Of a stretch of 46,991 bases of DNA, positions 1 through 46,991 are shown in pieces (within the stretch, counting starts at the first letter, position 1; each line of letters starts with the position of its first letter). The notes under the pieces were generated by a model. The model did not search any database, was not told where the DNA came from, and saw only the letters and a program-made list of their open reading frames with translations. The stretch comes from Gemmatimonadota bacterium. GTDB lineage: Bacteria; Gemmatimonadota; Gemmatimonadetes; Gemmatimonadales; Gemmatimonadaceae. The translations under genes were made by a program, and so were the position numbers. The stretch lies in NCBI GenBank assembly GCA_023249375.1, contig JAHFCT010000026.1, positions 1 to 46,991 of the forward strand. Reading direction: 5' to 3'.

Positions 1-405
1 GGCGCGTCCCCCCGCAAGTGACTTGCGCCACACATTGCGTTTGCCGGAGCGGTTCGAAGCGAATACCAGCCAGCGTCCGTCTGCCGACCACGCCGGCGCG
101 TTCGCCGGCGTCTCCACCCACTCGGTGCAATCGGCTCGCTCCAGTCGACAGAGACGAACGGACGAACGCCATTCACTGTGCGTGCTGTCCATGATCGCCT
201 CGGACACCTCCACGGCCGCCCATCGAGCGTCTGGCGATACTGCTACGGCGCCGATGCGCTTCACGGCGAACGCCTGCCGCGGCGTCCAGATGGCGGTGGC
301 CGCACCGATTGATTGGGCGCGCAACGCGCCGAGGTGCGGCACGGCACCGGAGAGAACCACCGAGACGGCAAGAACAAACGAGTGGTGCGCGCGCGTCTTT
401 GTCAT
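1..405 (-). CDS. Secreted S9-type peptidase, N-terminal propeller part (3' end outside window)
   Basis: The reading frame is open from an ATG at 405 to the window edge (135 codons), so only the N-terminus is visible. It starts with a Sec-type signal (MTKTRAHHSF, then a hydrophobic stretch ending near LRAQ). It continues with WTPRQAFAVKRIGAVAVSPD followed by an SPDARW-like and a WSADGRWLVFASNRSG-like propeller blade. The pattern 'allowed-residue AVKRxGxxxVSPDGRW' is typical of the beta-propeller domain of secreted S9 prolyl-oligopeptidase or acylaminoacyl-peptidase relatives; the catalytic alpha/beta-hydrolase part would lie outside the window. A TolB-like WD40 protein without a peptidase domain is the alternative. 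No convincing Shine-Dalgarno sequence precedes the ATG. It begins 29 nt downstream of the stop of the ASPIC-like remnant on the same strand, so the two may once have been co-transcribed. Confidence 0.6.
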   Translation of the reverse strand, partial: MTKTRAHHSFVLAVSVVLSGAVPHLGALRAQSIGAATAIWTPRQAFAVKRIGAVAVSPDARWAAVEVSEAIMDSTHSEWRSSVRLCRLERADCTEWVETPANAPAWSADGRWLVFASNRSGKRNVWRKSLAGGRA

Positions 406-434
406 GGCCCCATGAGGAAGATGAGGGGGTGAAC

Positions 435-569
435 TCAGAGTTCGACGATCTCGACAGACTTTCCCACCGCCATCGGCCCCGCGATAACCCGCCGCTGCGC
501 TGACGGCCACCGCACCTCGATCGACTCGGCGTGATGAGGATGGGAATTCGACTCGTTCTGGAAAGAGTA
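435..569 (-). pseudogene. C-terminal remnant of an ASPIC/UnbV (CRTAC1-family) protein
   Basis: On the minus strand a frame ending in TGA at 435-437 encodes a tail with HHAESIEVRWPSAQRRV and ending KSVEIVEL. This resembles the end of the ASPIC/UnbV domain, where 'ESIEVRWPSG' is followed by a short beta-rich ending. Only about the last 35-45 residues look homologous. The same frame stays open upstream to a stop at 717-719, but that stretch has no recognisable family sequence, and the usual LHFGLG motif is degraded. I read this as the 3' scrap of a gene whose 5' part was lost, possibly in the same event that left the tRNA fragment at 754-797. It could also be the end of an unrelated short ORF; the homology call rests on one short motif. 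Confidence 0.4.
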
Positions 570-753
570 TCGTGCGCGTGGTTCGGCGTGTCGAGGGGAA
601 GTAAACTTCCTGGCTTGGTGGAATGAGCCAAGGGGTACCCGACGGGATACGTGCCGACGGATTTCGCAAGCGCCGCTTGTCGAGTCGCACAGAGTCAGGC
701 GTTGCGACGCAACAGCTCAGCATTTCTCGAAAGAAACGACTTTCGATTCGCGG

Positions 754-797
754 GCCTGGGGTTCAGGGGGTCACGGGTTCGAATCCCGCCGTCCCGA
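754..797 (+). pseudogene. 3' fragment of a tRNA gene, probably tRNA-Pro (possible att site)
   Basis: The stretch contains a T-arm (GGG, TTCGAAT, CCC) followed by CGTCCCG and discriminator A, i.e. the 3' acceptor strand of a tRNA starting CGGGACG, as in bacterial tRNA-Pro. The matching 5' acceptor, D-arm and a proper seven-base anticodon loop are not found within the preceding 100 nt, and position 49-65 of the T-stem is an A-C mismatch. Only the 3' half is therefore present. Integrated elements commonly leave such 3' tRNA halves as attachment-site duplicates; no integrase is seen here. A clean Rho-independent terminator follows at 837-870. The region 570-753 upstream shows no gene I can support. 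Confidence 0.5.
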
Positions 798-836
798 TTG
801 AGTGACTGACGAATCTGCCATGAGCTGAGATGAAGA

Positions 837-870
837 CTCCGGGCGCTTTGGCGCCCGGAGGCTTTCTCTC
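837..870 (+). terminator. Rho-independent terminator behind the tRNA fragment
   Basis: A perfect 10-bp stem, CTCCGGGCGC and GCGCCCGGAG, with loop TTTG is followed by GCTTTCTCTC. It would end transcripts coming through the tRNA fragment and isolates the gene at 982. Confidence 0.7.
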
Positions 871-981
871 GCCGTAATCCAGCCCTGCGCGGCGCGGCGC
901 GTCGTCCGCGACCACCCGATATCCGTTGCCTCCCCCTCACAGGGGACGTATCATAGTCCCTCCCTCCGGGAGGCACGACCG

Positions 982-2151
982 ATGAACGCCTCGACCAGCG
1001 CCGCGGTCTCAGACCGCATTCGTTCAATCGATGTCATGCGCGGACTCGTCTGCGTGCTCATGGCGATTGACCATGTGCGTGTCTACTCGGGGCTGCCGGC
1101 AGGGGGACCGACGGCGGGCATCTTCCTCACGCGCTGGGTGACGCATTTCGTCGCTCCAGCGTTCTGCTTCTTCGCCGGCACGGGCGCCTTCTTCCTCGGC
1201 CAGCGGCTGCAGAGCACCGCCGCCCTCCGGAAGTTCCTGATCACGCGCGGCCTCCTGCTCGTCGTGCTCGAACTGACCGTGATCCGCTTTCTCTGGTCGT
1301 TCAACCCGAATCTTCTCGAGTTTTCCCTCGCCGGCGTGATCTGGATGCTCGGCTGGTGCATGGTGCTGCTTGCCGTGGTGGTAGGAATGCCTGCGCGCAC
1401 CGTCGGCTGGCTTGGCGTGGCGATCGTCGCACTCCAACAGCTCTTCGGGCTGATGCCCGTCGCCGTGGGGGCGATTGCCTCGCCCTGGGCATTCATCTAC
1501 ACGTCGCCGGCTGAGGCGCCGTTCGGGATCAACGTCCTCTACGTGATTGTGCCCTGGGTTGGCGTGATGATGGCGGGATTCGGGTTCGGCGTGCTCATGC
1601 AACGCGAGAACACCTCACGTCGCCGCCTGCTCATGCGACTTGGCCTCGGCATGACCGCCGCCTGGTTGGTTATAGCCACCGTGGCCGCGTTGGTTGGCGG
1701 CGGTGGTGGCGGTGGCGCGGCAAACGACGTCGGTGCCCGTGCGACACCGCTCTGGATGGCGGTGCTCAACCAACAGAAGTACCCGGCGTCGCAACTGTTT
1801 CTTCTGATGACGCTCGGACCGGCGATCGCACTCTTGGCGTACGCGGAGCAATGGAAAGGCGCACTCGGTCGTGCCCTCGAGATCTTCGGGCGCGTGCCGA
1901 TGTGGTACTACCTGCTGCACCTGCTCGTGATTCACCTCACGGCAGTTGCCGTCAACGGCGTCCGGCTCGGCTCGTTCGGCAATGCGTGGTTCACGACCGC
2001 ACCGTACACGCGGATTCCTGACGAGGGGCGATGGAGCCTCGGCCTACTCTATCTAGTCTGGGCGGTGTGCATCCTCATGCTGTATCCGATCTGTCGATGG
2101 TATGCGGAACGCAAACGCACGAACCCGGCGCCGTGGATGCGGTACATCTGA
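982..2151 (+). CDS. HGSNAT-like/DUF1624 multi-pass membrane protein
   Basis: The 389-residue protein starts with ATG 13 nt after a GGGAGG Shine-Dalgarno sequence. Near the N-terminus it has RIRSIDVMRGLVCVLMAIDH, the conserved (S/D)-x-D-x-x-R-G and D-H motifs of the heparan-alpha-glucosaminide N-acetyltransferase catalytic family (PF07786, DUF1624). About ten hydrophobic segments follow, with FCFFAGTGAFFLG in the second and WYYLLHLLVIHL near residue 315. Members are inner-membrane proteins thought to acylate sugars or other periplasmic substrates using cytoplasmic acyl-CoA, but bacterial DUF1624 proteins are mostly uncharacterised. A glycine run (seven Gly, about residue 240) sits in a loop. 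It is monocistronic: a terminator lies upstream and the next gene converges from the other strand. The family assignment is good; substrate and reaction are unknown. Confidence 0.75.
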   Translation: MNASTSAAVSDRIRSIDVMRGLVCVLMAIDHVRVYSGLPAGGPTAGIFLTRWVTHFVAPAFCFFAGTGAFFLGQRLQSTAALRKFLITRGLLLVVLELTVIRFLWSFNPNLLEFSLAGVIWMLGWCMVLLAVVVGMPARTVGWLGVAIVALQQLFGLMPVAVGAIASPWAFIYTSPAEAPFGINVLYVIVPWVGVMMAGFGFGVLMQRENTSRRRLLMRLGLGMTAAWLVIATVAALVGGGGGGGAANDVGARATPLWMAVLNQQKYPASQLFLLMTLGPAIALLAYAEQWKGALGRALEIFGRVPMWYYLLHLLVIHLTAVAVNGVRLGSFGNAWFTTAPYTRIPDEGRWSLGLLYLVWAVCILMLYPICRWYAERKRTNPAPWMRYI

Positions 2152-2207
2152 GCCAGCGCGTTCTCCGTTCGATTCGCGGGCCCGGTGCGGGCGCGCGCGT
2201 CTCGATC

Positions 2208-3062
2208 TCAGTCGTGCGCGGCGTCCTTCCCCTCCGCCATGTGCTGCGCGGCACAGTCCGGACAGATGCCGTGCGTAAAATCCACCGGCGTGTGACTCGC
2301 GATGAACCGCTCAAGCTGGTTCCAGTATCCCTGATCATCGCGCACCTTCTTGCACCACGCGCAGATCGGCAGCATCCCGGACAATACCGAGACGTCCGTC
2401 AGCGCCTTCTGCAGCGCCGCCTGGCGTCGGAGCATCTCGGCGATGAGCAGGCTCATGAAGATCGCCACGATGAAGAGGCTCGTTTCGAGCAACGAGAGCG
2501 AGACGAGTCGCTCGAACGCGGCACCTGCACTCCACTGCTGGATAGCAGACGTCGCAATGACGACGCGTGCGCCCATCACGACCACCTGGATGCCGCAGAC
2601 GATGCTCGGCAGCATCACGACACTCTCGCCGAGCCGGGCACGCGCGGCCGTCAGGCTCAGCATCGCCGTCGCCGTGAGGATGGCCCACACGACGGAGTTC
2701 ACGACGACGCGCACCTCGACGGACGCGCCGAAGAAGACCAGCGCCGCCAACGCCACCGCGTGTGCCACGCCAAGCGCAATCGCCAGCGTCGTGCGAGGCG
2801 CCTCGTCCACGAAACGCCAGATGCCGAAGAGAACAAACAGGTAGCCGAATGTCACGGCCGCTGTCGAGAGCACGGGGTCAAGCAGGATGGGAAGCCTCGG
2901 CCGCATCGCAAACAGGAGGTCGGCGACCACGAACGACAGGGCGCCGATCATCCAATACCGGAACGCCTCCAGCTCTCGGTGTCGCCACCACACATACGCC
3001 ATGGACCCGGCCATGAGCACGGAGAGGCCGCTGTTGGTCACATTCTGCGTCAGAAAATCCAT
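2208..3062 (-). CDS. Seven-TM protein with C-terminal coiled coil and CxxC pair (putative sensor)
   Basis: The 284-residue protein has about seven hydrophobic helices (residues ~10-215). A short amphipathic linker (RRQAALQKALTDVSVLSG) leads to a compact tail with C234-A-W-C237 and C267-P-D-C270. The tail motif LP-I-C-x-x-C-K-K-x-R-D-D-x-G-x-W plus H-G-I-C-P-x-C is one I know as an accessory module at the C-terminus of many PAS/GAF signalling proteins; its function is undefined and it probably binds metal or senses redox state. Here it is attached to a membrane sensor rather than a kinase. GGGAG lies 6 nt before the ATG. The gene is transcribed divergently from the histidine kinase at 3290, 227 nt away, so the two may share a regulatory region and a pathway. 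No enzymatic domain is visible. Confidence 0.6.
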   Translation of the reverse strand: MDFLTQNVTNSGLSVLMAGSMAYVWWRHRELEAFRYWMIGALSFVVADLLFAMRPRLPILLDPVLSTAAVTFGYLFVLFGIWRFVDEAPRTTLAIALGVAHAVALAALVFFGASVEVRVVVNSVVWAILTATAMLSLTAARARLGESVVMLPSIVCGIQVVVMGARVVIATSAIQQWSAGAAFERLVSLSLLETSLFIVAIFMSLLIAEMLRRQAALQKALTDVSVLSGMLPICAWCKKVRDDQGYWNQLERFIASHTPVDFTHGICPDCAAQHMAEGKDAAHD

Positions 3063-3187
3063 GCCGTCTCCCTGAGGGCCATTCGACTCCGCTGCGATCA
3101 GACGAAAGGCGTCACGCGCGGGGCGAGAAGAACGTCACCGCGGAGGTCACTGAGGTCAAGACGTCGAGACGCGCCGCAGCGTGCCGG

Positions 3188-3216
3188 TTGACGCGGGACG
3201 ATGGCGGGCTCATTGT
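3188..3216 (+). promoter_or_regulatory. Candidate sigma70-type promoter for the histidine kinase
   Basis: TTGACG at 3188-3193 and CATTGT at 3211-3216 are separated by 17 bp in the 227-bp divergent intergenic region. The -35 is good and the -10 is weak. This leaves a 5' UTR of about 65 nt before the TTG start at 3290. Confidence 0.25.
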
Positions 3217-3289
3217 CATCGAGGTGTGGCGGCATCGGCGTCGCGGATGATCGCGCGGCCACCACGCGAAACGGGGTGGGAGGCAAGCG

Positions 3290-5458
3290 TTGACAGCACG
3301 GGTCGGGACCGCACCGCGGCGAGGACCTCGATACGCTCAACAGGCGGTGGCCTTGGGTGCCACGCTGCTCGTCCTCGCCATCGCGTGGGCCGTGCATCGC
3401 ACGGAATCCGCCCGCGTCCGTGAGACGGCCTTCCGCACGCTCGCCGTGGTGGGGACGCTGAAGGCCGCACAACTGGAGAACTGGCGATGGGAGCGGCAGG
3501 GCGACGCCAGCGTTGCCGCGCAGTTTCCAGCGGTCGTTCGTGCCGCGATCTCGCTGACGCGAGGTCCGCGGGACGCAGCCGACGTGAAGACGGCGTTGCG
3601 CGTACTGCGCACGGAAGCGGATGCCTACGCCTACGAGAATGCGCTCCTCTTCGCCCCCGACGGGCGGGTCCTCTTTGCGCTTCACGATTCCGCGGCCAGG
3701 GTGGGCCCCACCACGCTGGATCTCGTCAAGGCGGCACGTGCTGCGTCGGCCACGGTGTTGTCGAACTTCTTCCGCGGCCGAGACGACGCGGTGCACGTGG
3801 ATGTGGCGCAAGCGGTGCGCGACCCTGCCGGCCGGCTGATCGCCATCCTCGTCCTGCGAACCAACGCCGACACCCACCTCTACCCTATTCTCCGCGAGTT
3901 CCCCTCAACGCCGCGGGAAGCGGAAGTACTGCTCGCCAGAACGTTCGGGCCCATGGTCGTGGTCCTGAACAGCCGGCGCGATTCGATGGCGGCGCTCCCG
4001 AGCGCGTACATGATCCCGCGAAGCCGCGCGCGCGCCGTGGCGGTGCAGGCAGCGCAGGGCCATCGCGGGCGCGTGGCGGGGGTCAGTCATCTGGGTGAAC
4101 CAGTACTTGCCGACCTGCGCGCGGTGAGAGGCTCGCCGTGGCTGCTGATCACCGAGAGCGATGAAGCGTACATCGCGGCGAGCATCGGATTGGCCGACAG
4201 GCTCATCGGCATCGGTGCCGTGCTGGCGTTGCTGGCGATTCTGACTATCGGCGCGTACGCGGAACGCCGCCGCGAGGCGATGGAATTCCGGCAACTGTAC
4301 TTGCGAGAACATGTCGAGCGTGAGGCGGAGGCGGTCTTTCGCGCCACGCTCTACAGCATTGGCGACGCCGTGATCACGACCGACGCTGAGGGCCGCGTGG
4401 CCGCGATGAATCGCGTCGCGGAAGAACTCACGGGCTGGACCGAAGGCGAGGTGCGTGGCCGCGCACTCCGCCATGTCTACCGCGCGATCGACGAAACAAC
4501 CCGCGCATCGACCGCGCCAACGATTCCATTCGTGCCGACAACCGTCGACCCGTCGGTGATGACCAATCACACGCTGCTGATCGACCGGTTCGGCGTCGAA
4601 CGCCCCGTGATGAACAGCACCGCGCCGATTGTCGATACGGACAGGAGCTTGCGCGGGCTGGTGATCGTCTTTCGCGACCAGTCGGCGCTGCGGGAGCAAC
4701 AGGGGAAGTTGCTGCAGGCGGAGAAACTGGCGAGCATGGGACGCCTCGCGGGCGGTATCGCGCACGACTTCAACAATATCCTTGCCGCCATACGCGGGGC
4801 CGCCGATCTCGCCGCGGTCGCCAAAGATGAGTCGTGGCGCGAGGATGTCTCGACAATCCAGTTCGCGGCCGAGCGAGCGACCACGCTGACGCGCCAGTTG
4901 TTGACCTTCAGTCGCCAGGAAGTCATTCGCCCGACGGAACTCGACCTCCAGGAGCTGACGGCCAACATGCACCGGATGCTGGTCCGATTGCTGCCGCCGA
5001 ACATCAAATTTTCCGTGCAGGAGGCGACGGGACTCGACCATGTCCGTGTGGACCGCGGCCAGATTGAGCAGGTCGTGTTGAATCTCGCGCTGAATGCTCG
5101 GGACGCGATGGCGGCGTGCGGCACGATCTCCGTCGAAATGCGCAACATCGAGACACTTGAACGCGTGCTGCCAACCGGCACGCTCGCGCCAGGCCGCTAC
5201 GTGTCGCTCGCGATCGCCGATACGGGCGTGGGCATGGACGACGCCACGCTCCGCAGGATCTTCGAACCGTTCTTCACCACCAAGGAAGCGGGGAAGGGCA
5301 CCGGGCTGGGCTTGTCGACGGTCTACGCCATCGTGCAGCAGAACGGCGGCGGCATCGACGTAGCCAGTGCGCCCGGAAAGGGCACGACGTTTACGGTGTA
5401 TCTCCCGGTCGCGGCGCGATCCGGCAGCGCGACTGAGGCGCCAGCGCAGCGCGGCTAA
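3290..5458 (+). CDS. Membrane PAS-domain sensor histidine kinase
   Basis: The start is a TTG at 3290, chosen because GGGAGG lies 6-7 nt upstream. The 722-residue protein has TM1 (~19-37), a periplasmic Cache-like sensing region (~38-300) and TM2 (~304-323). A PAS domain follows (~340-460, YSIGDAVITTDAEGRVAAMN). Next come HisKA with the phospho-accepting His492 in GRLAGGIAHDFNN, and a HATPase domain with N-box NLALNARDAM, DTGVGMD and GKGTGLGLST. It should autophosphorylate in response to an extracytoplasmic or PAS-sensed cue. There is no receiver domain at the C-terminus and no response regulator gene adjacent, so it is an orphan kinase whose partner lies elsewhere. The divergent neighbour is a seven-TM protein with a CxxC tail, a plausible but unproven partner. 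Confidence 0.85.
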   Translation: MTARVGTAPRRGPRYAQQAVALGATLLVLAIAWAVHRTESARVRETAFRTLAVVGTLKAAQLENWRWERQGDASVAAQFPAVVRAAISLTRGPRDAADVKTALRVLRTEADAYAYENALLFAPDGRVLFALHDSAARVGPTTLDLVKAARAASATVLSNFFRGRDDAVHVDVAQAVRDPAGRLIAILVLRTNADTHLYPILREFPSTPREAEVLLARTFGPMVVVLNSRRDSMAALPSAYMIPRSRARAVAVQAAQGHRGRVAGVSHLGEPVLADLRAVRGSPWLLITESDEAYIAASIGLADRLIGIGAVLALLAILTIGAYAERRREAMEFRQLYLREHVEREAEAVFRATLYSIGDAVITTDAEGRVAAMNRVAEELTGWTEGEVRGRALRHVYRAIDETTRASTAPTIPFVPTTVDPSVMTNHTLLIDRFGVERPVMNSTAPIVDTDRSLRGLVIVFRDQSALREQQGKLLQAEKLASMGRLAGGIAHDFNNILAAIRGAADLAAVAKDESWREDVSTIQFAAERATTLTRQLLTFSRQEVIRPTELDLQELTANMHRMLVRLLPPNIKFSVQEATGLDHVRVDRGQIEQVVLNLALNARDAMAACGTISVEMRNIETLERVLPTGTLAPGRYVSLAIADTGVGMDDATLRRIFEPFFTTKEAGKGTGLGLSTVYAIVQQNGGGIDVASAPGKGTTFTVYLPVAARSGSATEAPAQRG

Positions 5459-5482
5459 CCGCCGCGTGGCATGCTGAATGAC

Positions 5483-5515
5483 ACAGCGCCGACCGCTCAT
5501 CGCAGTCGGCGCTGT
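5483..5515. terminator. Hairpin between convergent genes
   Basis: An 11-bp perfect stem (ACAGCGCCGAC and GTCGGCGCTGT) lies between the convergent ends at 5458 and 5542. T-tracts are poor on both sides. It probably serves as a bidirectional terminator. Confidence 0.55.
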
Positions 5516-5541
5516 GCCGTTGTCCTCGCCGTCGCTCGATG

Positions 5542-7989
5542 CTAGGGCCAGTTCGTCGGCCCCACCATCGGAGACGACTGGCACCCACTCGGCCCGATGC
5601 CGCGCCACACCGTGGGCTGCACAAAGTCCGTCTGGCCTTCCGTGATCGCGATGGCACACCCGCCGGCTCCGGTGATGGCGATGATGCGCCGCAGGTAGGG
5701 CTCGCCGAGCGTCACTTCGCGCCATTCGGTGCCGTCCCAGCGCGAGATCTGCCCGTTGTCGCCGCCCATGTACAGCTCCTTTGGCCCACGCGCCCACAGG
5801 CCAAGCTGGAACAGGTTCTGCAGCGAGGACGGCGCGCGCGACGCGAGCCAACTGGTCTTGAAGGTCAGCGGCACGTCTGTCCACTGCGTGCCATCGTAGT
5901 GCACGAGCACGCTGTCGCCCACGGCCCACACGTCAGAGGCGCCGCTGCCCGAGATACGCACGAGCGTACGCGACGTCGGGCTGTTCATCGTCGTCCACGC
6001 GGTGCCGTTGTAGCGCTGAATACGCCCGCCGGCACCGATGGCAAAGATGTTCGATGACGAACTGCCCCAGAGACCATACATCACGTTGCCGCCCGACTCG
6101 ACGCTACAGGACGTCGTCGACCTGCAGTGCGTGATGCCGGCGCTGCCGGCGATCCACACATCCGCGCCCGATCCCCACACGCCGTTGTAGCTGTCCGGCG
6201 TGCCGCTGAGCTGCTTGGAGAAGTCGCTGACGACGCTCCATCCGGTGCCATCGTATCGGTAGATCGTATTCGAATTGCCCACGGCCCACGCGTTCTTGGG
6301 ACCGTCGCTCCACACGCCCTGCAAAATGCGAATCGTCTGCGTCGCCGGTGGCGGCGCGTCGACCGTCCACTTCACGCCATCCCAGCGCGCCAGAAACGCG
6401 TTCCAGCCCACCACGAAGGCGCTCGTCGCCGACGTCATGATCGCATCGCGCAGCGGCGGCATGTAGCTGATCGCCGTCGCGCTCGTTGCCGTCATGCGCT
6501 CCACTCGGCCAAAGCTGGACAGCACGTACGCCCCGCCGCCGCGCGCGTCGGGCCACGGCCGTCCCCCGGACTGGGTGAAGCGTAAGCGCGAGATCTCTCG
6601 CCACGTCGCGCCGTCAAACCGATAGAACGCGCGATCGACGTTGGCGCTGTCGCCGTACGCGTAGATCTCGTTCGACGAGAGCACGCCCCAGCGAATGAGC
6701 CGTCCAGGACTGAGCCCGGTGGTCGACAGCTGCGTCCATCCGGTGCCCGACCAGCGCAGCAGCGGGCCATTCTGCGTGAGGACGTATGCCTGTCCGGCCG
6801 CCGGGCACTGGAGGTCCAGCTTCGCCGAGTTGGTGGGACCGGGCACCGAGGTCCACGTCGTGCCGTTGAACCGGAACAAGCCGCCGTTCGTTGAGCTCGA
6901 CGCGAACGCCTCGTTGGGCCCCGTAATGCAGACGCCGTCGATGCGCGTGGTCACGCCGACCGTGTAGCGCTGCCACGTCGCCGTGTTGCCAATCCACACC
7001 ACGCCGCCTTCGCCGCCCGCGATCACGTACCGCGACGTGCCAGCCGTCACGCTCGCCACCGAGTTCAGCGAGTCGGTCACCGCCGCGACTTTGGCGATCG
7101 CCGAGCCGTCGTAATGGTACAGTCCCCCCGTACTGGAGATGTACACGTCGCCCTCGGTGAGCGCCGACACGTCATTGAAGTTCGTCGACGTCGCGGCCGT
7201 CGTGGCCGTCAGGCGGCGCCACTTTCCATTCTGGTTGATCTGGAGCTGCGGATACGTCTGAAAATTGTTGATTTGGTTGTTCGTCGGCGCTGGAAAGTCC
7301 GAACCGCGGCTCAAGGCGAAGATCACCGTTGAGCCCGCGCCGTTGGTGTAGCCGCTCAGGGGTGCGATACCGAGCACGCCACTTTGAGCGTTTGGACTCA
7401 CCGCGCCACCAAGTCGCAGCGCCTCGTCCTTTTCCCAGGCGACGGCGCCAAACCGCGAGAGCGACAGGTCGATGGCGGGGATCGTCGGCGCACGACCCGG
7501 CACCACGTCGAACGGTCCGATCGGGAACTGCACGTCGTACGCATTCATGAACGGATCTTTGCCGCCGCTGTCCGTCGTAATGTTGAACGAGTCGGGAAGA
7601 ATGCCCGCCGCCAGATACATCGTGCAGCCATCCTTGGAGCCGAGGCGCGTCGCGTCGGCGAGGCACGGCGCGATGTCGACGGGCAAGGTGACGGACTGCG
7701 TGCCCTGCACCACGCGTGACCACGTGAGCGAGAGAATGCGAATGCCGTCATCCTCAGTGCCCTGCGGCGGGCCGCGATACACCGCGCCCACCATCAGGAA
7801 CAACGGCTTCGTCGCCACCTGTGACAACAGTCCGGTGGCGGTGATCTGCAGCGAGAACTTCCGCGACAGCGTGGCCTGACTCGGCGTGAACGCCTTGTCG
7901 GCGCAGGCGGCCAGCGCCGTCGAGATGCCGATGACCGCAGCGAGTGACGTGAGGCGCAGCACGCGCGCAACACGAGGCGTGTGGTTCAT
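5542..7989 (-). CDS. Large propeller-like lipoprotein, last gene of a three-gene envelope cassette
   Basis: The 815-residue protein has a lipoprotein signal with lipobox LAAC (Cys29). After an N-terminal beta-rich region (~30-240) it carries many repeats of the type 'x-x-x-V-W-A-V-G ... hydrophobic-x-x-Y-D-G-T-x-W', for example AVGNSNTIYRYDGTGW and AVGDSVLVHYDGTQW. Such repeats form beta-propellers in secreted proteins that bind ligands or partners. No catalytic motif is seen. The ATG overlaps the stop of the beta-barrel gene by 4 bp (ATGA), so the genes at 10168-9191, 9194-7986 and 7989-5542 form one operon. Its partners being a CsgG/FlgO-like lipoprotein and an outer-membrane barrel suggests a surface complex, but its role is unknown. 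Confidence 0.65.
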   Translation of the reverse strand: MNHTPRVARVLRLTSLAAVIGISTALAACADKAFTPSQATLSRKFSLQITATGLLSQVATKPLFLMVGAVYRGPPQGTEDDGIRILSLTWSRVVQGTQSVTLPVDIAPCLADATRLGSKDGCTMYLAAGILPDSFNITTDSGGKDPFMNAYDVQFPIGPFDVVPGRAPTIPAIDLSLSRFGAVAWEKDEALRLGGAVSPNAQSGVLGIAPLSGYTNGAGSTVIFALSRGSDFPAPTNNQINNFQTYPQLQINQNGKWRRLTATTAATSTNFNDVSALTEGDVYISSTGGLYHYDGSAIAKVAAVTDSLNSVASVTAGTSRYVIAGGEGGVVWIGNTATWQRYTVGVTTRIDGVCITGPNEAFASSSTNGGLFRFNGTTWTSVPGPTNSAKLDLQCPAAGQAYVLTQNGPLLRWSGTGWTQLSTTGLSPGRLIRWGVLSSNEIYAYGDSANVDRAFYRFDGATWREISRLRFTQSGGRPWPDARGGGAYVLSSFGRVERMTATSATAISYMPPLRDAIMTSATSAFVVGWNAFLARWDGVKWTVDAPPPATQTIRILQGVWSDGPKNAWAVGNSNTIYRYDGTGWSVVSDFSKQLSGTPDSYNGVWGSGADVWIAGSAGITHCRSTTSCSVESGGNVMYGLWGSSSSNIFAIGAGGRIQRYNGTAWTTMNSPTSRTLVRISGSGASDVWAVGDSVLVHYDGTQWTDVPLTFKTSWLASRAPSSLQNLFQLGLWARGPKELYMGGDNGQISRWDGTEWREVTLGEPYLRRIIAITGAGGCAIAITEGQTDFVQPTVWRGIGPSGCQSSPMVGPTNWP

Positions 7990-9194
7990 CGCGCCTCCCG
8001 ACGAGAAGAGATGGAGAAGCCGAGGGACGCGCCGAACCCGGTGGTCGACAGCTTGCCGGTGTCAAAGGTGCCGTACTGCCCGTGGAGCGTGAAGCGTGTG
8101 AGCGTGCTGGTCCCCGCGCGCTCCACGCCAAGCGTGACGCCCGTCGCCGTCACGGCGGCGCCAACCAGCGCATCGGTGAAGGTGAGCCCCGAATGCCACC
8201 GCGCATCGGCGCCGATGATCAAACCGGCGCCGCTCGGGCCGCCGCGCACGCCGCCGAGTGATGCTTCGAGATAGGTCCCCGACGATCCCGACACCTTCGT
8301 ACCGCTCGCGTCGCTGAACTCCGAGCGCATTCGCGCGGCCACGCCAAAGGTCGCAGTGCGCCAGCGCGACGCCGCGATGTCCATCTGCGAACTCACCGTG
8401 AACTGGGGCCCGAGCGTGTAGTCGTTCGACTCGGCGTCCGTCGAGCCGGAGAGCCGCACCTTGTCCTTGGTGAACATGTCGCCGACGAACAACAGGGCCC
8501 AGCGTCCTTCGCCAAGTGCACGGTCGAGTCCCGCCGTAATGTGGATGGCGGAACCCGGCGTGACTTGCGTCTCCGACCGGCCCGTTGAGAGCGCGAGCGC
8601 GATCGGCGAGTACTCGGAGCGCTGTTCGCCCGCGGCGCCGATGGCGAGCGCCCAATCGTCGCCGCCGAAGACGCGCACCAGTCCGAGTGTGACGCCGGTG
8701 CCGGTGCCGAACGCACCGATTGGCATGTGGAGCGCCGGGGCGCCAACGGCTTGCAGCGCACTGGTCTCGTCGGCGTTGAGTCCGACTTTGCCTGTGGGAA
8801 GATTGAAGCCGAGCGTCAGCTGCAGCGATTCTCCAACGATGGGCCCGGTCACTCGCAGCTTCACGTCGGTAGGGCCGGCGATGCTTACCAGCCGATCACC
8901 GCCGTCGCCAGAACCGCCCGCTGATCCAGCGCTGAGGTGCACGGCGCCATACGCGCCGGCGCCGCTGAGATCCACGCTCCAGCGTCCGACCCGTCCGCTC
9001 ACCCTGAACGGCAGCGCAACCTCGGCGACATCAGCCACGGCGCCCGCCGATTGCGGAATCGCCGTGGTGAAGTGCCACGCGCTGATCGCGGTGCCCGTGC
9101 CCCAGCCGGTCGATGGCAGGAGCGTCTCCTGCGCCCGGGCGACGGACGCGCCGAACGCCAAGGACGTGATGACCGTCAGTGTGCGGCGGTTCAT
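7986..9194 (-). CDS. Outer-membrane beta-barrel protein of the envelope cassette
   Basis: The 402-residue protein has a signal peptide (MNRRTLTVITSLAFGASVARA, cleavage near A-Q-E). The mature part alternates hydrophobic and polar residues with many Gly, Ser and Thr in short amphipathic strands, and the sequence contains almost no Cys, as in outer-membrane beta-barrels of the transporter/porin type. It ends in a strand-like segment followed by SSRREAR rather than a terminal Phe. Both flanking genes overlap it by 4 bp, so it is translationally coupled to the CsgG/FlgO-like lipoprotein upstream and the propeller lipoprotein downstream. A passive porin, or the outer-membrane part of a dedicated secretion or surface structure, are both possible. 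Confidence 0.6.
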   Translation of the reverse strand: MNRRTLTVITSLAFGASVARAQETLLPSTGWGTGTAISAWHFTTAIPQSAGAVADVAEVALPFRVSGRVGRWSVDLSGAGAYGAVHLSAGSAGGSGDGGDRLVSIAGPTDVKLRVTGPIVGESLQLTLGFNLPTGKVGLNADETSALQAVGAPALHMPIGAFGTGTGVTLGLVRVFGGDDWALAIGAAGEQRSEYSPIALALSTGRSETQVTPGSAIHITAGLDRALGEGRWALLFVGDMFTKDKVRLSGSTDAESNDYTLGPQFTVSSQMDIAASRWRTATFGVAARMRSEFSDASGTKVSGSSGTYLEASLGGVRGGPSGAGLIIGADARWHSGLTFTDALVGAAVTATGVTLGVERAGTSTLTRFTLHGQYGTFDTGKLSTTGFGASLGFSISSRREAR

Positions 9195-10168
9195 GGCGCC
9201 ACCCGCACGGTGATGAGCAGCGAAAGAATCGAACTCACCGCAAGCGGCGCGTCCACTGCTTCAGGCAGCTTGGTGGCCACCGGCGCATTGACCGCGGTGG
9301 TGGCGAGGTCGAGCACGCGCGCCACGCTGAAGGTGCGCTGCGCCGCCGCAGCGGGCGCCGGCGCTGCGGCGACCGCCTGGTTATGCGCCGCAGTAAATGC
9401 AGCGTCGAGCCGCGCGGCATCTTCAAATGCCGCCGTGGCGCCCGCCGCATCGCCGTGCGCCTCGGCCTGCACGCCGCGGCCGTAGGCAACGAGCGCCGCG
9501 AGCTGCGTCGTCTGCCGCTGCTCGATGCTCAGTTTCTGCGCCGGCGTCAGCGTGATCCCCAGCCGCTCGAAGAGGAGCAACGCCAGTTCTTTCTCCGCGT
9601 CGATCACGCGCTCCAATGGCGCTTCGGCGAAGACAAGATCCTGTACCGTGGCGCTGATCACATCCACGACGCGCGCGCTGAGCCGGATGATGCTGCCGTT
9701 GCCGCGCGTTGCCTCGCCAATGAGAATCTGCCGAGCGCCGACGAGCCGTCCCACGCGCGGCGCTTGCTTGGGGTCGGTGACGCCGACGTCCACGAGATCG
9801 AGTTCGCGAAGGATGGCTTCGGTCTGCAGCCGCTCGACGAGATGCAGCATCGGCGACTTCGCGAGGTCGTTCATGAGCAGATCGGCGAGTCCGAAGCTCA
9901 GCGGCCGCAACAGCGTGTCGGTGGCCGCCACGCTGAACGGCACCACGCTGAACGTGCGCGGCGGAATCTTGCCGGGGTTGAGCGTGGCCTCGTGCGCGAG
10001 GGCCGCCTTGGCGGCCTTGTCGGCATCGGCGATCAGCGTCGCTCGGCGGGCCACTGGCGTGCTGGCGCAGGCGATGGCCGAGAGTGCCAGCATGGCACAC
10101 GAGAGGCAACGAAACCAGCGACCAGCGTCGGTGCCCTGCGGTGCGTTCGCGCGACGGAGCGATGGCAT
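9191..10168 (-). CDS. CsgG/FlgO-like lipoprotein, first gene of the envelope cassette
   Basis: I start this gene at the ATG at 10168, giving 325 residues. The frame stays open further upstream, but only as antisense of the kinase gene. The N-terminus ends in a lipobox LSAIAC (Cys34). The segment RTFSVVPFSV ... LADLLMNDLAKSPMLHLVER ... VGRLVGARQILIGEATRGNGSI ... ARVVDVISATV follows the CsgG/FlgO/TolB-N pattern: a 'x-V-x-P-F' strand, 'L-x-x-x-L-x-x-x-x-x-x-x-V-E-R' helix, 'G-A-x-x-x-x-x-G' strand and paired beta strands. A TPR-like helical pair (AYGRGVQAEAHGDAAGATAAFEDAARLDAAF) follows. CsgG-type proteins form outer-membrane secretion pores or assembly factors on the periplasmic face. Its stop overlaps the start of the barrel gene by 4 bp. 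The same domain type recurs in the two divergent kinases. Confidence 0.65.
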   Translation of the reverse strand: MPSLRRANAPQGTDAGRWFRCLSCAMLALSAIACASTPVARRATLIADADKAAKAALAHEATLNPGKIPPRTFSVVPFSVAATDTLLRPLSFGLADLLMNDLAKSPMLHLVERLQTEAILRELDLVDVGVTDPKQAPRVGRLVGARQILIGEATRGNGSIIRLSARVVDVISATVQDLVFAEAPLERVIDAEKELALLLFERLGITLTPAQKLSIEQRQTTQLAALVAYGRGVQAEAHGDAAGATAAFEDAARLDAAFTAAHNQAVAAAPAPAAAAQRTFSVARVLDLATTAVNAPVATKLPEAVDAPLAVSSILSLLITVRVAP

Positions 10169-10203
10169 CGGTTCTGGGGAGAGGGGGCTGAACAATGACC
10201 CAG

Positions 10204-10219
10204 TATGATCGGTATGATC
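10204..10219 (+). promoter_or_regulatory. Tandem TATGATC repeat in the divergent kinase/lipoprotein promoter region
   Basis: Two copies of GTATGATC lie 10 bp apart, one helical turn, within the 156-bp gap between divergent starts. Each holds a -10-like TATGAT on the plus strand, without a good -35. They could be alternative -10 elements or a half-site pair for a regulator. Confidence 0.25.
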
Positions 10220-10324
10220 TAGGTCGCGCGGCGCTCGGGCGCAACCCGACGCGTTCTGGCCCTCGTGGTCCGAGCTACATACATTAGTCCGTCGCCGCCC
10301 CGCCCCCCTTTTGCCCGCCCGAAC

Positions 10325-13300
10325 GTGCCCAACGAGATTCGCGAGCAGCTGCAAACCACGCTCGGCGCCGCCTATACCCTGCAGCGCGAACTCGGCGGCG
10401 GCGGCATGAGTCGCGTGTTTGTCGCCGAAGAGAGCCGGCTCAAGCGGCAAGTCGTGATCAAGGTGCTGTCGCCCGAGTTGGCGCAGGGGATCAGCGTCGA
10501 GCGCTTTGAGCGCGAGATCCAGGTGGCCGCGGCGCTGCAGCAGGCCAACATCGTGCCCGTGCTCTCGGCGGGCGACACCAACGGCCTGCCGTTCTACACG
10601 ATGCCGTTTGTCGAGGGCGAATCGCTGCGGGCGCGACTGGCGCGCGGCCCGTTGTCGATTGGCGAAGTGGTGAGCATCCTGCGCGACGTGTCGCGCGCGC
10701 TGGCCTATGCACACGCCCGCGGCGTGGTGCATCGCGACATCAAGCCCGACAATGTGCTCCTCTCGGGCGGCGCGGCCGTCGTCACGGACTTTGGCATCGC
10801 CAAAGCCATCAGCGCGTCGCGCACGCAGTCGGGCGGCGCGACGCTCACGCAGATCGGCACGTCCATTGGCACCCCCGCGTACATGGCGCCCGAGCAAGCG
10901 GCGGGCGATCCCGACATCGATCATCGCGCCGATCTGTACGCGCTGGGCGCGATGGCGTACGAGCTGCTCTCGGGCCAGGCGGTCTTCGCGAGCCGCACGC
11001 CGCAGCGCATGCTGGCGGCGCACATGAGCGAGACGCCCAAGCCGATCACCGAGGTGCGGCCCGACACACCGCCGGCACTCGCCGATCTCGTGATGAAGTG
11101 CCTCGCCAAGGACGCCGCGCAACGGCCGCAGAGCGCCACCGAGGTTGCGCAGGCGCTCGAGGCAACGAGCGGCGGTTCGATGGCGTCCATGCCGCCCATC
11201 CTGATGGGCGGACCCGGCATGTTCCGCAAGGCGCTCGCCGTGTACGCCGTCGCGTTTGGCGTCGTGGCGATTCTCGCGAAGGCGGCCATCGTCGGCATCG
11301 GACTTCCCGACTGGGTCTTCCCGGGCTCGCTGATCGTGATGGCGCTCGGCCTGCCGGTGATTCTCTGGACCGGCTATGTGCAGCGCGTCACGCGTCGCGC
11401 GCTCGCCGCCACGCCGACGTACACGCCGGGCGGAACGCCGAGTCTCGCGATGAAGGGCACGATGGCGACGATGGCGCTCAAGGCGGCGCCGCACGTGAGC
11501 TGGTACAAGACGGCGAAGGGCGGGGCGTACGCGTTTGGCGTGTTTGTGCTGATGATCGCTGCCTTCATGGGCATGCGGGCCTTCGGCATCGGGCCGTTCG
11601 GCTCCCTCATGGCGACGGGCGCGTTCAAGGAGCGCGACCGCGTAATTATCGCCGACTTCTCGGTGGCCAACGCTGATTCGTCGCTGGGGCGCGTGGTCGG
11701 CGACGCCATTCGCGCGGGCCTCGGCGACTCGCGCGTTTTCACGCTGGTGACGCCGTCCGAGATGGGTGGCGCGCTGCAGCGCATGCAGCTCAAGCCGACG
11801 GCGCGCGTGGACATTTCCACCGCGCGGCAGATGGCGCTGCGCGAGGGCGTCAAGGCGATCATCGACGGCGACGTTACGCTGGTGGGCACGAGCTACATCG
11901 TGGCGGTGCGGCTAGTGACGGCCGACTCGGGGCGCGAGTTGGCCTCCTTCCGCGGCACGGCCAAGGGCTCGGACGACATCATCACGGTGGCCGACGATCT
12001 GTCGCGAAAACTGCGCAGCAAGGCGGGTGAATCACTGCGCCGCGTGCAGGCGACGCCGGCGCTGGCGTATGCCTCCACCAGTTCGCTGGACGCGTTGCGC
12101 AAGTACAGCGAGGGCGCGCGCGCCAACGACATCGAACGCGACTTTCCCAAGGCGGTGCGTCTCCTGAAAGAAGCCGTGTCGCTCGACTCGAATTTCGCCG
12201 AAGGGTGGCGCAAGCTCTCCGTGGCGATGCGCAACGGTGGCGGGTTCCCGCCCTCGGCGTCCGACTCGGCCATCCAGCGCGCCTACAACCTCCGCGAGCG
12301 CATGACGGAGCGTGAGCGCGACGCGGTGCTCGCGTACTATTACCAGTTCAGCCCTGGCTATGATCGCGCCAAGGCCATCGCCACCTACGAGCGCATGCTG
12401 GCCCGCGGCGACAGCAGCGTGGCGCTGCAGAATCTCGCGGTGTCGCTCGGCTCACGGCGGGAGTTCGCCAAGGCGGAGTCGCTGTATCGCGCGCAACTCG
12501 TGCGGGAGCCGAACTCGCAGAACGCGTTCAATAATCTCGTGAGCACGCTGGAGAATCAGGGGAAGTGGCATGACCGCGATTCGGTCGTCGCCGTCGCACG
12601 CCAACGCTTCGGCAGCGCGACGTGGGTTCGCGAACGCGACATCGAGCACATGCTCGATTCCGGCCGCGCGCCGGAGGCGATGAAGGTGCTCGATTCCGCC
12701 CGGAAGGCCGGTGATGCCAGGAGCCCCACGTGGGCGCTCAACGTGCAGATGAGCGTCCATGACGCGATGGGCCAGTTCCGCCTACGTGAGTCCGCAATGG
12801 ACCAAGTCCGGGCCATCAGTCTGCAGGCGGGCCGCGCAAACCCCTTGGTCTTCTTCGTCGGCAACAAGATGAACGCGCGACTGGATGCCGGCATGCCGTA
12901 CGAGCCGATGCTCCCGGCGTTCGACGCCGCCACCGACTCCATGAAGATCGAGTCGCTGCCGGTGACTGACCGTCCGTATCTCTGGCTCGCGGAAATGAAC
13001 GCGAAGTTCGGGCGCGTGGACAAGGCGCGCGCGTGGATTGCCAAGTACGACGCGACGGTGAAGGACACGGCGTTGCGCCGTTCTAACCTTCCGTCATACC
13101 AGCACAGCATGGCGCACATCGCGACCGCCGAGAAGAAGTGGCTCGAAGCGGGGCGGCTGGTGCGGCAGATGGACAAGCGGCCGGATGGCCCGGCGCGAGA
13201 GTGCGTGGAGTGCGAGTCCACGGAGGCGCTCGAACTGTACCTGCGGTCCGGCATCGCCGACTCGGCGCTCGCCGTGTACCAGGAGTACCTGCGCACGCCG

Positions 13301-13525
13301 CAAGGCAGCCGACCGCGCACCGGGCCCGACTACGACCTCGGCGCGCCAATCATCGAAGCGGTGGCCAAGCTCTACGACAGCAGGGGCGATACGAAGAACG
13401 CGGCGAAGCTCTACGGCGATTTCGTCGAGGCGTGGAAGAACGCCGACCCCGAACTGCAGCCGCGCGTGAAAGCGGCACGCGAGCGTCTCGCCAAGCTGCA
13501 ACCCGTGGAGAAGCCGCGGTCATAG
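10325..13525 (+). CDS. Membrane Ser/Thr protein kinase with FlgO/TolB-like and TPR domains
   Basis: I prefer the GTG at 10325 (product begins MPNEIREQLQ, 1066 aa), since the 20 residues from an alternative GTG at 10265 are proline-rich and non-conserved. The kinase domain (~18-280) has the glycine loop ELGGGGMS (24-29 glycines/Ser), HRDIKPDN (His136), DFG (155-157) and YMAPEQ. Two hydrophobic segments (~300-350) and a third (~400-420) follow. Next come a TolB/FlgO-like domain (~438-560, VIIADFSVANADSSLGRVVGDAIRAGL) and a long TPR array to the end. This layout is frequent in large Gemmatimonadota-type kinases. The C-terminal sensor/scaffold portion probably binds partner proteins. It heads an operon with the genes at 13527, 15785 and 16030, and diverges from the CsgG/FlgO-like lipoprotein cassette. 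Confidence 0.85.
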   Translation: MPNEIREQLQTTLGAAYTLQRELGGGGMSRVFVAEESRLKRQVVIKVLSPELAQGISVERFEREIQVAAALQQANIVPVLSAGDTNGLPFYTMPFVEGESLRARLARGPLSIGEVVSILRDVSRALAYAHARGVVHRDIKPDNVLLSGGAAVVTDFGIAKAISASRTQSGGATLTQIGTSIGTPAYMAPEQAAGDPDIDHRADLYALGAMAYELLSGQAVFASRTPQRMLAAHMSETPKPITEVRPDTPPALADLVMKCLAKDAAQRPQSATEVAQALEATSGGSMASMPPILMGGPGMFRKALAVYAVAFGVVAILAKAAIVGIGLPDWVFPGSLIVMALGLPVILWTGYVQRVTRRALAATPTYTPGGTPSLAMKGTMATMALKAAPHVSWYKTAKGGAYAFGVFVLMIAAFMGMRAFGIGPFGSLMATGAFKERDRVIIADFSVANADSSLGRVVGDAIRAGLGDSRVFTLVTPSEMGGALQRMQLKPTARVDISTARQMALREGVKAIIDGDVTLVGTSYIVAVRLVTADSGRELASFRGTAKGSDDIITVADDLSRKLRSKAGESLRRVQATPALAYASTSSLDALRKYSEGARANDIERDFPKAVRLLKEAVSLDSNFAEGWRKLSVAMRNGGGFPPSASDSAIQRAYNLRERMTERERDAVLAYYYQFSPGYDRAKAIATYERMLARGDSSVALQNLAVSLGSRREFAKAESLYRAQLVREPNSQNAFNNLVSTLENQGKWHDRDSVVAVARQRFGSATWVRERDIEHMLDSGRAPEAMKVLDSARKAGDARSPTWALNVQMSVHDAMGQFRLRESAMDQVRAISLQAGRANPLVFFVGNKMNARLDAGMPYEPMLPAFDAATDSMKIESLPVTDRPYLWLAEMNAKFGRVDKARAWIAKYDATVKDTALRRSNLPSYQHSMAHIATAEKKWLEAGRLVRQMDKRPDGPARECVECESTEALELYLRSGIADSALAVYQEYLRTPQGSRPRTGPDYDLGAPIIEAVAKLYDSRGDTKNAAKLYGDFVEAWKNADPELQPRVKAARERLAKLQPVEKPRS

Positions 13526-13526
13526 C

Positions 13527-15788
13527 GTGACCTCCATGCCACCTCTCGCGCTGGCCACGGGTTCCACCCTCGGCCGCTATCGGCTCCTCTCGCGCCTCGG
13601 CGCCGGCGGCATGGGCGAAGTGTGGAAGGCGCTCGATGCGAATCTCGACCGCGAAGTGGCCATCAAGGTCCTGAGCAGCGGCGCGCTCGGCGACGGCACG
13701 TCGCGCGAGCGCTTTCGGCGCGAGGCGCACGTGCTGTCGCGCCTGTCGCACCCCGGCGTCGCCACCATCTTCGACTTCGATGCGCACGACGGCGTCGACT
13801 TTCTCGTCATGGAGTACGTCGCTGGCGGCTCACTGCAGGAGCGGCTCGAGACGGGACCGCTCGCCATGGACGAACTCGTGCGTGTCGGCGCCGCCGTGGC
13901 CGATGCGCTGCACGATGCGCATCAGCGCGGCTTCCTGCATCGCGACCTCAAGCCGGGCAACGTCGTGCTCACCACCGGCGGCCAGCCCAAGATTCTCGAC
14001 TTCGGACTCGCGCAGCTGCTCGGCGGCGACAAGACCACGGGCGCGTTGACGCAAACCGGGCTGATCGTCGGATCGCTGCCGTACATGGCGCCCGAGCAGC
14101 TGCTGGGCGAAGGCGATGATGCACGCACCGACATCTACGCGCTTGGCATCTTGCTCTTTGAAATGGCCACCGGAAGGCGTCCGTTTGTGAAGGAGCGGGC
14201 CGAAGCGCTGATGTTCGAAATCTTCAACAACGCGGCGCCCTCGGCGCGATCGCTGCGTCCCGACGCGCCCGCCGCGCTCGATCAGCTCATCGCTGATTGC
14301 CTCAGCAAGGAGCCGGCGCGGCGTCCGGCCACCGCGGCCGAGGTGGCGCGCCGGTTGCTCGGCACCGCCACGCCGTCGGGCGAGACCGCGTCGGCGACGC
14401 GCAGCGCCATCAAGTCCATCGTCGTGCTGCCGCTGCGCAATGTCTCGAACGACGCGTCGCAGGAGTACTTCGCCGACGGCATGACCGAGGCGCTCATCTC
14501 CGACTTGGCGCGCATCAAGGCGCTGCGCGTCATCTCGCGCACGTCGGCCATGCAGTACAAAGGGAGCGCCAAGTCGCTGCCTGACATCGCGCGCGAACTC
14601 AACGTGGACGCCGTGCTCGAAGGCTCCGCGCTGCTGATCGGCAGTCGCGTGCGCGTCAGTGTGCAGCTCATTTCCGCACGCGCCGACGACACACTCTGGG
14701 CCGAGCGCTACGATCGCCAGCTCGACGACGTACTCGGTCTGCAGAGCGAACTCGCGGAGACGGTCGCGCGCGAGATTGCCATTCAGATCACGCCCGCCGA
14801 GGCGACGCAGCTCGCGCGGCGTTCGACGGCGAACCCCGAGGCGCATCTCGAGTACCTGAAGAGCCGGCACGCGTTCTTCGCAGCGTCGCCGGAGGCGGTG
14901 GAGCTTGGCATGCGGCACGCGCGGCGCGCCATCGAACTCGATCCGTCGCTGGCGCTTGCCTGGAGCGCGCTCGCCGACCTCCACATGATCGCGGCGGTGC
15001 GCGGCATGGTGCCGCCGGCGGAGGCCGCTGCTGCATCGACCGCCGCCGCGGATCGTGCGCTCGCACTCGATCCCACGCTGGCCGACGCCTATGCCTCACG
15101 CGGCGCCATCAACTGCGTCACTGGCGATCTGCGCGGCGGTCTCGCGATGCTGCAGCGCGCCATTGTCCTGAATCCGGGCGTTGGCAATAGCTACTCGTGG
15201 ATGGGCCGCGCGCTGTACTCGTTTGAACGGCACGAGGAAGCCCTCGCCGCCAAGTTGAAGGCATGCAGCCTCGATCCGTTGTCCATGCTGATCCGCACCG
15301 GCGTCGGCGATGCGTACTACTTTGCGCGCGAGTACGAGAAGTCGGTCTTCCACTACCGCATGGCGCTTGAGCTGGACCGCCGCTTCGATGGTGCGCACAC
15401 CGATCTGGCGCGTTCGCTCGAAGCGCTCGGGCGCTTTGACGAAGCGCGCGCGGAGTATGAGGAGGGGCGCAAGCTCGCGGGCGGTGTCGCTGGTCCGTCG
15501 TTTGGACTGGCGCATCTCGAGGCGGCGGCCGGCAACGAAGCCGAGGCGCGCCGTATTCTCGCGGAACTCACTGCGGCGCGGGGCACCCGCGTCGTCTCGG
15601 CGTGGGGCATCGCGGCCCTGCACGCCTCTCTGCACGACGTGGACGACGCGTATCGATGGCTGGAGATCGCGATCGAAGAGAAGGCCTCGGGGCTGATTCT
15701 CTTCCGCGTGCATCCGCGGCTCGATCCCATCCGGCAGGATCCGCGCTACCAGCCGATGGTCGTGCGGCTGGGATTGGCGGACGCGTGA
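13527..15788 (+). CDS. Cytoplasmic Ser/Thr protein kinase with FlgO/TolB-like and TPR domains
   Basis: The frame begins with GTG one nt after the preceding kinase's stop; an ATG nine nt later (13536) is the alternative start. The 753-residue protein has kinase motifs GAGGMGEV (~25-32), [13 protein letters not shown] (His138), DFGLAQ and YMAPEQ. It continues with [20 protein letters not shown] at about residue 297, the opening of a TolB/FlgO-like domain that runs to ~425. At least four TPR-like repeats follow. Unlike its neighbour it has no hydrophobic segment, so it should be soluble. Tandem membrane and soluble kinases with the same accessory domain suggest a duplicated or hierarchical signalling pair. 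The stop overlaps the start of the DUF2132 gene (GTGA), so translation is coupled. Confidence 0.85.
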
Positions 15789-16033
15789 CCGAATCGCGCA
15801 CGCCCGATCCCCTGCACGGCGTCACGCTGCAGATGATGATCGAGCACCTCGAGACGCGGTACGGCTGGGACGGACTTGCCGAACGCATCGCCGTTCGGTG
15901 CTTCACGCACGAGCCCAGCGTGAAGTCGTCGCTCAAGTTCCTGCGCAAGACCCCATGGGCGCGCGCCAAGGTCGAGTCGCTCTACCTCCACTCCGTGGCG
16001 CACCCGCGCAAGACGCCGAGGGTCCCCGCATGA
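15785..16033 (+). CDS. DUF2132 (VF530-type) small protein
   Basis: I place the start at the GTG at 15785, overlapping the kinase stop by 4 bp; the frame is open further upstream but only inside the kinase gene. The 82-residue product contains [21 protein letters not shown] and [19 protein letters not shown] with a central CFTHEPS. These match the DUF2132/VF530 family (PF09905), small helical proteins described as possibly DNA-binding. Length is usual for the family. It sits in the kinase operon and overlaps the next start by 3-4 bp. Its biochemical function is not established; the family match is strong because the '[12 protein letters not shown]' signature is nearly invariant. Confidence 0.8.
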
Positions 16034-16743
16034 CGGATCGCCGCTACGACGATGACGAAGTCGCCGAGATCTTCCGGCGCGCCACTGAAGTGCAGCGTGA
16101 CGCGGGCCAGCTGCTGCCGTCCACGACGGGGATGTCGCTCGCCGAGCTGCAAGAGATCGGCAAGCAGGTGGGTGTGCCCGCCGAACTGCTGGCCGATGCG
16201 GCGCGGTCGCTCGAGCGGCGCGAGCCGCGCTTTCAGCGCACGCTGTTTGGTCTCACGGTGGGCGTGGGCCGCTCGGTGTCGCTCGACCGGCGCGTGTCCA
16301 ACGAGGAGTGGGAGCGGCTGGTCGTCTTCTTGCGCGACACCTTCGATGCGCGCGGTACGTTCCGGGTGGACGGGTCGCTGCGTCAGTGGACCAACGGCAA
16401 CCTGCAGGTCCTCATCGAGCCCACGGAGCACGGCGACCGCCTGCGGATGCGCACCGTGCACGCCAATGCCCGCACGCTGATGATGATGGGCGTCGGCATC
16501 GTCAGCGTGACGGCCATCGTCGCCGCGATCTCGGTCTTCGTCGGACTGCCCGATCTCGCCGAGAAGCTCCGATCGCTGCTGCCGCTCGCACTGACGGGCG
16601 GCGCCACGTTCGGCGTGGGCTGGACACGGTTGCGCGGCTGGGCCGCCACGCGACTGAAGCAGATGGACGACATTGCCGCGCGCGTCACTGCAGCTGGCAG
16701 CCAGCCGGGTGACGACGCGCCGCAGCTGCCGTCCGGCGACTAG
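16030..16743 (+). CDS. Two-TM protein with N-terminal helical DNA/protein-binding-like segment
   Basis: The ATG at 16030 overlaps the preceding stop (ATGA), giving 237 residues; upstream in-frame codons lie inside the DUF2132 gene. The N-terminus ([23 protein letters not shown], then [25 protein letters not shown]) resembles the short SHOCT-like/'EVAEIxRRA' segment seen in membrane proteins of this bacterial group. A soluble middle region (~75-150) is followed by two hydrophobic helices (~155-177 and ~187-205) and a charged tail. No catalytic residues are recognisable. As the last member of the kinase operon it may be a substrate or membrane partner of the kinases (inference). It ends 2 nt from the convergent repeat lipoprotein. 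Confidence 0.6.
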
Positions 16744-16745
16744 CG

Positions 16746-17675
16746 CTACTTGATCAGCGTGATCTTCTTGGCCAGCACCACCGTCTCACCAGACGGGGTG
16801 CCGGTGGCGGTCGCCCGCGCCCCGTTCTTCACGTCGCCGCACACACCATTCTCGTAGGTCGTCTCGGCCGACGCCCGAATGCGCTTGCCTTCGAGGGTGA
16901 AGACGATGGTTGGGCATGTCCCTTCGAAGGCGCTCGCGGTTCCGGTAATCGTCACTGTGGCCGACGTCGTGGGCGTCGTGGGCGTAGCCGGCGGCGTCGT
17001 TGGTGTGGTCGGGGTCGTGGTGGTGGTGAGCGGGGGGAGAACCGCCACCTTCGTGGCGAGCACGCTGGCATCTGCCTGCGTAGTGCCCGAAATCGTGAAA
17101 CGCGCGCCGTTCTTCACGTCGCCGCACGCACCGCCGTCATAGACCGTCGCCGACGACGTCTTGATGACTTTGCCTTCCAGCTTCAGTGACACGGCTGGAC
17201 ACGTGCCTTCGACGGCACTCGCCGTACCCGTGATCGTGACCGCGGTACCGGTCGCGGGCGGTGTCGTAGGCGTCGTCGTTGGCGGCGTTGTCGTTGGCGG
17301 CGTCGTCGTGGTCGTCGCCGGCAGGATCGTAACCTTTTCCGCGGACACGCTGGCGTCCGTCTGCGTCGGGCCGGCGACATTGACGCGCGATCCGTTCTTC
17401 ACGTCGGCGCAGGCGCCGCCGTCAAAGCGCGTCGCAGCCGCAGTCTTGATGACCTTGCCTTCGAGTTTGAACGTGATTGCCGGGCAGGCGCCGGCGAGGC
17501 TGCTCACCGTGCCGGTGATGCCGGACGTGGCGCTGGAGAGTCCCGAGGCATCACCCGACGTGCTGCCCAACGCGGCGACTGACGTGACGGGAGCGGTCTG
17601 CGTGTCGGAGCGTCCGCAGCCAGCGAAAAGGAAGAGCGGTGCGGCGAGGAGCAGTCTGCCTGCAATGCGCGACAT
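16746..17675 (-). CDS. Repeat lipoprotein with three DUF5666-like beta domains
   Basis: The 309-residue protein has a lipobox LFAGC (Cys20). It then carries three copies of a ~65-residue unit: 'ITGT-(A/V)-S-x-x-x-G-(T/A)-C-P-x-(I/V)-x-(F/L)-x-L-E-G-K ... T-x-(Y/F)-(D/E)-G-x-C-x-D-V-K-N-G-(A/S)-R ... V-x-A-x-K-(V/I)'. The units are joined by Thr/Pro linkers built from simple TTPTTPP repeats. Each unit has two Cys spaced to form an internal disulfide. The unit looks like the DUF5666/OB-like beta domain of secreted proteins. A close paralogue with four units and polyproline linkers is encoded at 42835. An AGGA lies ~8 nt before the ATG. Function unknown; a surface-displayed binding or adhesion role is a guess. 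Confidence 0.65.
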   Translation of the reverse strand: MSRIAGRLLLAAPLFLFAGCGRSDTQTAPVTSVAALGSTSGDASGLSSATSGITGTVSSLAGACPAITFKLEGKVIKTAAATRFDGGACADVKNGSRVNVAGPTQTDASVSAEKVTILPATTTTTPPTTTPPTTTPTTPPATGTAVTITGTASAVEGTCPAVSLKLEGKVIKTSSATVYDGGACGDVKNGARFTISGTTQADASVLATKVAVLPPLTTTTTPTTPTTPPATPTTPTTSATVTITGTASAFEGTCPTIVFTLEGKRIRASAETTYENGVCGDVKNGARATATGTPSGETVVLAKKITLIK

Positions 17676-17913
17676 GGCGGTCGTCCTGGATTCGTCCTGA
17701 CGGTGGATCGCGACCGGGGGGTATGAGAAAATATTGCATCTCCAGTGCCGTGTGTCGAGGGTCTCGGCGAGTTGCGCCGACTAGGTCGGCATGACGCGCC
17801 GCGCCGCGCGATGCCGCGCGCATCGGGGATGCCGCCACTCTGCCCGTTCCGTACCTTAAGAAGCGGCGCGCCACCGCGCCTGTCCCTGACTGTTGTTCCG
17901 CACCGGAGACCAT

Positions 17914-20900
17914 GTGACCACGACTCATTTGCCTTGGCGTCGCCTCGCGGCGATCGGCCTGCTCGCTGTCTGCATGACCGCTTCCGCTGCCGCGCAGACG
18001 CGGCTGCTGCGATTCCCCGCCATTCACGGCGATCGCGTCGCCTTTACCTATGCGGGCGACCTCTGGACCGCGCCGGTCGCCGGCGGCACCGCCACGCGAC
18101 TCACGGCGCATCCGGGCATTGAGGTGTACGCGCACTTTTCGCCCGACGGCAAGTGGGTGGCGTTCACCGGGCAGTACGACGGCGATGAGCAGGTCTATGT
18201 CGTCCCCGCCGAGGGCGGCGTGCCGAAGCAACTGACGTACTACCCGGCGCGAGGACCGTTGACGCCGCGCTGGGGCTGGGAGAATCAGGTGTATGGTTGG
18301 ACCGCCGACGGCAAGAGGATCATCTTCCGCTCGAGCCGCGACTCGTGGAGCCAGGGCATCACGCGGCTCTACACGGTGCCGGTGGCCGGCGGTCCCGCCG
18401 AGCCGATGCCGATGCCCGAAGCGGGCGCCGGCGATCTCTCGCCCGACGGCACGCAGGTGGTCTACTCGCCGATCTTCCGCGATTTCCGCCCCGAGAAGCG
18501 CTACGGCGGCGGCATGGCGAATGACCTGTTCATTTTCAATCTCAAGACGAACGACGCCAAGCGCATCATCGACGACGTGCGCTCGGATCGCGACCCGATG
18601 TGGATTGGCCAGACCGTCTATTTCAACTCGGACCGCAGCGGCACGTTCAATCTGTACGCGTACGACATCGCCACGGCCAAGACGAAGCCGATCACGAGCA
18701 ACAAGACGTGGGACGTGCGCTGGCCGAGCAGTGACCACGCCGGGCGCATCGTGTACGAGCTGGACGGCGAATTGCAGCTCCTCGACACCAAGACGGGGCA
18801 GAGCAAGGCCATCGCGATCAGCGTTCCGGATGATGGCCTCTGGAAGCGGCCGTCGAGCGTGTCCGCCGCGGGTCAGATGGAGGAGTTCGCGCTGTCGCCC
18901 AAGGGAGAGCGGGCATTGTTCACGGCGCGCGGTGACATCTTCACCGTGCCCATCGAAAAGGGGCCGACGCGCAACCTGACGAACTCGTCGAGCGCGCACG
19001 ACCGCGCGGCGTCGTGGTCGCCGGATGGCGCGCGCATCGCGTTCGTCTCGGACAAGACGGGCGAAGAAGAGCTGTACGTCATCGATCAAACCGGCAGCGG
19101 CGCCGCGGAGCAGCTCACGCGTGGCGGAACGGCACAGCGCTTCGGGCTCGTTTGGGCGCCCGACGGCAAGCGTCTTGCGTTCAGCGACAAGGACGGCAAG
19201 CTGTACGTCTATGGATTCGACGACAAGAAGATCACGACGATCGCGTCCAGCGATCGCGGCCGCATCGGCAGCTACTCGTGGTCGGCTAAGGGCGGCTACA
19301 TGGCCTTCACGTCGCGCGCGGCGAACAATTTCAGCCGCATCTTCATCTGGAGCCCGAAGGATCAGCAGGCGCACGCCGTCACCGACGGGATGTGGAATGC
19401 GACGAGCCCGGCGTGGGATCCCGACGGCAACTACCTCTATTACCTGAGCGATCGCGACTATCAGCCGCAGCTGTCGGGGGCGGAGTTCAACTACGCGACC
19501 AACCGCACGACGAGCATCTTCGCGGCCGCGCTGCGCAAGGACGTCAAGCATCCATTCCCGCCGCAGAGCGACGAAGCCACCGTTGAAGCCGCGAAGGCTC
19601 CCGCGGCTGCAGCAGACGCCACGCCGGCAAAGGGCGCGCCGGCCGCTGCCGCTGCGCCAATGGGCGCTGAGTTCGCCGTCGATTTTGACGGCATCGCGTC
19701 GCGCGTCACCCGCGTGCCGGTGGAGGCCGACAACCTCGGTGGTCTGCGTTCCATCAAGGGTTATCTCGTCTACTCGGTGAATCCCGCGGGCTTCTACGGT
19801 CGCGAGGGTGATCGTCCCTCGGTGCTCAAGCTCTTCGGGTTCAAGGACCGCAAGGTCTCGACGCTGATCGATGGGGTCGGCGGATGGACGCTCTCCGGTG
19901 ACGGCTCGAAGGTGCTGGCGAGTGCCGGCGGACAGATCGCGCTCTACGACGCGACGCCGACCGGCGCCGCCTCCAAGAAGCCGGTGTCGACGGCGGGGAT
20001 GATGGTTGACCGCGTGCCAGCCGATGAATGGAACCAGATCTTCCACGAAGTGTGGCGCCGCTATCGCGACTACTTCTACGTGGAGAACATGCACGGCTTC
20101 GACTGGGCCGCGATCGGCAAACGCTACGAGGCGCTGCTGCCGTACGTCGCGCACCGGTCGGACCTGAACTACATCATCAGCGAGATGATCTCCGAACTCA
20201 CCGTGCAGCACACGTACGTGGAGGGCGGCGATTTTGAGATTCCGCGACGGACGCCGGTCGCGCTGCCGGGCGCGCGCTTTACGCTCGATGCCGCGAGCGG
20301 CAAATACCGCATCGCCAAGATCTACGGCGGGCAGAACGAAGAGGCGATCTATCGTTCACCCCTCACGGAGACGGGCGTCAACGTCGCGGAGGGTGAGTAC
20401 GTGCTCGCCATCGACGGCGTGCCGCTTCGCCCAGACGAGGACCCGTACCGTCTGCTGCGCGGCAAGGCCGATCGGCCGGTGCAACTCACGGTGAGCAAGA
20501 CGCCCACATCCGACGGCGCGCGCACCGTGACGTACACGCCGATTCGCAGCGAAGGCGATCTGGCGTATCTCGACTGGACACAGCGCAGCCGCGACATGGT
20601 GACCAAGCTCTCGGGTGGGCGGCTCGGCTACCTGCACATCCCCGACATGGGGGCGCCCGGCATCCGCGAGTTCATCAAGTGGTACTACGGACAGCTCGAC
20701 AAGGAAGGGCTGGTCGTGGACGTGCGCGCGAACGGCGGCGGCAATGTCAGCCGCATGCTCATCGAGCGCCTGCGCCGCAAACTGCTCGGCGTCAACTACG
20801 GCCGCGTCGGGAACAAGAACGGCAACACGTACCCCGACGGTGTGTTCATTGGTCCGATGGCGGCCATTCTCGATGAACGTTCATCCAGCGATGGCGACAT

Positions 20901-21234
20901 CTTCCCCTACATGTTCCGCCAGTCGGGGCTTGGCCTCCTCATCGGCAAACGCTCGTGGGGTGGCGTCGTTGGCATCGGCGGCGGCGTACCGCTCATCGAC
21001 GGCGGCTCGATCAGCGTGCCGGGCTCAGGGCTCGCCAGCGCCAAGGGCGAATGGGTGATCGAAGGCTACGGCGTCGATCCCGACATCGTCGTCGAGAATG
21101 ACGTGAAGTCGGTGCTCGCCGGCCATGACCCGCAGCTCGAGCGCACGGTGGCCGAGTTGCTGAAGCAGATCGACGCCAAGCCGGTGAAGTTGCCGCCAAT
21201 GCCGGCTGCTCCGGTGAAGACGCCCAAGCCGTAA
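17914..21234 (+). CDS. Secreted tricorn-type protease (S41 family)
   Basis: I choose the GTG at 17914, with GGAG 5 nt upstream, over the TTG at 17893. This gives 1106 residues with a signal peptide ending near TASAAAQ. The order of domains is that of tricorn: two TolB/WD40-like propellers (~30-330 and ~330-600; repeats such as FSPDGKWVAFTGQYDGDEQVYVV), a low-complexity Ala/Pro linker (~560-590), a helical segment, a PDZ-like domain (~785-880) and an S41 protease core. The core includes VVDVRANGGGN and DERSSSDGDIFPY, where Ser992-Asp993 matches the tricorn nucleophile region. Archaeal tricorn degrades oligopeptides downstream of the proteasome; exported bacterial relatives are thought to do periplasmic peptide digestion. 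It is monocistronic. Confidence 0.85.
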   Translation: MTTTHLPWRRLAAIGLLAVCMTASAAAQTRLLRFPAIHGDRVAFTYAGDLWTAPVAGGTATRLTAHPGIEVYAHFSPDGKWVAFTGQYDGDEQVYVVPAEGGVPKQLTYYPARGPLTPRWGWENQVYGWTADGKRIIFRSSRDSWSQGITRLYTVPVAGGPAEPMPMPEAGAGDLSPDGTQVVYSPIFRDFRPEKRYGGGMANDLFIFNLKTNDAKRIIDDVRSDRDPMWIGQTVYFNSDRSGTFNLYAYDIATAKTKPITSNKTWDVRWPSSDHAGRIVYELDGELQLLDTKTGQSKAIAISVPDDGLWKRPSSVSAAGQMEEFALSPKGERALFTARGDIFTVPIEKGPTRNLTNSSSAHDRAASWSPDGARIAFVSDKTGEEELYVIDQTGSGAAEQLTRGGTAQRFGLVWAPDGKRLAFSDKDGKLYVYGFDDKKITTIASSDRGRIGSYSWSAKGGYMAFTSRAANNFSRIFIWSPKDQQAHAVTDGMWNATSPAWDPDGNYLYYLSDRDYQPQLSGAEFNYATNRTTSIFAAALRKDVKHPFPPQSDEATVEAAKAPAAAADATPAKGAPAAAAAPMGAEFAVDFDGIASRVTRVPVEADNLGGLRSIKGYLVYSVNPAGFYGREGDRPSVLKLFGFKDRKVSTLIDGVGGWTLSGDGSKVLASAGGQIALYDATPTGAASKKPVSTAGMMVDRVPADEWNQIFHEVWRRYRDYFYVENMHGFDWAAIGKRYEALLPYVAHRSDLNYIISEMISELTVQHTYVEGGDFEIPRRTPVALPGARFTLDAASGKYRIAKIYGGQNEEAIYRSPLTETGVNVAEGEYVLAIDGVPLRPDEDPYRLLRGKADRPVQLTVSKTPTSDGARTVTYTPIRSEGDLAYLDWTQRSRDMVTKLSGGRLGYLHIPDMGAPGIREFIKWYYGQLDKEGLVVDVRANGGGNVSRMLIERLRRKLLGVNYGRVGNKNGNTYPDGVFIGPMAAILDERSSSDGDIFPYMFRQSGLGLLIGKRSWGGVVGIGGGVPLIDGGSISVPGSGLASAKGEWVIEGYGVDPDIVVENDVKSVLAGHDPQLERTVAELLKQIDAKPVKLPPMPAAPVKTPKP

Positions 21235-21261
21235 GGCCGCGGCACGGTACGGTACCAGAGC

Positions 21262-21293
21262 GAGCGCCCCGGGGCCGTTGCCTCGGGGCGCTC
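21262..21293 (+). terminator. Hairpin terminator after the tricorn gene
   Basis: A 10-bp perfect stem (GAGCGCCCCG and CGGGGCGCTC) with a 12-nt loop lies 27 nt after the stop codon. There is no T-tract, so it may act as an mRNA 3' end stabiliser instead. Confidence 0.5.
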
Positions 21294-21307
21294 GGCGCGT
21301 CGGCAGT

Positions 21308-21370
21308 ATGACGCATGACGCATGACGCACGATGCACCATGCACGATGCACCATGCACGATGCATGACGC
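21308..21370. repeat. Heptameric tandem repeat (ATGACGC / ATGCACC / ATGCACG)
   Basis: Three ATGACGC units are followed by ACG. Two copies of the 14-mer ATGCACCATGCACG come next, then ATGC and a last ATGACGC. The 7-bp period is kept except at the joints. No reading frame uses it convincingly. Confidence 0.8.
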
Positions 21371-21540
21371 TACGCTGACGCGGTGATCGTCCGGTATGAC
21401 GCAGCAAGAACTTTCGGCGTATGGGTAGCACTTATCATCAGAACCACTAGATTGTTCGGATCGCATTACGCAGGCCAACGCTCGACCATTCCGGGGTTCA
21501 GACGCTGTACGGTCTGCGCCGTCGGCCGACGCCTGGAGCC

Positions 21541-22065
21541 ATGACTGATCCGCTTCCGTTAGAACAAGCAGCGCCGTTGTCTGCACACGCGCCTGGCGCG
21601 TTGCTGCGCTGCGACTCAGACCTCGTCGGCGTGCTCGTCACGCACGACTGGCGCCGGCTCATCGCCATCCGCCCCATCAAGGCCGGCAAGCGCATCTTTG
21701 TCGTCGAAGGTCACGAGACGGCAACGCCCACGCGCTACTCCATTCAGGTGGGGATGGGACTCCATCTCGATCAGGACCGGCTGCACGACATGAACGAAGT
21801 CGTGCGCCGCTACTTCTGGCGCTGGATGGACCACGACTGCGATCCGTCAACGGTCATTCGCAACCGCGCCGTCATCGCGCGCCGCGACATCGAGGAAGGT
21901 GAGGGGATCACCTTCAACTACAACACCACCGAATACGACCTGGCCGAGCCGTTCCGCTGCCGTTGCCAGAGCGCGCTGTGCATCGGGACGGTGCGTGGCG
22001 CCAAGCATCTCACGCCCGCGCAGCGCGCGCTGGTGGACGAGATGCTCGCCGACTACCTGCGCTGA
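21541..22065 (+). CDS. SET-domain protein with post-SET cysteines
   Basis: The 174-residue protein keeps the C-terminal half of a SET methyltransferase fold. DHDCDPST (97-104) stands for the usual NHSCxPN, GITFNYNTTEYD (122-133) for the GEELTFDY box, and CRCQSALCIGT (140-150) has the C-x-C-x4-C of a post-SET zinc site. The first Asn of the NHSC motif is replaced by Asp, which could alter cofactor binding. SET proteins transfer methyl groups from S-adenosylmethionine to lysines; bacterial targets are mostly unknown and include ribosomal or histone-like proteins. The N-terminal 55 residues are short compared with typical SET domains. GGAG lies very close to the ATG. It is convergent with the SGNH hydrolase, with no operon partner. 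Confidence 0.75.
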   Translation: MTDPLPLEQAAPLSAHAPGALLRCDSDLVGVLVTHDWRRLIAIRPIKAGKRIFVVEGHETATPTRYSIQVGMGLHLDQDRLHDMNEVVRRYFWRWMDHDCDPSTVIRNRAVIARRDIEEGEGITFNYNTTEYDLAEPFRCRCQSALCIGTVRGAKHLTPAQRALVDEMLADYLR

Positions 22066-22129
22066 CGCATCGGCACTGTCAGCGCAGCGCTGCGTCGGCA
22101 TAGCCCGCCGCGGCATCGCCGCCGCGCCT

Positions 22130-22870
22130 TCACCGGTGCCGCAGCGCCGCCGCAATCGCCGCCTCGGCCAGCGGCGCCATCAATCGGTAGCCTGCCTCGT
22201 TGGGATGCACGCCGTCGGCTGAGATGGCCGCGGGCAGGCCGCCGCGCGCATCGACCATCGCCGTATGGTAGTCGAGATACGTGTCGCCATGCGCCGCGCA
22301 GTACTGCGTGATCCATGCGTTGAGTGCGATGATCTTCGGCGCCGGTTCGAGACCGGGCTTCCACGGATAGTCGAAGACCGGCAGCACTGACGAGAGCACC
22401 ACGCGGATTTCGTGCTGCCGCGCGACCTCGGCCATCGCCGCGAGATTGTCCTCGATCATCTCGAGCGTTGATGGACCTGTGTTCCCGGCAATGTCGTTGG
22501 TCCCCGCCAGGATCACGACCACCGCGGGTTTGAGCGCCACGACATCCTGATGGAAGCGCACGAGCATTTGCGGTGTGGTCTGTCCGCTGATGCCGCGGCC
22601 GATGTATGGCCTGCCGGGAAACATCGAGGGGAAATAGCGTGCCCACGAGTCGGTGATCGAGTTGCCGTAGAAGACCACGCGCCGCTCGTCCATCGCCGGC
22701 GCAGCGAGCGAATCATTCGCCGCGCGGTACCGCCGCAACCCCGCCCAGTCGTTGCGCAACCGCTCGAGTGCGGCCGAGTCGCGCGCTGCCGCGGACGGGG
22801 CAGGCGCCACCTGCGCCGAGGCGGTAACGGCATACACAAGCGCGAGTGAAGCACGGAGGGAGCGTCGCAT
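22130..22870 (-). CDS. Secreted SGNH/GDSL hydrolase
   Basis: I start at the ATG at 22870, which follows GAGGAA and opens a signal peptide (MRRSLRASLALVYAVTASAQ). The longer upstream frame is arginine-rich and unlikely. The 246-residue product has the SGNH blocks: GNSIT with the nucleophile Ser71, GISGQT with the oxyanion Gly, GTND (123-126) and DGVHPN with Asp219/His222. These enzymes cleave esters, for example acyl or acetyl groups on lipids or polysaccharides, in the periplasm or outside. The family resembles the 'GDSL-like lipase/acylhydrolase' close to platelet-activating-factor acetylhydrolase-type proteins. It lies 61 nt downstream of asnB on the same strand and may receive read-through. 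Confidence 0.8.
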   Translation of the reverse strand: MRRSLRASLALVYAVTASAQVAPAPSAAARDSAALERLRNDWAGLRRYRAANDSLAAPAMDERRVVFYGNSITDSWARYFPSMFPGRPYIGRGISGQTTPQMLVRFHQDVVALKPAVVVILAGTNDIAGNTGPSTLEMIEDNLAAMAEVARQHEIRVVLSSVLPVFDYPWKPGLEPAPKIIALNAWITQYCAAHGDTYLDYHTAMVDARGGLPAAISADGVHPNEAGYRLMAPLAEAAIAAALRHR

Positions 22871-22931
22871 AGGGTTCCTCGAGGGCGGCCGCGGTGTCGC
22901 GACGCGAGCAAATGTACGACCTCGCGCGCAC

Positions 22932-24632
22932 CTAGGTGTCGTACCCCGCCGCATGGATGTCCCGCACCGCCCGCCCTGACGGGTCCGTCATCTGCGCAAA
23001 CGCTGCGTCCCACCGCAGCGCGGTCTCGGTGCTGCATGCCACGCTCCGCTCCCACGGCACGCAGTGAACGGCTGTCGCACTCGGGAAGTGATGCTCGAAG
23101 AGCTGGCGGTACACATAGGCCTCCTTCGTCTCCGGTGTCTTTACCGGAAAGCGCTCCGCGGCGCCGCGCAGCATACTGTCCGTCACCTCGCGCTCGGCGT
23201 GTGCCTTGATGCCGTCGATCCACGCATAGCCGACGCCATCGGAGAACTGCTCCTTCTGCCGCCAGAGCACATCGTCGGGGATGGCGCCGTCGAAGGCGTG
23301 GCGCAGTGGGTACTTCTCGATGGGGCGCGGGCGCGGCGCGTTGCGCGGCAGCTTGCGCGAAGGATCGAACGACATCGCCACGTCGAGGAACTCGCGGTCG
23401 AGAAACGGCACCCGCACCTCAACCCCCCACGCGGCGCCGGACTTGTTGGCGCGGGCGCAATCGTACAAGTGGAGCTTCTCCAGCTTGCGCACGCACTCGG
23501 CGTGCAACTCGTCGCCGTCGGGCGCTTTGTGAAAGTAGAGGTACCCGCCAAAAATCTCGTCCGCTCCCTCGCCCGACAGCACCATCTTGATGCCCATCGC
23601 GCGGATCTTGCGCATCATCAGGTACATGGGCGTCGAGGCGCGAATTGTCGTGATGTCAAACGACTCGAGATGGTAGATCACGTCGGACAGTGCATCGAGG
23701 CCTTCCTGCACCGTGAAGTGGATCTCGTGATGAATGGCGCCAATCGACTCGGCGACCTTGCGGGCCGGGCCGAGGTCCGGTGCGCCCGCGAGGCCGACGG
23801 CGAAGGAGTGGATGCGCGGCCACCAGCTGGGCGTGGCGCCGCCTTCTTCCACGCGCCCTTCGCGATACTTCGCGGCAATCGATGCCACCAGCGAGGAGTC
23901 AACGCCGCCTGAGATGAGCACGCCGTACGGCACGTCGCACATCAGCTGGCGACGCACCGCGGCCTCGAGCGCTTCCCGCAGCACACCGGCGTCATACGGT
24001 GCGTCGGGCACGCGGCCCGGCTCGGCCCACGCCGGCTCGTAGTAGCGCTGAAAGCCCTTGTCCGCCTCGTGACCCAGATAGAAATGCCCCGGCGGAAACT
24101 CCTTGATGCGTTCGCAATGGCCCACCAGCGCCTTCATCTCGGAGGCCACGTACAGATGGTCGTGTCGGTCCCATCCCACATACAGTGGAATGACGCCGAT
24201 GGGATCGCGCGCAATGAGAAACGTGCGGCGCCGCGGATCGTGCAGGACAAATCCGAAGATGCCGTTCATCCGGTTCAGGAACTCGCGCGGTGACGTCTCG
24301 TCGTAGAGGTAGAGAATCACCTCGCAGTCGGAGCGCGTCTGGAAATCGTGCGCTCCCGTGAGTCCCTGGCGCAGCGCCTGATGGTTGTAGATCTCTCCGT
24401 TGACGGCGAGCACCGTGCCGGTGAGCGTGTCGATGAGTGGCTGGGCGCCGTGCTCGACGTCAACGATGGACAGCCGCTCATGGGCGAGTATCGCCTGCTC
24501 GTCGCTGTAGATCCCGCTCCAGTCGGGGCCGCGATGGCGGATCTTGCGCGCCATGGACAGCGCGTGGCGGCGCAGCTCCGCGGCGTTCGAGCGCGCGGGG
24601 TCAAGGCCGAGAATGGTGAGGATGCCGCACAT
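22932..24632 (-). CDS. asnB: Asparagine synthetase B (glutamine-hydrolysing)
   Basis: The 566-residue protein starts with the catalytic Cys2 (MCGIL). The N-terminal glutaminase domain (~2-200) contains RGPDWSG, HERLSIVD, NGEIYNH and the glutamine-binding SDCEVILYLY. The synthetase domain has the ATP-pyrophosphatase loop SGGVDSS (241-247) and GEGADEIFGGYLYFH, followed by RVPFLDREFLDVAM. It makes asparagine from aspartate, glutamine and ATP in the cytoplasm. Length matches E. coli-type AsnB (about 554 aa). A GGAG lies 8 nt before the ATG. Immediately upstream is a terminator preceded by an Asn-rich leader peptide, so expression is probably controlled by charged tRNA-Asn through attenuation. This is the only amino-acid biosynthesis gene on its transcript. 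Confidence 0.93.
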   Translation of the reverse strand: MCGILTILGLDPARSNAAELRRHALSMARKIRHRGPDWSGIYSDEQAILAHERLSIVDVEHGAQPLIDTLTGTVLAVNGEIYNHQALRQGLTGAHDFQTRSDCEVILYLYDETSPREFLNRMNGIFGFVLHDPRRRTFLIARDPIGVIPLYVGWDRHDHLYVASEMKALVGHCERIKEFPPGHFYLGHEADKGFQRYYEPAWAEPGRVPDAPYDAGVLREALEAAVRRQLMCDVPYGVLISGGVDSSLVASIAAKYREGRVEEGGATPSWWPRIHSFAVGLAGAPDLGPARKVAESIGAIHHEIHFTVQEGLDALSDVIYHLESFDITTIRASTPMYLMMRKIRAMGIKMVLSGEGADEIFGGYLYFHKAPDGDELHAECVRKLEKLHLYDCARANKSGAAWGVEVRVPFLDREFLDVAMSFDPSRKLPRNAPRPRPIEKYPLRHAFDGAIPDDVLWRQKEQFSDGVGYAWIDGIKAHAEREVTDSMLRGAAERFPVKTPETKEAYVYRQLFEHHFPSATAVHCVPWERSVACSTETALRWDAAFAQMTDPSGRAVRDIHAAGYDT

Positions 24633-24644
24633 GGAAACTCCACG

Positions 24645-24683
24645 AAAAAGAAAAGCCCCCGATTCGCCGCGGCGAATCGGGGG
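24645..24683 (-). terminator. Attenuator terminator in the asnB leader
   Basis: On the minus strand a perfect 28-nt palindrome (14+14; about 12 bp can stack around a small CGCG loop) begins CCCCCGATTCGCC. It is followed at once by CTTTTCTTTTT, a strong Rho-independent terminator. It ends only 12 nt before the asnB ATG, with just the Shine-Dalgarno sequence in between, so it cannot serve the upstream gene, which has its own hairpin at 24831-24854. Its position inside the 5' leader makes it a regulatory attenuator. Confidence 0.85.
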
Positions 24684-24738
24684 TGGCCGGAAGCTTGGGT
24701 TTCTACAACGCGCCCAAACCGGTCCACGCGCGATTCGC
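24672..24738 (-). promoter_or_regulatory. Predicted antiterminator of the asnB attenuator
   Basis: The leader segment GCGAATCG (24738-24731) is identical to part of the terminator's 3' arm. It is complementary to CGATTCGC in the terminator's 5' arm (24679-24672). The enclosed RNA also folds: GTGGACCGG (24727-24719) pairs with CCGGCCAC (24690-24683) with one bulged A, and TTTGGG (24718-24713) pairs with CCCAAG (24699-24694). The two stems stack with a symmetrical 3x3 internal loop. The result is one long hairpin that excludes the terminator. The leader-peptide stop codon lies in its apical loop, so a ribosome reaching the stop would break it. The pairings are seen in the sequence; the mechanism is inferred. 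Confidence 0.7.
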
Positions 24739-24789
24739 GCGAGGATTCCGATTGCTATTGCGGCTAAACCGCGAGAGGGTGTGCGTCAT
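24703..24789 (-). CDS. Asn-rich leader peptide of asnB (28 aa)
   Basis: The ORF starts at ATG 24789 and ends at TAG 24703. Residues 11-19 read N-S-N-R-N-P-R-A-N: four Asn, all AAT codons (24759, 24753, 24747 and 24735 are their first bases). Asn is otherwise sparse and usually AAC in this GC-rich sequence. The start codon lies 11 nt downstream of a TACTCT -10 element, so the transcript would be nearly leaderless; only a weak AGAG precedes it. Placement between promoter and terminator, the stop codon in the antiterminator loop and the regulated gene asnB together match classical ribosome-mediated attenuation as in trp, his or leu operons. The peptide itself probably has no function. Confidence 0.8.
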   Translation of the reverse strand: MTHTLSRFSRNSNRNPRANRAWTGLGAL

Positions 24790-24800
24790 GGGCTCTGCGA

Positions 24801-24830
24801 AGAGTATCGGTCCGCCATCGCAAAGGTCAA
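24801..24830 (-). promoter_or_regulatory. Promoter of the asnB leader
   Basis: On the minus strand TTGACC (24830-24825) and TACTCT (24806-24801) are spaced 18 bp. An overlapping GATACT at 24808-24803 gives 16 bp. Transcription would start around 24795, a few nt before the leader-peptide ATG. Confidence 0.6.
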
Positions 24831-24854
24831 GCGGGGCGGCGCGACCCGCCCCGC
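24831..24854 (-). terminator. Hairpin after the metallo-beta-lactamase-fold gene
   Basis: GCGGGGCGG and CCGCCCCGC form a 9-bp stem with a 6-nt loop, 7 nt after the stop codon at 24861. It abuts the -35 of the asnB promoter, so upstream transcription ends just where the asnB leader begins. There is no T-tract. Confidence 0.5.
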
Positions 24855-24860
24855 CCGCTC

Positions 24861-25889
24861 CTACGCCGTCAGTTCGTCGTACGCCGCGGTCAGCACGCGT
24901 TCGATCAGCGGTCCGTGATCGGGGAAGCCCTTCAGCGGATCCGTGATCTTGATGACGACGTCGCGCGGCCTGCCCGCCTTGATCTCGCCGCGCACGAACT
25001 CGAGCAGCGCGCCGAGATAGTCGCGCTGGTACTGCAAATCGGCGCGGTTCCCCGTGGCCTTGAACGCCGGATTCGCGTGGCCAAAGATGAAAATGGTGTC
25101 GGCGCCGTGATCCTTGATGACGCCGTCCAGCACCTCGCTCCAGTGCGCGATATTGGCGCCGCCGGGGCGATCGATGACTGGATGCCGGCGATTGAACACG
25201 AGATCGCCCACATGCGCGACATTGGCCTTCTCGAACGTGATCACCGCGTCGCCGCCCGTATGCGCAGCACCGTAGTACTTGAGTGACATCGTCTCACCGC
25301 CCACGGCCTCGCGCCACGTCGTGTCAAAGAGCGTGTCGGCGTAGACCTGCTCTGGTGGCGGCGGCGGAACCGGCGCTCCGGCTGCAGGCGGCGGCGCGTT
25401 GCGCGCCGCCAGCGCCGCGCGCTCAGCCGCCTCGCGCTGCAACCTCGGCACGTTGGCGTGCGCGAGAATCTTCTTGGCCGCCGGCCGGAAGACCCCGTTG
25501 CCGCCCGTATGGTCGCCGTGATGGTGCGTGTTCACCAGGAAGTCGAGCGGACGCGAGGAGGTGCGCGCGTTCACCGCATCGAGACAGATCTTCGCGGTGT
25601 CGGGGAACTGCGAGTCGACGACGACGGCGCTCTTGCCGTCGATGTGCCAGCCGATGGTGCCTCCGCGGCCGGTGAATGTGCCCACCGTGCCACGCACGAG
25701 CGTGAGCAGGTCGGGCTCCTGCACGGTGGTGCCCTGGGCAAGCAGCGATCGCCAATCGATGGCGGTGGCCGCGAGCGCGAGCGTGGAGGACTGGAGAAAA
25801 CGGCGACGATTGATGGGCATGGTGGAAGGCACGGGAAGGATCGGCGTGATGGGCATCGACCAGGGCCGCGCGCAGAGCAGCGCCCGCAA
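24861..25889 (-). CDS. TAT-exported metallo-beta-lactamase-fold hydrolase
   Basis: I use the TTG at 25889 because a perfect AGGAGG sits 7 nt upstream; ATGs at 25856 and 25820 are alternatives. The product (342 aa from TTG) carries a twin-arginine signal INRRRFLQSSTLALAATA, which the ATG at 25820 would also retain. The MBL motif HHHGDH (122-127), a later AAHTGGDAVI and GDLVFNRRHP, and a C-terminal GHANP give the zinc ligands of the lactamase-like fold. It is closest in pattern to class-B-like 'MBL fold metallo-hydrolase' proteins of unknown substrate, not to proven beta-lactamases. A Pro-rich insert (PPPAAGAPVPPPPP) lies mid-protein. It follows the TAT-type amidohydrolase on the same strand by 46 nt. 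Confidence 0.75.
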   Translation of the reverse strand: MRALLCARPWSMPITPILPVPSTMPINRRRFLQSSTLALAATAIDWRSLLAQGTTVQEPDLLTLVRGTVGTFTGRGGTIGWHIDGKSAVVVDSQFPDTAKICLDAVNARTSSRPLDFLVNTHHHGDHTGGNGVFRPAAKKILAHANVPRLQREAAERAALAARNAPPPAAGAPVPPPPPEQVYADTLFDTTWREAVGGETMSLKYYGAAHTGGDAVITFEKANVAHVGDLVFNRRHPVIDRPGGANIAHWSEVLDGVIKDHGADTIFIFGHANPAFKATGNRADLQYQRDYLGALLEFVRGEIKAGRPRDVVIKITDPLKGFPDHGPLIERVLTAAYDELTA

Positions 25890-25935
25890 CGCGGTGCCTC
25901 CTATTGTACGAATCGCGGGCGGCGCCCGCGAGCAC

Positions 25936-27645
25936 TCAGCGTTCGATCACCCGGCCATTGACGATGGTGGTGCTTGCCTCGAGCTGTGGCAGCTCGCGCG
26001 GCGCGATGCCGTAGAGATCGTGCGACCAGACCACGAAATCGGCCAGCTTCCCCGGTTCAATCGACCCCTTTGTCGTCTCCTCGAACGCGGCGTACGCCGA
26101 GCCCATCGTATGAATGCGCAACGCGTCGCGCATGCTCAGCCGCTGCTCGGGCCCCGGCACGTAGTCCTCGCGACCGCGGCGCAGCATCGCGCCCTGAAAC
26201 GCATACCGTGGCTCGCCGAGGATGGTCGCCGGCAGGTCGCAGCCGAAGGCCAGCGGGATCCCCATGTTCATCATCGTGCGAAGGGGGAGATACCGCCGCA
26301 TGAGCGCATCGCTGCAGAGCTGCCGCGTGGCGGCGCCAAAGAACGCGATCCACTGCGGCTGTACGCTGATGACCATCCCCAGTTTCCTGATGCGCTCCAG
26401 CGCCGCCGGGGTGGGGAAGATGGCGTGCTCGATGCGATGCCGGTGGTTGTCGCGCGGGCTGGCGTTGAGCGCCGACTCCACCGCATTGAGGGACATGTCG
26501 ATGGCCCGGTCGCCGCAGGCGTGAAACGCAATCTGCAATCCGGTCTTGTGCAGCTTCAGCACCATGCGATTCAGTACGTCCTGCTCGAAGAACGGGTACG
26601 CCCGGTTCGACAACGCGAGGCTGTTATCGTACATCAACCCGGTGCCCGCGCTGAAGCCGCCGTCGATGGCCAGTTTCCAGCCCCCAAACGTGAGCCACGG
26701 GTCGGTGAAACGTTCGAACGCCTGCAGCGCTGCGTCCAGTTGCTGCTCGGAGTTGAGGTAGCGCAGCAGATAGAGCCGCGTGCGCAGTTCGCCGCGCCGC
26801 GCCAGCGCGCGATACAGATCGACATGCGCCTGCTGCATCACGATGACGTCCTGCGCGCTCGTATACCCGAAGGCGAGGGTGCGTCGCTGGCCTTCCAGCA
26901 CATCCTGCTCATTCAGCGTGCCATATCCCGGAATGCTGCGCGCGATCAATTGCTCGGCCGGGTAGTGGAAGAGCAGCCCGTTCGGCTCGCCATTCGCGTC
27001 GCGGCCGAACTTCGCGTTGAGCGGATCGCGCGATGTGCTGGTAACGCCCGCGAGTCGCAGCGCGCGCGAGTTGGCCATGCCGAACTGTCCTGACCGGTCT
27101 TTCACGTACACGGGATGATCCGGCGAGACTGCGTCCAGCTCCGCCAGCGTCGGCATCATCGGCACGCTCAAGCTGAATCCCTGATTGCCAACCACCCACT
27201 CGCCCTTGGGGGTCACCTTGGCGCGCGCCGCCACGAGTCCAAGCAGATCGTCCTTGGTGCGCGCCTTCGGAAACCGGAGATCAAAGAGCGACGCACGGAA
27301 CTGCTGGCCGTAGTACAGAACGTGGAGGTGCGAATCCACGAGCCCGGGCGTCACGCACTTGCCACCGAGGTCGATGACCTTTGTGTTTGGGCCCGCCTGC
27401 GCCCGAACGGCGTTCGTCGTCCCGACGAAGGCGATCTTCCCGTCGCGCACCGCCACCGCTTCGGCCAGTGAGTCACGCGCGTCGACCGTGATAATCTTGC
27501 CATTGAGGAGCACGAGGTCGGCGTCACCGGCCGCCTGCGAATTCAATGCACTGCACGCCGTTCGCGCCTGCGCCCAACGTGGGGAAAGGACGGCCGCGCC
27601 GCCCGCTAGCGCTGCCGTGAACGACCGTCGGTTCATGCCGACCAT
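25936..27645 (-). CDS. TAT-exported amidohydrolase, YtcJ-like
   Basis: I start at the ATG at 27645, 5 nt after GGAGG, giving 569 residues; the open frame further upstream lacks a ribosome binding site. The N-terminus MVGMNRRSFTAALAGGAAVL is a twin-arginine signal. The mature protein shows LVLLNGKIITVDARD, the metal motif DSHLHV (104-109), HACGDRAID, HRIEHA and a final LADFVVWSHD. These are the signatures of the Amidohydro_3/YtcJ branch of metal-dependent amidohydrolases, which hydrolyse amide or related bonds of largely unknown substrates. The hairpin CGCGGGC/GCCCGCG just after the stop (25914-25930) is terminator-like but lacks T residues. Confidence 0.8.
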   Translation of the reverse strand: MVGMNRRSFTAALAGGAAVLSPRWAQARTACSALNSQAAGDADLVLLNGKIITVDARDSLAEAVAVRDGKIAFVGTTNAVRAQAGPNTKVIDLGGKCVTPGLVDSHLHVLYYGQQFRASLFDLRFPKARTKDDLLGLVAARAKVTPKGEWVVGNQGFSLSVPMMPTLAELDAVSPDHPVYVKDRSGQFGMANSRALRLAGVTSTSRDPLNAKFGRDANGEPNGLLFHYPAEQLIARSIPGYGTLNEQDVLEGQRRTLAFGYTSAQDVIVMQQAHVDLYRALARRGELRTRLYLLRYLNSEQQLDAALQAFERFTDPWLTFGGWKLAIDGGFSAGTGLMYDNSLALSNRAYPFFEQDVLNRMVLKLHKTGLQIAFHACGDRAIDMSLNAVESALNASPRDNHRHRIEHAIFPTPAALERIRKLGMVISVQPQWIAFFGAATRQLCSDALMRRYLPLRTMMNMGIPLAFGCDLPATILGEPRYAFQGAMLRRGREDYVPGPEQRLSMRDALRIHTMGSAYAAFEETTKGSIEPGKLADFVVWSHDLYGIAPRELPQLEASTTIVNGRVIER

Positions 27646-27769
27646 GTCCGCCTCCGTTCTTGCTGCTCGATGCACATCTACGGGCACTTGGCGGGGACCG
27701 AAATAGGGCGAACGCTTTCGGCATGTAGGGCAACGCGGATCGCCGGTGCCGCGCCGGCGGCCCGGAATG

Positions 27770-27800
27770 AAAAACGGCATCTCCACTGGGAGATGCCGTT
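27770..27800 (-). terminator. Rho-independent terminator of the decaheme/porin operon
   Basis: A 12-bp perfect stem (AACGGCATCTCC and GGAGATGCCGTT) with a 4-nt loop is followed on the minus strand by TTTTTC. It lies 46 nt after the porin stop codon. Confidence 0.85.
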
Positions 27801-27845
27801 TCCCACCCAGTCACCGGAGCCGAAGCCCCGATGACCCCCCTTCAT

Positions 27846-30206
27846 TTAGAACATGTAGATCAGCTTCGCGATCAGCGTGCCGCCGGTGTACGGGCGGTTG
27901 CCGTAGCCGGTCGTCAGTGCGCCAAGCGGATCAATGCGCGGCGAGCCGTCGGCCAGGTTGGTCGTGGCGAAGTCCTTGATGTCCAGCTTCTCGTACCAGT
28001 AGCCCACGCCCACGCCGATGTTCGCGCGGAACATGTGCTTCACATCCACCTTCATCTGCGTCCACGTGTTGGTCACGTTGGGCTCGGCGATGAAGCACGG
28101 GACCAGCACGACTCCGGCCAGCGAGGTCGTGCACGGCTTGGTGTCGCCCGTCGTCAGGATGCTGTTGTTCACCAGCGCCGTGAGGCGCGGGCCGCCAAAG
28201 TTGAAGGCGTTGTCCGAGTTGCTGTAGTTGTAGCTGAACTTCACGTCGGTGTTCGGGAAGAGCTTGGTCAGCTCCACGAATGCGCCGGCCGTCTTCACGT
28301 CTTCCGCATTGTCCAGCGACCAATTGCGGGCGGGATCGGTGAAGCTCTGGTAGAGCGCGCCCGCCGTGATCGGGTTCGCGTTGCGCGACATCTGGTTGGT
28401 CGTGACCTTGTCCATCCCGTAGTTCACGCCCAGCGTGACCTTGTCGTTCGGATAAAAGTTCGCGGTCACGCTCGTCGACGTCGTCTTGTTGGACAGCAAG
28501 CCGAACTCATGCCCTTCGCCCGAGTACTTGTCGTCCATGGCGGCGAACGTGAGGTTGACGTCGAACTTGTTGGTCGGGTTGAGCGACAGGATCACCTGGC
28601 TCTTGGTGCGGTCCATGTCGGCTTCGTCGTAGAACCGAATGCCGCCCTGGCTGCCCGTCTCCTCGACGTACTCCTGCGAGAAGCCGCTGCCAACGCGCGA
28701 CGTCTTCTCGAAGATGCCGCGGAGCGTGCCGTACTTGTTCTGGTACGCGTCGAGCGAGAAGCGGAACGTGTAGTCCGTCATGTCGCCGAACGCGCGCCCT
28801 TCGCGCTTGAAGTCGTCCATGATGTAGCCGATCTTCGCCTGCGTGAACTTGTGCGGCAGCATGAACGTGGCACCCGCCTCCATCGTGTTCTGGCGGATGT
28901 TGAAGTGCTCCGTGCCTTCGCCCGGCAGGTATTCCGGCACCGCGTCAAAGCGCACGCTGTAGCTGTAATCGTAGAACGGCGTGCTGTTCTCGTGATCATT
29001 GAAGCGGTACTTCATGTCGAACGCGAAGTAGTCGGTCGGCCGCGTCGAGAAGTTGATGAGGGCGTTGAGCCCCTTCACCTCCGCCTGCGCCGACGCGCGC
29101 GGCAGCGCCGCGAGCCCCGGGAAGTACAGATACGTCGCGGCGTTGGCGATGTTCGCGTTGGTCGTGAACGGCATCAGCGCCTCGTCCTGCGTCATCGAGA
29201 CATACGCGATCTGGCCGTTCAGCACCGTGTGCCCCGGCATCTTATACAGCCCGAGGACGCGGAACATGTTCATCTGGCTGCTGGGCGGCATCGACATGGC
29301 GCCCTTGGCGGGACCGTTGCCGTTGCTGTAGCCGCTGGCATCCCACGGACCGTTCGGCGGCGTCTTGCCGTTGCTGTAGTCCGTCGCGAAGAGCGGGCTG
29401 TCCCACGTCAGCGTCGAGAACTGGTTCTTGAAGAACGAACCCTGGTACTCGGCGCGCACCATGCCCCACGCCGGCTTGTTGTACTCGATGCCCGCGGTCA
29501 GCTCGTTGGTCGAGTTGTCCAGGGCCATCGGCAGCTCTTCCGCGTTGTTGAACGCGAAGGCCGCGCCCCACGGCTGGTTGCCGCTCTTCTTGATGTTCTT
29601 GAACGAGAAATCGACGTTGGTTACGTCGTTCAGCCGGTACTTGAGCGCAAGGGCCAGCTGGTTGCGCTGGGCCGACATCGGGAAGTTCACGGCAATGCTG
29701 CGGTAGATCGACGCCGAATCGCCCGCGTACTGCGCGGCGGTCGAGACGATGCCGATGACGCCGGCTGTCTTCGCCTGCACCTTGGCGCGAAGCGTCGGGT
29801 CGAGCGTCCAGACGTTGTTGCCCGCGTAGCGATACGCGGTCTTCGTGTTGTACGCGTAGTTCAGCGGCTGGCCCGTGTAATCGAGCGAGATCTTCAGCTT
29901 GCCGAACTGGTTGTAGTTGATCGAGTAGAACTGGTCGTCGTTGCCGACGTTGCCCGCGCTGAAATCGAACGCCGAGGCGTCGGTTTCCTTGCCGATCCCG
30001 ATCTTGCTCGCCAGGCCGCTCTTCAGGTCCTGGTAGCGCTGATAGCGGGCCTCATCACCCGTGGTGGTCGTGGACCGGAAGCCGAGCTCCCAGGTCTGGT
30101 CCCATGCCGGAGCCTTCGCCGGCGCCGCGGCCTTCTGCTGAGCACCCGCCACGCTGGCGGAGGCGAGCAGCAAGAGCGCGGCAGAAATCATGTATCGAGT
30201 GCGCAT
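27846..30206 (-). CDS. MtrB/PioB-family outer-membrane porin for a decaheme cytochrome
   Basis: The 786-residue protein has a signal peptide (MRTRYMISAALLLLASASVAGA) and a long series of amphipathic strands with aromatic girdles, ending ...KLIYMF with a C-terminal Phe typical of outer-membrane barrels. ELGFRSTTTTGDEARYQRYQDLKSG near the start and repeated 'YxFNDHENSTPFYDYSY'-like strands match the MtrB/PioB family. The N-terminal CxxC of Shewanella MtrB is absent. MtrB/PioB sheathes an MtrA-type decaheme cytochrome to carry electrons across the outer membrane. It lies 18 nt after the decaheme gene with a strong GGGAGAGGGAGA ribosome binding region, so both proteins are made together. No outer-surface multiheme (MtrC/OmcA) gene is present in the window. 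Confidence 0.88.
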   Translation of the reverse strand: MRTRYMISAALLLLASASVAGAQQKAAAPAKAPAWDQTWELGFRSTTTTGDEARYQRYQDLKSGLASKIGIGKETDASAFDFSAGNVGNDDQFYSINYNQFGKLKISLDYTGQPLNYAYNTKTAYRYAGNNVWTLDPTLRAKVQAKTAGVIGIVSTAAQYAGDSASIYRSIAVNFPMSAQRNQLALALKYRLNDVTNVDFSFKNIKKSGNQPWGAAFAFNNAEELPMALDNSTNELTAGIEYNKPAWGMVRAEYQGSFFKNQFSTLTWDSPLFATDYSNGKTPPNGPWDASGYSNGNGPAKGAMSMPPSSQMNMFRVLGLYKMPGHTVLNGQIAYVSMTQDEALMPFTTNANIANAATYLYFPGLAALPRASAQAEVKGLNALINFSTRPTDYFAFDMKYRFNDHENSTPFYDYSYSVRFDAVPEYLPGEGTEHFNIRQNTMEAGATFMLPHKFTQAKIGYIMDDFKREGRAFGDMTDYTFRFSLDAYQNKYGTLRGIFEKTSRVGSGFSQEYVEETGSQGGIRFYDEADMDRTKSQVILSLNPTNKFDVNLTFAAMDDKYSGEGHEFGLLSNKTTSTSVTANFYPNDKVTLGVNYGMDKVTTNQMSRNANPITAGALYQSFTDPARNWSLDNAEDVKTAGAFVELTKLFPNTDVKFSYNYSNSDNAFNFGGPRLTALVNNSILTTGDTKPCTTSLAGVVLVPCFIAEPNVTNTWTQMKVDVKHMFRANIGVGVGYWYEKLDIKDFATTNLADGSPRIDPLGALTTGYGNRPYTGGTLIAKLIYMF

Positions 30207-30224
30207 CTTAGTGTCTCCCTCTCC

Positions 30225-31205
30225 CTAGCGCAGGAGCGCCTTGCCGTTGGGGGAATTGGACCCGTGAATCTGCTGGTGGCAGTTCATGCAGGACCGTCCC
30301 GTGATCTTGTTCGCGTTGGTCGACGTCTTCTGGACAAATGCGTCGTAGATCGTCGGCGGATGGCGCGACGTGACGTGGCAGCGCTGGCAGATGTACGGCG
30401 CCTTGGCGACGAGCATGCGGTCATTGCTCGACCCATGCGGGTCGTGGCAGGTGACACATGAGTTGGCGACCGGGGCGTGCTCCCAGAGGTACGGGCCACG
30501 CTTCTCCTGGTGGCAGCTCACGCAGCTCTCGTCGACGTTGGTGCCGGCGCGCAGCATCTTGACGTTGGGCGAGCCGTGGATGTTATGGCACGACGAGCAC
30601 GCGAGCTTGTCTTCGCGCACCGGCATGTGGTTGAAGCGCGTGATCTTGTTGACGATCTGCTGGTGGCAGCTGGCGCAGAGCTTCGTCTGCGACGCTTCCT
30701 TCAGCTGGTTCGCGCCCTTGGGGCTGTGGATGCTGTGGCAGGACGAGCACGAGACACTGCGCGCGTCATGCTTGCTGTTGGCCCAGAACGCGTGCTCGCC
30801 GGAGGTATGGCAGCTCGTGCAGGCGGCCGACGCCTCGCTGGCGCTGACCTTGTTGAACTGCATCGGCTTCACCTTCTCCGGGTCATCCGCATGCTTGCTG
30901 CCCGGGCCGTGGCAGGACTCGCAGCCCTTGCCGCCCGCCGGGGTGTGCGCATCGGCCGCCTTCGTGTGCAGGCCGCCGCTTCCCTTCTTGTTCTCGTGGC
31001 AGCCGAGGCACGTCTCCTCGCCGATGTAGGTCGCGCCAGCGACCAGTGCGACGTCGGCCTTCGGCGCGGCCTTCTGCGCCTTGGCGGCCTGGCCGCTGAC
31101 TGCGGCTGGCGCGAACGCCACCGCGGCCACGAGCACACCGCTCACGAGCCAGGACATCGGCCGCATGGAGCGAATGCCACTACCTCGAATCTTGGGAAAT
31201 GTCAT
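30225..31205 (-). CDS. Periplasmic decaheme c-type cytochrome, MtrA/DmsE family
   Basis: I start at the ATG at 31205, 4-5 nt after AGGAGGG, giving 326 residues. A signal peptide ends near AAVSGQA. Ten CxxCH heme sites are visible, starting at Cys66, 95, 129, 153, 177, 203, 228, 250, 273 and 306, with extra histidines spaced to serve as distal ligands. Ten hemes in ~330 residues is exactly the size of MtrA, PioA and DmsE. These span the outer membrane inside an MtrB-type barrel and pass electrons to or from extracellular iron, other solids, or a terminal reductase. The porin gene follows directly. The direction of electron flow (Fe(II) oxidation or metal/DMSO-type reduction) cannot be read from the sequence. 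Confidence 0.92.
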   Translation of the reverse strand: MTFPKIRGSGIRSMRPMSWLVSGVLVAAVAFAPAAVSGQAAKAQKAAPKADVALVAGATYIGEETCLGCHENKKGSGGLHTKAADAHTPAGGKGCESCHGPGSKHADDPEKVKPMQFNKVSASEASAACTSCHTSGEHAFWANSKHDARSVSCSSCHSIHSPKGANQLKEASQTKLCASCHQQIVNKITRFNHMPVREDKLACSSCHNIHGSPNVKMLRAGTNVDESCVSCHQEKRGPYLWEHAPVANSCVTCHDPHGSSNDRMLVAKAPYICQRCHVTSRHPPTIYDAFVQKTSTNANKITGRSCMNCHQQIHGSNSPNGKALLR

Positions 31206-31565
31206 GGCACCCTCCTGAGGTGCGCACACTAGAAATGAGTTGCTGTAACTGCCCACGCGACGCATCGCACACCGCCAGATGGAGGTGGGGCACCGCGAAA
31301 TGTGCCGTTGAGAACGCCACTCATCTGTCGGGCCTCATACGCAACGTATTGCGGGACAACCTTATACATCGCCTAAGGCAAATGACTACGTGTTTCTACG
31401 CGACACCGCGCGGGTCATGCTCCTATTGCGAATCGCGCGGCTCGGCGTACGCGCCGTCAGCCACTGAAGTGCCGGAGTCCACGCCACTTACCGCTGGTCG
31501 CAGCATCGACGCCACGGGCGCCTCGCCATTCATTTACTGTCAGGACAACCCCACCCCATCACCGC
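31206..31565. other. 360-bp divergent intergenic region with overlapping inverted repeats
   Basis: No gene is seen. Two overlapping palindromes occur at 31337-31353: ATACG-CAA-CGTAT (31337-31349) and CGCAA-CGTA-TTGCG (31340-31353). A TATAAG -10-like element on the minus strand at about 31361-31366 lies upstream of them relative to the cytochrome gene. These are candidates for an operator and promoter of the cytochrome operon. No FNR-type TTGAT-N4-ATCAA site was found. Confidence 0.3.
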
Positions 31566-32969
31566 GTGCCTTCCGTGATTCGACACTTCGCTGTCATCGC
31601 CTTCGGGTGTTCTCTCGTCGCCGCTGAGGTTCCGGCGCAGAAGCCGGATGGGCTGCGGATCCCGGCGTTCACGGCGTATTTCGCACCCGATGCTGATGCG
31701 ATCGATGTGCGCCGCGACCGTGATGTGGCGCCGTTCGTCACGCCGAGCGCACGGCTCTCGTGGTACGTCGCGCTCACGCACACCGGCTCGCTCCGCGTAC
31801 GCGTCGCGCTCACCGTGCCGCGCGGCGAGACGCTCACCGTCACGCTCAGCGTCGCATCCGAGTCGGCGCGGCGCCCCTCGAACGGCGCGCCCTCGAACAG
31901 CGCGACCGTGAGCGGCTCGCCGGTGAGCAGCGCGCCCTCGAGAAGCGCTGCGTCGCGACACGAAGAGCGGATCACGCGCACGCTGGTCGGATCAGGCGCC
32001 GAGCAACGGCTCGACTTCGCGGCAGTGGCCATACGCGAACCGGGGTACTCGCGCTTCACACTCAGCGCCAGCGGGCGCGCCGACGTTTCGACGCGCGTCA
32101 GCGCCCTGCTCCTCGACGGGCCGCTCGCCGCGGACGCGCACTTCAACACGGATGCGCGCCGCAATGCCGCGAGCGTGCACCTGCGCTATCCCGTAGACAG
32201 CACGGCCAGCATCATCGGCTTCTACAACGAGGTCATCGCCGTCGAAGATCCGCGCGACACCTACTACATGGCCACGGGCTTTGCGCGCGGCTACTTCGGC
32301 ATGCAAGTGAACTCGGCGACCGAGCGACGCGTGATCTTCTCCGTGTGGGACGCGGGGAACGGCACCAACGCCAACGATCGCCGCACTGTTGCCGCGTCGG
32401 ATCAGGTGCAGTTGCTCGCCAAGGGTGAGGGCGTAGTGGCCGAAGTCTTCGGCAATGAGGGGACGGGCGGTCACTCGCACCTCGTGGTCCCGTGGCGCAC
32501 GGGTGAGGTGCAGCGCTTCTTCGTCACCGCTGAGCTCGACAGCGTGACGACTTCGGTGGCGCCCGCCACCATCTACACGGGTTACTGGTTCGACAACGAT
32601 CTCACGCGCTGGCGTCTGATCGCATCGTTCCGCGCGCCGCGTGACGGCCAGGCACTGCGCCGCCTCTATTCCTTTAGCGAGGACTTCGGCGGATCGCGCG
32701 GCGACTCCGTGCGCAAAGCGCGCTTCGGCCCGGCCTGGGTGCAGCTGGCCAGTGGCGAGTGGCGCGAACTGACCACCGCGACGTTCAGCCACGATCCCAC
32801 CGGACGCGAGCAGCGACTCGATCGCTCGATGGGTGTGGAAGACGGACGCTTCTTTCTGCAGCATGGCGGTTTCGTCAGCAGCTTCACGGCGTTCGGTGCA
32901 GCGTTCACTCGACCCGCGTCGGGTGCGCCGCCGAGCATCGAGTTGCCTGCCCGGCAGCGCGCGCCGTAG
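31566..32969 (+). CDS. Secreted DUF3472-family protein
   Basis: The 467-residue frame begins with GTG at 31566; a GTG at 31575 is equally possible, and neither has a clear Shine-Dalgarno sequence. A signal peptide (VIRHFAVIAFGCSLVAAEVPAQ) is followed by a beta-rich N-terminal domain (~30-200) in the style of DUF5077. The C-terminal half contains TYYMATGFARGYFGMQVNS, RRVIFSVWDAG, GNEGTGGHSHLVVPW and YTGYWFDNDLTRWRLIASFRAP, characteristic of DUF3472 (PF11958). These are secreted proteins of unknown function, often with carbohydrate-active neighbours. It is monocistronic, divergent from the decaheme cytochrome gene. Confidence 0.7.
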   Translation: MPSVIRHFAVIAFGCSLVAAEVPAQKPDGLRIPAFTAYFAPDADAIDVRRDRDVAPFVTPSARLSWYVALTHTGSLRVRVALTVPRGETLTVTLSVASESARRPSNGAPSNSATVSGSPVSSAPSRSAASRHEERITRTLVGSGAEQRLDFAAVAIREPGYSRFTLSASGRADVSTRVSALLLDGPLAADAHFNTDARRNAASVHLRYPVDSTASIIGFYNEVIAVEDPRDTYYMATGFARGYFGMQVNSATERRVIFSVWDAGNGTNANDRRTVAASDQVQLLAKGEGVVAEVFGNEGTGGHSHLVVPWRTGEVQRFFVTAELDSVTTSVAPATIYTGYWFDNDLTRWRLIASFRAPRDGQALRRLYSFSEDFGGSRGDSVRKARFGPAWVQLASGEWRELTTATFSHDPTGREQRLDRSMGVEDGRFFLQHGGFVSSFTAFGAAFTRPASGAPPSIELPARQRAP

Positions 32970-33031
32970 TCCGAGCACCGGCCCCGGCGCAGGCGTGGCG
33001 TGCCGAAACGCCATGCGCGTCGCGCCGCCTT

Positions 33032-33072
33032 GTGAGGCGAAGTCGGACTATTTCGCGGGGGATTCGCCTCAC
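33032..33072. repeat. Inverted repeat upstream of the oxidoreductase operon
   Basis: GTGAGGCGAA (33032-33041) and TTCGCCTCAC (33063-33072) form a perfect 10-bp dyad with 21 nt between. It lies 63 nt after the DUF3472 stop and 82 nt before the first oxidoreductase-operon gene. A TACTAT -10-like element is at 33095-33100. It is either a terminator without T residues or an operator. Confidence 0.5.
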
Positions 33073-33153
33073 CACGATCATCTGACCCGTCCGTTACTAT
33101 GACGGGGTCGGCGGTCGTCCGGCCGCCGCGTCAAAACGGAACGGGAAGGCACC

Positions 33154-33414
33154 ATGATCCACGCCGCTGCAGGCTCAGCGCGCACCACAGCGTCTCCGGT
33201 GAGCGGAACGGGCGTGCCCTGCCAAGTTGCGCAGTGCGATGGAGTGCCCTGCGCCGAGGTGCAGGTGGACTGCGAGCACTGCGATCGCGCGACGAGCGCG
33301 CTTGCTCGCGAGACGACGCGCGAACGGCCGAACGCCGCGGGCACGCCGCCGCGCGATGCCACCGGCACCGCGTCACCCGCGCCCTCCCGGCGAGCGGAAC
33401 CCAACCATGCGTGA
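33154..33414 (+). CDS. Small Cys-rich protein at the head of the oxidoreductase operon
   Basis: The 86-residue ORF starts with ATG 4 nt after GGGAAGG and overlaps the start of the gamma-subunit gene by 8 nt, which suggests translational coupling. The distinctive part is PCQVAQCDGVPCAEVQVDC followed by E-H-C: Cys at 23, 28, 33, 40 and 43 (C-x4-C-x4-C-x6-C-x2-C), enough for a zinc or Fe-S site. The C-terminal half is Arg/Ala/Pro-rich and probably disordered, and is partly antisense-constrained. I do not recognise a named family. An alternative is that it is a non-coding leader, but the ribosome binding site, the cysteine pattern and the coupling argue for a real protein. Confidence 0.55.
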   Translation: MIHAAAGSARTTASPVSGTGVPCQVAQCDGVPCAEVQVDCEHCDRATSALARETTRERPNAAGTPPRDATGTASPAPSRRAEPNHA

Positions 33415-34000
33415 ACTGCGATTGCACGGCCGCGGCGGCCAGGGCACCGTCATTGCCTCCAAGCTGCTGGCCGTTGCGCTTTTTCTCGAAGGACGCGAAG
33501 TGCAGTCCTTTCCCATGTTCGGCGTCGAACGCCGCGGCTCGCCAGTGACGGCCTTCCTGCGCGTGGACGACGAGCCGCTCAAGCTGCGCTGCGAGATCCA
33601 GCAGCCGGATGAACTGATCGTCCTGGACCCGACGCTGATCGGCACCACCGACATCACGACGGGGCTCAAGACCGGCGGGCGCATTCTCATCAACACGGAT
33701 CTCGCTCCCGAGGATTTTCCGCAGCTCCTCGAGAAGGCCCACGTCAGCACCATCGACGCGTCAGGCATCGCGGTGCGGCACGGTCTCGGCGGCAGGGCGC
33801 AGCCGATCGTCAACACCGCCATTCTCGGCGCGTACGCGGCCGACACCGGATTGATCACGATGGCGAGCATGATCAACGCAATCCGCGAAGAGGTGCCCGT
33901 CCAGATTGACGCCAACATCGCCGCCGCGACTGAGGCCATGAGTGCGGTGCGTCACGCACCGATGGGCACGATTGTCGCGCGGGAGGCAGCGCATGCCTAA
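33407..34000 (+). CDS. porG: 2-oxoacid:ferredoxin oxidoreductase, gamma subunit
   Basis: The ATG at 33407 opens with MRELRLHGRGGQGTVIASKL, the invariant start of the gamma/gamma-like subunit (RGGQG motif), giving 197 residues, the usual size. MFGVERRGSPVTAFLRVDD and a later NTAILGAYA also fit the family. The subunit completes the PFOR/KOR-type complex that decarboxylates a 2-oxoacid with CoA and passes electrons to ferredoxin. The next gene starts inside its last codons (ATG 33993), so translation is coupled. Substrate (pyruvate, 2-oxoglutarate or branched 2-oxoacids) cannot be fixed from this subunit. Confidence 0.88.
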   Translation: MRELRLHGRGGQGTVIASKLLAVALFLEGREVQSFPMFGVERRGSPVTAFLRVDDEPLKLRCEIQQPDELIVLDPTLIGTTDITTGLKTGGRILINTDLAPEDFPQLLEKAHVSTIDASGIAVRHGLGGRAQPIVNTAILGAYAADTGLITMASMINAIREEVPVQIDANIAAATEAMSAVRHAPMGTIVAREAAHA

Positions 34001-35786
34001 GCACACCACCACGTCCGGCGGAGCGGCGCGCGTGCCTGAGCACATCACCACGACCAATGGCGCGCGGCACGTGCCGCAGGTGGCGATGAGTTCGATGTCG
34101 ACGCTCGCCACGCGCACCGGCTCCTGGAAATACCAGTATCCCGCGTATCACGATCGCGTGGCGCCCTGCAATGCCGGCTGTCCCGTGGGGATCGACATCG
34201 AAGGGTACATGAATCTGCTGCGCGAAGGACGCGTGGATGAAGCGCGCGACCTGCTGCTCGCGGAGAATCCGCTGCCCGCCGTCACGGGGCGCGTCTGTCA
34301 TCATCCGTGCGAGAACCAGTGCAATCGCCGCGCGCTCGATGAAGCGGTGGCGATCCACGCGGTGGAGCGCGCGATGGGCGACCTGGCGCATCAGCGTCCG
34401 GCGCCCGTCTTCCGAAGCGCGCTGCGCCCTGAACGCGTGGCGGTGGTGGGTTCGGGTCCGGCGGGTCTGGCCTGCGCGTATCATCTCGCGCGTTTCGGCT
34501 ACGGGGTGACCGTGTACGAAGCGGCGCCTGCGCCCGGTGGCATGCTGCGCCTCGGCATTCCCGAGTATCGCCTGCCGCGCGACGTGCTCGACCGCGACAT
34601 TGCGCGCGTGGCGGCGCACGGCGCGGAGATCAAATGCGGCGTGCGCATTGGGCGTGACATTTCGTGGGACGACCTGCATCGCACCTTCGATGCGATCTTC
34701 GTCGCGGTCGGCGCGCATGCGAGCCGCGCGCTCGGCGTCCCCGGCGAGGATCTCCCCGGTGTGCGCCCCGGCCTCGCGTTCCTGCGCGAGGTGAATCTCG
34801 GCGGCCGTCCCGACCTCGGACGCCACGTCGTGGTGGTCGGCGGCGGCAACACCGCGATGGATTGCGCGCGCTCGGCGATGCGGCTTGGCGCGCGCGTCAC
34901 CGTCGTCTATCGGCGCACGCGCGACGAGATGCCGGCGATTCGCGAGGAAGTGGAAGACGCGATGCGCGAGGGGGCGGAGTTCGTCTTTCTCGCCAACCCG
35001 TTGGCGTTCACGTCGGCGGCGGGACGCGTCGATGCGATCGTGTGCGAGCGGATGGCGCTGGGCGAACCGGACGCGAGCGGGCGCCGGCGTCCGATGCCGA
35101 CGGGCGAGCGCTTTACGGTGTACGCCGACACGGTGCTTTCGGCCATTGGCGAGTCCACGGCGCTCGACGGGTTCTATCCGGACGTGCAGGGCAGCGCGTC
35201 CGGACTCGAAGTGGACGCGCTGGGCGGAACGTCGCGCGATCTGCTCTATGCCGGCGGCGACGTCACCGACCTCGAGCGCACGGTGGCCGACGCGCTCGGC
35301 GCCGGCAAACGCGCGGCGCTCGGCATCGACCGGCACCTGCGCAAGCATCACGGCGATACGCACGAACTGAATGCGCTGCGCTTTGGCGAAGGCAACCTGA
35401 GCGCCGCACGATGGCTGCGGCGCGATCCGATTCGCCGCACCGACCCCATCAATCAGGTGGTGGGCGTCGACGACCTCAACTTCACCCAGTACCAGCGCGT
35501 GCGCCGGCATGCCGATCCGCATTTGCCCAGCGGCAGCGCGGTGACGGGGTTTGATGAGGTCAACGCCGGGCTGACGGCCAGCGAGGCGATGGACGAAGCC
35601 AAGCGCTGCCTCAACTGCGGCGTGTGCACCGAGTGCGATGTCTGCCTGATCTTCTGTCCCGACGCTGCCATCACGCACGCCGAAGGCGGCGCGTACGTGA
35701 TTGCGCTCGACTACTGCAAAGGCTGCGGCATCTGCGCCGCCGAGTGCCCGCGAGGGGCGATCACGATGACGCAGGACCGTCCATGA
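33993..35786 (+). CDS. GltD-like NAD(P)-binding flavoprotein fused to a 2x[4Fe-4S] ferredoxin (delta-like)
   Basis: The ATG at 33993 follows GGGAGG by 6 nt (597 aa). After ~45 low-complexity residues come the Fer4_20-type cluster region (APCNAGCPVGIDIEGYMNLL ... CHHPCENQCNR, ~60-115). An FAD/NAD(P) domain follows with VAVVGSGPAGLACAYHLARF (~150) and VVVVGGGNTAMDCARSAMRLG (~288). The C-terminal ferredoxin (~540-590) has CLNCGVCTECDVCLIFCP and CKGCGICAAECP. The first two parts are those of the glutamate-synthase small subunit; the last equals the delta subunit of four-subunit 2-oxoacid:ferredoxin oxidoreductases. Its place between gamma and alpha suggests it links oxidoreductase electrons to NAD(P)(H). 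It is 4-bp-overlapped with the alpha gene. Confidence 0.88.
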   Translation: MPKHTTTSGGAARVPEHITTTNGARHVPQVAMSSMSTLATRTGSWKYQYPAYHDRVAPCNAGCPVGIDIEGYMNLLREGRVDEARDLLLAENPLPAVTGRVCHHPCENQCNRRALDEAVAIHAVERAMGDLAHQRPAPVFRSALRPERVAVVGSGPAGLACAYHLARFGYGVTVYEAAPAPGGMLRLGIPEYRLPRDVLDRDIARVAAHGAEIKCGVRIGRDISWDDLHRTFDAIFVAVGAHASRALGVPGEDLPGVRPGLAFLREVNLGGRPDLGRHVVVVGGGNTAMDCARSAMRLGARVTVVYRRTRDEMPAIREEVEDAMREGAEFVFLANPLAFTSAAGRVDAIVCERMALGEPDASGRRRPMPTGERFTVYADTVLSAIGESTALDGFYPDVQGSASGLEVDALGGTSRDLLYAGGDVTDLERTVADALGAGKRAALGIDRHLRKHHGDTHELNALRFGEGNLSAARWLRRDPIRRTDPINQVVGVDDLNFTQYQRVRRHADPHLPSGSAVTGFDEVNAGLTASEAMDEAKRCLNCGVCTECDVCLIFCPDAAITHAEGGAYVIALDYCKGCGICAAECPRGAITMTQDRP

Positions 35787-36943
35787 AAAAGGTCATGGTG
35801 GGCAACCACGCGGTGGCGTGGGGCGTGCGACTGGCACGCGTCGAGGTGATCTCGGCGTATCCGATCACGCCGCAGACGCAGGTGGTGGAGAAGCTCAGCG
35901 AGATGTGCGCCGATGGCACGCTGCCGGCGCGCTTCATCAAGGTGGAGAGCGAGCACTCCGCCATGGCGGCGGTGATCGGCGCGTCGGCCACCGGTGTGCG
36001 CGCGTTCACGGCCTCGTCGTCGCACGGGCTGCTGTACATGCACGAGATGCTGCACTGGGCGGGCGGTGCACGCCTGCCCATCGTGATGGTCGACGTCAAT
36101 CGCGCCGTGGGCGCGCCGTGGAACATCTGGACCGACCAGAACGACAGCCTGTCGCAGCGCGACACGGGCTGGGTGCAGCTGTATTGCGAGACCAATCAGG
36201 AAGTGGTGGACACGACCATCATGGCGTTCAAGCTGGCCGAGACGCTTGACGTGCCGGTGATGCTGATGCTCGACGGTTTCTATCTCTCGCATACCGCGGA
36301 ACCGGTGGACGTGCCCGACCAGGAGATGGTCGATCGCTTCCTGCCGAAGCGCGCGGCGTCGTACAAGCTGGACGTGGAGAGTCCGCACGCCTTCGGCGCC
36401 CTTGTGAAGCCGGACGCCTACATGGAAATGCGCTTCCTGCAGCAGGAAGCGCTGCAGCAAGTGCCGCAGACGCTCGCGGCGATCGAGAAGGACTGGCAGC
36501 GGATGTTCGGCCGTTCGTACGGCGCGCTCGAGGCGTACCGCGCCGATGACGCCGAACTGCTGCTCGTGACGTCAGGCACTGTGACGTCGACGGCGCGCGC
36601 CGTGGTGGATGCCCGGCGGGCCGCGGGCGAGCGGGTGGGCCTGCTGAAGATGAAGATGTTCCGGCCGTTCCCGACGGCGCTGCTGCGCGATGCGCTGCGC
36701 GGCGTCCCGCGGGTGGCCGTGCTCGACCGCAACATTTCGCCGGGGCACGGCGGGATCTTTGCCGAAGAGCTGCGGTCGGCGCTCTACGACATACCAGACG
36801 CCGAGCGCCCCGAACTGTTCGGTTTCGTGCTCGGCCTGGGCGGGCGCGACATCACGCCGGCCGTGATTGACGAAGTCATCGAAAAGACACGCGCCGGAGT
36901 TGTGCCGTCGCGCGAGGACCTTTGGGTGGGAGTGAACCCGTGA
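35783..36943 (+). CDS. porA: 2-oxoacid:ferredoxin oxidoreductase, alpha subunit
   Basis: The ATG at 35783 overlaps the previous stop (ATGA). The 386-residue protein carries EVISAYPITPQTQVVEKL, the pyrimidine-binding/transketolase N motif, KVESEHSAMAAVIGASATGVRAFTASSS, and a C-terminal SGTVTSTARAVVDARRAAGE with VLDRNISPGHGGIFAEEL. These are the alpha-subunit signatures of pyruvate-type (Por) enzymes, and length is normal. Alpha and beta form the thiamine-diphosphate active site. The pyruvate assignment is favoured over 2-oxoglutarate by the separate gamma and ferredoxin parts, but this is inference. Confidence 0.88.
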   Translation: MKKVMVGNHAVAWGVRLARVEVISAYPITPQTQVVEKLSEMCADGTLPARFIKVESEHSAMAAVIGASATGVRAFTASSSHGLLYMHEMLHWAGGARLPIVMVDVNRAVGAPWNIWTDQNDSLSQRDTGWVQLYCETNQEVVDTTIMAFKLAETLDVPVMLMLDGFYLSHTAEPVDVPDQEMVDRFLPKRAASYKLDVESPHAFGALVKPDAYMEMRFLQQEALQQVPQTLAAIEKDWQRMFGRSYGALEAYRADDAELLLVTSGTVTSTARAVVDARRAAGERVGLLKMKMFRPFPTALLRDALRGVPRVAVLDRNISPGHGGIFAEELRSALYDIPDAERPELFGFVLGLGGRDITPAVIDEVIEKTRAGVVPSREDLWVGVNP

Positions 36944-37857
36944 GCCAGCTGCGCATCAACGAACTCATTCCCGAAGGACGGCTGCTCGCGTCGGGGCATT
37001 TGGCGTGCCCTGGGTGCGCCGCGCCGCTGGCGATGAAGCTGGCGCTCAATGCGCTCGGCGCCAACACGATTGTCGTGATGCCGGCCTGTTGCTACACCAT
37101 CATCGCCGGCCCGTGGCCGCAGAGTTCGCTCCAAGTGCCCGTGTTTCATACGGCGTTTGCCACGGGACCCGCGGTGGCGAGTGGCATCCGCGCCGCACTC
37201 GACACGCAGGGGAAGTTCGACACCACGGTGCTCGTGTGGGTCGGTGACGGCGGAACGTTTGACATCGGCCTGCAATCGCTGTCGGGGGCGGCCGAGCGCA
37301 ACGAGAACATCCTGTACGTCTGCTACGACAACGAGGCGTATATGAACACCGGTATCCAGCGCTCGTCGGCGACGCCGTGGGGCGCGTGGACGACGACGAC
37401 GCCGGCGCAGTTTCCCGAGGCCTCGAACAAGAAAGACATCCTCGCCATCATGGCGGCGCACAACATTCCGTACGCCGCGACGGCGACGCCCGCGTATCCC
37501 GTGGACTTCATCGCCAAGGTGAACAAGGCGAAAGCGATGCGCGGGACGCGCTTCATCCACCTGCTGTCACCGTGCCCGCCGGGGTGGAAGTGCGGCGACG
37601 ACGAAGGGCTTGAGCTGGCCCGCATGGCGGTACAGAGCCGCGTCTTCCCGATGGTTGAAGTGGAAGACGGGCAGCACTGGCGCGTGACGATGGAGCATGC
37701 CGGTGATCCGGTGGAGCCGTATCTGCGCCGTCAGGGACGGTTCCGGCATCTCAGTGGGGAACAGGTGACACACATCCAGCGCGAGATCACGGCGCGGTGG
37801 GAGTCCCTGCAGCGGCGCGCGCAGGCTGAGCCGCTGGTGCCCGCCGGGGCCATGTGA
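36940..37857 (+). CDS. porB: 2-oxoacid:ferredoxin oxidoreductase, beta (TPP-binding) subunit
   Basis: The GTG at 36940 overlaps the alpha stop by 4 bp; a GTG at 36922 is less likely. The 305-residue product has GHLACPGCAAPLAM and MPACCYTI (cysteines for the proximal [4Fe-4S] cluster). It also has the thiamine-diphosphate motif WVGDGGTFDIGLQSLSGAAE...CYDNEAYMNTGIQRS and HLLSPCPPGWKC, all typical of Por/Kor beta subunits. It ends the operon; a GCGGGA/TCCCGC hairpin at 37870-37885 follows. The next gene, glutamate dehydrogenase, is 256 nt away with its own upstream region. Confidence 0.9.
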   Translation: MSQLRINELIPEGRLLASGHLACPGCAAPLAMKLALNALGANTIVVMPACCYTIIAGPWPQSSLQVPVFHTAFATGPAVASGIRAALDTQGKFDTTVLVWVGDGGTFDIGLQSLSGAAERNENILYVCYDNEAYMNTGIQRSSATPWGAWTTTTPAQFPEASNKKDILAIMAAHNIPYAATATPAYPVDFIAKVNKAKAMRGTRFIHLLSPCPPGWKCGDDEGLELARMAVQSRVFPMVEVEDGQHWRVTMEHAGDPVEPYLRRQGRFRHLSGEQVTHIQREITARWESLQRRAQAEPLVPAGAM

Positions 37858-38113
37858 TTGTTCGACTGCGCGGGAGGGTTCCCGCCGCCCTTCCGCCAGC
37901 AATTTCCTGATGTCCCGTGAGCAACTTCCCTCTCGCCGCCGGATGCGGCAGAGGCGAGCTTCAAGGGCATCGCACGGCGTCGAGGACGCGTGCGAGGGAT
38001 GACGCCGACACGCGGCGTTCGCCCACCGCACGAAGCCCGCTGAGCCGCTGACGCTTCACGTTTCCATACGGCCAAACCAACAACTTTCGCGTTTGCTGAA
38101 GGGAGTAACCACC

Positions 38114-39550
38114 ATGAGCACCACAGGCACCATGACCCCGAGCACCAAGCACGACGTCGGCGCGATGAACCCGCTGAAGAACCTCACGGGCAAGGCGTAT
38201 GTCGCCGCCCTGATGGAGCAGGTCAAGGCGAAGAACCCGGCTGAACCCGAATTCCACCAGGCCGTCGAAGAAGTCGTTGATTCGCTGAGCCTCGTCCTCG
38301 ACCGCCACCCCGAATATCGCGCGGCCCACATCATCGAGCGTCTCATCGAGGCGGAACGCGTGATCCTGTTCCGCGTGCCCTGGGTCGATGACAATGGCGA
38401 GATGCAGGTCAACCGCGGCTTCCGCATCGAGATGAACAGCGCCATCGGCCCGTACAAGGGCGGCCTGCGCTTCCACCCCTCGGTGAACCTCGGCATCCTG
38501 AAGTTCCTCGCGTTCGAGCAGGTGCTCAAGAACTCCCTCACGACGCTGCCGATGGGCGGCGGCAAGGGCGGCACCGATTTCGACCCGAAGGGCAAGAGCG
38601 ACAACGAAGTCATGCATTTCTGCCAGAGCTTCATGACCGAGCTCTTCCGCCACATCGGGCCGGACACGGACGTGCCGGCTGGTGACATCGGCGTCGGCGG
38701 CCGCGAACTCGGCTTCCTGTTTGGACAGTACAAGCGCATTCGCAACGAATTCACCGGCGTGCTGACGGGCAAGGGACGCAACTGGGGCGGCTCGCTCATT
38801 CGTCCGGAAGCCACAGGCTACGGCTGCGTGTACTTCGCGGTTGAGATGCTCGCCGGTCGCGGTGAGACGCTCAAGGGCAAGACCTGCCTCGTGAGCGGCA
38901 GCGGCAACGTGTCGCAGTACACGGTCGAGAAGATCAACGACCTGGGCGGCAAGGTGGTGACGCTGTCCGACTCGAACGGCTTCATCTTTGATCCCGCGGG
39001 CATCGACGCGACGAAGCTGGCCTTCGTGATGGATCTCAAGAACAAGCGCCGCGGCCGCATCGAAGAGTACGCCAAGAAGTTCCCGGGCTCGACGTACACG
39101 CCGGTCAACCCGGCGCTCGGCTACAACCCGATGTGGGACGTCAAGGCCGAGTGCGCGTTCCCGAGCGCCACGCAGAACGAGATCAACGTGACGGACGCCA
39201 AGAACCTGCTGAAGAACGGCTGCATGCTCGTGAGCGAAGGCGCCAACATGCCGACGACGCTCGACGGCGTGAAGCTCTTCCTCGACGCGAAGATCCTGTA
39301 CGGGCCGGCCAAGGCCGCCAACGCCGGTGGCGTGGCCGTGTCGGGCCTTGAGATGTCGCAGAACAGCATGCGGTACAGCTGGACGCGCGAGGAAGTGGAT
39401 GCCAAGCTGCACCAGATCATGAAGAGCATCTACAAGGCAGCCAGCGACGCGGCCATCGAGTACGGCACGCCGGGCAACCTGGTGAACGGCGCGAATATCG
39501 CCGGCTTCATCAAGGTGGCCGACGCCATGATGGATCAGGGCGCCGTCTGA
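38114..39550 (+). CDS. gdhA: NADP-type glutamate dehydrogenase
   Basis: The ATG at 38114 follows GGGAG by ~8 nt. The 478-residue protein has ~30 extra N-terminal residues compared with E. coli GdhA. It contains VNRGFRIEMNSAIGPYKGGLRFHPSVN, LTTLPMGGGKGGTDFDPKGK (catalytic Lys), FMTELFRHIGPDTDVPAGDIG and the Rossmann motif VSGSGNVSQYT. It reversibly converts 2-oxoglutarate and ammonia to glutamate with NADP(H); the hexameric small-GDH class is clear from length and motifs. NADPH preference is inferred from family. Two hairpins follow the stop. Placement after the 2-oxoacid oxidoreductase links carbon skeletons to ammonia assimilation. Confidence 0.93.
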   Translation: MSTTGTMTPSTKHDVGAMNPLKNLTGKAYVAALMEQVKAKNPAEPEFHQAVEEVVDSLSLVLDRHPEYRAAHIIERLIEAERVILFRVPWVDDNGEMQVNRGFRIEMNSAIGPYKGGLRFHPSVNLGILKFLAFEQVLKNSLTTLPMGGGKGGTDFDPKGKSDNEVMHFCQSFMTELFRHIGPDTDVPAGDIGVGGRELGFLFGQYKRIRNEFTGVLTGKGRNWGGSLIRPEATGYGCVYFAVEMLAGRGETLKGKTCLVSGSGNVSQYTVEKINDLGGKVVTLSDSNGFIFDPAGIDATKLAFVMDLKNKRRGRIEEYAKKFPGSTYTPVNPALGYNPMWDVKAECAFPSATQNEINVTDAKNLLKNGCMLVSEGANMPTTLDGVKLFLDAKILYGPAKAANAGGVAVSGLEMSQNSMRYSWTREEVDAKLHQIMKSIYKAASDAAIEYGTPGNLVNGANIAGFIKVADAMMDQGAV

Positions 39551-39555
39551 TTTCA

Positions 39556-39617
39556 CACGGTCTTCGGACCGTGCACGGGCGCGGGGTGGGCAGTCGCCAC
39601 CCCGCGCCCTTATCTTT
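39556..39617 (+). terminator. Double hairpin terminator of gdhA
   Basis: The first is CACGGTC-TTCG-GACCGTG (39556-39573), a 7-bp stem on a stable UUCG tetraloop. The second (39577-39609) is a 13-bp stem GGGCGCGGGGTGG/CCACCCCGCGCCC followed by TTATCTTT. The second is the actual terminator; the first may stabilise the 3' end. Confidence 0.85.
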
Positions 39618-39641
39618 GGGCACGAAGGGAGGACCACGGGC

Positions 39642-42608
39642 GTGAGCGAACGCGCGAATCAGCCGCGCTCCGACGAGACATTGCCGTCGGAGCTGTTTCA
39701 GGACCTGATGCCCTACCGGGTGCAGGACATCCTGCTCGTCTCAAGCCTGTACGACGCGTTCACGTTGCAGGAAGACGGCCGGCTCAACGAGCTGGTGATG
39801 AGCGAGTTCATCGACGTCGACACGTACCACACGCCCCACATCACGCACGTGTCGAGCGGCGCCGAGGCGGTGGCCAAGGCGCGCGCGCAGCGCCGCTTCA
39901 ATCTGGTCATCACGACGATCTACCCGGGAGACATGGACGCCACGGTGCTCGCGCAGAAGCTGGCGGAGGCCGGGCTCGACGTGCCGGTGCTGGTGCTGGC
40001 GTACGATCATCGCGAACTCACCGACTTCGTGGCGCGCGCCGACCTGTCGCGCATCGACCGCTGCTTCCTGTGGCAGGGGGATGCGCGCATCCTGCTGGCG
40101 ATGGTCAACTACGTCGAGGACCAGCGCAACGTCGCGCACGACACGGCGACCACCGGCGTGCGCGTGGTGCTGCTCGTCGAGGACAGCATCCGCTACTACT
40201 CCTCGCTGCTCCCCACCGTCTACACCGAGATCATCCGGCAGTCCGCGCACGCGCTCGGCGAGGGAAGCAACCTGTCGCACAAGCTGGTGCGCCTGCGGGC
40301 GCGGCCGAAGATCCTGCTCTGCACGTCATACGAAGAGGCGTGGGCGCAGTGGACGACGTACCGCGAACACGTGCTCGGCATCATCACCGATGTCGAGTTT
40401 CCGCAGGGCGGTACCGTGGAACGCGACGCCGGCTTCGCACTGGCCCGCGCCGTGCGCGCGCAGGAGCCGGACGTGCCCATCCTCATGCAGAGCGGCCGCA
40501 CCGAGTACTTTGTGCGCGCCGCCGAGGCGGGCCTGCCCTTCGTGCTCAAGGGCTCGCCGACGATGCTGCACGAGCTGCATGGCTTCATCCTCGAGCATTT
40601 CGCCTTCGGTGATTTCGTATTCCGCCTGCCCGACGGCCGCGAAGTCGGACGCGCCGAGGACCTGCGCGGGCTGGAGGCGCAGCTCGCCACGGTGCCGGTG
40701 GAGAGCCTCGTGAATCACGGCGAGCGCAATCACTTCTCCACGTGGCTCGCCGCGCGTGCCGAGTTCGGACTCTCGCACCGGCTGCGGGCACGCAAGATCT
40801 CGGACTATCCCTCGCTCGAGGATCTGCGCGCCGATCTCATCAATTCCATCGCCGTCTATCGCGACGACCAGACGCAGCTCCAGGTGGGTGATTTCGATCG
40901 CGAGATCTTCGATGCGTCGGTGCCCTTCTTCGCGCGCATCGGCGGCGGTTCGATCGGCGGCAAGGCGCGCGGCCTCGCGTTCGTGCGGCGCCTGGTGGGG
41001 TTGTACGGCGTGAACCGCCGCTTCCGCGGCGTCCACGTGGGGGTGCCGCGAGCCGTCGTGCTTGGCACCGACGTCTTCGACCGCTTCCTCGCCGACAACG
41101 AGCTGATGGATTTCGCCATTCACGCCACCGATGACGCCGAGCTGCGGCGGCGCTTCATCGCGGCGCGGCTCCCCGATGATGTGCTCGCCGATCTCGACGC
41201 GTTCCTCCGGCAGGCGCGCTGGCCGCTGGCGGTGCGCTCGTCGAGCCTGCTCGAAGACTCGCAGTACCAGCCGTTCACGGGCGTCTATGACACGTTCATG
41301 CTGCCCAACCGTCATCCGGACCACGACGAACGGCTGGCGCGCCTGATTGAGGCGGTGAAGCGCGTGTACGCGTCGACGTTCCTGCAGAACGCCAAAGCGT
41401 ACCTGCGCGCCACGCCGTACCGTCTCGAAGAAGAAAAGATGGCGGTCATCATTCAAAAGGTCGTGGGCGCCGAGCACGGCTCGCGCTTCTATCCCGACTT
41501 CTCGGGTGTGGCGCGGTCGTACAACTACTATCCAGCCGCACCGCTGCGGGCCGAAGATGGCGTCGCGGCCGTGGCGCTTGGACTCGGCCGCGCCGTGGTT
41601 GAGGGCGGGCGCGTGCTCTCGTTCTGCCCGCGCGCGCCGCGCAACCTCATCCAGTTCTCCTCGGTGGACGACATCGTCGCCAACTCGCAGCGGCAGTTCT
41701 GGGCGGTTGAGTTCGGAGAGGACGACGGCGGAAGTCCCGAGCACGGCATGCGTGAGACGTGTTTTGATCTCGACGCCGCCGAGGAGGACGGGACGCTGTC
41801 AGCGCTCGGCTCGACGTACTCTCCCGAGAACGACGCCGTGTACGATGGGGTTTCGCGCGCCGGTGTGCGCCTGGTGAGCTTCGCGTCGATCCTGAAGCAC
41901 AACGCCTTTCCCTTGGCGCCGCTGCTCACGGAGCTGCTTGAAATCGGTGCCAGCGGCATGAACCGGCCGTGTGAGATGGAGTTCGCCGTGCGACTCGGCC
42001 GGCACGGCGAAGCGCATGAGTTTGGGTTCCTGCAGCTGAGGCCGCTCGTGCTGTCGCGCGAATCGACGGAGTTGGACATTGGCGACGCCGATCCCGCGTC
42101 GATGGTCTGCCGGAGCCCGCGCGTGCTCGGCGATGGCGTCGTCGATACGCTGCGCCACGTGGTCGTGGTCGACTCACTGCGGTTCGATCGGTCGCAGAGC
42201 ATGGAGGCGGCCGGCGCGATCGCGCGCCTCAACGCGTCGCTCGTCGAGCGCGGCCTGCCGTATCTGCTGATTGGCGTCGGGCGCTGGGGTTCGTCTGATC
42301 CGTGGCTGGGCATTCCGGTGCGGTGGGAGGAGATCTCTGGAGCGCGCGTGATCGTCGAGTCGGGGTTCCGCGATTTTCGCGTCACGCCGTCGCAGGGGAG
42401 CCACTTCTTCCAGAATCTCGTGTCGTTCCAGGTGGGCTACTTCACGACGAATCCCGATTTTGGCGACGGCTTTGTCGACTGGGACTGGCTGGCGGCACAG
42501 CCCGCGGTCTCGGAAGACGGACACGTGCGACTGCTCGAGTTCGAGCGGCCGCTGGTGGTGCGAATGAACGGGCGAAAGAGCGAGGGAGTGATTCTGAAGC
42601 CGCAGTAA
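39642..42608 (+). CDS. Receiver-domain/PEP-pyruvate-binding fusion protein (988 aa)
   Basis: The start is GTG with GGGAGG ~8-10 nt upstream. Two receiver-like domains come first. The one at ~22-150 lacks the acid pocket. The one at ~173-305 has E180-D181, D250 in GIITDVEF and K303 in FVLKGSP, so it looks phosphorylatable. The middle and C-terminal part contains a PPDK/PEP-synthase N-terminal (ATP-grasp) region: IGGGSIGGKARGLAFVRRL (~425), LAVRSSSLLEDSQYQPFTGV (~530) and GFLQLRPLV (~800). There is no phosphohistidine (TGGxxSHAA) or PEP-utilising C-domain, so it is not a complete PEP synthase. Similar response-regulator/PEP-binding fusions are known mainly from Bacteroidota and have no established function. 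Confidence 0.75.
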   Translation: MSERANQPRSDETLPSELFQDLMPYRVQDILLVSSLYDAFTLQEDGRLNELVMSEFIDVDTYHTPHITHVSSGAEAVAKARAQRRFNLVITTIYPGDMDATVLAQKLAEAGLDVPVLVLAYDHRELTDFVARADLSRIDRCFLWQGDARILLAMVNYVEDQRNVAHDTATTGVRVVLLVEDSIRYYSSLLPTVYTEIIRQSAHALGEGSNLSHKLVRLRARPKILLCTSYEEAWAQWTTYREHVLGIITDVEFPQGGTVERDAGFALARAVRAQEPDVPILMQSGRTEYFVRAAEAGLPFVLKGSPTMLHELHGFILEHFAFGDFVFRLPDGREVGRAEDLRGLEAQLATVPVESLVNHGERNHFSTWLAARAEFGLSHRLRARKISDYPSLEDLRADLINSIAVYRDDQTQLQVGDFDREIFDASVPFFARIGGGSIGGKARGLAFVRRLVGLYGVNRRFRGVHVGVPRAVVLGTDVFDRFLADNELMDFAIHATDDAELRRRFIAARLPDDVLADLDAFLRQARWPLAVRSSSLLEDSQYQPFTGVYDTFMLPNRHPDHDERLARLIEAVKRVYASTFLQNAKAYLRATPYRLEEEKMAVIIQKVVGAEHGSRFYPDFSGVARSYNYYPAAPLRAEDGVAAVALGLGRAVVEGGRVLSFCPRAPRNLIQFSSVDDIVANSQRQFWAVEFGEDDGGSPEHGMRETCFDLDAAEEDGTLSALGSTYSPENDAVYDGVSRAGVRLVSFASILKHNAFPLAPLLTELLEIGASGMNRPCEMEFAVRLGRHGEAHEFGFLQLRPLVLSRESTELDIGDADPASMVCRSPRVLGDGVVDTLRHVVVVDSLRFDRSQSMEAAGAIARLNASLVERGLPYLLIGVGRWGSSDPWLGIPVRWEEISGARVIVESGFRDFRVTPSQGSHFFQNLVSFQVGYFTTNPDFGDGFVDWDWLAAQPAVSEDGHVRLLEFERPLVVRMNGRKSEGVILKPQ

Positions 42609-42834
42609 GCGTGGCTCGCGCCGCTCTAAGCGCTGCTCTAAGCGCTGCTCGCGCCGTAGTGAGCGCGGTTTGCGCCGCCGCGGGTGGCCACGAGAGTCCT
42701 CTGCTAGCCACTCGACGCGCGAAACGTTTGATTTTCGGCTCGGATCGTCGTACGATCAGCGTGTCGGTCAATCGTGGTACCGCTGCGCGCCGCCACGCGG
42801 CGCGCCGTCGTCTTGTATGGCAAGGAGCGTTCAT

Positions 42835-43914
42835 ATGAAGCGCCTTTCGTTGGTTCTTGCGGCGGCCGCCCTCGTCGCCGCGTGCGGTGGCGGCTCGGAC
42901 AAGTCGTCGACTCCGCCGACGTCGCCAGTGCTCACCACGGCGGCCGCATCGAGCGGCAGTGCGGGGACCACGACCTCGAGCGACGGCACGAAGACGGGAA
43001 CGACGTCGGCCGCCGTGACGATCACGGGAACCGTCTCTGCGCTCTCGGGGACGTGCCCAGCGGTGAGCTTCAAGTTCGAGTCGAAGACCATCAAGACCGA
43101 CGCATCGACGTCGTTCGGTGACAAGAGCTGCGCCGACGTCAAGAACGATGTGAAGGTGGGCGTGGCCGGCACCGCGCAGGCGGACGGCAGCATCCTTGCG
43201 AAGCAAGTGAAGATCGTTCCGCCACCACCGCCGCCACCGCCGCCTCCACCGCCGCCGGTGACGGTGACCGGCACGGTGAGCGCGGTCAGCGGCACGTGCC
43301 CCGCGATCACGTTTAAGGTTGACGGCAAGACGGTAAAGACCGACGCCGCGACGTCGTATGGCGACAAGACGTGCGCCGACGTCAAGAACGACGTCAAGGC
43401 GGGCGCCATCGGCACGTCGCAGGCCGACGGGAGCATCCTCGCCAAGCAGGTGAAGATCGTGCCGCCACCTCCACCGCCGCCGGCCACGGCAACTGGCACG
43501 GTGAGCGCCGTGTCCGGCACGTGTCCCGCCATCACGTTCAAGCTCGACGGCAAGACAGTGAAAACGGATGCCGCCACGACCTACGGCGACAAGACCTGTG
43601 CCGACATCAAGAACGACATCAAGGCGGGCGCGCTTGGCACGGCGCAGGCCGACGGGAGCATTCTCGCCAAGCAGGTGAAGATCGTGCCGCCGCCTCCACC
43701 GCCGCCGGCGTTCATCGGGGTGGTCACGGCACTCACGGGCACGTGCCCAGCGATCACCATCACGGTCGGGGCCAAGGTCGCCATCACGACCGCCGCGACG
43801 GTCTTTGACGGCAAGGCCTGCGCTGACGTGAAGGTCGGCGGCACGGTCGGTGTCTACGGCGCGATCGCTACAGGCGCGACGACGGTGACGGCGACGAAGG
43901 TGGTCGTGAAGTAG
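42835..43914 (+). CDS. Repeat lipoprotein with four DUF5666-like domains and polyproline linkers
   Basis: The ATG at 42835 follows AAGGAG by 7 nt (359 aa). A lipobox VAAC (Cys17) is followed by a Ser/Thr-rich linker and four ~65-residue units of the same type as in the 16746-17675 lipoprotein: 'V-x-G-T-V-S-A-x-S-G-T-C-P-A-I-x-F-K ... K-T-D-A-(A/S)-T-(S/T)-x-G-D-K-x-C-A-D-(V/I)-K-N-D-(V/I)-K'. Each unit has two Cys. Units are joined by runs of 7-13 prolines, which would need EF-P for translation. The fourth unit is more diverged. The 226-bp gap before it has a duplicated CTCTAAGCGCTG at ~42627 and nothing else I can support. Function unknown. Confidence 0.65.
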   Translation: MKRLSLVLAAAALVAACGGGSDKSSTPPTSPVLTTAAASSGSAGTTTSSDGTKTGTTSAAVTITGTVSALSGTCPAVSFKFESKTIKTDASTSFGDKSCADVKNDVKVGVAGTAQADGSILAKQVKIVPPPPPPPPPPPPPVTVTGTVSAVSGTCPAITFKVDGKTVKTDAATSYGDKTCADVKNDVKAGAIGTSQADGSILAKQVKIVPPPPPPPATATGTVSAVSGTCPAITFKLDGKTVKTDAATTYGDKTCADIKNDIKAGALGTAQADGSILAKQVKIVPPPPPPPAFIGVVTALTGTCPAITITVGAKVAITTAATVFDGKACADVKVGGTVGVYGAIATGATTVTATKVVVK

Positions 43915-43940
43915 CGACCTTTTCGCCCTGAACACACTAA

Positions 43941-43971
43941 CCGGCCGAGAGCGAACCCCGCTCTCGGCCGG
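43941..43971 (+). terminator. Hairpin after the repeat lipoprotein
   Basis: A 12-13-bp stem (CCGGCCGAGAGC and GCTCTCGGCCGG) with a short loop lies 26 nt after the stop codon. No T-tract follows. Confidence 0.55.
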
Positions 43972-43988
43972 TCGGGCAGTTGCGCCGT

Positions 43989-44017
43989 TTGTCGCACGAG
44001 TTAAACTACCTTAACAC
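43989..44017 (+). promoter_or_regulatory. Promoter overlapped by a DtxR-type operator, upstream of dtxR-like/feoAB
   Basis: TTGTCG (43989-43994) and TAACAC (44012-44017) are 17 bp apart. An inverted repeat GTTAA-N6-TTAAC (44000-44015) covers the spacer and the -10. Such AT-rich dyads are typical of DtxR/IdeR-family sites. Being directly in front of a DtxR-family gene and feoAB, it suggests iron-dependent autorepression. The dyad is seen; the regulatory role is inferred. Confidence 0.6.
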
Positions 44018-44048
44018 TGTTGAGGCACCCCTACCGGAGCCCAAACCC

Positions 44049-44600
44049 GTGGATATTTGGAAGCGATTCGGCGAAAAGGAAGTCTCGCACTCCATGGCGC
44101 ATTACCTGCAAGCCGTGGCCGCGCTCAAGGCGGACAAGGGACACGCCCGCGTCGGCGATATCGCCGACAATTTGGGCGTTTCCAAGAGCGGTGTCACCTC
44201 CATGCTGCGCTCGCTTGAACGGCGCGGCCTCGTACGCCACGAACGCTACGGCTGCGTGGAGCTCACCAACGAGGGCTCTGGCCTGGCGACGCGCACCGAA
44301 TCGAGCCGCAAGGTGCTGACGATGTTTCTTGCCGAGATCCTTGGCGTGCCCGAGGACGTGGCGAGCGAAGACGCGTGCATGATCGAGCACCTCGTGAGCC
44401 CCGAAGTGTCGCTCGAACTGCTGCGGCTCACGACGTTCATGCGCTCCAAGCATCCGGTGGCGGCAAAGTTCCGCGAGGCGTATCGCGCGAGCCCGCGATC
44501 GTGCGCCGAGCACGCGCCGGATGACTGCGACATGTGCGGATCGACGTGCCTGCACGAATCGCTGATGTACCAGGTTGAAAAGGCGCCGCAACGCGCATGA
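44049..44600 (+). CDS. DtxR-family metal-dependent regulator with a cysteine-rich tail
   Basis: I choose the GTG at 44049 (MDIWKRFGEK, 183 aa). The TTG at 43980 would put the operator and promoter inside the gene. The N-terminal winged helix (VGDIADNLGVSKSGVTSMLRSLERRGLVRHERYG, ~35-68) is followed by the DtxR metal motif C110-M-I-E113-H114, equal to Cys102/Glu105/His106 of DtxR, which points to iron rather than manganese. Instead of a long SH3-like domain it ends with C152-x7-C160-x2-C163-x3-C167, a possible Fe-S or zinc site. It overlaps feoA by 4 bp, so it is co-expressed with the ferrous iron uptake genes and probably represses them when Fe(II) is plentiful. Confidence 0.82.
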   Translation: MDIWKRFGEKEVSHSMAHYLQAVAALKADKGHARVGDIADNLGVSKSGVTSMLRSLERRGLVRHERYGCVELTNEGSGLATRTESSRKVLTMFLAEILGVPEDVASEDACMIEHLVSPEVSLELLRLTTFMRSKHPVAAKFREAYRASPRSCAEHAPDDCDMCGSTCLHESLMYQVEKAPQRA

Positions 44601-44857
44601 ACGCCACCCGCTCTTTTGATCGTGACGGCGAACGCGCGCTCGACGAGCTGGCCGCGGGCGACAGCGCCGTGATTCTGAGCCTCGACTGCGAGCCGGCCAT
44701 CGCGCGCCGCCTCATGGAGCTCGGCCTGCTCCCGGGAACGGCCATCAGGCTCATTCGGCGGGCGCCGCTGGGCGATCCCATCGAGATCACCGTGCGCGGC
44801 GTCCATCTCTCGCTCCGTCGTTCCGAGGCCTGCCAGATTCATGTCACGCAAGGCTGA
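44597..44857 (+). CDS. feoA: Ferrous iron transport protein A
   Basis: The ATG at 44597 overlaps the regulator's stop. The 86-residue product is an SH3-like FeoA domain with LDCEPAIARRLMELGLLPGTAIRLIRRAPLGDPIEITVRG, matching 'RRLxxLGLxPGxxVxVxxxxPxGDPxxxxVxG'. FeoA assists the FeoB permease, probably by binding its cytoplasmic domain. It overlaps feoB by 17 nt. Confidence 0.9.
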   Translation: MNATRSFDRDGERALDELAAGDSAVILSLDCEPAIARRLMELGLLPGTAIRLIRRAPLGDPIEITVRGVHLSLRRSEACQIHVTQG

Positions 44858-46991
44858 GCCGGCGGCGCGGCGCATAGCGATTCTCGGCAACCCCAACGCG
44901 GGGAAGTCGACGCTGTTCAATGCGCTGACGGGACTGCGCCAGAAGGTCGGCAACTATCCGGGCGTGACGGTTGAGAAGAAGATCGGCATGTGCGACCTGC
45001 CGTCCGGTCAGCGGGCCGAAGTGATCGACTTGCCGGGCAGCTACAGCCTGCAGCCCGCGTCGCCCGATGAGATGATCGTGCGCGATGTGCTGCTCGGCTT
45101 GCAGGAGGACACGCCGCCGCCCGATCTCATCGTCTTCGTGGTGGACGCGACCAATCTCGACCGGCATTTGTATCTGGCGCTGCAGGTCATCGAGTTGGGA
45201 CGTCCGCTGCTGCTGGCGCTGAACATGATGGATGCGGCGGCCGCGCAGGGACTGCGCATTGATGCACGCGCGCTGGAACTGCAACTGGGCGTGCCGGTGG
45301 TGGGCATTTCGGCGGCGAAGGGACAGGGACTCGACATGCTGCGCGCGCTGATGGACCGCGATGTGGAGCCGTCGGGGCGGCACTTTCGCGAGTGGCCGCT
45401 GCACTTGCAGCGCGTGCTGAGCCGGCTCGAGGAACGGCTGCCCTCGCGCGCCGGGCTTCCTGATAGAGCGCGGCGCGACCTCGCGGTCGCGCTGCTGCTT
45501 GACCACGGCGAGGACGAGGCGCTCGCGCGTCACGTGCCACCCGGCGCGCTGGCCGACGCGCATATGCTGGCCCGGCGGCTCGACGAGTTCTCGCCCGGCT
45601 GGCGTTCGGGCGACGTGCAGGGGCGCTACGAGGCGATCACCGTGCTGCTCGAAGCGGCGGTGGTGACGCCGGGCGCGCGCCGCGACACGCGGCGCGAGGG
45701 CATCGATCGCGTGCTCACGCACCGCGTGTGGGGGCCGGTGATCTTTGTCGTGCTGATGGGCGCGGTCTTTCAGAGCGTCTTCGCGTGGGCGCAGCCCGTG
45801 ATGAACCTCATCGATTTCCTCGTCCGGTGGTTCGGCAACATCATTGGTCACGCGATGCCGGTGGGACCACTGCGGTCGCTGATTGTCGATGGCGTCATTG
45901 CCGGCGTCGGGACCACGCTCACCTTTGTGCCGCAGATCGCGATCCTCTTCACGTTCCTCTGCATCCTGGAGGACAGCGGCTACATGGCGCGCGCCGCGTT
46001 CATCATGGACCGCGTGATGGGGCAGGTGGGATTGTCGGGGCGCTCGTTCATTCCGCTGCTGTCGTCGTTCGCGTGCGCGATTCCCGGCATCATGGCGACG
46101 CGCAGCATCGACAATCGCCGCGACCGCCTGACGACGATCATGATTGCGCCCTTCATGTCGTGCAGCGCGCGGTTGCCGGTGTACGCGCTGCTCATTGGCG
46201 CGTTCGTTCCCAACCGGTGGGTGGGTTTCGTCACGCTGCCCGGCATCACGCTCTTCTCGATGTACTTCCTCGGCATCGTCGCGGCGATTGTCGTGGCGTG
46301 GGCGCTCAAACGCAGCATTCTCGCCGGCGGGCGGCCGCTGTACGTGATGGAGCTGCCGCCGTATCGCATGCCGGCGTGGCGCTCGGTGTTCAGTACGGTA
46401 CGCGAGCGCAGCCTGCTCTTTCTGCGCAACGCGGGCACGGTGATTCTCGCCATCTCGGTGGTGCTCTGGTTCCTCGCCAGCTACCCCAAGGGGAGCGACG
46501 CGGTGCGCGCGCTCGAGGCGCAGCGGCAGACGGCGGTGCTGGCGGGCGACGCGACGAATGTCGGTGAGATCGACCGCCGCATTGCCGGCGCGGGCCTTGA
46601 GCACTCGTACGCGGGGCAGGTGGGCCGCTTCATCGAGCCGGCCATCGCGCCGCTCGGCTTCGACTGGCGCATCGGCATTGGCCTGGTGACGTCGATTGCC
46701 GCGCGCGAAGTGATGGTCTCGACCATGGCGACGGTCTTTAACCTTGACAACGCCGCCAGTGACGTGCAGCCGCTGCGCCAAAGCCTGCGCGAGGCGACCG
46801 ACAGCCGCACGGGGAAGAAAGCATATTCGCCGCTCACGGGGCTCAGCCTCATGGTCTTCTATGTGCTCGCGTGCCAGTGCATGTCGACGCTGGCGGTGGT
46901 GCGGCGGGAGACCAACTCGTGGCGATGGCCGGTGTTCATGCTCGTGATGATGAACGCGATGGCGTGGCTGGCGTCGTTTGCCGTGTATCAG
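44841..46991 (+). CDS. feoB: Ferrous iron permease FeoB (3' end outside window)
   Basis: The ATG at 44841 opens a frame without stop to the window edge (717 codons). The N-terminal GTPase-like domain has G1 GNPNAGKST (16-24), G3 DLPGSYSL, G4 NMMD and G5 SAAKGQG. A helical GDI-like region follows, then the membrane part with two Gate motifs (SSFACAIPGIMATRSI and, later, GFDWRIGIGLVTSIAAREV) and typical SCSARLPVYALLIGAF. The two halves of the permease are related internally. FeoB moves Fe(II) into the cytoplasm. Length so far is close to the usual ~750-770 residues, so little is missing. Translation is coupled to feoA. Confidence 0.93.
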   Translation, partial: MSRKAEPAARRIAILGNPNAGKSTLFNALTGLRQKVGNYPGVTVEKKIGMCDLPSGQRAEVIDLPGSYSLQPASPDEMIVRDVLLGLQEDTPPPDLIVFVVDATNLDRHLYLALQVIELGRPLLLALNMMDAAAAQGLRIDARALELQLGVPVVGISAAKGQGLDMLRALMDRDVEPSGRHFREWPLHLQRVLSRLEERLPSRAGLPDRARRDLAVALLLDHGEDEALARHVPPGALADAHMLARRLDEFSPGWRSGDVQGRYEAITVLLEAAVVTPGARRDTRREGIDRVLTHRVWGPVIFVVLMGAVFQSVFAWAQPVMNLIDFLVRWFGNIIGHAMPVGPLRSLIVDGVIAGVGTTLTFVPQIAILFTFLCILEDSGYMARAAFIMDRVMGQVGLSGRSFIPLLSSFACAIPGIMATRSIDNRRDRLTTIMIAPFMSCSARLPVYALLIGAFVPNRWVGFVTLPGITLFSMYFLGIVAAIVVAWALKRSILAGGRPLYVMELPPYRMPAWRSVFSTVRERSLLFLRNAGTVILAISVVLWFLASYPKGSDAVRALEAQRQTAVLAGDATNVGEIDRRIAGAGLEHSYAGQVGRFIEPAIAPLGFDWRIGIGLVTSIAAREVMVSTMATVFNLDNAASDVQPLRQSLREATDSRTGKKAYSPLTGLSLMVFYVLACQCMSTLAVVRRETNSWRWPVFMLVMMNAMAWLASFAVYQ

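Follow-up and report, generated by a model that had tools for sequence, protein, structure and literature searches.

Transcription of asnB in a bacterium of the phylum Gemmatimonadota (Gemmatimonadaceae) is very probably controlled by ribosome-mediated attenuation that senses the charging of Asn-tRNA. The gene and its leader lie on contig JAHFCT010000026.1 (assembly GCA_023249375.1), of which we analysed positions 1–46,991 (hereafter, the window); the putative attenuator occupies positions 24645–24830 of the minus strand. We observed the component parts and their conservation, constraint on the leader codons, the pairing potential for alternative structures, the geometry of ribosome and RNA, and a recurring link to asparagine synthesis.

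The initial annotation had described a promoter, an ORF of 28 codons that includes four AAT within nine residues, an antiterminator and then a palindromic U-tract terminator ending 12 nt before a gene that makes asparagine, and each of these is present on the minus strand. The σ70-type promoter (24801–24830), seen in the sequence and by promoter scan, consists of TTGACC (24830–24825) and TACTCT (24806–24801) separated by 18 nt; the version returned by the scanner is TTGACC-16-GATACT (9/12, with 0.0 expected from shuffling). The ATG of the leader peptide ORF (24703–24789; MTHTLSRFSRNSNRNPRANRAWTGLGAL, 28 codons and a stop) follows 11 nt 3′ of the −10 box. Sequence, scan and alignment agree on an intrinsic terminator at 24645–24683, which has a 12-bp stem (arms CCCCCGATTCGCCG and CGGCGAATCGGGGG), a 4-nt loop and a U-tract, CTTTTCTTTTT, that stops 12 nt short of the asnB ATG at 24632. 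The GGAG Shine–Dalgarno sequence of asnB (24638–24641) is retained by most relatives. The gene itself (22932–24632) encodes a full-length, glutamine-hydrolysing asparagine synthase B of 566 amino acids, identified by profile and structure matches (808 bits against NF006949, for which the cut-off is 499; E = 7e-215 against E. coli AsnB, 1ct9). No tRNA genes were found near the leader. Elsewhere in the window, at 27846–31265 (minus strand), a decaheme cytochrome (TIGR03508, 245 bits) adjoins an MtrB/PioB-like outer-membrane protein (TIGR03509, 182 bits, below the cut-off); the two are possibly an extracellular electron transfer pair.

Asparagine codons of the leader peptide

The leader peptide has Asn at codons 11, 13, 15 and 19, all of them AAT. 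Among the 621 short ORFs of the window, this one is alone in having four Asn within nine codons, and in shuffled sequence the frequency is 1 in 5761. In nine coding sequences of the window that we picked, AAT accounts for 18% of Asn codons (31/168), compared with 4/4 in the leader (p about 0.001). Both the clustering of Asn and the use of AAT exceed chance. Leader alignment and geometry single out codons 11 (24759–24757), 13 (24753–24751; the invariant position) and 15 (24747–24745) as the regulatory ones (24745–24759 overall); codon 19 lies inside the antiterminator arm, a position at which a stalled ribosome would be an obstacle and not an aid.

Across 48 distinct leader peptides, the key Asn, nine codons before a conserved Trp, is present in every one (42 AAT, 6 AAC), and the position two codons before it is Asn in 35 (30 AAT, 5 AAC); codons that neighbour the key Asn vary. 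Because the third base is free and Asn is kept, it is the meaning of the codon that is conserved and not an RNA motif, as predicted for a signal that is read by a ribosome. A repeat of AAT acting as an RNA or DNA motif is ruled out, as AAC substitutes at the same positions and, in one leader (L040), at every Asn codon. The leaders are also rich in Arg, which we considered as the sensed amino acid and ruled out: in a set of 15 GC-rich leaders, the enrichment is 7.1-fold for Asn and at most 1.4-fold for any other residue, with Arg only 1.2-fold over background, and leaders from Flavobacteriaceae have no Arg. No other short ORF in the loci of those 15 leaders has four Asn in nine codons.

The leader ATG lies 6–12 nt after the −10 box in same-genus Gemmatimonadota, and 15–16 nt after it in the two Holophagaceae loci measured. 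The shorter distance suggests that translation of the leader peptide in Gemmatimonadota is likely to be leaderless or nearly so, judged from an inferred transcription start. AsnRS is encoded in the genomes checked, so that the charging of tRNA-Asn depends on free Asn.

Mutually exclusive RNA structures

Folding of the leader RNA, a check that had been proposed with the initial annotation, gave z = −3.4. The whole-leader fold predicts a 1:2 protector hairpin (AAUCGGAAUCCUCGCGCGAAUCGCGCGUGGACCGGUU, 24717–24753) that contains the 5′ arm of the antiterminator (region 2; GCGAATCGCGCGTGGACCGG, 24719–24738). This arm mimics the terminator 3′ arm, and pairing analysis shows that its partner, the antiterminator 3′ arm, is at the same time the terminator 5′ arm (region 3; CCGGCCACCCCCGATTCGC, 24672–24690). 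Antiterminator and terminator (region 3:4) have this strand in common and are mutually exclusive. In the window, the duplex of leader arm and terminator arm is stronger than in 983 of 1000 shuffles.

Alignment of related asnB upstream regions, also suggested at the outset, bears this out. Besides conserved Asn codons, it contains a leader arm, GCG[A/G]ATCG, that copies the terminator 3′ arm and pairs with the terminator 5′ arm, CGAT[T/C]CGC. Antiterminator pairs are formed in 97.3% of cells over 54 sequences, falling to 31–53% after sliding by 1–3 columns, and 4 sequences carry a compensatory double change from A-U to G-C. This covariation is confined to two pairs because most pairs hardly vary. 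Shuffled 3′ letters never match the observed pairing percentage or covariation score, in a test that is inflated by the relatedness of the sequences. Terminator and protector pairs are formed in 97.9% (54 sequences), with the core helix of the protector 99.2% paired, and a CCA 5′ of the terminator stem is conserved although it lies outside the terminator.

The spacing from Asn codon 13 in the A site to region 2 is exactly 12 nt. RNA freed by a ribosome at codon 13, before region 4 exists, folds as the antiterminator (−31.8 kcal/mol); RNA past a ribosome at the stop codon folds as the terminator (−25.7 kcal/mol); and, for the whole leader without a ribosome, the predicted fold is protector plus terminator. 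By both geometry and folding, a ribosome on the control codons leaves the antiterminator free to form, and one at the stop codon leaves the terminator free to form, as is expected of an attenuator. Before region 4 is made, the antiterminator is favoured by energy alone even in ribosome-free RNA, so the untranslated state is not clearly ‘off’.

By analogy with the established attenuator mechanism (PMC1183508), from which we infer that the ribosome stalls, that stalling depends on Asn and that read-through changes, RNA polymerase would start just 5′ of the leader ATG, and a ribosome would trail it along the leader ORF. Under a shortage of Asn-tRNA, this ribosome would pause once Asn codon 13 (or 11) occupies its A site and mask the upstream half of the protector hairpin, freeing region 2. 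Region 2 could then pair with region 3 before region 4 is made, so that no terminator would form and asnB would be transcribed. When Asn-tRNA is plentiful, the ribosome would reach the UAG codon, 13 nt past region 2, and disrupt the antiterminator; region 3 would then pair with region 4, forming an intrinsic terminator that would end transcription.

The strongest competing explanation, although an improbable one, is that the terminator is constitutive or incidental and the short ORF meaningless, with conservation reflecting recent common descent. The leaders do share a common descent, and a large part of the arm sequence hardly varies. Against this, Asn is retained in 48 of 48 leaders, although the third base of its codon and the neighbouring codons vary; a plain terminator would give antiterminator pairing no reason to persist; and the same pattern recurs in unrelated leaders before unrelated asparagine synthetases (see below). 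The attenuation of asnB through an Asn leader, as first proposed from the sequence, is thus supported by synonymous-only variation at the key codon, antiterminator pairing and exact stall geometry, as well as by Asn leaders before non-homologous asparagine synthetases.

Distribution of Asn leaders and related scaffolds

Seven genomes of the same genus carry an orthologous asnB (85–89% identity). In all seven, the leader is rich in Asn and is accompanied by the arm CGCGCGAATCGCGCGTGG, in which L006 has a single A to G change, by CCACCCCCGATTCGC and by a U-tract. The −35 and −10 elements of the promoter, with a spacing of 17–18 nt, are kept in 8/8 same-genus loci, including the window, and in Geothrix. 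The closest asnB genes outside the genus are those of Geothrix and other Holophagaceae (Acidobacteriota), which are 81–87% identical and preceded by the same leader unit; 40-odd Geothrix and other Holophagaceae genomes retain all of its parts. We searched for the same asnB accompanied by a leader without Asn codons or without a terminator, a combination that would speak against attenuation; all eight same-genus loci keep both features, as do those of Holophagaceae wherever the leader is readable. A metallo-hydrolase gene lies upstream in L005, L007, L008, L009 and L010, as in the window, and was not found there in L006, L011 or the Geothrix-type loci. As this neighbour varies, the leader travels with asnB and not with the adjacent gene.

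A covariance model built from 14 leaders and run on 93 genomes of the class that includes Holophagaceae matched 53, about 43 of them strongly; nearly all loci read from the strong-match group precede asnB. In a tree of asnB, the genes from Gemmatimonadota group together (support 93/81) and are nested in a paraphyletic set of Holophagaceae genes; not all inner forks are strong. Leader and gene were likely transferred together from Holophagaceae to Gemmatimonadota, a direction to which the tree points but which it does not prove.

The same layout, in RNA of unrelated sequence, recurs with Asn leaders elsewhere, in two Gemmatimonadota groups before an asnB that is not orthologous to that of the window. 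In the same genus, an asnB of another subfamily (L013 in G003; 57% identity) follows an Asn leader (MTLSHAAAGRSPNFGSGSSACANRNNGNCEPSQRAGD, with N-R-N-N-G-N; 1293–1500) that, like its terminator, is unrelated in sequence to that of the window. A separate asnB clade in family f6 (L160–L164) has leaders such as MRATGCTLNNNNNRNPRTLCARAGCDV and MTALFRNRNRNRNPLSPGSRGWGCPSP; pairing of leader arm and terminator arm is better than in 482–497 of 500 shuffles for L161–L164, and a simple test of the leader-to-terminator duplex is not better than shuffles for L160, L122, L123 and L191. Five genomes of one Flavobacteriaceae genus (Bacteroidota) encode leaders including MTFNNLNNNNFT and MNNNNLNNNNYT before asnB, with their own terminator (L257, in which the leader is 118 nt before asnB, and L260–L263). 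These leaders are unrelated in sequence and contain a conserved ACTTGTC[AG]AGA element that could pair with the terminator 3′ arm.

Other families of asparagine synthetase are represented as well. One Asn leader precedes asnA (L123; TIGR00669, 406 bits); apart from L123 and L145, no asnA gene was found to have one. Another precedes a gene for an AsnRS-like protein (L122) that matches an archaeal asparagine synthetase (3p8t, E = 2.7e-6) and scores 93 bits against NF005054, below the cut-off of 309. The pairing of Asn leader and AsnRS-like gene occurs in Gemmatimonadota (L122 and L191) and Holophagae (L229, L231 and L233), and this poorly annotated family may represent archaeal-type asparagine synthetases in bacteria. 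In L230 (201–480), the terminator after an Asn leader is broken, and all that remains of the AsnRS-like asparagine synthetase is its tail; a deletion seems to have removed the gene. Asn leaders thus span three phyla and three unrelated families of asparagine synthetase, in what looks like repeated invention. They are not a general feature of asnB: among the distant loci L042–L113 (excluding the Geothrix locus L060), a leader is convincing only in L072.

In Geothrix and its relatives, the covariance model described above also detects aromatic-codon leaders 5′ of DAHP synthase (MSPRFTHRYWTSRADRAWSGQGPS; best E = 4.9e-15) and 5′ of the chorismate mutase-prephenate dehydratase gene, pheA (MTHSRRFFPFSFRTSGARVGGV). 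Leaders rich in Tyr, Phe, Trp and His (MTPRFHTYYWFPHTDRAWHGEGPA and MTRRLHHHYYRPSRADRAWSGQGLS) precede DAHP synthase in Holophagae (L140, L141, L142, L238, L239, L240, L243 and L253), whereas in L139, L143 and L144 Phe and Tyr leaders precede class II DAHP synthase (MNILRTSFYYFGFRTSARVGGGLN) and chorismate mutase-prephenate dehydratase. The stretch TCGCGCGGATCGTGCGTGG occurs both in the aromatic leader of L140 and in the Asn leader of L035. These Geothrix-type aromatic attenuators (L139–L144 and L238–L240) are homologous in scaffold to the Asn leader; in place of Asn, their control codons specify Phe, Tyr and Trp (His), and the gene downstream is a correspondingly different one. Pro-rich leaders, with weaker matches to the model, are found in Holophagae before sequences that resemble proC and proB (L241, L245, L247 and L248, L249, L256) and are possible proline attenuators. 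In L235 (201–360), a leader with four Gln codons (MRSSSRQQQQNPRPPANREGTREGRG), similar arms and a terminator lies before an ORF and is a possible glutamine attenuator.

A RAxRAW-G-G module is common to the leaders, suggesting one scaffold in which codons have been exchanged. We put at about even the chance that a single homologous scaffold has been retargeted by codon swaps to Asn (asnB and the archaeal-type synthetase), to Phe, Tyr, Trp and His (DAHP synthase), and possibly to Pro (proB and proC) and Gln. If so, attenuators would acquire new amino-acid specificities as codons are replaced on a portable RNA cassette, one that passes between phyla as well.

The comparison bears on whether the RNA might instead be read directly, as an Asn or Gln riboswitch or by a nitrogen-responsive RNA-binding protein, with its Asn codons incidental. 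We consider this very unlikely. The fold is strong and conserved, and the RNA has a very weak similarity to the nitrogen-stress RNA NsiR1 in Rfam (19.5 bits, for which the gathering score is 39; E = 0.6). No Rfam family reaches its threshold, however, and this sub-threshold match is all that a search for T-boxes, riboswitches and other Rfam RNAs returned. The arms differ wholly among the f1, f6, L013 and Flavobacteriaceae groups, all of which nevertheless have Asn codons in common; in addition, genes for other amino acids are preceded by homologous scaffolds that carry other codons. It is just as improbable that the translated leader acts through translational coupling, Rho or mRNA stability, for although mycobacterial cys operon leader peptides lack intrinsic terminators (PMC1262725), almost every sequence here has a 12-bp, GC-rich stem with a U-tract, and the terminator 5′ arm is the exact partner of the leader arm.

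Comparison with known systems

Attenuation by an Asn leader peptide differs from the established routes of asparagine control. T-box control of asn genes in Firmicutes senses the charging of tRNA-Asn and acts by termination; the T-box RNA binds tRNA directly and, unlike the asnB leader, needs no translation. No T-box was matched with Rfam in the interval 24000–25500 at E values of up to 1. In enteric bacteria, asnA is under asparagine-responsive control by AsnC, a DNA-binding protein that senses free Asn and involves no leader peptide.

Leader-peptide attenuation is a textbook mechanism with few known specificities, to which the asnB case adds Asn. According to a survey from 2010, the only groups with demonstrated leader peptides before the Firmicutes cases of that study were Proteobacteria and Actinobacteria, and almost no predicted attenuator of Acidobacteria had an assigned function (PMC2965389). 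The initial annotation had suggested that an Asn leader peptide may be undescribed; we found no description of an Asn leader-peptide attenuator in the literature searched, and priority is not certain, as the comparative study of Lopatovskaya et al. (2010) could hold such a prediction. The leaders described here yield a rule by which many short ORFs that now lack annotation can be annotated. Homologous leaders that differ in their codons also offer a natural series for directly testing how attenuator specificity evolves.

The His leader peptides of hisS and hisZ in bacilli (PMC2965389), which were found by terminator-centred comparison, are likewise a case of leader-peptide attenuation outside Proteobacteria and Actinobacteria; they differ from the asnB leader in their His codons, their aminoacyl-tRNA synthetase-type targets and their occurrence in Firmicutes. 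The classical trp, his, leu, ilv, thr and pheA attenuators of E. coli and Salmonella have the same arrangement of a promoter, a short ORF with clustered codons for the product of the pathway, a choice between protector, antiterminator and terminator, and a U-tract terminator before a biosynthetic gene. The asnB leader is distinguished from these by its specificity for Asn, its target, its ATG 6–12 nt past the −10 box (in Gemmatimonadota) and its occurrence in Gemmatimonadota and Acidobacteriota, between which leader and gene apparently moved together. It is apparently a new specificity, with a near-leaderless leader, of the textbook attenuation mechanism.

Follow-up and report, generated by a model that had tools for sequence, protein, structure and literature searches.

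The region ahead of the asparagine synthase gene asnB on the minus strand of the window, i.e., the whole stretch of 46,991 nucleotides of Gemmatimonadota DNA analysed here, very probably (at a probability of about 0.9) houses a ribosome-mediated transcription attenuator, which would sense asparagine and control asnB. In its anatomy, a short leader ORF with clustered Asn codons precedes the gene, a predicted promoter lies before this ORF, and a predicted intrinsic terminator stands between the ORF and asnB, and the amino acid that would be sensed is the product of the downstream asnB. The features of the locus are collected in Table 1.

Table 1. Features of the asnB leader region, in window coordinates
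Feature	Position	Strand	Basis
Promoter -35 hexamer TTGACC	24825..24830	-	Consensus match only
Promoter -10 hexamer TACTCT	24801..24806	-	Consensus match; putative transcription start
Leader ORF, 28 codons and TAG, MTHTLSRFSRNSNRNPRANRAWTGLGAL	24703..24789	-	Homologous ORFs in 8 genus members and Holophagales
Sensor Asn codons AAT	24759-24757, 24753-24751, 24747-24745	-	Sequence and alignment
Protector hairpin (1:2), palindromic core CGCGCG-AAT-CGCGCG	24720..24750	-	Fold and alignment
Mimic of terminator 3' arm, antiterminator 5' side, GCGAATCG	24731..24738	-	Pairing in 48 leaders
Fourth Asn codon, inside mimic	24735-24733	-	Sequence
Antiterminator hairpin (2:3), stop codon in apical loop	24672..24738	-	MFE -31.0 kcal/mol
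Leader stop codon TAG, in antiterminator loop	24703..24705	-	Sequence and fold
Intrinsic terminator (3:4), 12 bp, predicted	24656..24683	-	-24.6 kcal/mol
T-rich run 3' of terminator	24655-24644	-	Sequence
GGAG before asnB	24641-24638	-	Sequence
asnB, glutamine-hydrolysing asparagine synthase B, 566 aa	22932..24632	-	NF006949 match

The gene, its predicted promoter and the leader ORF

The gene was identified by a profile search, in which it matches the AsnB equivalog NF006949 with 808 bits against a cut-off of 499. Asparagine accounts for four of the 28 codons of the leader ORF, three of them inside a span of five codons, and the middle AAT of these three, which is located 15 nt ahead of the mimic, corresponds to the Asn codon that is kept in all 48 of the related leaders described below.

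The predicted promoter of the leader (TTGACC-18-TACTCT, 24830-24801) follows a pattern, TTG[AT]C with 17-18 nt and TANNCT, that is found in all eight leaders from the genus of the window, where the end of the -10 box lies 6-12 nt from the leader ATG (11 nt in the window). Given this proximity, the leader mRNA of the genus would be leaderless, or nearly so, whereas asnB owns a GGAG. The promoters of the Holophagales differ from those of the genus, and the -10 box lies 14-17 nt from the ATG where its GATAA.GT form is recognised near that codon. The gene upstream of the leader on the same strand (24861-25889) encodes a metallo-beta-lactamase-fold hydrolase (PF00753) with no evident link to asparagine, and its best NCBIfam matches fall far under their cut-offs.

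The genome from which the window comes also encodes AsnRS (479.9 bits against a cut-off of 342.6 in a profile search), which means that the charging of tRNA-Asn can report free asparagine. AsnRS was considered as a discriminating feature and rejected, as it was found in 75 of the 80 genomes searched, both with and without the leader, and it is thus a prerequisite that is present here rather than a test.

Alternative hairpins

The mimic, at 24738-24731, has the same letters as 24667-24660 in the 3' arm of the terminator, and is complementary to 24679-24672 of its 5' arm. Going inwards, the antiterminator consists of the mimic pairs, a 3x3 internal loop in which the MFE fold places one lone pair, the stem GTGG(A)CCGG/CCGGCCAC, the extension TTTGGG/CCCAAG, and an apical loop containing the leader TAG (24705-24703). 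As it takes up the 5' arm of the terminator, the two structures are mutually exclusive, judging from the fold and from conserved pairing, without two-sided covariation.

An earlier note, made from the sequence of the window, had described most of this arrangement. Its leader segment copying the terminator 3' arm and able to pair with the 5' arm was confirmed by sequence and fold, as was the stop codon in the apical loop, and its first three Asn codons do lie upstream of the stem, with a fourth sitting within the mimic. Its single long hairpin with a 3x3 loop is indeed predicted for the window, although the TTTGGG/CCCAAG extension is not conserved, TTTGGG being present in three of the 48 aligned leaders when counted by eye. 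Having several alternative hairpins, as riboswitches do, the region might instead be under protein or small-molecule (riboswitch-like) control, or the leader might be translated mainly to couple or boost the translation of asnB, the Asn codons being incidental. This is exceedingly improbable, however, as asnB has its own GGAG and begins 70 nt past the leader stop, and the Asn codons fit the product of the gene in several unrelated leaders. A T-box or riboswitch was also rejected, the whole window being without an Rfam match at gathering scores, which tells against riboswitch-like control as well.

The pairing seen in the window barely beats chance, given that GC-rich leaders pair easily. The energy of the duplex between the mimic and the 5' arm has p = 0.036 against 500 dinucleotide shuffles of the leader, the sequestration of the terminator 5' arm has p = 0.035 against 200 shuffles, and the whole 131-nt leader folds no more stably than expected (z = -0.44). 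The claim that so many pairings are unlikely by chance is therefore modestly true of the window alone (p ~0.035), and it is conservation in relatives that carries the case. The fold of the whole region, together with the fact that shuffled GC-rich leaders already hide approximately 0.3-0.7 of the 5' arm, would suit a terminator that either acts constitutively or belongs to the upstream metallo-beta-lactamase-fold gene, in which case the short ORF and the mimic would be there by coincidence in GC-rich DNA. Such a coincidence is extremely unlikely, given that the promoter and ORF are found upstream of the terminator in all eight genus members, that 48 leaders share a fixed 15-nt spacing and near-frozen synonymous sites, and that just one further small ORF dense in Asn codons exists in the window, close to a terminator-like site.

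Conservation among the type-A leaders

The leaders that share the sequence type of the window, referred to here as type A, were aligned as 48 distinct sequences, eight from the genus of the window and 40 from the Holophagales. This set was selected with a search pattern that covers the mimic block and the 5' arm of the terminator, so that part of the conservation seen there comes from the selection itself. The 15-nt Asn spacing, the GTGG/CCAC inner stem and those third bases that come after the pattern lie outside it. The Asn codon lies exactly 15 nt ahead of the mimic, without gaps, in 48 of 48 leaders, and the GTGG/CCAC stem is paired in 192 of 192 cells. All 384 cells of the mimic helix are paired, i.e., its eight pairs are kept throughout, and the CCGG/CCGG helix is paired in 91.7 percent of cells, which brings the total for the antiterminator to 97.9 percent, as against 28-55 percent when the partners are slid by 1-3 columns. 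The terminator is paired in 99.4 percent of cells and the protector hairpin in 97.2 percent, with one protector pair changed from C-G to U-A on both sides in two sequences.

No two-sided change was found in the pairs of the antiterminator or of the type-A terminator among the 48 leaders, and the covariation score of the antiterminator was not above that of shuffles. For the antiterminator, this is because nearly all of its pairs are invariant, and the evidence for this hairpin is one of conservation, not of covariation. Covariation across homologues had been proposed in the earlier note as a check, its absence counting against the antiterminator, and the outcome came close to that adverse result. 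At one position of the mimic and the arm, pairing is retained by wobble (A-U in 21 leaders, G-U in 25 and G-C in two).

In the block CGC GCG NAT CGC GCG TGG GCC, the third-base entropy is zero in six of the seven codons, the remaining codon being CGC in 44 leaders and CGT in four. In the Gly codon that follows the block, bases 1 and 2 are paired, and the unpaired third base is T in 20 leaders, C in 19, A in eight and G in one. Synonymous sites are thus nearly frozen in the paired block and free just outside it. As the central codon of the mimic, 27 leaders have GAT (Asp), 20 have AAT and one has AGT, which indicates that RNA pairing is kept at this position, not the amino acid, and that Asn is unnecessary there. 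The fourth Asn codon, although present in the mimic of the window, is accordingly replaced by Asp in 27 of the 48 relatives.

As the peptide block is strongly conserved among the type-A leaders, it might be supposed that the conserved R-A-N/D-R-A-W itself stalls the ribosome, as a nascent-peptide arrest that answers some ligand rather than empty Asn codons. This is highly unlikely, since the block is nearly frozen at its synonymous sites too, a change from N to D is tolerated at its centre, and other leader types are without such a motif yet keep the Asn codons and the mimic.

Folding states and the proposed mechanism

The front edge of a ribosome lies 12 nt beyond the start of the A-site, and a ribosome waiting at the Asn codon 15 nt ahead of the mimic would therefore end just short of it. 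In a front-edge model, folding was restricted to the RNA that the ribosome leaves free. For a stall at 24759 or 24753, the 5' arm stays paired with the mimic (P 0.92-1.00) until the RNA is exposed to about 24662, the value of 0.92 being the last step for the stall at 24753 and all others lying at 0.94-1.00. With the stall at 24747, only the last four of the eight mimic pairs can form, and with the ribosome at 24735 or at the stop codon, no mimic pairing is possible. In the full-length RNA, the terminator is favoured at equilibrium under every constraint, so that the choice would have to be kinetic, with the mimic taking the 5' arm while the 3' arm is yet to be transcribed.

Folding with and without blocked leader codons had been suggested in the earlier note as a check, and it gave a mixed answer, in which the switch is predicted in partial RNA, but the preference for the terminator at full length throughout comes near to the result named there as adverse. 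The central proposal of that note, that stalling leads to antitermination and completed translation to termination, is nevertheless supported by the constrained folds, by the 15-nt spacing and by the similar anatomy found elsewhere.

In the proposed mechanism, RNA polymerase would start just 5' of the leader ORF, with a ribosome trailing it. When charged tRNA-Asn is scarce, the ribosome would halt on the Asn codons with its front edge just 5' of the mimic, blocking the protector hairpin, and the free mimic may then capture the terminator 5' arm as this emerges, which would allow the polymerase to run on into asnB. When asparagine is ample, on the other hand, the ribosome would translate across the mimic and reach the stop codon, which lies midway along the antiterminator, thereby opening this hairpin, and the terminator would form. 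If no ribosome is present, the protector hairpin would vie for the mimic, hiding it when its own 5' arm is unheld.

Other leader types

Other Gemmatimonadota and Holophagales have asnB leaders of unrelated sequence and similar anatomy. By fold, the last Asn codon lies 13-20 nt from the mimic in 18 of 19 representatives, 13 nt being the minimum of the test, and 27 nt from it in L225. Two or more nucleotides of the stop codon fall inside a hairpin loop in 10 of the 18 representatives scored (expected number, 1.7), and in none of the four rows of type D, which comprises the NNPPPGWSW-like leaders of the Holophagales. The p value of the duplex is below 0.05 in eight of the 14 representatives tested and above it in six, and that of sequestration is below 0.05 in three of 19, all of type A, and above it in 16. 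The type-C leaders (SRG-like, with the mimic around GAGCCGC) are convincing by their duplexes. For types D, F (L211) and G (L214, L215) and for L213, where each pairing is weak when taken singly, the case is made chiefly by the Asn codons, the terminator and the location.

Some assignments were made by hand or eye. The automatic terminator scan misplaced the terminator in L174 and L063 and found none within limits in L224, where it was set by hand. For L145, L161 and L168-L170, the ORF picked automatically was not the leader ORF, which was seen in the alignment. The sensor Asn was set by hand at codon 13 in L001 and, for the count of stop codons in loops, at codon 9 in L225.

Distribution and descent

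This AsnB is present in 55 of the 77 genomes of the Holophagales. The upstream DNA was examined in 50 cases, as four genes without a 5' end and one starting 51 nt into its contig were left out, and these regions comprise 41 with type A, five with type D and four without a leader (L171, L176, L177 and L178). One of the latter (L171, genome G436) has a TTGACG promoter, similar to the one in its relatives, directly ahead of asnB, and may be regarded as a natural deletion of the attenuator. Among 67 Gemmatimonadota genomes, eight have type A, 12 have other Asn leaders (L014, L196, L211, L213, L214, L215, L217, L218, L222, L223, L224 and L225) and 47 have none, including L220 (G297), where an Asn-rich ORF lies far upstream and no terminator was found. 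The leader is therefore dispensable, as shown by the four Holophagales and 47 Gemmatimonadota that are without it.

In a wider set of 80 named AsnB relatives, 77 of which had enough upstream DNA, an Asn ORF followed by a terminator was found in eight, i.e., seven of type A, one of which (L057) comes from the same genome as L010, and one from the Flavobacteriaceae (L095). Of 29 Flavobacteriaceae loci fetched, 28 were usable, and five of these have Asn-dense ORFs (e.g., MLLFNLNNNNNNNPLP), followed by a terminator in four. Poly-Asn leader ORFs thus occur in a subset of this family (L095:1883-1921, L275, L276, L278, L279 and L302, with MFLILVNNNNNNNNNART, MLLFNLNNNNNNNPLP and others), and a terminator precedes asnB in all except L276.

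Genes of other pathways were also inspected. At three Holophagales trpE loci (L260, L261 and L262), a terminator, GAGCCCGAC..GTCGGGC-T-run, lies ahead of trpE, and in L261 and L262 it is preceded by a leader ORF with WWW (MPLSFPTLRQGLLHGAWWWRTGSDGSSREA in L261), with a mimic-like GGGCTCGG after the Trp codons. These two leaders appear to follow the same plan for tryptophan. In the genus of the window, no attenuator was seen before trpE in four of the five genomes matched (all but L259, which is cut at the contig start), before ilvB in the two of five genus genomes matched at E 1e-100, or upstream of asnS in the regions checked.

In a tree of 128 AsnB proteins, built by a quick method with SH-aLRT support only, the eight genus members form one clade (SH-aLRT 99) nested in a clade of 51 rows (100), the rest of which are from the Holophagales or other Acidobacteriota, with one Myxococcota MAG. 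The other AsnB proteins of the Gemmatimonadota are placed elsewhere in the tree, with other leader types. It follows from this nesting that asnB and its attenuator probably came jointly into the genus of the window from the Holophagales. A member of the same genus (L014, genome G003) is among those placed elsewhere. Its AsnB is a different one, at 57 percent identity, and is preceded by an Asn leader of unrelated sequence, which may represent a displacement of the gene with its control retained. Types A and D both occur inside one AsnB lineage.

It is rather likely, given these patterns, that the attenuation of asnB through Asn codons is widespread and has originated, or been reassembled, repeatedly in three phyla or more (Gemmatimonadota, Acidobacteriota with the Holophagales, and Bacteroidota with the Flavobacteriaceae), that the leader sequence turns over fully as the Asn codons, the mimic spacing and a stop near the middle of the antiterminator persist, and that the gene and attenuator can cross phyla as a self-contained, regulator-free cassette.

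Relation to known attenuators and significance

Ribosome-mediated (leader-peptide) attenuators control amino-acid operons such as trp, his, thr, leu, ilv and phe. The asnB leader resembles these in having an ORF that carries codons for the amino acid under control, its promoter ahead and same-pathway gene downstream, and its alternative protector, antiterminator and terminator hairpins. It differs in that asparagine would be sensed and asnB controlled, in its phyla (Gemmatimonadota and Acidobacteriota), in a reading frame that crosses the 5' arm of the antiterminator and ends in its loop, and, in the genus, in a nearly leaderless ORF. The T-box attenuators of Asn genes in Firmicutes also respond to uncharged tRNA-Asn by antitermination, although their RNA binds the tRNA directly and without translation.

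Leader-peptide attenuators beyond the classical set are described in several studies. These include predictions for trp, ilvB and leuS in Actinobacteria (PMC1262725) and the uORFC-8-2 cysS motif of the Rhodobacterales, recently proposed from comparative genomics (PMC8632094), which is similar to the asnB leader in this origin and differs in its cysteine codons, its tRNA synthetase gene and its occurrence in Alphaproteobacteria. The His leader peptides of bacillar hisS paralogs, for which horizontal transfer and convergence are discussed (PMC2965389), are, like the asnB leader, found outside the Proteobacteria and Actinobacteria, and differ in concerning histidine, hisS and Firmicutes. According to the same source, hardly any attenuator predicted there for the Acidobacteria was of known function. 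Leader-peptide attenuation before amino-acid operons is also mentioned for a Flavobacterium, in a text that does not name asparagine (PMC9723704).

The word "asparagine" is absent from the main texts of PMC1262725, PMC2965389, PMC4833913, PMC8632094, PMC9723704 and PMC7366714, and in a limited literature search, by titles and the openings of abstracts, no published Asn leader attenuator was found. The mechanism proposed here is that of classical attenuation, and it is the specificity for asparagine that was not found described in the literature searched.

Asparagine would accordingly be added to the set of amino acids that leader peptides sense, and classical attenuation would be placed in the Gemmatimonadota and Acidobacteriota, for which no described case was found in the literature searched. 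The existence of at least two unrelated sequence types with the same geometry, and the occurrence of types A and D in a single AsnB lineage, provide a natural experiment on the minimum that an attenuator requires, which may be an Asn codon one ribosome front ahead of a mimic of the terminator arm. Finally, as asnB would move with a switch that needs only a ribosome, a tRNA and a polymerase, its regulation may cross phyla without a regulator protein.
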